A stretch of DNA of 20,292 nt, from the IMG/VR virus record IMGVR_UViG_3300046829_000052, positions 1-20,292 of that record; one strand, written 5' to 3'. Shown here one piece after another: positions 1-20,292 of this stretch. The DNA comes from a virus. The notes below the pieces were generated by a model, which had not been told where the DNA came from, did no database searches, and worked only from the letters and a program-made list of their open reading frames with translations. Each line of letters starts with the position of its first letter. Within the stretch, counting starts at the first letter, position 1. Both the position numbers and the translations under genes were made by a program.

Positions 1-2079
1 AATCAATGAAGAAGTGAAAGCCGTACCGAGTGGGCCAACAAAGGTTGAACTATATCCCTGCCCATAGAGCGAGCCGGGAGCAGAATAAACTTCTCTCAAT
101 TTGAAATCGTGAATGATGGTGTAGGGAGTTCCATCGTTTTTCTGCGCTTCAATTCTCAACTCCTCTTTGTTTTTAGATGGGTCTCGGAAATAGACGCATT
201 CAACGGAAGACAGGAAGGCATCCCCTATTTGAGCCAGTTCCGCCAGTTCGTATTCATCGGAAACTGTTACTGGAACACCTTGAGAAAATGTGCAAAGCTG
301 CTTGTCACCCGTAACCCAAAAGAACCCTTGAGCGCCGCATTTTGTTCCCGCTCGGCGTCCAGCTATGCCTACAGCCCACGGCCCGGTCCATTGCTGGATT
401 CCTGCGAGGTTGACGGAGAGTGCGCAGTCGTGGAGCGTCCCGCAAAATACTTCCTGGTCAATCTCGAACATCCCCGTCATGGCTTCGGCTGTTGGAAAGG
501 TGTCTATATCATTCGGTGCCCAGCTTTGCTCAGGCCGCCCTGTAAATATCCCGGCTCTATCATCGGCCAATGACCCTGACCGCCTGAGCGTGGACGAGCC
601 TGTATCGGCGGCGTAAACGTAATCTCCCGCCAGGCAGAACATATTGCACTGCGAAGGGATAATGCCGTTCCGTGTCGGGAGTTCGTGCGCTCCGTCAATA
701 TTGGCATCCGAAACAGTTATGGAAGTCTGGGCGCTTGCAGTGAACAGCCAATTAACCGCGTTATCCGCGACCGCATACGGTACTTGTGCTCCGTCCCCTG
801 TTCTGCCGATGAGGATAGACCACTCGCTATCAATGCCAGATAAATCTGGAAGCCCTGCAATATGCCAGTTCGAACGATAGGCGGTCTGAAGGGCGCGACC
901 CCCGATAGCGATACGGTTTCCAACATGGCCTCCTCCATTCGGGTTATAGATGCTTGCGTAGAACTGATAGCCGGGATTAGAACCTCCGGCAGCCGATGCC
1001 GCCAGTCCCAAACTCTGATTCACCTGATAGCCGCTGTCCTGCGTGCTGGCTAAAACGTCGATGCTGGCTGTAGCATTCGCAGCCTTAATGATGCGCTTTA
1101 CGGTGCCAAGATTCCCTGCGGCGTAGGTGAGCAATGAAGGAGAAGTAAAGTGGTTGGCGTCCGTTACCGTGACAAGGTAAACGCCGTCATTGCCGCCCAG
1201 CGATCCAAGCAATCCTGTATTAGAAATAACCACTACATCTCCGGTAGACAATCCGTGAGCCGTGGCGCTTACTGTTAGCAATCCTGCGGCTGATAACGAA
1301 TTACTGATATTTGTCGACGTGTTGGTAAAGAAATAGGACAGATTACCGCCATCAGAAGTTCCCGCAATGAGTTTTACCCAGTTGGCGTTGGATGGCGTGG
1401 GCATGTTTGCTACAGTGATTTTGTTGTTTAGTGCAACTATTATTCTTCCGGTCCCAACTGAAATGGTCGCTGGGCCAACTTCGTTATTCGACGTATCGAA
1501 CAGCGCAACATAAATTAGATGCCCTGTCAGCGTATCGGCTGGAAAAGAACCTCCCGCCGCAGCCGTCAAGGTAATGGTGGAGGCTTCTGTTCCGGTAAGT
1601 TCTCTAACTCCTTCCGTAACCGTAACGTTCTGCACTTGCGCAAGAGTCAAAGCAGGAAGACCGGAAGTTCTCCACGTCGTTCCGTCATACCACTTCTGGT
1701 CTTTGCCGTTGCCGTAGTGGAAGCGATTGTTGGCGAAGAAGCCCGCACCCTTCGCGGAAGATGCTACTGCTGTTCCCCTTACCGTTGGCGTCGTTACCGT
1801 ACCTGTTGAGGTATCGAGAGTCTTTAGCGTGGTGCCTTGCATAAAGAGAACGAACTTCCCGCCGCTGAGAGTCCTGTACGGGAAAATACTGTGGATGGCG
1901 GAAGCCGTGACCGTGGACATCGTTACCGTCGAGTACCCCCAGCGAAGCTCCCAAAAGCCTGCCTGTTTTGGACACCAGTTAAGACACCTAAGCGCGCGGT
2001 TGCGCGGCAGATTGATAGGATTCGAGCGGCTGTCCACTCCTCCAGCATCTATTTGCTCGAATGGTTTCAATTCAGCCAT
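1..2079 (-). CDS. Large virion/tail protein, 3' end cut by window edge
   Basis: The frame stays open for 693 codons from the ATG to the left edge without a stop, so the protein continues outside the window. The ATG follows directly on the TAA stop of the adaptor gene (no gap), which indicates translational coupling. The N-terminus reads MAELKPFEQIDAGGVDSR, then a Trp- and Gly-containing stretch; the rest is rich in Thr, Ser, Gly, Asn and Val with no obvious membrane segment or signal peptide, the composition expected of a beta-rich virion protein. Its place straight after the head-to-tail adaptor suggests a tail hub, stopper or tail-needle-complex protein (role comparable to P22 gp10 or T7 gp12). 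I did not recognise a diagnostic motif, so the specific role is inferred from position; that it is a virion protein is more secure. Confidence 0.72.
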   Translation of the reverse strand, partial: MAELKPFEQIDAGGVDSRSNPINLPRNRALRCLNWCPKQAGFWELRWGYSTVTMSTVTASAIHSIFPYRTLSGGKFVLFMQGTTLKTLDTSTGTVTTPTVRGTAVASSAKGAGFFANNRFHYGNGKDQKWYDGTTWRTSGLPALTLAQVQNVTVTEGVRELTGTEASTITLTAAAGGSFPADTLTGHLIYVALFDTSNNEVGPATISVGTGRIIVALNNKITVANMPTPSNANWVKLIAGTSDGGNLSYFFTNTSTNISNSLSAAGLLTVSATAHGLSTGDVVVISNTGLLGSLGGNDGVYLVTVTDANHFTSPSLLTYAAGNLGTVKRIIKAANATASIDVLASTQDSGYQVNQSLGLAASAAGGSNPGYQFYASIYNPNGGGHVGNRIAIGGRALQTAYRSNWHIAGLPDLSGIDSEWSILIGRTGDGAQVPYAVADNAVNWLFTASAQTSITVSDANIDGAHELPTRNGIIPSQCNMFCLAGDYVYAADTGSSTLRRSGSLADDRAGIFTGRPEQSWAPNDIDTFPTAEAMTGMFEIDQEVFCGTLHDCALSVNLAGIQQWTGPWAVGIAGRRAGTKCGAQGFFWVTGDKQLCTFSQGVPVTVSDEYELAELAQIGDAFLSSVECVYFRDPSKNKEELRIEAQKNDGTPYTIIHDFKLREVYSAPGSLYGQGYSSTFVGPLGTAFTSSLI

Positions 2080-2766
2080 TTAGGTTGAACGCACCGCGCT
2101 TTCAGCGAGATTCATTTGCAGGCGATAGTTCGGGTCAAACTGCTTGCGCTGCATCAAATCTTCAAGTCCTTGCTCGTATTCCATTTGCGCGTCAAGTGTC
2201 TTTTCGTTTTTGCTGCCATAGGCGAACTTGAAAATCTTGGAATTCATCCCGGCAACAATCGTGTTGTGTCCCCACGGAGGAATTAGAGGAACAGCGTCAT
2301 TCACTGAGTCGCTGGCCGGATTGGGCATTCCCCATCCAACAATAAAAGCGTTGTAAGCCAAATCAGGAGGGTCAATGCGAATGAGTTTGTAATCTCCAGC
2401 ATCCATCGTGTAGCGACTTGGCGCTGCATTCATCGTGTTCAGCGTCATCTCAATAAGTGTTTCCGGGTCAAACACCGGAGTGAGTTCGGACTTCTGTAAA
2501 GGATTAGGAGTAAGAATCACCGTCAACTTTGTTATCTCATCAACGGCAATCTCAGCCAGAGTAGGAAAGAGAGCGGCGTTTGTCAGATCGTAGGTTGGCG
2601 TTCCAACCGTCAGAGAGAAGTTGACCAGGATGCGTCTCCACCAGAACCTTTGACGCTTGGCAATGTCCTGCACCACAAAACGATAGAGACTCTGAAGGTT
2701 TAGAACCTTCTCGCCCTTGCGCTCAGTAAGCTGGTTCGAGAGTTCGATTATTTCTGACCTTTGCAC
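2080..2766 (-). CDS. Head-to-tail adaptor (gp4/gp11-like)
   Basis: A 228-residue protein. It starts at GTG with a clear GAGGAG ribosome site 7 nt upstream that lies inside the end of the epimerase gene; the two genes overlap by 44 bp. The N-terminus (MQRSEIIELSNQLTERKGEK) is helical, and the middle carries a segment like RYTMDAGDYKLIRIDPPD followed by a short strand pattern, which is typical of podovirus adaptor proteins (gp11/gp4-type) that dock under the portal ring. A C-terminal helix with charged residues follows. The neighbour downstream is a large tail-like protein starting immediately after its stop, which fits the usual order portal-capsid-adaptor-tail, except that a sugar cassette intervenes. 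Assignment rests on motif feel, length and context. Confidence 0.62.
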   Translation of the reverse strand: MQRSEIIELSNQLTERKGEKVLNLQSLYRFVVQDIAKRQRFWWRRILVNFSLTVGTPTYDLTNAALFPTLAEIAVDEITKLTVILTPNPLQKSELTPVFDPETLIEMTLNTMNAAPSRYTMDAGDYKLIRIDPPDLAYNAFIVGWGMPNPASDSVNDAVPLIPPWGHNTIVAGMNSKIFKFAYGSKNEKTLDAQMEYEQGLEDLMQRKQFDPNYRLQMNLAESAVRST

Positions 2767-3721
2767 TTACTTGCTCCTCAATCCACGTATACGTCTTTTT
2801 CAATCCTTCCTTGAGTGAGACTTCCGGCTTCCAGTTAGGCAAAACCATTCTAGCCAGCGTGTTATCCGAGTTCCGGCCACGGACTCCCGTTGCGCCGTCC
2901 ACGTGATTCAGTTTCACGGGATACTCGGCAATGCATGCAAGCATCGTGGCCAGCTCGTCCACGCTAACCGTGTTGTCGTTCCCGATATTTACCGCTCCGC
3001 GATGATTCGAGGCCATCAGAGCAACCAATCCCTTAACTACATCCGATATGTAGATGAAAGATCGCCTGCATTGCCCGTCGCCCCATACTTCGATTTCATT
3101 TGCGCCTTGCATCTTGGCAATCGCTATTTTGCGAGAAAGTGCCGCAGGAGCCTTTTCCCGCCCTCCTTCCCAAGTCTCCTCCGGACCGTAGACGTTGTGA
3201 AAGCGGGTGATTCGTGTTTCAAGACCGTAGTCTTTCTGGTAGTGCTCGCAAAGTTTCTCCGTGGTGAGCTTGCCCCAGCCGTAAGCTGCTTCCGGCAGGG
3301 CCGGGTAAACTTCATGCTCCTTGAGAGCAGCGGCGTGCGGAGTCTCCTGGTTGTATTCCGGGTAGACGCAGGCAGAGGAAGAGAACAGGAACTTCCCCAC
3401 TTTCGCGTTCTTGGCTGCTTCAATCATGTTTAGATCAATGAGCAGCGAGTTGTGCAGAATCTCCGCATGATGCGTGGTAATCCATCCGATGCCGCCCATG
3501 TCTGCCGCGAGATGGTAAACCTCGTCCATGTCGCGCACCGCAGCTTCGCAGTTCTCGTAACTGCGAAGGTCTGAGCAATAATCGTATTCAGACGCTACGC
3601 TGGTAGAGAACTCTGGCGCTTTGATGTCTACTGCTCTGACGTGATGGCCGCTCTCAACTAAGTGGCGGACGAGATGGTGGCCAATGAATCCGCCTCCACC
3701 CGCGACAAGGATATTTGACAT
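2723..3721 (-). CDS. GDP-mannose 3,5-epimerase-like NAD-dependent sugar epimerase
   Basis: A 332-residue short-chain dehydrogenase/epimerase. The nucleotide-binding loop GGGGFIG is at residues 8-14. SSSACVYPE places Cys118, YGWGK gives the Tyr147/Lys151 pair, and GGREKAPAA gives Lys190. The spacings Cys to Tyr (29) and Tyr to second Lys (43) equal those of plant GDP-mannose 3,5-epimerase (Cys145, Tyr174, Lys178, Lys217), where the Cys and second Lys are the acid/base pair. That enzyme converts GDP-D-mannose to GDP-L-galactose or GDP-L-gulose in the cytoplasm. All catalytic residues are present and the length is near normal, so the enzyme should be active. It starts at ATG with GAGGAG 11 nt upstream, overlaps the glycosyltransferase before it by 64 bp, and likely feeds a sugar donor to the neighbouring transferases. 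A related sugar-nucleotide epimerase is the alternative. Confidence 0.86.
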   Translation of the reverse strand: MSNILVAGGGGFIGHHLVRHLVESGHHVRAVDIKAPEFSTSVASEYDYCSDLRSYENCEAAVRDMDEVYHLAADMGGIGWITTHHAEILHNSLLIDLNMIEAAKNAKVGKFLFSSSACVYPEYNQETPHAAALKEHEVYPALPEAAYGWGKLTTEKLCEHYQKDYGLETRITRFHNVYGPEETWEGGREKAPAALSRKIAIAKMQGANEIEVWGDGQCRRSFIYISDVVKGLVALMASNHRGAVNIGNDNTVSVDELATMLACIAEYPVKLNHVDGATGVRGRNSDNTLARMVLPNWKPEVSLKEGLKKTYTWIEEQVSAKVRNNRTLEPAY

Positions 3722-4629
3722 TTTCTGAATATCTCCTCGAAACGAAGTTCCATGCGGTTGGCATTCGCAACCACCGAAGGATTGATGGTTACATTTGCAC
3801 GGCGAATCATTTCAGCGCATTGATATGCACCTTCATAGGGAAGGTAGCCTCCAAGCAAATCTACGGGCTGTTTCGGGGCTACAAGAATGCAGCCACAAGC
3901 CATGCTCTCCAGCACCTTCGCTACCAGCACGTTGGATAGGCTGGGGAAGGTGACAAACACTTTGATGCGGCGGTAAGTCTCTGCTAGAAGTTCCATCGAG
4001 CGGCGGATATTCAGACCATCCGCATCCCACACACCGATAGCAGGGATAAGGCCACGCTCCGATTGGCAAGCGGTCATGTACTTTATTTTTATGTCGCCAA
4101 GGTGCGGGGTCAGTTCCTCGACAAACCTCTGGCGCTTGGGATACATCAGGCCGATGAAAGCTATGTCTATGTCGCGGCGTGCCTCTCCATATCCCGGTTC
4201 GTAATCGGTCTTAAAAATATGAGTGTCCACGCCTAGCGGAAGGAAAGTCCCTTTGTACTTCTCCGCGTCTGCTCTGTCAGGAAAGAAGTGGAAGTCGAAC
4301 ATGCCTTCGAAGTTCGCGTAGTCGAGCGAGTAATCCTCGCGCACGAAGCTTTCGTGGTACCATCCTATCTTCGGGCATTTCAGCTTGTTCCAGCCGTGAT
4401 AGAAGTGCTGAATCCATTTTCTGAGATGCTCAGGACCGGAAACAATCACCACGTCGCAATCTTCTATCGGCTTGTTTACCTTGTCGGCGAGTTCCTGTGT
4501 AACCTGCGTGACTGGAGGAATGGCGATTGCTGTAACTTCATGCCCCATGTGTCGCAGCACGTCTGCAAAGCCTTCGCATTGCACCCATCCAGCAAAAGGT
4601 GAGTCTGAGTAGAACGCCGCTATCTTCAT
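3658..4629 (-). CDS. GT-B type glycosyltransferase (CgeB-like)
   Basis: A 323-residue protein. The N-terminus (MKIAAFYSDSPFAGW) looks like the first strand of a GT-B fold; further on are a WYHESF segment, FLPLGVDTHIF (the loop between the two domains, as in GT4/CgeB proteins), a second-domain strand DIDIAFIGLMYPKR and a late VLESMACGCILVAPK motif. The last is the acidic nucleotide-sugar binding motif of GT-B enzymes. No signal peptide or membrane segment is visible, so it acts in the cytoplasm. It overlaps the methyltransferase upstream by 4 bp (ATGA) and the epimerase downstream by 64 bp. The donor could be the GDP-sugar made by the epimerase, but that is inference; the acceptor is unknown. 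Confidence 0.8.
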   Translation of the reverse strand: MKIAAFYSDSPFAGWVQCEGFADVLRHMGHEVTAIAIPPVTQVTQELADKVNKPIEDCDVVIVSGPEHLRKWIQHFYHGWNKLKCPKIGWYHESFVREDYSLDYANFEGMFDFHFFPDRADAEKYKGTFLPLGVDTHIFKTDYEPGYGEARRDIDIAFIGLMYPKRQRFVEELTPHLGDIKIKYMTACQSERGLIPAIGVWDADGLNIRRSMELLAETYRRIKVFVTFPSLSNVLVAKVLESMACGCILVAPKQPVDLLGGYLPYEGAYQCAEMIRRANVTINPSVVANANRMELRFEEIFRKCQISLSRVEADSLATISSAT

Positions 4630-5120
4630 TGAATCTCCGCCATTCCAAAACTTCCCGGCCAGTACTTCACTTTGCGGCCTGTCTGCTTTACAAAGGCTTC
4701 TACCGCTAGACGCACGCCGGGGTAATCAGGAGCTTCGGTATCATGGACAAAGATGCGCTTGGCCTTTGGTCCGAAGGCTTTCAAGTCGGATAGCGCCCCT
4801 TCGTAGGAGTGGTCTCCGTCCACGAATAAGACTTCGTATTCTTTGGCCAGTAGTTGTTTAATATCGGCATCTGCCACTGAATCAGCCCGGATGAAATGCC
4901 AGTTAGGATGTCCGGAGAAGATAGAGCAATTTTCAATGTCCACGGAGGTAAGATGGCCTCCATGCTCCTCGATTCCTGCCAGCAGAGCGGACGTGGAGCA
5001 TCCGGAACGAACGCCGATTTCCATGCAGTTTCCTTTGGCTGCGGCGTAGAGACGTGGCAGATGATCTTGAATGTCTGACCAGTTCTTGAGGTGATATTCA
5101 TATTTCGGCTTAGCCGACAA
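4626..5120 (-). CDS. Class I SAM methyltransferase (Methyltransf_24/CmcI-like)
   Basis: The frame is open from an ATG at 5297, but the first ~59 codons of that version lie antiphase inside the preceding glycosyltransferase and do not look like protein. A TTG at 5120, 7 nt after GGAG and overlapping the upstream stop, gives a 164-residue protein whose sequence looks genuine from the first residues. Motif I is MEIGVRSGCSTSALLAGI, followed by an acidic post-I strand (TSVDIE), and then VLFVDGDHSYEGALSDL, which is characteristic of the Methyltransf_24 family of O-methyltransferases with a metal-binding Asp/His. Set among glycosyltransferases, it may methylate a sugar, as such enzymes do in capsule and glycan clusters. 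Start codon choice is the main uncertainty. Confidence 0.75.
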   Translation of the reverse strand: MSAKPKYEYHLKNWSDIQDHLPRLYAAAKGNCMEIGVRSGCSTSALLAGIEEHGGHLTSVDIENCSIFSGHPNWHFIRADSVADADIKQLLAKEYEVLFVDGDHSYEGALSDLKAFGPKAKRIFVHDTEAPDYPGVRLAVEAFVKQTGRKVKYWPGSFGMAEIQ

Positions 5121-6090
5121 ATTGAATCTCCGCTTCCAGTTTCGGCTGCGTCTTGTATGTGCCTTCGCGCTTGGCGCGTTCAATGCACAAATCCCGGTAA
5201 GGAACGAAGTCCTTGATGCCGAAAGGATAGGCTCCCAAGTGTCCTGGCTGAATGCTAGTGTCCACGTATACGGGAATGTCGCAATACTTCTTGGCAATAA
5301 CGCAGAAAGTCACATCTTCGCCCATCTCAATGTCGCCGAATGGCGTAGGCAGGAAGCGGAACCAGTAGCATATTTTGTCTGCATCGAACTTGGCGACCCG
5401 GGCCGCTTTGACCTTTTCCACGCGCTCAGGGGGCATATGGTAGAAGTCTTTCTCCCACGCGCAGTCAAAATAGGCTTGGCCTACCTGTTCCAATGCGTGC
5501 CGCGAGAGCAGCATCAACCCGGTGCCTACGGCGTCCACTTCGATTAGCTGGTTCTCCGGCCATTCCCAGATTTGACGGGTAGTGCCATCTTCCTTGTTGT
5601 AGAAGCGGATATTCGGCACAGGGGGATCATTCCGGCGCGTACAAAGCCCTGCCACGATGTCTTTCTTGTGGGCCAAGAGCTTCAGTAGTGCCTCTGGTTC
5701 CACTACAATGTCATCGTCAATGAAAAGAACGTGGCTCCAGGGCTTACCGCTCTTGATCTGCTCTCCGACAAGCCAGTTGCGCGACCAGTGGACAACCGAA
5801 GAGGAACATGGCGGTCCGGCATAAACCGTTGCCAAGCCTGATTTATTGGTCAGTTCGCACATGGCCAAGAGAGCGTTTTTCATCTCCGGTTCAGGCACGC
5901 GGTAGGTTGGGCAAAGAATCGCTACAATGGGCTTGTCTTTGGGCTGCTCGGGAGCATCCACAATTTCCACGTCAACGCCTAACTTCTTGAGAGCTTCCCG
6001 CCCATAGGGGTTAAGCAAGAGTTGCTTGGCTCGTTTTTCCCAGCCGGTCAATTTACGTCCCTTCCCTGTGCGGCGGAAACGGTTATCCAA
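5110..6090 (-). CDS. GT-A glycosyltransferase with DDD motif
   Basis: A 326-residue protein. After a basic N-terminal stretch comes KPIVAILCPTYRVPEPEM (about 53-70), the first strand of a GT-A fold, then HVLFIDDDIVVEPEAL with the metal- and nucleotide-binding Asp triplet at 125-127. A later DAVGTGLMLLSRHALEQ resembles the acceptor-side strand of GT2-like enzymes, and GEDVTFC supplies a late acidic ED pair. No membrane helix is visible, so it is soluble. It starts at TTG, 10 nt after GGAGG, inside the end of the zinc-ribbon gene (43-bp overlap). Together with two other transferases it points to stepwise glycan building or modification during the late phase. Confidence 0.82.
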   Translation of the reverse strand: MDNRFRRTGKGRKLTGWEKRAKQLLLNPYGREALKKLGVDVEIVDAPEQPKDKPIVAILCPTYRVPEPEMKNALLAMCELTNKSGLATVYAGPPCSSSVVHWSRNWLVGEQIKSGKPWSHVLFIDDDIVVEPEALLKLLAHKKDIVAGLCTRRNDPPVPNIRFYNKEDGTTRQIWEWPENQLIEVDAVGTGLMLLSRHALEQVGQAYFDCAWEKDFYHMPPERVEKVKAARVAKFDADKICYWFRFLPTPFGDIEMGEDVTFCVIAKKYCDIPVYVDTSIQPGHLGAYPFGIKDFVPYRDLCIERAKREGTYKTQPKLEAEIQFVG

Positions 6091-6473
6091 TTAGCGATTT
6101 CCTCCGCTTTTCGGAGCGCAGCCGCTAGTTCTACTTGGTCCATTGGAGTGGTGCGGCGTTCTTTGCGCTTCTTGGCGGTGGCCCTTTCCTGAGCTAACCG
6201 TTCCTCTTCCGTGGCCTGCATGAGCCGCTGTTCCTGCTCGGCCCTGTATTCCGGCTTGCGTTCGTAAATCAGGCCGTCCTTGTCGTACTTCTTTTCGTAC
6301 TCGTTCGGGTGAGCTTCCCAGCCCATCCACGGCTTTTTGTCGCTAGGGTCCGTGACCTTATCGAAAGAATCGGGAGCACATTGCGGGCACTCATCCGGTA
6401 ACTGGACGTTCTTTTCTGTCCAGCGGGAACGGACTCGCGGGCCTTCTGTTTTACAGTTCGAGCAGGTAGCCAT
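6048..6473 (-). CDS. Small zinc-ribbon and coiled-coil protein
   Basis: A 141-residue protein with two Cys pairs, CSNC at residues 4-7 and CPQC at about 29-32, giving a four-Cys zinc ribbon, followed by a long highly charged helix (residues ~60-115, rich in Glu, Lys, Arg and Gln) that should form a coiled coil. The start overlaps the previous stop as TAATG; the end overlaps the next gene by 43 bp. The family is not one I recognise. Such proteins in late operons may be assembly helpers or minor virion proteins; the function is unknown. Confidence 0.7.
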   Translation of the reverse strand: MATCSNCKTEGPRVRSRWTEKNVQLPDECPQCAPDSFDKVTDPSDKKPWMGWEAHPNEYEKKYDKDGLIYERKPEYRAEQEQRLMQATEEERLAQERATAKKRKERRTTPMDQVELAAALRKAEEIANWITVSAAQGRDVN

Positions 6474-6970
6474 TAGGCCGAGACAGACACCTTCGCCGTC
6501 TTTTGCTGCTTCACTTGATTTAACAATTCATTTCGCTCATTTTCGAGACGTTGCTCCCGAGCTTTGAGAGACATTTCCTTAATCTCAAGTTGCTGGCTCT
6601 GGCTGAGCCATGCCACTTCCCATTGACCTTGCGAGCAGAATCCGCCCTTCTTGTCGAGCCAGTATTGCTGTTGCGGGTCGGTAGTCGAGAATCGCCCGCG
6701 AACAAATTCCACGTATCCCTCTCCTATCATCTTCACCTGGTCGCCTTCCATGACTTTCTGGGGAGGAGGGATGTTGCATATGCGGGTACGTCCGTCTCTC
6801 TTGGAGTCCATTCCGCCGCGCTCGGGATGGCCTGGGTCTGTAGGGGCATCGGCCAACAGATACTCCTTGAGTTCGACAATGTGATTGCTCAATCCGTCTG
6901 TGCAAGTCCAGTCACCAGCCTTGAATTCCTTATCGCAAATTACGCATTTGAACTTCTGAACGCTGCTCAT
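6473..6970 (-). CDS. Zinc-finger protein with C-terminal coiled coil, unknown function
   Basis: A 165-residue protein. It starts with FKCVICDKEFKAGDWTC, a CxxC pair plus later Cys and His (SNHIVE) residues that could bind zinc. The middle contains short beta-like segments (YVEFVRGRFSTTDPQQQYWLD); the last 45 residues are a charged helix with Glu, Arg, Asn and Gln repeats, predicted coiled coil. GGAG lies 4 nt before the ATG. It runs in the same direction as the following zinc-ribbon gene and shares the same plan (metal site first, coiled coil last), so the two may act together. Not recognised as a named family. Confidence 0.7.
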   Translation of the reverse strand: MSSVQKFKCVICDKEFKAGDWTCTDGLSNHIVELKEYLLADAPTDPGHPERGGMDSKRDGRTRICNIPPPQKVMEGDQVKMIGEGYVEFVRGRFSTTDPQQQYWLDKKGGFCSQGQWEVAWLSQSQQLEIKEMSLKAREQRLENERNELLNQVKQQKTAKVSVSA

Positions 6971-6979
6971 ATTGCTCCT

Positions 6980-7519
6980 TCACGTATAGTAGTGATACAT
7001 CACTTCTGGAACGTAGTGCTCCGTAGAAACGATTTGTAAATTTCGAAGAGCGGCAGCCCATCGCGCATCTTCGCCGCGTCCTCCTTCCATTGGAACTTTC
7101 AACGCCAACTCCCGGCGCATTGGACCAAGATGGGATATATCGCAATAATAGCCTTTGTCATCGTTCGACCATGTTTTGTGTCGAAGGGAAATGGATGTCC
7201 GCAAAGTAGGCTCATACACTCCGTTGCGGTAAACCGCCGCCTGAAAGCCCACGAAGTCCACGCCATCAAGCAAGGGATAAATCTTGGCGACGTAATCCTC
7301 TGCGACCAAATCATCATCATCCACGAAATTGACGTACTCAGCGGATGACTTTTGGCGTAAAACTTCTCGGTTTTGTCCGAGGGAAATATTGGGATCGTGC
7401 TCATGCACCAGAATCTCCACGTCTGGATACTTATCAACTTGCGGCCGAAGCATTGTTAGTAATCGGTTCAGAATCCAGCAACGCTCCGGCATCGTCAGAA
7501 TGAGGATTTCCCATTTCAT
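6980..7519 (-). CDS. Small GT2-like glycosyltransferase
   Basis: A 179-residue GT-A domain, short for the family. It begins MKWEILILTMPER, the usual first strand; YVNFVDDDDLVAEDYV gives the metal-binding acidic motif at 67-70, and GGRGEDARWAAAL supplies the ED catalytic-base motif (150-151) seen in GT2 enzymes. There is no membrane segment and no C-terminal acceptor domain, so it probably needs a simple acceptor or works with the other transferases. AAGGAG sits directly against the ATG, an unusually tight spacing. It is the first gene after the terminator-like hairpin that follows the capsid gene and opens the sugar cassette. Confidence 0.82.
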   Translation of the reverse strand: MKWEILILTMPERCWILNRLLTMLRPQVDKYPDVEILVHEHDPNISLGQNREVLRQKSSAEYVNFVDDDDLVAEDYVAKIYPLLDGVDFVGFQAAVYRNGVYEPTLRTSISLRHKTWSNDDKGYYCDISHLGPMRRELALKVPMEGGRGEDARWAAALRNLQIVSTEHYVPEVMYHYYT

Positions 7520-7524
7520 CTCCT

Positions 7525-7551
7525 TAAAAGTGGGGCGGAATCCGCCGCCCC
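7525..7551 (-). terminator. Terminator-like hairpin after the capsid gene
   Basis: Between the capsid stop and the first sugar-cassette gene the minus strand reads GGGGCGG, a 6-base loop, CCGCCCC (7532-7551), then ACTTTT. This is a perfect 7-bp GC stem followed by a short T run, as expected for an intrinsic terminator, though the T run is short, so read-through into the sugar cassette is likely. It would limit expression of the cassette relative to the capsid gene. Confidence 0.55.
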
Positions 7552-7563
7552 TCGGGTAAAGGA

Positions 7564-8772
7564 TTAACTGTAAGCCGACAAATCAAATAGCCAAGCGTGT
7601 TTGCGCTCGTGCCGGATTTCCCAGCCGATTTGCGAGCGATATTCATCCGTGCGAGTTGTCGAGCCGTCAGGCAGGATGTTCTCGTACAGCTTGGTATCGC
7701 CGATGAGGTTGTCTCCGCCGCCTTGCAGGTAGCGAATCGCTACGCTAGGCAGGTCGATGGAGTAGGCATGCGAAGCGAAGTTATTGCCGGTGGAGTAGCC
7801 AACATCGCCAGTCCCCAGCCGGTAGTCATTCGCCAGCATGAATTCCCCAAGCGCCATCTCGAAACGAGCAATCTTCACTCCGAAAACAGTATCGCCCACG
7901 CGCGTGAGCAATTTGTTCTGAGAGTAGAAGTTGAGCGCCGAAATGACCTTTGGAGCGCAAAGCAGCAGCTTCTGCTTTTCTCCATAACGGAATGCCGTCT
8001 CTGAGAACGTGTTCCACGTGGTGATCGTTGCCGTGGTCGAGGCGTCCGTCTTGTTCGTGGCGATGCGCGACAAGAATCCCATCGTTGTCCAGCGCGAGCT
8101 GGGCAATGCCAGAGACTCTGAAGCGCGGCTCCACAAGCCAGCACCTTCGATTTCCGAGCGGTGCCGGATTAACGCTTTGACGAGCTGATACTTCCGCTCC
8201 CCTTGTGGCGCTCCGTACTGCTTGGTCGAAGCTGCGGTGTGCGTGACCTTGACCGGCGTCTTGAAGATTTGGGCGTAGCTGATCTGCACGGTTTTTGCCG
8301 TGTATCGCTGTTGCCCGATGTTGTCATCTTCCTTGAACGCCGATGCGAGAACGCGAAGCGAGCCAGTGGCTGGCACGGTGTCTGCTCCAGAGCCTCCGAC
8401 GCCTCGCGTAATGGTCAGGGTGTTGGTGGAAATGGCAGTGACGAGAAACACTTCAGGAGCGGCGGACGAGGACTGCGCTTTAGGCACAGCCACTATATCC
8501 CCTACTCCGAAGATGGTCCCATCCGCCACTAGGATGTTGGTTGCAACCGAAGTGTAATCTACCGTCTGTGAAGAGTATCCCCACAGTGAAACTTCCGTGT
8601 CCTCAACCCACTCAAAGCGCGGGCCGATGGTCGGCTGCTTCCTCTTGGCTGCGTTCGTGAGCACAAACAGCGGAGCCGCATCGGGTTCGAGCAATACCAT
8701 CTGTTCGGACACGTCGCGGACGTTGGTTGTGTCAGTTACGAATTGGTCGAAACTGCGTGAAACCTGTAACAC
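7564..8772 (-). CDS. Major capsid protein (SU10/DUF5309-like)
   Basis: A 402-residue protein. It starts at GTG with AAGGAG 7 nt upstream. The N-terminal region has RDVSEQMVLLEPDAAPLFVL and later FEWVEDTEVSLWGY, and the centre has QRYTAKTVQISYAQIFKTPV and an AASTKQYGAP segment, which match my recollection of the SU10-type capsid fold with a Gly/Thr-rich insertion domain (residues ~75-145). A C-terminal segment (YENILPDGSTTRTDEYRSQIGWEIRH, cited in part) looks like the capsid-forming end. Length, position after the scaffold-like gene and strong ribosome site fit the most highly made protein. It forms the icosahedral shell. Family assignment rests on recognition, not on a search. Confidence 0.85.
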   Translation of the reverse strand: MLQVSRSFDQFVTDTTNVRDVSEQMVLLEPDAAPLFVLTNAAKRKQPTIGPRFEWVEDTEVSLWGYSSQTVDYTSVATNILVADGTIFGVGDIVAVPKAQSSSAAPEVFLVTAISTNTLTITRGVGGSGADTVPATGSLRVLASAFKEDDNIGQQRYTAKTVQISYAQIFKTPVKVTHTAASTKQYGAPQGERKYQLVKALIRHRSEIEGAGLWSRASESLALPSSRWTTMGFLSRIATNKTDASTTATITTWNTFSETAFRYGEKQKLLLCAPKVISALNFYSQNKLLTRVGDTVFGVKIARFEMALGEFMLANDYRLGTGDVGYSTGNNFASHAYSIDLPSVAIRYLQGGGDNLIGDTKLYENILPDGSTTRTDEYRSQIGWEIRHERKHAWLFDLSAYS

Positions 8773-8790
8773 TCACTAGCTCCTTCTGCC

Positions 8791-9894
8791 TCAGAGCCGC
8801 CCGTGTTCCTGCTGGTATCGGGCCATCGTCTCATCATCAAACAAATCCTGATTCGTTTGGCCGAACTTGCTGGAACCTTGCGACTGTGAAGCGCCTTTCG
8901 ATTGCCCGGAGCCGAGGTTTCCCGCGCTTCTGCGGACATCAGCGCGTCTTGCGTTTCTTGCACCAGCAGCGGCAGCTTGTTGGAGCAACTGTGGATTGAC
9001 GTTTTGGCCAGAAGCTATCTTTGCCAGCATCGCGTACTTGCGCTCGGCGTTCTGCTGTGCTGGCAGAGGTTTGCCTTGACCATCGGTGAATTGCATCTCA
9101 TCAAACCCTGGTATGCGGCCAGCCGCCTCACGGAGTTTTGTGGAAAATTCCTTCGTTCCGTAAGCCGGGAGACCTGCAAACGACGGGTCTGAATTGCGAA
9201 CGCGGTCCCATGCCATCGCATGAGAACTGCGGTCGTACATATCACCGAATCCGGGGAATGCCTGGCTCAACTGTTGGGATAGTTGGGCTTGCAGCATGTC
9301 CGGCATAAACGTCTGAAACAGATTGAGCGCGTACTTCGACATAACCTGAGTGAATGCCATCGGCTGTTCCGCCTCGGGCCGCTGCCATGCCGCAAGGAAA
9401 TCCTTGTGGAATTGCACGGCAACTTGCGGGTCGGTGCGTTCAGTGATAACTCGCTCAAGATTCTGGAAGTACTGCTCTCTCGTTACCTGAGGGGCCGTCT
9501 CGCGGGTTGGTTCCGCTGGCTGCTCCGGCTCAGCCTGTTGCTCTTGGAACTGCTGTTGCTGCTGCTGAATCCAAATGTCGGAATTGATCTTGTCGTGCAG
9601 AAGCTGGCGAAACTGTGGGTCAGCCGCCTGCTCTGGTGACAAGTTGTACCGTTCAGCATAGCGGGCATAAACTTCGTCGGGAAATACCTTGTCCTGCTCG
9701 CTTGGGAGCCAGTTCTCGGCTACTTCCTCGACTTGTTCCTGCTGCTCTTGCTCTTGCGGTTGCTCCTGAGTCTCAACAACTTCCTGCTGTTGCTCGGTTT
9801 CGGGTTGCTCAACGGCAGTTTGCTGCTGTTCAGGTTCGCCAAGAAGCGATTCCGCAATCGCGTCTTGTGTTGGTGCTTCTGTTACGTCAGACAT
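8791..9894 (-). CDS. Gln/Glu-rich scaffold-like protein
   Basis: A 367-residue protein with a strongly biased N-terminal half (residues ~10-65 and ~110-130 dominated by Gln, Glu and Pro, including runs of Gln) that should be disordered or coiled. The C-terminal part contains short helical segments and a Ser/Gly/Gln-rich linker. AAAGGAG lies 6 nt before the ATG. Lying just before the major capsid gene and after the portal, with acidic and helical composition, it fits a head scaffolding protein that is removed during maturation. Scaffolds are poorly conserved, so identity is by position and composition. No protease motif was seen. Confidence 0.7.
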   Translation of the reverse strand: MSDVTEAPTQDAIAESLLGEPEQQQTAVEQPETEQQQEVVETQEQPQEQEQQEQVEEVAENWLPSEQDKVFPDEVYARYAERYNLSPEQAADPQFRQLLHDKINSDIWIQQQQQQFQEQQAEPEQPAEPTRETAPQVTREQYFQNLERVITERTDPQVAVQFHKDFLAAWQRPEAEQPMAFTQVMSKYALNLFQTFMPDMLQAQLSQQLSQAFPGFGDMYDRSSHAMAWDRVRNSDPSFAGLPAYGTKEFSTKLREAAGRIPGFDEMQFTDGQGKPLPAQQNAERKYAMLAKIASGQNVNPQLLQQAAAAGARNARRADVRRSAGNLGSGQSKGASQSQGSSKFGQTNQDLFDDETMARYQQEHGRL

Positions 9895-9950
9895 TTACTG
9901 CTCCTTTGCCAGTGGGTCTGGCTGCACCTGGGTTGGTTCCAGGGAAACTC

Positions 9951-10286
9951 TTACTTCGGTTGCGGCGCTGCGGGCGTATTCTTCGCGTTGAGCTGCGTCT
10001 GCAAATTCGCAAGCTGCGCCTGCAACGCATCAAACTCTTGGCGGCTGATAGACTTCGGCAGGTCGAACGGTGCCTTGAAAATCTCAGCCGGAGCAATGTG
10101 GTCATGCGGCGTATCGAGTCCCGCTACTTCCACGGGATAGAGAACACGCACAGCACTGGTTCCGGAAACATCTTGAGCGCCGACGAATCCCACCGCTTCG
10201 ACATCCGTCAGAGCGCAGACGAGATAAGATATAGGCTTCCCGCCGTCGTATGTGTTAACCCTGAAAACTCCGCGACTATCTGCCAT
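9951..10286 (-). CDS. Small structural-operon protein, unknown function
   Basis: A frame is open from further upstream, but the likely start is the ATG at 10286 with AAAGGAGAAAGCA just before it, giving 111 residues beginning MADSRGVFRVNTYDGGKP. The first ~60 residues look like a small beta-rich domain; residues 70-100 are a heptad-like helix (FDALQAQLANLQTQLNAK) and the end is Pro/Ala-rich. It lies between portal and scaffold; capsid-stabilising or scaffold-like helper roles are possible but no family is recognised. It overlaps the end of the preceding frame by 11 bp. Confidence 0.66.
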   Translation of the reverse strand: MADSRGVFRVNTYDGGKPISYLVCALTDVEAVGFVGAQDVSGTSAVRVLYPVEVAGLDTPHDHIAPAEIFKAPFDLPKSISRQEFDALQAQLANLQTQLNAKNTPAAPQPK

Positions 10287-10548
10287 TGCTTTCTCCTTTT
10301 GCATTTCGTATCTGTTCTTCTGAAAACCTTCGCAAGTCCTCAAGAAAATCTTCGTAAGCTTCTACTTTCCCGGCCAGCCGCGCTTCTTTCATCGTATCCC
10401 TGACGGATTGCCTGACAGCGGAAAGCAGCATCTCCGTATGTTCTTTTTTTGCCTGTTCAAAGAACGCTCTAAGCGCCGGGCTGAAAAGCGGGTCGTGAAG
10501 CGCGTCGTAAAGAGTCTGGGCCTCAGCGAGCCTTAGTAGGGCTTGGAT
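10276..10548 (-). CDS. Reading frame after portal with no canonical start (about 90 residues)
   Basis: After a TGA at 10552-10554 the frame is open to TAG at 10276 and encodes a sequence that reads like a real helical protein (LAEAQTLYDALHDPLFSPAL, later MKEARLAGKVEAYEDFLEDL). No ATG, GTG or TTG occurs in its first 39 codons; the first are ATG at 10431 and ATG at 10392 (the latter after AGGG). The coding-like part begins earlier, near the portal stop, in the +1 frame relative to the portal. Either translation starts at an unusual codon (ATC at 10546-10548, weak AAAGG upstream), or the portal is extended by a +1 frameshift at its CGC-TGA end, or only the 38- to 51-residue downstream version is made. 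Confidence 0.5.
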   Translation of the reverse strand: MQALLRLAEAQTLYDALHDPLFSPALRAFFEQAKKEHTEMLLSAVRQSVRDTMKEARLAGKVEAYEDFLEDLRRFSEEQIRNAKGESNGR

Positions 10549-12769
10549 TGTTCACGCCTTTCGTCATTGGTGTTTTCGGGCTTGGCTCGGGATCGTCCAC
10601 GCTCTTTTCGCTCATCAGATTGTCAGCATGATTAGAGGCTTCTGACATCTTCGCTATGCCCTTCAGCGTGTCGGTAATCTGCAATTCTTGTTGCGCCGCT
10701 GGATCTAATGGCTGGCCAGTGGCTGACTGGAATAATGCCGCTTGCACGGAGGCTGGCGGATCAATCTTCCCGGTCAAGTTGATGTTGACCTTGGGCGGCG
10801 GAGGAGTCGGCGGCTTTGGCGGAGGAACGGCCTTGTCCGCATCAATTCCACGAATCGTACTGGCATAGAAATGCGCCGCATAGTACGGGTCAATAACGCT
10901 TGGCATCTGTCCGGCTGCGGTCAGAAGTTGCAGCGCGGCGTTTCTGCGAATGTCATCGTCAACTGAAAGCATGGACATCGCCGCTGGCTCGACTTGAATC
11001 TCTTGCTGAAGTTCCATGAAGTCGAGTTTGGCTACCGAGGCTTTGCCATACCTCTGTGTCAAACCCTCTACCTGACCAGTATATTTTCCTGGAATTTGAT
11101 AGGGCTTGTAGCCTCCCTGACCATCCTCTTCAGGTTCCGTCTGTTGGAGCATAGCTAGTTTCTTCTCGCCAGATTCCTTCAAGTACCAGTTGAGCGAGTC
11201 AATCTCGAATTGCGTCAGAGCGTCCGCTGATTTAGCTGCGAGAACCGCAGTAGTAGCTGTCTTGCCTGCTTGCGGGTTGGAATCTGTCCCCGTCTCGACG
11301 TTTGTCAGGTTAGGTTCGGCCAGCGCCATCATCCTCATGGTCTGAGCTTCTTCTTCGTTTGCTGCAGAAATGGCCGTTCCAATCTGCGGGCTTTCTATCA
11401 TCGGCTGGAGAGCATCGGGGTCGCGCATGTAGATTATGCGCATCAGCACACGGTCTACCTGCTCATCGGGAATGTCGGTCCCAGTCTTAGCTTTCATCAA
11501 TGGCCGGAGAATGTTCGCTACGAGGTCGCGGCGGCTGCCTACAATCGCGTTATGCAAGAGCCACTGATGCCTAAGCAGGAGCGGAGTCGAATCGCCATAC
11601 GCTGAAAGCAGGTCAAACATCGGAACGAGTTCCGTGTAGCAGTACTTCCCGTACAAGTCCCACGGATACGGCATCTTGCCGAGATAAACCTTCTCGTTTC
11701 CTATCCACTCAATCCAGAACTTGCCTTCCTTGTCCTTGGTGTGGCATTCGAGAATGTCGTATCGCTTACCTCGCAGAAGTTTCGTGGGCCAAAGTGGCAA
11801 AGTCTGGCCCAGCGAGTTGGTGCGGAGGCGACTGCGGAGATCGAAAGGCTGCTGCTGATAAATAGGCTGCCAGCTCGGCATGTCGGCCAATTCCTTGGCT
11901 GCCTTCTCATCAAAGATAGGCTGCTCTTCGCCGTCATCGTCCATGTACGTCTTGGACAGCATCTTTTTCAGCCAGACATCCGATTCCCAATAGTTCTCGA
12001 CGCACCAGCCGGATACGTTCAGGCTTGCCGCGCCAGGCTCCATGAAGAAGTCGCCTATGAATACGTTCTTGCTGACGGGGCCTTCAAACTGGCTGATCTT
12101 CTGAGGAAGCTGAGTAGTGTTTCCGTACTTGGCGATAGCGTTTGATTTCTCGTCATCGCTCAGCGGGTCATCTCCGCCTGGCTGTGTGGCATCAAGAGTT
12201 CTTAGGTCTCCTCGGCTGAGTTGGTCTACGGAACGGAAGAACTGCTTGTTCTGCTCTACCGTGTCCCAATAGAGCTTCGAAACGCCCCAGCCAAAGGTCT
12301 GCGCTGAAGCTACCAGCCTCCTGTGCTCTTGCGACTCTCCAGACCTGTCAAACTGCAAGTAAGACCATGCCGTAAGCCGTTCACCAAGAGCGGTATCCCC
12401 ACCATCTGGCACTGTGTAATTGATTTGCGGTGGATTGGCCGTAAGCCGCGCCGTCTTGCGCCGGATAATCAGGCTGAGTTCCGGCATCGCTACGTTGGTA
12501 CGTGTCCTGTCTTCGACGCTGTTTCCTGTCTTGTCCGTAACCATGATGGGCTTGGTGCGGCACTTTGACGCGCGGAATACGTCCTCCCACATATCCCAAT
12601 AGTTGATTTGCATATAACGGCGGGATTCGTTGCGGCGGTCTAGAATGTCCGCGACGTGCGTGGCATCTTGTGAAGCCTTGGACTTGCGCTGCTTCTTTTT
12701 GCCCGCAGCTTCAGGTGTCTGAGGATTTTGCGGAGGGATTTGGGGGATGCCAGGAATGCCAGTGGACAC
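10523..12769 (-). CDS. Portal protein (P22-like size)
   Basis: A 748-residue protein. It starts at GTG overlapping the TAG of the terminase nuclease gene (TAGTG). Features include a Pro-rich leader, MQINYWDMWEDVFRASKCRT near residue 55, then a long helical and strand region with many Trp residues, and a C-terminal region with a Pro/Lys-rich segment (PPPKPPTPPPPKVNIN) before a helical tail. Size near that of P22 gp1 and position between terminase and scaffold identify it as the dodecameric ring at the capsid vertex through which DNA enters and to which the large terminase binds. No protease fusion is seen. The C-terminus may be longer if the following frame is reached by frameshifting. Confidence 0.85.
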   Translation of the reverse strand: MSTGIPGIPQIPPQNPQTPEAAGKKKQRKSKASQDATHVADILDRRNESRRYMQINYWDMWEDVFRASKCRTKPIMVTDKTGNSVEDRTRTNVAMPELSLIIRRKTARLTANPPQINYTVPDGGDTALGERLTAWSYLQFDRSGESQEHRRLVASAQTFGWGVSKLYWDTVEQNKQFFRSVDQLSRGDLRTLDATQPGGDDPLSDDEKSNAIAKYGNTTQLPQKISQFEGPVSKNVFIGDFFMEPGAASLNVSGWCVENYWESDVWLKKMLSKTYMDDDGEEQPIFDEKAAKELADMPSWQPIYQQQPFDLRSRLRTNSLGQTLPLWPTKLLRGKRYDILECHTKDKEGKFWIEWIGNEKVYLGKMPYPWDLYGKYCYTELVPMFDLLSAYGDSTPLLLRHQWLLHNAIVGSRRDLVANILRPLMKAKTGTDIPDEQVDRVLMRIIYMRDPDALQPMIESPQIGTAISAANEEEAQTMRMMALAEPNLTNVETGTDSNPQAGKTATTAVLAAKSADALTQFEIDSLNWYLKESGEKKLAMLQQTEPEEDGQGGYKPYQIPGKYTGQVEGLTQRYGKASVAKLDFMELQQEIQVEPAAMSMLSVDDDIRRNAALQLLTAAGQMPSVIDPYYAAHFYASTIRGIDADKAVPPPKPPTPPPPKVNINLTGKIDPPASVQAALFQSATGQPLDPAAQQELQITDTLKGIAKMSEASNHADNLMSEKSVDDPEPSPKTPMTKGVNNPSPTKAR

Positions 12770-13710
12770 TAGTAATTTACTCCAACGTGCATCGGCTTCC
12801 AGGTGCTAGTCATCTTCCGCTCTTTGATGTACTCAGGCTCGCTCATCGCCAAATATTTCAAACAATCAGAAAGGTGATTCCGCTTGCTCTGCGCTTTCCC
12901 AGTGGGGTCGCTGCGTTCCGCCATGATAGGGGTTAGCTGCTGAAAACGGTTCGTCTTTAGTTCGTGAATCAATTCTGGACAACGGTCTTGGAAGATGTGG
13001 AGCTTGCTTTTCGGCTTGAAGCTGCCATCCTCTTGTTCCACATCTCGCGGCTTCAGCCATTCGTTGACCTTCTCCGGCCCCGCCAAGTTGTCCTTGATAC
13101 AGTCCTTGAATTTCCAACCGCCAAGCTCCTCGAAGCGCTTCTGGAAGTTGTATTCCGGCTTTTCATCGAAGAAGCCCTGCCCCATCGCCCGCGCCGCATA
13201 GTCAATCACCCGCGTGTAGATGTCTTCGTCCTTGCCTTCGTTTTCGGGGTTGTCTGCGCTTTCAAGCCACTTGACCGTTTCGACGTACTGCTTGATTGAA
13301 AAACGGTTGTCATCCTCAGGTACGTTTCCCCGTTGACCGTAAATCTTCGAGGGCCATAACTCCCGATAAGCCCATCCATCTCCCCACTGGTCAATGGCGA
13401 GCCAAAGGGAAGCGTGCGGCACAACCGGGTGTGGATCAAGGGCGTAATATCTGGTCCAACTAGGAGGTATGGGGAAGCTGTTTTCGAGTGTGGCCTCTTC
13501 ATGGAGCTGGTAGATAAGCGTGCCAAGCTTTGCGCTGAAGTTAATCTCGTATTCTTGCTCATAGTCTGCCTCATTCGTCATCGCCGCCTTTTGCTTGGCT
13601 GCCCATTCCGCTGTCTTGTCCGGGTCCGCGCTGTAGTGCAGGCGGAAGATGCTGATGCCGTGCTGGTTGCGCCAAGTCTGAACGCCTTGATGCGGGAACT
13701 CGATGTTCAC
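12769..13710 (-). CDS. terL: Large terminase, C-terminal part (end of ATPase domain plus nuclease)
   Basis: A 313-residue protein. It starts at GTG, overlapping the previous stop as GTGA. The first 65 residues (TWRNQHGISIFRLHYSADPD, then a YEQEYEINF segment) correspond to the last part of a terminase ATPase domain. The RNase H-like nuclease follows, with Asp92 in YALDPHP, Asp170 in RVIDYAARAM and Asp282 in HLSDCLKYL as the likely metal-binding triad. It therefore lacks Walker A and Walker B, which lie in the separate gene at 16657-17337; together they make about 539 residues, a full terminase. In-frame sequence upstream contains stops within 60-80 bp and no terminase-like residues, so it must be translated separately. 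It would cut and help drive DNA into the portal with the other piece. Confidence 0.88.
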   Translation of the reverse strand: MNIEFPHQGVQTWRNQHGISIFRLHYSADPDKTAEWAAKQKAAMTNEADYEQEYEINFSAKLGTLIYQLHEEATLENSFPIPPSWTRYYALDPHPVVPHASLWLAIDQWGDGWAYRELWPSKIYGQRGNVPEDDNRFSIKQYVETVKWLESADNPENEGKDEDIYTRVIDYAARAMGQGFFDEKPEYNFQKRFEELGGWKFKDCIKDNLAGPEKVNEWLKPRDVEQEDGSFKPKSKLHIFQDRCPELIHELKTNRFQQLTPIMAERSDPTGKAQSKRNHLSDCLKYLAMSEPEYIKERKMTSTWKPMHVGVNY

Positions 13711-13883
13711 GAGCCAGTGATGATGCCGTGTTGCACGACCGCTGCGGTAACATGCTGGCTTAAGTCGGCGTCAGCCGTTTTAGCCGCTGCCACTGCGTTG
13801 GCTTCCGTGGTGGCGCTGACTACGACAGCCTTGGCTGCGGTGCCACGCTTGCTGATATAAGTCACTCGATAAAGGTCTGCCAT
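13707..13883 (-). CDS. 58-residue protein, unknown function
   Basis: The start at ATG 13883 has GGAG 6 nt upstream, formed by the last codons of the preceding gene. It reads MADLYRVTYISKRGT and then an Ala/Val-rich helical stretch (SATTEANAVAAAKTAD), ending HGIITGS. The stop overlaps the GTG of the terminase nuclease gene, so it couples translation into that gene. No family recognised; the small beta-then-helix layout resembles short phage head or tail accessory proteins. Confidence 0.65.
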   Translation of the reverse strand: MADLYRVTYISKRGTAAKAVVVSATTEANAVAAAKTADADLSQHVTAAVVQHGIITGS

Positions 13884-13884
13884 G

Positions 13885-14289
13885 TCACTCTCCGTAAAAA
13901 GCTGAACCAAGCCCCTTGCGCTTCGGCTTGGTTGTTGCTACCGGTCCCAATCCCGGCAAAGACTGCCCTACTTGCCTATTCGCTAGATTCGCCATTGCGC
14001 TGTTCTGAACAGGCAGGAAACTACCCGCTGCTGGCGCTCCGCCTCCTGCTTTGACTCGCGCCATGCTCGCCTGCACAGGAGCCGTATGAGCACTTGCCCC
14101 CATGAGCTGAGACTTCGAGTTTCGTGGCCGAGGTGCAACCTGACCAGCACCCCTATGCGCTTCATTCGTCGTTTTGTTGTGCCCACCCTTTTCAGGCATA
14201 TTCATAAATGGGCGGTTGCCGCTGTAATCTCCAGGGATTGCCCCTGTCTCAGCCGCTGGAACCCCTGATCGTGTGCGTTTATTCGCCAT
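13885..14289 (-). CDS. Disordered basic protein ending SAFYGE
   Basis: The sequence is open upstream, but the ATG at 14289, overlapping the previous stop, gives 134 residues starting MANKRTRSGVPAAETG. It is rich in Ala, Gly, Pro, Asn, Lys and Arg, with no clear fold: mostly disordered. A Lys/Arg patch (KPKRK) precedes the C-terminal SAFYGE tail, shared with two other genes of the block. The codons for that tail (TTT TAC GGA GAG) also serve as the ribosome site for the next gene. Function unknown; virion or DNA-associated protein is possible. Confidence 0.68.
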   Translation of the reverse strand: MANKRTRSGVPAAETGAIPGDYSGNRPFMNMPEKGGHNKTTNEAHRGAGQVAPRPRNSKSQLMGASAHTAPVQASMARVKAGGGAPAAGSFLPVQNSAMANLANRQVGQSLPGLGPVATTKPKRKGLGSAFYGE

Positions 14290-14680
14290 AGAAACTCGCA
14301 TTTCTGCGGGAAGGGAATCCCGCGCCATTCGGTCTGTGTTTCTTAGGGAATTGTGTGCCCATCCGGCCATTGACCTGACCACTCTGATTCGGGAGCTTTG
14401 AGTACCCTACCGCTCCGCCAGATGGCAAAGCCCTTGCGCCAGGAGAAGAGTGTTGGAGGTTGGCGTATGGCTTGCTCACTGGCCCAGGTTGTGCTCCCTT
14501 CGGCCCTTTGTTCGCCGAAGTAGTCGCTGCCCCACCAGTATTATTGAATGGCTGTGTAGCTCGTCCTTTCAGACGCTTCTCCAAATCCAGCGACGTTTCC
14601 TTGGCATCGTTCAATATTGGCGCTTTAGGCGTCATCGCTGTCTTGGAGCCGGTTATCGGCATCCCGCGAACCTTTTTCAT
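14279..14680 (-). CDS. Disordered Gly/Pro-rich protein ending ASFYGE
   Basis: A 133-residue protein. It starts at ATG with GGAG 8 nt upstream and overlaps the phosphatase stop by 4 bp (ATGA). It contains Lys/Arg with many Gly, Pro, Ser and Asn, no hydrophobic core, and a C-terminus RRNASFYGE that matches the tail of its neighbours. Probably intrinsically disordered; likely related in design to the following gene, with which it overlaps by 11 bp. No recognised family. Confidence 0.68.
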   Translation of the reverse strand: MKKVRGMPITGSKTAMTPKAPILNDAKETSLDLEKRLKGRATQPFNNTGGAATTSANKGPKGAQPGPVSKPYANLQHSSPGARALPSGGAVGYSKLPNQSGQVNGRMGTQFPKKHRPNGAGFPSRRNASFYGE

Positions 14681-15204
14681 AGTTCTATCTCCTTCACTTC
14701 TCCTGCTTTACCACCAACCATCGGAACCTTGGCCGCGTTTCCGCCCTTCTTTACATAATCATGGGCTAAACTGTGCTGCGAATGCCCAACAATCGCTTCT
14801 CCTGGCTTTACGGTCTTCATAAACTTGCTATACCGAGTCAATACGGCGTTCTTCGACTCACCGCCAGGAACCGGCCGATCGGGACGCGAGCTGAAGAAGT
14901 CCAGCAGCGGCTTGATTGAAGCTGTCTTTGCCCCGCTCATGCTGCCCAGCTTCCACGGCTCAAGCTCGGAATGGACCTCAACCGGTGCTCCTGTGGCCTT
15001 GCTGATATGCTTGGCTGTCTCTAAAGCTCGTTGTCGCGGGGAACTGTGAATCTTCGTGATTCCCTTGCCCTTTAGTCCTTTGGCGATGCTTTTGGCCTTG
15101 TAGCGCCCTGATTCGCTGAGTGGTGGGTCAAGGTGCCCGTGGATGCGCCCTTCACGGTCTAATTTTGTCTCTGGGTGGGTAATGAGCCACGCTTTATGTG
15201 CCAT
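14677..15204 (-). CDS. Histidine phosphatase (phosphoglycerate mutase-like) with altered RHG motif
   Basis: A 175-residue protein. The usual first motif RHG is THP here (His10 in WLITHPET), keeping the phosphate-accepting His but losing its neighbouring Arg. Other family marks are present: SSPRQRALETA with Arg59, an acidic ELEPWKLGSMSG near 80-91, and VGHSQ with His141. The family removes phosphate from small molecules, nucleotides or proteins in the cytoplasm. Whether the Thr-for-Arg change leaves activity is uncertain. It overlaps both neighbours by 4-11 bp within the block between the terminase halves. Substrate unknown. Confidence 0.82.
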   Translation of the reverse strand: MAHKAWLITHPETKLDREGRIHGHLDPPLSESGRYKAKSIAKGLKGKGITKIHSSPRQRALETAKHISKATGAPVEVHSELEPWKLGSMSGAKTASIKPLLDFFSSRPDRPVPGGESKNAVLTRYSKFMKTVKPGEAIVGHSQHSLAHDYVKKGGNAAKVPMVGGKAGEVKEIEL

Positions 15205-15352
15205 AGAACGCTGATTTCTTAGGCTTTACCTTCTCAGGCAGCTTTTTCCTCTTTGTTGCTTGGTCCCACTCTTTGACGCCAGCCTCGCCAAGCGCCTTGT
15301 GGCCTGACGGACTATTCACCCAGCGCAACTGAGCCTTGCTCTTAGCTGGCAT
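15194..15352 (-). CDS. Small basic protein ending SAFYGT
   Basis: Too short to be obvious, but clear: ATG at 15352 overlaps the previous stop (TAATG), and the TAA lies inside the next gene's start. It encodes 52 residues beginning MPAKSKAQLRWVNSPSGHKA and ending in a Lys-rich LPEKVKPKKSAFYGT. Similar MPAKSKAQ-starting phage proteins are familiar as unknown small basic proteins. The C-terminal FYG tail follows a basic patch, as in two later genes. Likely nucleic acid-binding or virion-associated; function unknown. Confidence 0.7.
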   Translation of the reverse strand: MPAKSKAQLRWVNSPSGHKALGEAGVKEWDQATKRKKLPEKVKPKKSAFYGT

Positions 15353-15555
15353 TAGAATTGCCTAGCGCCGCGTTCCTTGACATACTCACAGGTTCCGCAG
15401 GAGAACAGTTTAACTCCCTTGTCAGGCTCAAACAGGTTGCAACAGCCGAGACGCTTGCTGATACCGCCAGAGACCTTGACCCGCACGCAGTCGCCATCTT
15501 TCTGAGCACCGGGCAACTCCATGTAGCCTGCAATCTTAGAGTCAACGCGGTCCAC
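15352..15555 (-). CDS. Small Cys-rich protein, possible zinc or Fe-S site
   Basis: A 67-residue version starts at GTG 15555 with no good ribosome site; an internal ATG (about 11 codons later) is an alternative. Key residues are DGDCVRVKV, RLGCCNLFEP and FSCGTCEYVKE, giving five Cys in a C-x(n)-CC-x(n)-CxxC arrangement that suggests a metal site. The stop overlaps the next start. No recognised family or role. Confidence 0.6.
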   Translation of the reverse strand: MDRVDSKIAGYMELPGAQKDGDCVRVKVSGGISKRLGCCNLFEPDKGVKLFSCGTCEYVKERGARQF

Positions 15556-15640
15556 TCAGGCACCATTGGATTGCTTCTTCCCAAGAGTTGAAGCGAATCA
15601 TCGTCCTCCCGCGCGGTGACATCGCGCACCATAGGCCCAT
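15542..15640 (-). CDS. Possible micro-gene filling the gap before the Cys-rich gene
   Basis: In 15556-15659 no large gene is present. One minus-strand frame encodes MIRFNSWEEAIQWCLSGPR from ATG 15601, with GGGAGG only 3 nt before it, or 32 residues from ATG 15640. It overlaps the next start by a few bases, as do true neighbours here. The evidence is weak: short length and poor spacing. Confidence 0.25.
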   Translation of the reverse strand: MGLWCAMSPRGRTMIRFNSWEEAIQWCLSGPR

Positions 15641-15659
15641 CAGCTTGAATACACTCCAC

Positions 15660-16202
15660 TTATACCGTCTGTCCATGTGGCTGATACTTCGGAGGCTTGG
15701 GACTGGGTTTCTCCCGCATCATCGAGAATCGAGTGTAGGCGCAGACTCGCTTTGGCACCAGATCATCCCCCACCTTCTCAAATAGCGTGAGTCTTTGGCT
15801 GGCAGCTTCGCCGATAGGTACCACAAGACGACCTCCGGCTGATAGCTGCTCAATCCACGCCTTAGGGATGCTCTCAACCCCGCAGGTAACAACAATGGCC
15901 GTGAAGGGTGCTTGCTTAGGGATGCCATTCTTGCCATCTCCTGTATGCAAAAAGACACAATCTCCTATGATGACCGTACTATCCACCCACGGCTCCAGCT
16001 CAATGCTGTGTACCTCTGCGCCAGTTGCGCCAAACTCGCTTGTCTGTGTCCCTGAGCCTGTGCCAATCTCCAACACCTTGTCTTGCGGCCCAAGAGCTAA
16101 CATCTGGCGAATCAGCGCTCTGCATTCAGGGCTGGGTATCGTGCGGCGGCCGTCAAAGGTGGGCGGAATGGCTTTTACGCCTTGATGCGTTATAACACTC
16201 AA
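15660..16202 (-). CDS. PCMT-like protein methyltransferase (isoaspartate repair type)
   Basis: A 180-residue protein. The start is TTG at 16202 with AGGAG 11 nt upstream, inside the homing endonuclease gene (50-bp overlap). It has IPPTFDGRRTIPSPECRALI near the start, in the place of the family's SQP-type segment, and motif I VLEIGTGSGTQTSEF at 43-57 followed by an acidic strand (VHSIELE), which match protein-L-isoaspartate O-methyltransferases. These use SAM to repair damaged Asp/Asn residues. The protein is shorter than typical bacterial enzymes (about 205-220). Repair or modification of virion proteins is possible; another small-molecule O-methyltransferase is the alternative. Confidence 0.78.
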   Translation of the reverse strand: MSVITHQGVKAIPPTFDGRRTIPSPECRALIRQMLALGPQDKVLEIGTGSGTQTSEFGATGAEVHSIELEPWVDSTVIIGDCVFLHTGDGKNGIPKQAPFTAIVVTCGVESIPKAWIEQLSAGGRLVVPIGEAASQRLTLFEKVGDDLVPKRVCAYTRFSMMREKPSPKPPKYQPHGQTV

Positions 16203-16626
16203 TGCAGCGCGCTCTCCTGAAAGCCTTCTTGACGATAGAGAATGGTTCGCGGCAAGAAACGCAGAAAGATGAGTTCTTTACTCGCGTCGGGCGGAATTTC
16301 TGTAAGGCTTCGAGGACAGTCCGAATCTGTGATTGCCTTCGTTCGCCCATGAAGGGAAGCAATTCCAGGCAGAGAGATTCCACCACAAGATGTCTGGCTA
16401 CGTTTACCGTCCATGCCGTCTTGCGAATGCCAGGAACGTGCGTCATTTGATACAGCTTCGCATCTGGACCCAAGATGCGCTGCGCCTTTTGTGCCACATC
16501 CAAATCCGTGGTTGCCACTCGAACAGCAAAGCGATACGCCCCAGTCTTGGCAGTATTCGGCCTCGCCGTGAAACTTCCTTCGCCCTCCAAGTATCCGGCC
16601 AACCATGCTAATTGTTCTCTGTCCAT
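16153..16626 (-). CDS. LAGLIDADG homing endonuclease with C-terminal zinc finger
   Basis: A 157-residue protein starting MDREQLAWLAGYLEGEGSF: LAGYLEGEG is a single LAGLIDADG helix with the catalytic acidic residue, so the enzyme would act as a dimer. A basic segment and then two CxxC pairs (CVSC and CIEC, about 33 residues apart) form a zinc-binding tail likely used for DNA contact. It lies directly after the stop of the terminase ATPase gene, which is a common insertion position for mobile homing endonucleases, and has no ribosome site; a strong extended -10 8 nt upstream suggests a leaderless transcript. Probably the agent that split the terminase gene, though that is inference. Confidence 0.83.
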   Translation of the reverse strand: MDREQLAWLAGYLEGEGSFTARPNTAKTGAYRFAVRVATTDLDVAQKAQRILGPDAKLYQMTHVPGIRKTAWTVNVARHLVVESLCLELLPFMGERRQSQIRTVLEALQKFRPTRVKNSSFCVSCREPFSIVKKAFRRARCIECYNASRRKSHSAHL

Positions 16627-16634
16627 AGACGCGC

Positions 16635-16643
16635 ATTATAGCA
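16635..16643 (-). promoter_or_regulatory. Extended -10 promoter for the homing endonuclease
   Basis: The minus strand reads TGCTATAAT, a consensus -10 with TGn extension, 8 nt before the ATG of the endonuclease gene. No good -35 is seen, which an extended -10 can do without. The start point would fall at or next to the ATG, giving a leaderless mRNA; the gene has no Shine-Dalgarno. Confidence 0.5.
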
Positions 16644-16656
16644 CAACCTGCGCTAT
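16638..16656 (-). other. Hairpin directly after the terminase N-part stop
   Basis: Immediately after the TAG stop, ATAGCGCA-GGT-TGTGCTAT forms an 8-bp stem (one G-U pair) with a 3-base loop. It overlaps the -10 element. There is no T run, so it is not a typical terminator. It could mark an insertion boundary or protect the upstream mRNA. Confidence 0.5.
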
Positions 16657-17337
16657 CTATTGTGAGCATTGATCCGCGAACCACCCTGGACCCGCAGAAC
16701 TAACTGCAATCATTTGAACGTGTGGCGAAGAGGCTTTAGCTGAGTTATAGCATTGCTCCGCCTCGGGAAGAAACGCCGCTTCGTCCATAATGAATATTGT
16801 GGGATGGTACGTTCTGATTTGATGCTCTCCGCCAGGGACGGCTAATATCCGACCGCCATGCTCCCAATTGATCTCCGTCGCGTTAGCACTCTTGATGGGA
16901 TGTTTAGCCCTAAGCCAGTCCGGCTGATTACGGTACAGGCAGGCGGCATAGCCAATCAACTCCATCGCCTTGCCTTCCTTCATGGTCTGAACCACAGCGA
17001 ACGCTTTCTTCCATTGCGCCTGGTGCGTACCCCAGATGAGAGCACTCCAGCTCGTCATCATATCCCGTGATTTCGGTACGAATAGCTTGTCTTCTTGAGC
17101 AAAAGCATCAAATAGTAGCCGAAAATACGATTTCTTAGGGAATGGACTGCGAAATTCAAGACCTTGGGCCTCGTAGTGAGGATTCTCTGTGCAGGTCCAG
17201 TGCTGGGCCCAATACAGCGGGTCACGCTTGCAGCGTTCATCCCTGATTGCTTCCAAGCCCTGCTGACTCAACAAGTCGTTCAGCTTCGGCGAGTTGTTCA
17301 TCTGTGAGTCTTGAGGCGTCAAAGATGATGTGCTCAA
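16657..17337 (-). CDS. terL: Large terminase, N-terminal part (ATPase)
   Basis: A 226-residue protein. The start is TTG at 17337 (AAGGA 5 nt upstream), inside the small terminase gene; ATG 17301 is an alternative without ribosome site. Residues 87-97 VPKSRDMMTSW form the Walker A-like loop (Lys89, Arg91), PTIFIMDEAAFLPEA carries Walker B with Asp185/Glu186, and MIAVSSAG gives the coupling motif with Ser213/Ser214. It stops 12 residues later at CSQ, mid-way through the ATPase domain; the remaining part and the nuclease are in the gene at 12769-13710. It powers DNA packaging with that partner and the small terminase. The hairpin and endonuclease follow directly. Confidence 0.88.
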   Translation of the reverse strand: MSTSSLTPQDSQMNNSPKLNDLLSQQGLEAIRDERCKRDPLYWAQHWTCTENPHYEAQGLEFRSPFPKKSYFRLLFDAFAQEDKLFVPKSRDMMTSWSALIWGTHQAQWKKAFAVVQTMKEGKAMELIGYAACLYRNQPDWLRAKHPIKSANATEINWEHGGRILAVPGGEHQIRTYHPTIFIMDEAAFLPEAEQCYNSAKASSPHVQMIAVSSAGPGWFADQCSQ

Positions 17338-17566
17338 TATGTCCTTCTAATTTAAGGGTTTCTGTGGCTTTTCCATAACGCCATTCGACCCATTTATGGG
17401 CCATAGCTCCTGCGACTTGTGGCTGCTTCTTGTTGCTTAGTAGCCTGCAAATCAACCGCTCCATAGCTTCCGGCCCATTAGCTTTTATGATGTGCTTTTC
17501 GACGCGCTGGGCGAAGGCCCTCAGGTTGTCCAAGTCTTCGGCGTTGAGCCTTCCTCTAGTATCCAT
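17237..17566 (-). CDS. terS: Small terminase subunit
   Basis: A 109-residue protein. It is helical, with MERLICRLLSNKKQ and KWVEWRYGKATETLKLEGHI in the centre and SRLTDEQLAEAERLVESAGL at the end, the last being typical of small terminase C-termini that contact the large subunit. It directly precedes and overlaps the ATPase gene, as in most phages. It recognises the phage packaging site and regulates the large subunit. The ribosome site is weak, and a 14-bp palindrome lies just upstream. Confidence 0.75.
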   Translation of the reverse strand: MDTRGRLNAEDLDNLRAFAQRVEKHIIKANGPEAMERLICRLLSNKKQPQVAGAMAHKWVEWRYGKATETLKLEGHIEHIIFDASRLTDEQLAEAERLVESAGLGSNQG

Positions 17567-17571
17567 TTTTT

Positions 17572-17585
17572 AGGTACCGGTACCT
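17572..17585. repeat. 14-bp palindrome AGGTACCGGTACCT upstream of terS
   Basis: A perfect palindrome, also two tandem GGTACC copies, lies 6 bp before the terS ATG and touches the stop of the gene before it. It could form a cruciform or bind a dimeric protein; a role in packaging-site recognition or translation control of terS is possible but unproven. Confidence 0.6.
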
Positions 17586-17806
17586 CATGCCACAACCTGC
17601 ATTACCAGAGGACCATCTATGCCAGATTGTCTGGGTGCCCAGGTCACTCCAATGGTCCTGTTGGGCTTTAGATAGAGTCGGTTGCGGCCTTTGAATTGTC
17701 CGTCATCGGCTGCCGTAATGAGCTTTGCTTCGTTGACACTGATTTCGTAGGTCTTTTCGTGCGGGTTTGCGGGGATTACAAGAACGGATTGTTTGAGGAT
17801 GGCTAT
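17585..17806 (-). CDS. 73-residue protein with apparent AUA start
   Basis: The 17567-17885 stretch looks empty until the minus strand is read without requiring ATG. The frame from TAG at 17813-17815 is open to TGA at 17585 and encodes a natural-looking protein: AILKQSVLVIPANPHEKTY, then beta-rich text with KGRNRLYLKPNRTIGVTWAP. The only well-placed start is ATA at 17806, 4 nt after AGGA; an ATG there would give MAILKQ. There is no ATG, GTG or TTG before residue ~54. Either AUA is used, as in rare bacterial and phage genes, or the base is a mutation or error. It lies in order before terS. Function unknown. Confidence 0.6.
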   Translation of the reverse strand: MAILKQSVLVIPANPHEKTYEISVNEAKLITAADDGQFKGRNRLYLKPNRTIGVTWAPRQSGIDGPLVMQVVA

Positions 17807-17836
17807 GCTGTCCTAAACAACACGCCTGCTTACACG

Positions 17837-17850
17837 GACGCCTCGGCGTC
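17837..17850. repeat. Short inverted repeat GACGCC-TC-GGCGTC
   Basis: A 6-bp perfect GC stem with a 2-base loop, about 10 bp downstream of the candidate -10, so it would fall near the 5' end of the late transcript. It may be a leader hairpin or operator. Confidence 0.4.
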
Positions 17851-17861
17851 AGGCTGGTCCT

Positions 17862-17889
17862 ACAATATACGTGTTTCAGCCGGTGTCAA
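17862..17889 (-). promoter_or_regulatory. Candidate late-operon promoter
   Basis: The minus strand has TTGACA at 17884-17889 (perfect -35), a 16-bp spacer and TATTGT at 17862-17867 (4 of 6). It overlaps the end of the upstream gene and lies about 56-60 bp before the AUA-start gene and terS. It would start transcription of the packaging and head genes independently of the early small genes. Confidence 0.45.
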
Positions 17890-18128
17890 GGCTTTTGTGC
17901 GGCTCGGGTGCCCAGAATGTGCTGGGTTATTTCTGTATCCAGCCAATCGCTACATCCTTGATCTAGATGTGCTTGCCATGCGTCTAGCAAGGCGTCGAGC
18001 TGGCACCGCCTGCAAGCCTTAGAATGGATTTTAGATTGCCGCTGACCACCTAAATCCCCTGCCGTATAAATATCTTCATCGTGCGGCCACTGCTCGGCTA
18101 GGCTGCGAAGGGTTGCTGGCTGGCTCAT
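17886..18128 (-). CDS. Small protein, unknown function (MSQPA start, copy 1)
   Basis: An 80-residue protein starting MSQPATLRSLAEQWPHDEDI, helical, with CRRCQ and a further Cys. It overlaps the preceding gene by 4 bp (ATGA). The first 15 bp after the first base of the start are identical to those of the preceding gene. Probably an early phage protein; no family recognised. Confidence 0.62.
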   Translation of the reverse strand: MSQPATLRSLAEQWPHDEDIYTAGDLGGQRQSKIHSKACRRCQLDALLDAWQAHLDQGCSDWLDTEITQHILGTRAAQKP

Positions 18129-18315
18129 GGCCTCCGCCTCGCCGCTTTACCGAAACGAACAAAGTCTCTAGCTCGCAAGTTGTATAGCGCACAGCGAAGC
18201 CCAATACGGATGCCTTGCCGCAAATCTTCAAGTTTCGGGTCAAGCTGTTCGTTGCCGACCTCCGCTATCCACCGTCTAAGCGTAGCTTTGCTAGGCTTTA
18301 TTGCTGGCTGGCTCA
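18113..18315 (-). repeat. 15-bp direct repeat at two gene starts (18113-18127 and 18301-18315)
   Basis: Two identical copies of TGAGCCAGCCAGCAA, one at the start of each of the neighbouring genes, giving both proteins MSQPA. The proteins differ beyond that. It suggests a copied start region or recombination between genes. Confidence 0.7.
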
Positions 18316-18316
18316 C
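18125..18316 (-). CDS. Small basic protein (MSQPA start, copy 2)
   Basis: A 63-residue protein starting at GTG (MSQPAIKPSKATLRRWIAEV), with an Arg-rich end, probably helical. It could be a small DNA-binding or accessory protein. It overlaps both neighbours by 4 bp. Its start repeats the neighbour's start sequence, TGAGCCAGCCAGCAA. Confidence 0.6.
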   Translation of the reverse strand: MSQPAIKPSKATLRRWIAEVGNEQLDPKLEDLRQGIRIGLRCALYNLRARDFVRFGKAARRRP

Positions 18317-18567
18317 AATCCCTCCGCTGGCTCTCGGCCTTCTTCAATCCGCTTGATATGTGCTTGCGCTTCTTCCTCGCTTCCGCACATTCCCATGCCC
18401 CAGCCGTCATAAGTCCCGGTTTGCGCATCGAAGTAGTAATCCATGCCGTCGCCGCAATGAAAATGATGTAATAACTTGAATTCTGGCCCATCTACGATTT
18501 CAACTGGAGGAACCAGCGTAATTACTTCTTTAGAGCCATCCACTTTCTCTACCAATATCCTCATCAC
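18313..18567 (-). CDS. Small acidic protein, unknown function
   Basis: An 84-residue protein. It reads MMRILVEKVDGSKEVITLVP, then HHFHCGDGMDYYFDAQTGTY and a C-terminal Glu-rich helix. The alternation suggests a small beta sheet with one helix, and the FHCGDGMDY stretch could be a metal site. It overlaps its neighbours by 4 bp on each side. Unknown family. Confidence 0.62.
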   Translation of the reverse strand: MMRILVEKVDGSKEVITLVPPVEIVDGPEFKLLHHFHCGDGMDYYFDAQTGTYDGWGMGMCGSEEEAQAHIKRIEEGREPAEGL

Positions 18568-18854
18568 CCCTCCTCTGCCCGCTGCTTGGCCTCACGCCAT
18601 CTCTTCAACTCTTCCGTGCCCATCAATTCCCAATAATTGTCTACTTTTTCACACATCGCCTGCCCAGCCTCCAGCAATGGTAGAAGCCGCCGCTTGAAAT
18701 CCCGAACCATGCAATCAAATCGAATATCTATAGCTTGCGCTAATGTATCTCTGGGCGTGCCTGCTTCCAAGAGCAGTAAGTTTCTATCCGCCTGTTCGCG
18801 CATAGGTGCAAGCCATTCCTTTGCTATTTTCTCCAGTAGCTTGTCCCAGTTCAT
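18564..18854 (-). CDS. Small helical protein, unknown function
   Basis: A 96-residue protein. Mostly amphipathic helix: MNWDKLLEKIAKEWLAPMRE, LLLLEAGTPRDTLAQAID and a Lys/Arg/Glu-rich end. It starts at ATG with GGAG 7 nt upstream and overlaps its neighbours by 4 bp. No family recognised; coiled-coil partner or host-regulator roles are possible. Confidence 0.62.
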   Translation of the reverse strand: MNWDKLLEKIAKEWLAPMREQADRNLLLLEAGTPRDTLAQAIDIRFDCMVRDFKRRLLPLLEAGQAMCEKVDNYWELMGTEELKRWREAKQRAEEG

Positions 18855-18907
18855 GCGCTAGCTCCGCGATCTAGCCGATCTTGATCTGTCTTGATCTGGG
18901 TGATCAT
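18851..18907 (-). CDS. Possible 18-residue micro-gene
   Basis: The gap between two genes is exactly filled by ATG at 18907 to TGA at 18851, encoding MITQIKTDQDRLDRGASA. Both ends overlap their neighbours as ATGA, the same pattern used across the operon, which is why I list it. The coding region contains the GATC cluster below. No ribosome site of its own other than coupling. Confidence 0.3.
   Translation of the reverse strand: MITQIKTDQDRLDRGASA
18868..18905. repeat. Cluster of five GATC sites with a tandem 10-bp repeat
   Basis: Five GATC sites lie within 38 bp, and TCTTGATCTG occurs twice in tandem (18880-18899). A GATC every ~9 bp is far more than expected. They may be Dam-methylation sites or part of a protein-binding array. 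Confidence 0.6.
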
Positions 18908-19350
18908 GCGCTCACCGCTTTCTTAATCCGCGTCGGGACTGTCTCTGTCAAAAGTGCGGGCCCGCGCCTTTTATTGCACCCGCTGCACACCGGCTCTACT
19001 TCCAATGGCTTGGCGTAATCCCTGTGTTCGTAGGCGGTTGCAGGTCTACATTCACAGTCAACGCACACCATTGTGCGCAATGGAGCCAACTTCCCTCCTT
19101 TGATGGCCCGACATACTATCTGTGCGGCTCGCATCGCTGCGCGTTTGTAAGTATTTCGTTGCTCCGTGGTCATCTTGGGCTGGGAAACGCGATTTATAGA
19201 GATGACCTTGTGTATCTTTGGACCTTTCTTGGCTCGCTGCAGGTCGTGGCACATCCGTATTCTTCTCAGCCACTTCATGTCCCATGCACTTCCCCAATGA
19301 GCACGGCTCATCTCTTGAAGCCATTCCTGCTCCCACTTTGCCATTCTCAT
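18904..19350 (-). CDS. HNH-like or zinc-finger protein
   Basis: A 148-residue protein. It contains CVDC at 96-99, HRDY with His109, and PVCSGCNKRRG with CxxC at 122-125, followed by KRRGP, which resembles the zinc-binding core of HNH-type proteins, though no clear catalytic HNH triad is present. The N-terminal 60 residues are basic and Trp-rich (WEQEWLQEM, WDMKWLRR). A shorter start at Met60 is possible. It overlaps the next gene upstream by 4 bp. It may bind DNA; nuclease activity is not proven. Confidence 0.62.
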   Translation of the reverse strand: MRMAKWEQEWLQEMSRAHWGSAWDMKWLRRIRMCHDLQRAKKGPKIHKVISINRVSQPKMTTEQRNTYKRAAMRAAQIVCRAIKGGKLAPLRTMVCVDCECRPATAYEHRDYAKPLEVEPVCSGCNKRRGPALLTETVPTRIKKAVSA

Positions 19351-19529
19351 GCCCGAACCACCGTATCACCATTCTTTTTATTCCAGTAGCGTGCCTTCAT
19401 TTTGCTTAAACAGTCCTCGCAGCATACGTACCCGCGCTTGGCTCGATTCACGCTACAAGCTGGACAAATCCTTTGTTTTATTAGTCTTAGGCGAATCCTC
19501 CGCTTGTATTCTGTTTGATAGGTGCTCAT
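19347..19529 (-). CDS. 60-residue zinc-ribbon protein, leaderless start
   Basis: A basic N-terminus (YKRRIRLRLIKQR) is followed by CPAC (22-25) and CCEDC (36-40), a zinc ribbon, then a Lys/Arg-rich end. It looks like a small DNA- or RNA-binding regulator. No ribosome site precedes the ATG; a -10 lies 6 bp upstream, so the transcript would begin at the start codon. First gene of the leftward early operon and thus a likely regulator of it or of the divergent promoters. Confidence 0.68.
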   Translation of the reverse strand: MSTYQTEYKRRIRLRLIKQRICPACSVNRAKRGYVCCEDCLSKMKARYWNKKNGDTVVRA

Positions 19530-19535
19530 GGCCAG

Positions 19536-19564
19536 ATATTAGGCTAGGCAAGATTATTTGTCAA
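19536..19564 (-). promoter_or_regulatory. Leftward divergent promoter
   Basis: TTGACA at 19559-19564 (perfect), a 17-bp spacer and TAATAT at 19536-19541 on the minus strand. The start point would fall at or near the ATG of the zinc-ribbon gene at 19529, implying a leaderless mRNA. Confidence 0.65.
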
Positions 19565-19609
19565 TAGGCAATAAGTGTCACATAATGGACAAAAACTGCC
19601 TATTGACAA
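19558..19609. repeat. 13-bp inverted repeat between divergent promoters
   Basis: TTGTCAATAGGCA (19558-19570) and its exact reverse complement TGCCTATTGACAA (19597-19609) are separated by 26 bp. Each arm holds the -35 box of the outward promoter, so one dimeric regulator could control both. The inner edges are about 2.5 helical turns apart and the arm centres about 3.7 turns, so a protein bound at one arm would not be on the same DNA face as one at the other. Confidence 0.8.
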
Positions 19610-19632
19610 GATTTCTTGACTTATGCGATACT
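19603..19632 (+). promoter_or_regulatory. Rightward divergent promoter
   Basis: TTGACA at 19603-19608, an 18-bp spacer and GATACT at 19627-19632 with a TG extension just upstream. It would drive the four small rightward genes from 19657. Confidence 0.5.
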
Positions 19633-19656
19633 TTGCGTGTCAGGGAGGCAAGCGAA

Positions 19657-19851
19657 ATGACCATCGGAATAGATGAAGTGATGAGCAAGCTGGTGCAAGG
19701 GCATTACCCCACCAGTGAGATTCTTGAGGCTTTGGCTTTGGCCCTAGAGGACCAAGCTGTGCGCGTGAAAGCTCACGATAACGCAGAACTCGCTTTGGCG
19801 CTGTCCAATGAGGCTGTATCGGTTCGTTCGTTGATTCCAGCCGTTGAGTAG
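19657..19851 (+). CDS. Small helical protein, unknown function
   Basis: A longer frame is open from 19558, but that extension lies in the promoter region. ATG 19657 has AGGGAGG 9-10 nt upstream and gives 64 residues: MTIGIDEVMSKLVQGHYPTS, then an Ala/Leu-rich helix. First gene of the rightward set. Unknown family. Confidence 0.65.
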   Translation: MTIGIDEVMSKLVQGHYPTSEILEALALALEDQAVRVKAHDNAELALALSNEAVSVRSLIPAVE

Positions 19852-19887
19852 CGCACCCGGCGCGTAGAAGCCCGGCAAGGAGCAGCC

Positions 19888-20019
19888 ATGACTTACCAAG
19901 TAACCATTCTAGCCAGCGGCCAGCACGCCAGCTTTGGCTCCATCGCTGAGTGCGAGTACTGGGCGGAGATCGTCAAGGGGCTAGGAAAGTCCAGCTACAG
20001 AATCGAGGAGAAACCATGA
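19888..20019 (+). CDS. 43-residue protein, unknown function
   Basis: Starts at ATG with AAGGAG 5 nt upstream: MTYQVTILASGQHASFGSIA and ends overlapping the next ATG by 3-4 bp (ATGA). Small and conserved-looking but no family recognised. Confidence 0.58.
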   Translation: MTYQVTILASGQHASFGSIAECEYWAEIVKGLGKSSYRIEEKP

Positions 20020-20207
20020 GCGAAACGATGCAGGTTGGAAGTCAGACTTTTGTGCCTATTGCCGAGCGAGACGAACTGCGGCGCAAGCTGGATTTGCTGC
20101 TGGCGGCTGGCGCACAAGCCTCTAGTGCCTTCGGCAGGCTTGGTTATCATAACTTGCCAGAGGCCCTTGCTCTCAGCGCAGCCATCGAGGAGGCCAGCAA
20201 ACCATGA
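20016..20207 (+). CDS. 63-residue protein, unknown function
   Basis: ATG 20016 after GGAG, overlapping the preceding stop; an upstream in-frame start at 19950 lies in the previous gene and is not favoured. It reads MSETMQVGSQTFVPIAERDE and then a Leu/Ala helix. Overlaps the next gene as ATGA. Unknown function. Confidence 0.62.
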   Translation: MSETMQVGSQTFVPIAERDELRRKLDLLLAAGAQASSAFGRLGYHNLPEALALSAAIEEASKP

Positions 20208-20292
20208 GCTTCATAAATCAAGGCGAAACGGACCGCGAGAATACCGCTGTGGGGCCGGATGAACGAGACATCCCGCCAGTCAGTGCAGCGGA
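20204..20292 (+). CDS. Start of another small gene, cut by window edge
   Basis: ATG 20204 overlaps the preceding stop and reads MSFINQGETDRENTAVGPDE before running off the end. It continues the pattern of the rightward operon. Product unknown. Confidence 0.5.
   Translation, partial: MSFINQGETDRENTAVGPDERDIPPVSAA

Follow-up and report, generated by a model that had tools for sequence, protein, structure and literature searches.

Two terminase genes and the genes between them

The window analysed here, an entire IMG/VR record of 20,292 bases and probably a fragment, encodes the large terminase (TerL) in two minus-strand open reading frames (ORFs) that lie 2.9 kb apart (Table 1), at the positions where an initial annotation of this DNA had placed them; no single polypeptide in the window carries both domains. 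The first ORF (N-part) starts with TTG and the second (C-part) with GTG, which overlaps the stop codon of the preceding gene (GTGA). The N-part contains an ATPase core with a Walker B motif and a coupling motif and has the fold of a known TerL: its sole PHROG match is 5989, "terminase large subunit", a weak one (E = 2e-6), it matches T4 gp17 by profile (E = 7e-5), and its AlphaFold model (pLDDT 87) has T4 gp17 as best fold match (TM 0.71, E = 3e-11). The C-part is an RNase H-fold nuclease with an acidic triad. It has no match in searches of the PHROG and Pfam profile libraries; a profile built from it aligns to the nuclease portion of undivided viral terminases (hhalign E = 2.6e-24). By fold, its model, which is weaker (pLDDT 77), resembles D6E TerL (E = 6e-6) and, with a TM of 0.66 on the target, the nuclease domain of P22 TerL. 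The C-part begins with two strands that come after the ATPase core in single-ORF relatives, and from these relatives and T4 we infer that it holds the last ATPase strand and the transmission subdomain.

Table 1 The two TerL genes and the eight genes between them, in order of transcription
Feature	Position	Strand	Remarks
TerL N-part	16657..17337	-	226 aa; ATPase core: deviant Walker A K89..W97, Walker B D185 E186, coupling motif S213 S214
Homing endonuclease, LAGLIDADG-type (LAGLIDADG_3)	16153..16626	-	PF14528, E = 2.8e-6; probable late insertion between N-part and methyltransferase
PCMT-type methyltransferase	15660..16202	-	PF01135, E = 3.5e-29; cluster cl1, 21 loci
67-aa protein	15352..15555	-	Weak zinc-ribbon match, PF02150, E = 0.005, below cut-off
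52-aa basic protein	15194..15352	-	C-terminal FYGT
Histidine phosphatase superfamily protein	14677..15204	-	PF00300, E = 2.7e-26; cluster cl2, 11 loci
133-aa basic low-complexity protein	14279..14680	-	C-terminal FYGE; cluster cl0, 33 loci, commonest cargo family
134-aa basic protein (gene 7)	13885..14289	-	C-terminal FYGE; ORF listed from 14382, most likely start ATG 14289
58-aa protein (gene 8)	13707..13883	-	ORF listed from 13910, most likely start ATG 13883; stop overlaps C-part start
TerL C-part	12769..13710	-	313 aa; last ATPase-core strand and transmission subdomain (probable), then RNase H nuclease

Most of the functional residues named in the initial annotation are in place. Ser213 of the coupling motif, like Asp185/Glu186 of Walker B, is invariant and Ser214 nearly so in an alignment of 30 N-parts, and Asp92, Asp170 and Asp282, the acidic triad, are invariant in an alignment of 31 C-parts. 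The annotated Walker B thus stands, but the annotated Walker A does not hold as a classic P-loop: the stretch reads K89-S-R-D-M-M-T-S-W, with K89, R91, M93, S96 and W97 invariant in 30 rows. As a pair, the N- and C-parts would carry out ATP-driven packaging and cutting of DNA.

We count eight genes between the halves, where eight to nine had been estimated, and the methyltransferase, phosphatase and small basic proteins described among them are all present. The starts given for genes 7 and 8 were read off the sequence and its relatives. The endonuclease has no counterpart among the gene clusters of related gaps, and in relatives that lack it the methyltransferase start overlaps the N-part end. 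The ATG of the phosphatase sits within the codons for FYGT at the end of the preceding gene, and the family of the 58-aa protein (cluster cl7, 6 loci) has members of 57-62 aa. Cargo differs between loci, including glycosyltransferase-like and epimerase genes in L094, and extends to 5.3 kb in relatives.

A break at one shared place

Relatives were gathered in eight scans, seven over viral and one over genome contigs, and duplicates and rows with one half only were removed. This left 90 distinct loci, 84 split at a common position directly beyond the ATPase coupling motif and six with both parts in order in a single ORF, proportions that are not natural frequencies since the set was gathered by similarity to the split halves. 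By distance between the two profiles, 18 of the split loci are abutting or overlapping (<60 nt), 23 are less than 1 kb apart and 43 further, with some distant calls (e.g. L182, L183) less certain for their long overlapping frames. Recurrence of the split in 84 distinct loci rules out chance or assembly error as its cause. A contig from an Acidobacteriota metagenome-assembled genome (MAG) carries a C-part at 68%, a mere hint at a host.

In three single-ORF relatives (L171-L173; 506-515 aa) the N profile runs to residue 207-210 and the C profile sets in at residue 218-220, with 9-10 residues separating them. The two ORFs are therefore collinear with one intact relative, and the halves sum to a single TerL, save for about ten residues, as the initial annotation had claimed. 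It had also considered that the C-part might come from a distinct terminase and that uninterrupted relatives might exist. The latter are the six single-ORF loci, and the former does not apply: the C-part is of the same lineage as the N-part, and single-ORF relatives carry both.

Within the window's clade the N-part ends in ..SSAGPGWFGDQCSx-stop or ..SSDEIGWFHNECKR-stop, within a few codons of one position, and this position is kept although the proteins are as low as 38% identical. In T4 terms, we take the break to fall just after the coupling motif, on a profile alignment extended by eye and with T4 subdomain limits as we presume them; this places it inside the ATPase domain, in line with the initial annotation, and the C-part would presumably supply the final ATPase-core strand together with the transmission subdomain and the nuclease. 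The coupling motif lies where the two ATPase subdomains meet (PMC3012670). In L050/L051, the one tested pair with unsaturated synonymous sites in both halves, dN/dS is 0.08 for the N-part and 0.09 for the C-part, indicating that both halves are under purifying selection. Together with the conservation of both halves, this argues that the pair is functional and not a broken gene.

For the same reason it is very unlikely, in our judgement, that the two genes form an accessory terminase or one in decay while another protein packages the DNA. Such a reading would suit a C-part without any library profile and relatives that are contigs of unproven completeness, but it conflicts with purifying selection on both halves, with invariant catalytic residues and with the failure of our own profiles and of Pfam to find another TerL in relatives, the intact terminase elsewhere that the initial annotation had named as an objection. 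Our N and C profiles found no second TerL in four relatives of ~46 kb, and neither did PF03237 in 8 records; PF17289, PF03354 and PF04466 in 18 records gave a sole match, on the C-part of the L121 contig, and no second TerL. The Pfam negatives are weak alone, as these profiles also miss nearly all split halves, and our own profiles were therefore added; the contigs covered are of unproven completeness, and a very divergent TerL could lie outside.

Junctions, cargo and the order of events

Each half is its own cistron, usually with a stop/start overlap with its neighbour and in varying frames. In L007, L008 and L015 the methyltransferase ATG lies within the last N-part codons, and the bases right after the N-part are often already another gene, with wholly different content between relatives. 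At the other side of the gap, the C-part start overlaps the preceding stop (GTGA, ATGA, CTGA) in many loci. In L123, L141, L144, L177, L190, L194 and L198 a four-base overlap (ATGA or GTGA) joins the halves themselves, and in other no-cargo relatives they lie close together in frames 0, +1 and +2. Stop/start overlaps in all three frames point to two coupled cistrons and fit neither splicing nor frameshifting.

The C-parts of L003, L030 and L034 have no ATG, GTG or TTG at the homologous start, so that CTG would have to serve, as part of a CTGA overlap in L003 and L034. These few C-parts without a standard start codon would be accommodated if the eight genes lay inside a self-splicing intron with the halves as exons, like terL of ICP1 or the Bastillevirinae; TerL introns are real in phages (PMC11878797, PMC10448857), and endonucleases are common in them. 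We nevertheless consider a spliced intron very unlikely, because C-part starts overlap stops, abutting relatives leave no space for an intron, and the sequence after the N-part is unlike between relatives and usually the start of another gene. A group I or II intron RNA structure, which would bear on a caveat of the initial annotation, was also sought, and no Rfam family matched in the window, nor in 12700-17400 with permissive settings, a negative that holds for known intron classes.

Formation of one chain after all, by programmed frameshifting or bypassing or by the joining action of a split intein, is extremely unlikely. The ORFs of no-cargo relatives do abut or overlap by a few bases and in this resemble frameshift sites, but the step between frames is inconstant (0, +1, +2) and does not go together with ORF overlap throughout, and the halves are separated by 2.9 kb in the window and by kilobase gaps in relatives. 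N-parts stop a median of 3 and a maximum of 27 residues past the profile, too short for an intein half, and no intein halves are found at the N-part end and the C-part start.

A tree was built from the joined N and C alignments by a quick method, its root not inferred. The window's clade (SH-aLRT 100) comprises 38 loci, none of which has less than 1.2 kb separating its halves. In the clade's sister rows L121 and L123 the gap holds one small ORF or nothing, the next group (21 loci) has nothing or little with one exception at 2.2 kb, and L141, L144, L147, L190 and others have halves with nothing between. Cargo-free sisters beside a 38-locus cargo clade indicate that splitting preceded cargo in the window's line. 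Single-ORF forms require three changes on this tree which, being unrooted, is compatible with either fusion or independent fission for them.

The window's homing endonuclease is seen only in the window among close relatives. In L005 and L017, Endonuclease_7 genes unrelated to it occupy the same spot ahead of the methyltransferase, and in most close relatives there is no endonuclease at the junction, the N-part being followed by the PCMT-type methyltransferase with an overlapping start. These distributions indicate that the split would have come first, cargo later and endonucleases last. The initial annotation had drawn a parallel to Aeh1 nrdA, divided by mobE, with the homing endonuclease dividing terL on its arrival. 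Its observation that an endonuclease follows the first half is correct for the window, and Endonuclease_7 adjoins the N-part likewise in L005 and L017. As a cause of the split, however, the insertion is highly improbable and, for the window's lineage, already contradicted: the three arrivals are unrelated or differently placed and missing from most close relatives, split relatives exist with nothing between the halves, and the endonuclease precedes the methyltransferase instead of standing at an open terL end. It does not, then, have the features of the insertion that broke the gene.

The two halves differ in how they group some loci. Between the window, L003 and L004 on one side and L007, L008 and L010 on the other, N-parts are 60-64% and C-parts 87-92% identical, while the N-parts of L007, L008 and L010 are 73-85% identical to one another. 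The N-parts of the window, L003 and L004 form a clade (support 100/100). A constraint that imposes the C-tree grouping on N is rejected (p-AU 2e-5); one that keeps these three loci as a group in C is not rejected (p-AU 0.15). Either exchange of the N-half or faster N evolution would explain the difference, and the halves appear not to be strictly co-inherited. The exchange reading is based on C-parts ~90% alike that are paired with N-parts only ~61% alike. Nuclease genes at the boundaries of genetic exchange have been described in other phages (PMC10448857).

A separate observation concerns the ends of the cargo proteins. Across 33 loci from the window's clade, 69 of the 209 genes between the halves have a C-terminal F-[YF]-[GS] followed by one to three further residues, as do 3 of the 434 flanking genes (Fisher p = 7e-34, a value that is overstated since related loci are not independent). 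Counted by reading frame, the tag occurs 79 times in gaps, 0 times on the opposite strand and 8 times in flanks. Its codons vary freely (TTC/TTT 45/34, all four GGN used), implying that it is kept at the protein level, and in 24 of the 79 they include an ATG usable as the next start. One tagged gene occurs elsewhere in three of four genomes of 46-47 kb. The simplest guess is that F-[YF]-G-x is a shared docking peptide. We speculate further, and with considerable doubt, that a broad group of tailed phages has a two-subunit motor with separately exchangeable halves, and that the tag of the small basic proteins docks them to the motor, portal or capsid.

A probable two-chain motor among known systems

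Altogether, the two-gene large terminase is very probably an obligate two-chain TerL, which would reassemble and package DNA; that the parts pair up as a split enzyme, as initially suggested, is the most likely reading of the sequences. In this model, an ancestral terL became two cistrons, parted directly behind the ATPase coupling motif, so that the ATPase core is one protein and the last stretch of the ATPase domain, with the nuclease, the other. The T4 gp17 equivalent of the C-part transmits ATPase movement and grips and cuts DNA. Both chains would be made from one message through translational coupling and would reassemble without a covalent bond, the C-part strand GISIFRLHY probably completing the N-part sheet, and the complex would dock on the portal and package DNA. 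Unrelated genes would have entered the junction in one descendant clade, with nuclease genes arriving last, at the N-part end. Such a lasting natural split is surprising, because T4 gp17, when severed at its linker, retains its ATPase and nuclease activities but no longer translocates DNA (PMC3012670). By analogy, that result would speak against taking the function of a cut motor as given, although the T4 cut sits elsewhere. If the motor is kept as two chains, a cut at the coupling motif would leave covalent linkage unneeded, and the pair would offer a natural two-component system in which to study how DNA grip is driven by the ATPase. Because both halves match libraries poorly, entire groups of phages can escape TerL searches built on single chains.

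In tailed phages and herpesviruses alike TerL is a hallmark protein, and descriptions give it as a single chain with ATPase and nuclease (PMC12451611; PMC7824862). T4-type TerL (T4 gp17, Rhodothermus phage RM378 gp17) shares with the pair the ATPase fold, Walker B, coupling motif and RNase H nuclease, but it is one chain, whereas here there are two, broken just after the coupling motif and with a deviant Walker A. Among isolated phages the N-part matches RM378 alone (22% identity), and the C-part matches nothing in 50,697 phage records; queries with further split members and with one of the single-ORF members gave only distant terminases in isolated phages. Rollin and Hodr, considered as phages with a split TerL, were rejected: they match only in the nuclease half, and their coding sequences are undivided (1434 and 1506 nt).

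Interrupted terL genes with nuclease genes nearby are known from ICP1 and the Bastillevirinae (PMC10448857, PMC11878797), in which RNA splicing restores one chain, whereas here there is no sign of an intron. Herpesvirus TerL is spliced, with 2-5 genes in the intron (PMC6466031), and mirusvirus TerL is trans-spliced from parts ~30 kb apart (PMC12768974); both likewise come in two pieces with genes between, but eukaryotic RNA splicing gives one protein where here there would be two. A search of the open-licence literature found such introns, inteins and trans-splicing and no report of a two-chain phage TerL. Phage enzymes in two functional pieces are established, namely Aeh1 nrdA/mobE, the phage 25 DNA polymerase 43A/43B and the T4 topoisomerase 39/60 (PMC2988022). 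Each is an essential enzyme encoded as two ORFs equalling one normal protein, as here, but these are other enzymes, and in the present case a large group shares the split and the gap gathers genes; in Aeh1 nrdA the endonuclease insertion is thought to be causal, while here the endonuclease would be late. Enzymes in two pieces are already known in phages; a lasting two-chain TerL, which would act as a two-chain motor, would be new among them.

A shared C-terminal tag between the terminase halves

The genes between the two halves of the terminase (TerL) include ones for small basic proteins that belong to different families and share the C-terminal tag F-[YF]-G-[E/G/D/K/Q]. Across 33 related loci, the tag ends the products of 69/209 genes in this gap vs. 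3/434 flanking genes, and the codons of the tag vary freely. Three of four 46–47 kb genomes (L212–L220) each have one extra tagged gene distant from the terminase. Directly behind the N-part (the ATPase core), the site is occupied by unrelated nuclease genes, Endonuclease_7 in two cases and LAGLIDADG in one.

Coordinates of tagged, nuclease and sugar-related genes
Gene	Source	Position	Remark
Tagged small basic protein	Window	15194–15352	F-[YF]-G-x
Tagged small basic protein	Window	14279–14680	F-[YF]-G-x
Tagged small basic protein	Window	13885–14289	F-[YF]-G-x
Extra tagged gene	G001 (L212–L220)	5541–5873	Distant from terminase
Extra tagged gene	G002 (L212–L220)	33334–33606	Distant from terminase
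Extra tagged gene	G003 (L212–L220)	8055–8303	Distant from terminase
Endonuclease_7	L005	8666–9019	Directly after N-part
Endonuclease_7	L017	4978–5415	Directly after N-part
LAGLIDADG	Window	16153–16626	Directly after N-part
Glycosyltransferase	Window	Within 2723–7519	Sugar-related run
Nucleotide-sugar epimerase	Window	Within 2723–7519	Sugar-related run

Histories of the two halves

The histories of the N-part (window 16657–17337) and the nuclease-bearing C-part conflict when the window is compared with the related loci L003, L004, L007, L008 and L010: the N-parts of the window group are the outlier, at 60–64% identity to the others, while the C-parts are 87–92% alike. Either exchange of a half or accelerated evolution may underlie this discord. 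Because the C-part frame reaches 601–680 aa in L147, L148, L161, L167 and L180, the nuclease half there seems to be fused to another domain or gene.

Neighboring genes and host

A 109-aa ORF (window 17237–17566), without a PHROG match, overlaps the N-part start by ~100 nt and sits where the small terminase is usual. Between the capsid and the record end, sugar-related genes stand in a row (2723–7519). The Acidobacteriota MAG contig L077, which may be a wrongly binned phage contig, carries a C-part with 68% identity, a hint at Acidobacteriota as the host phylum.
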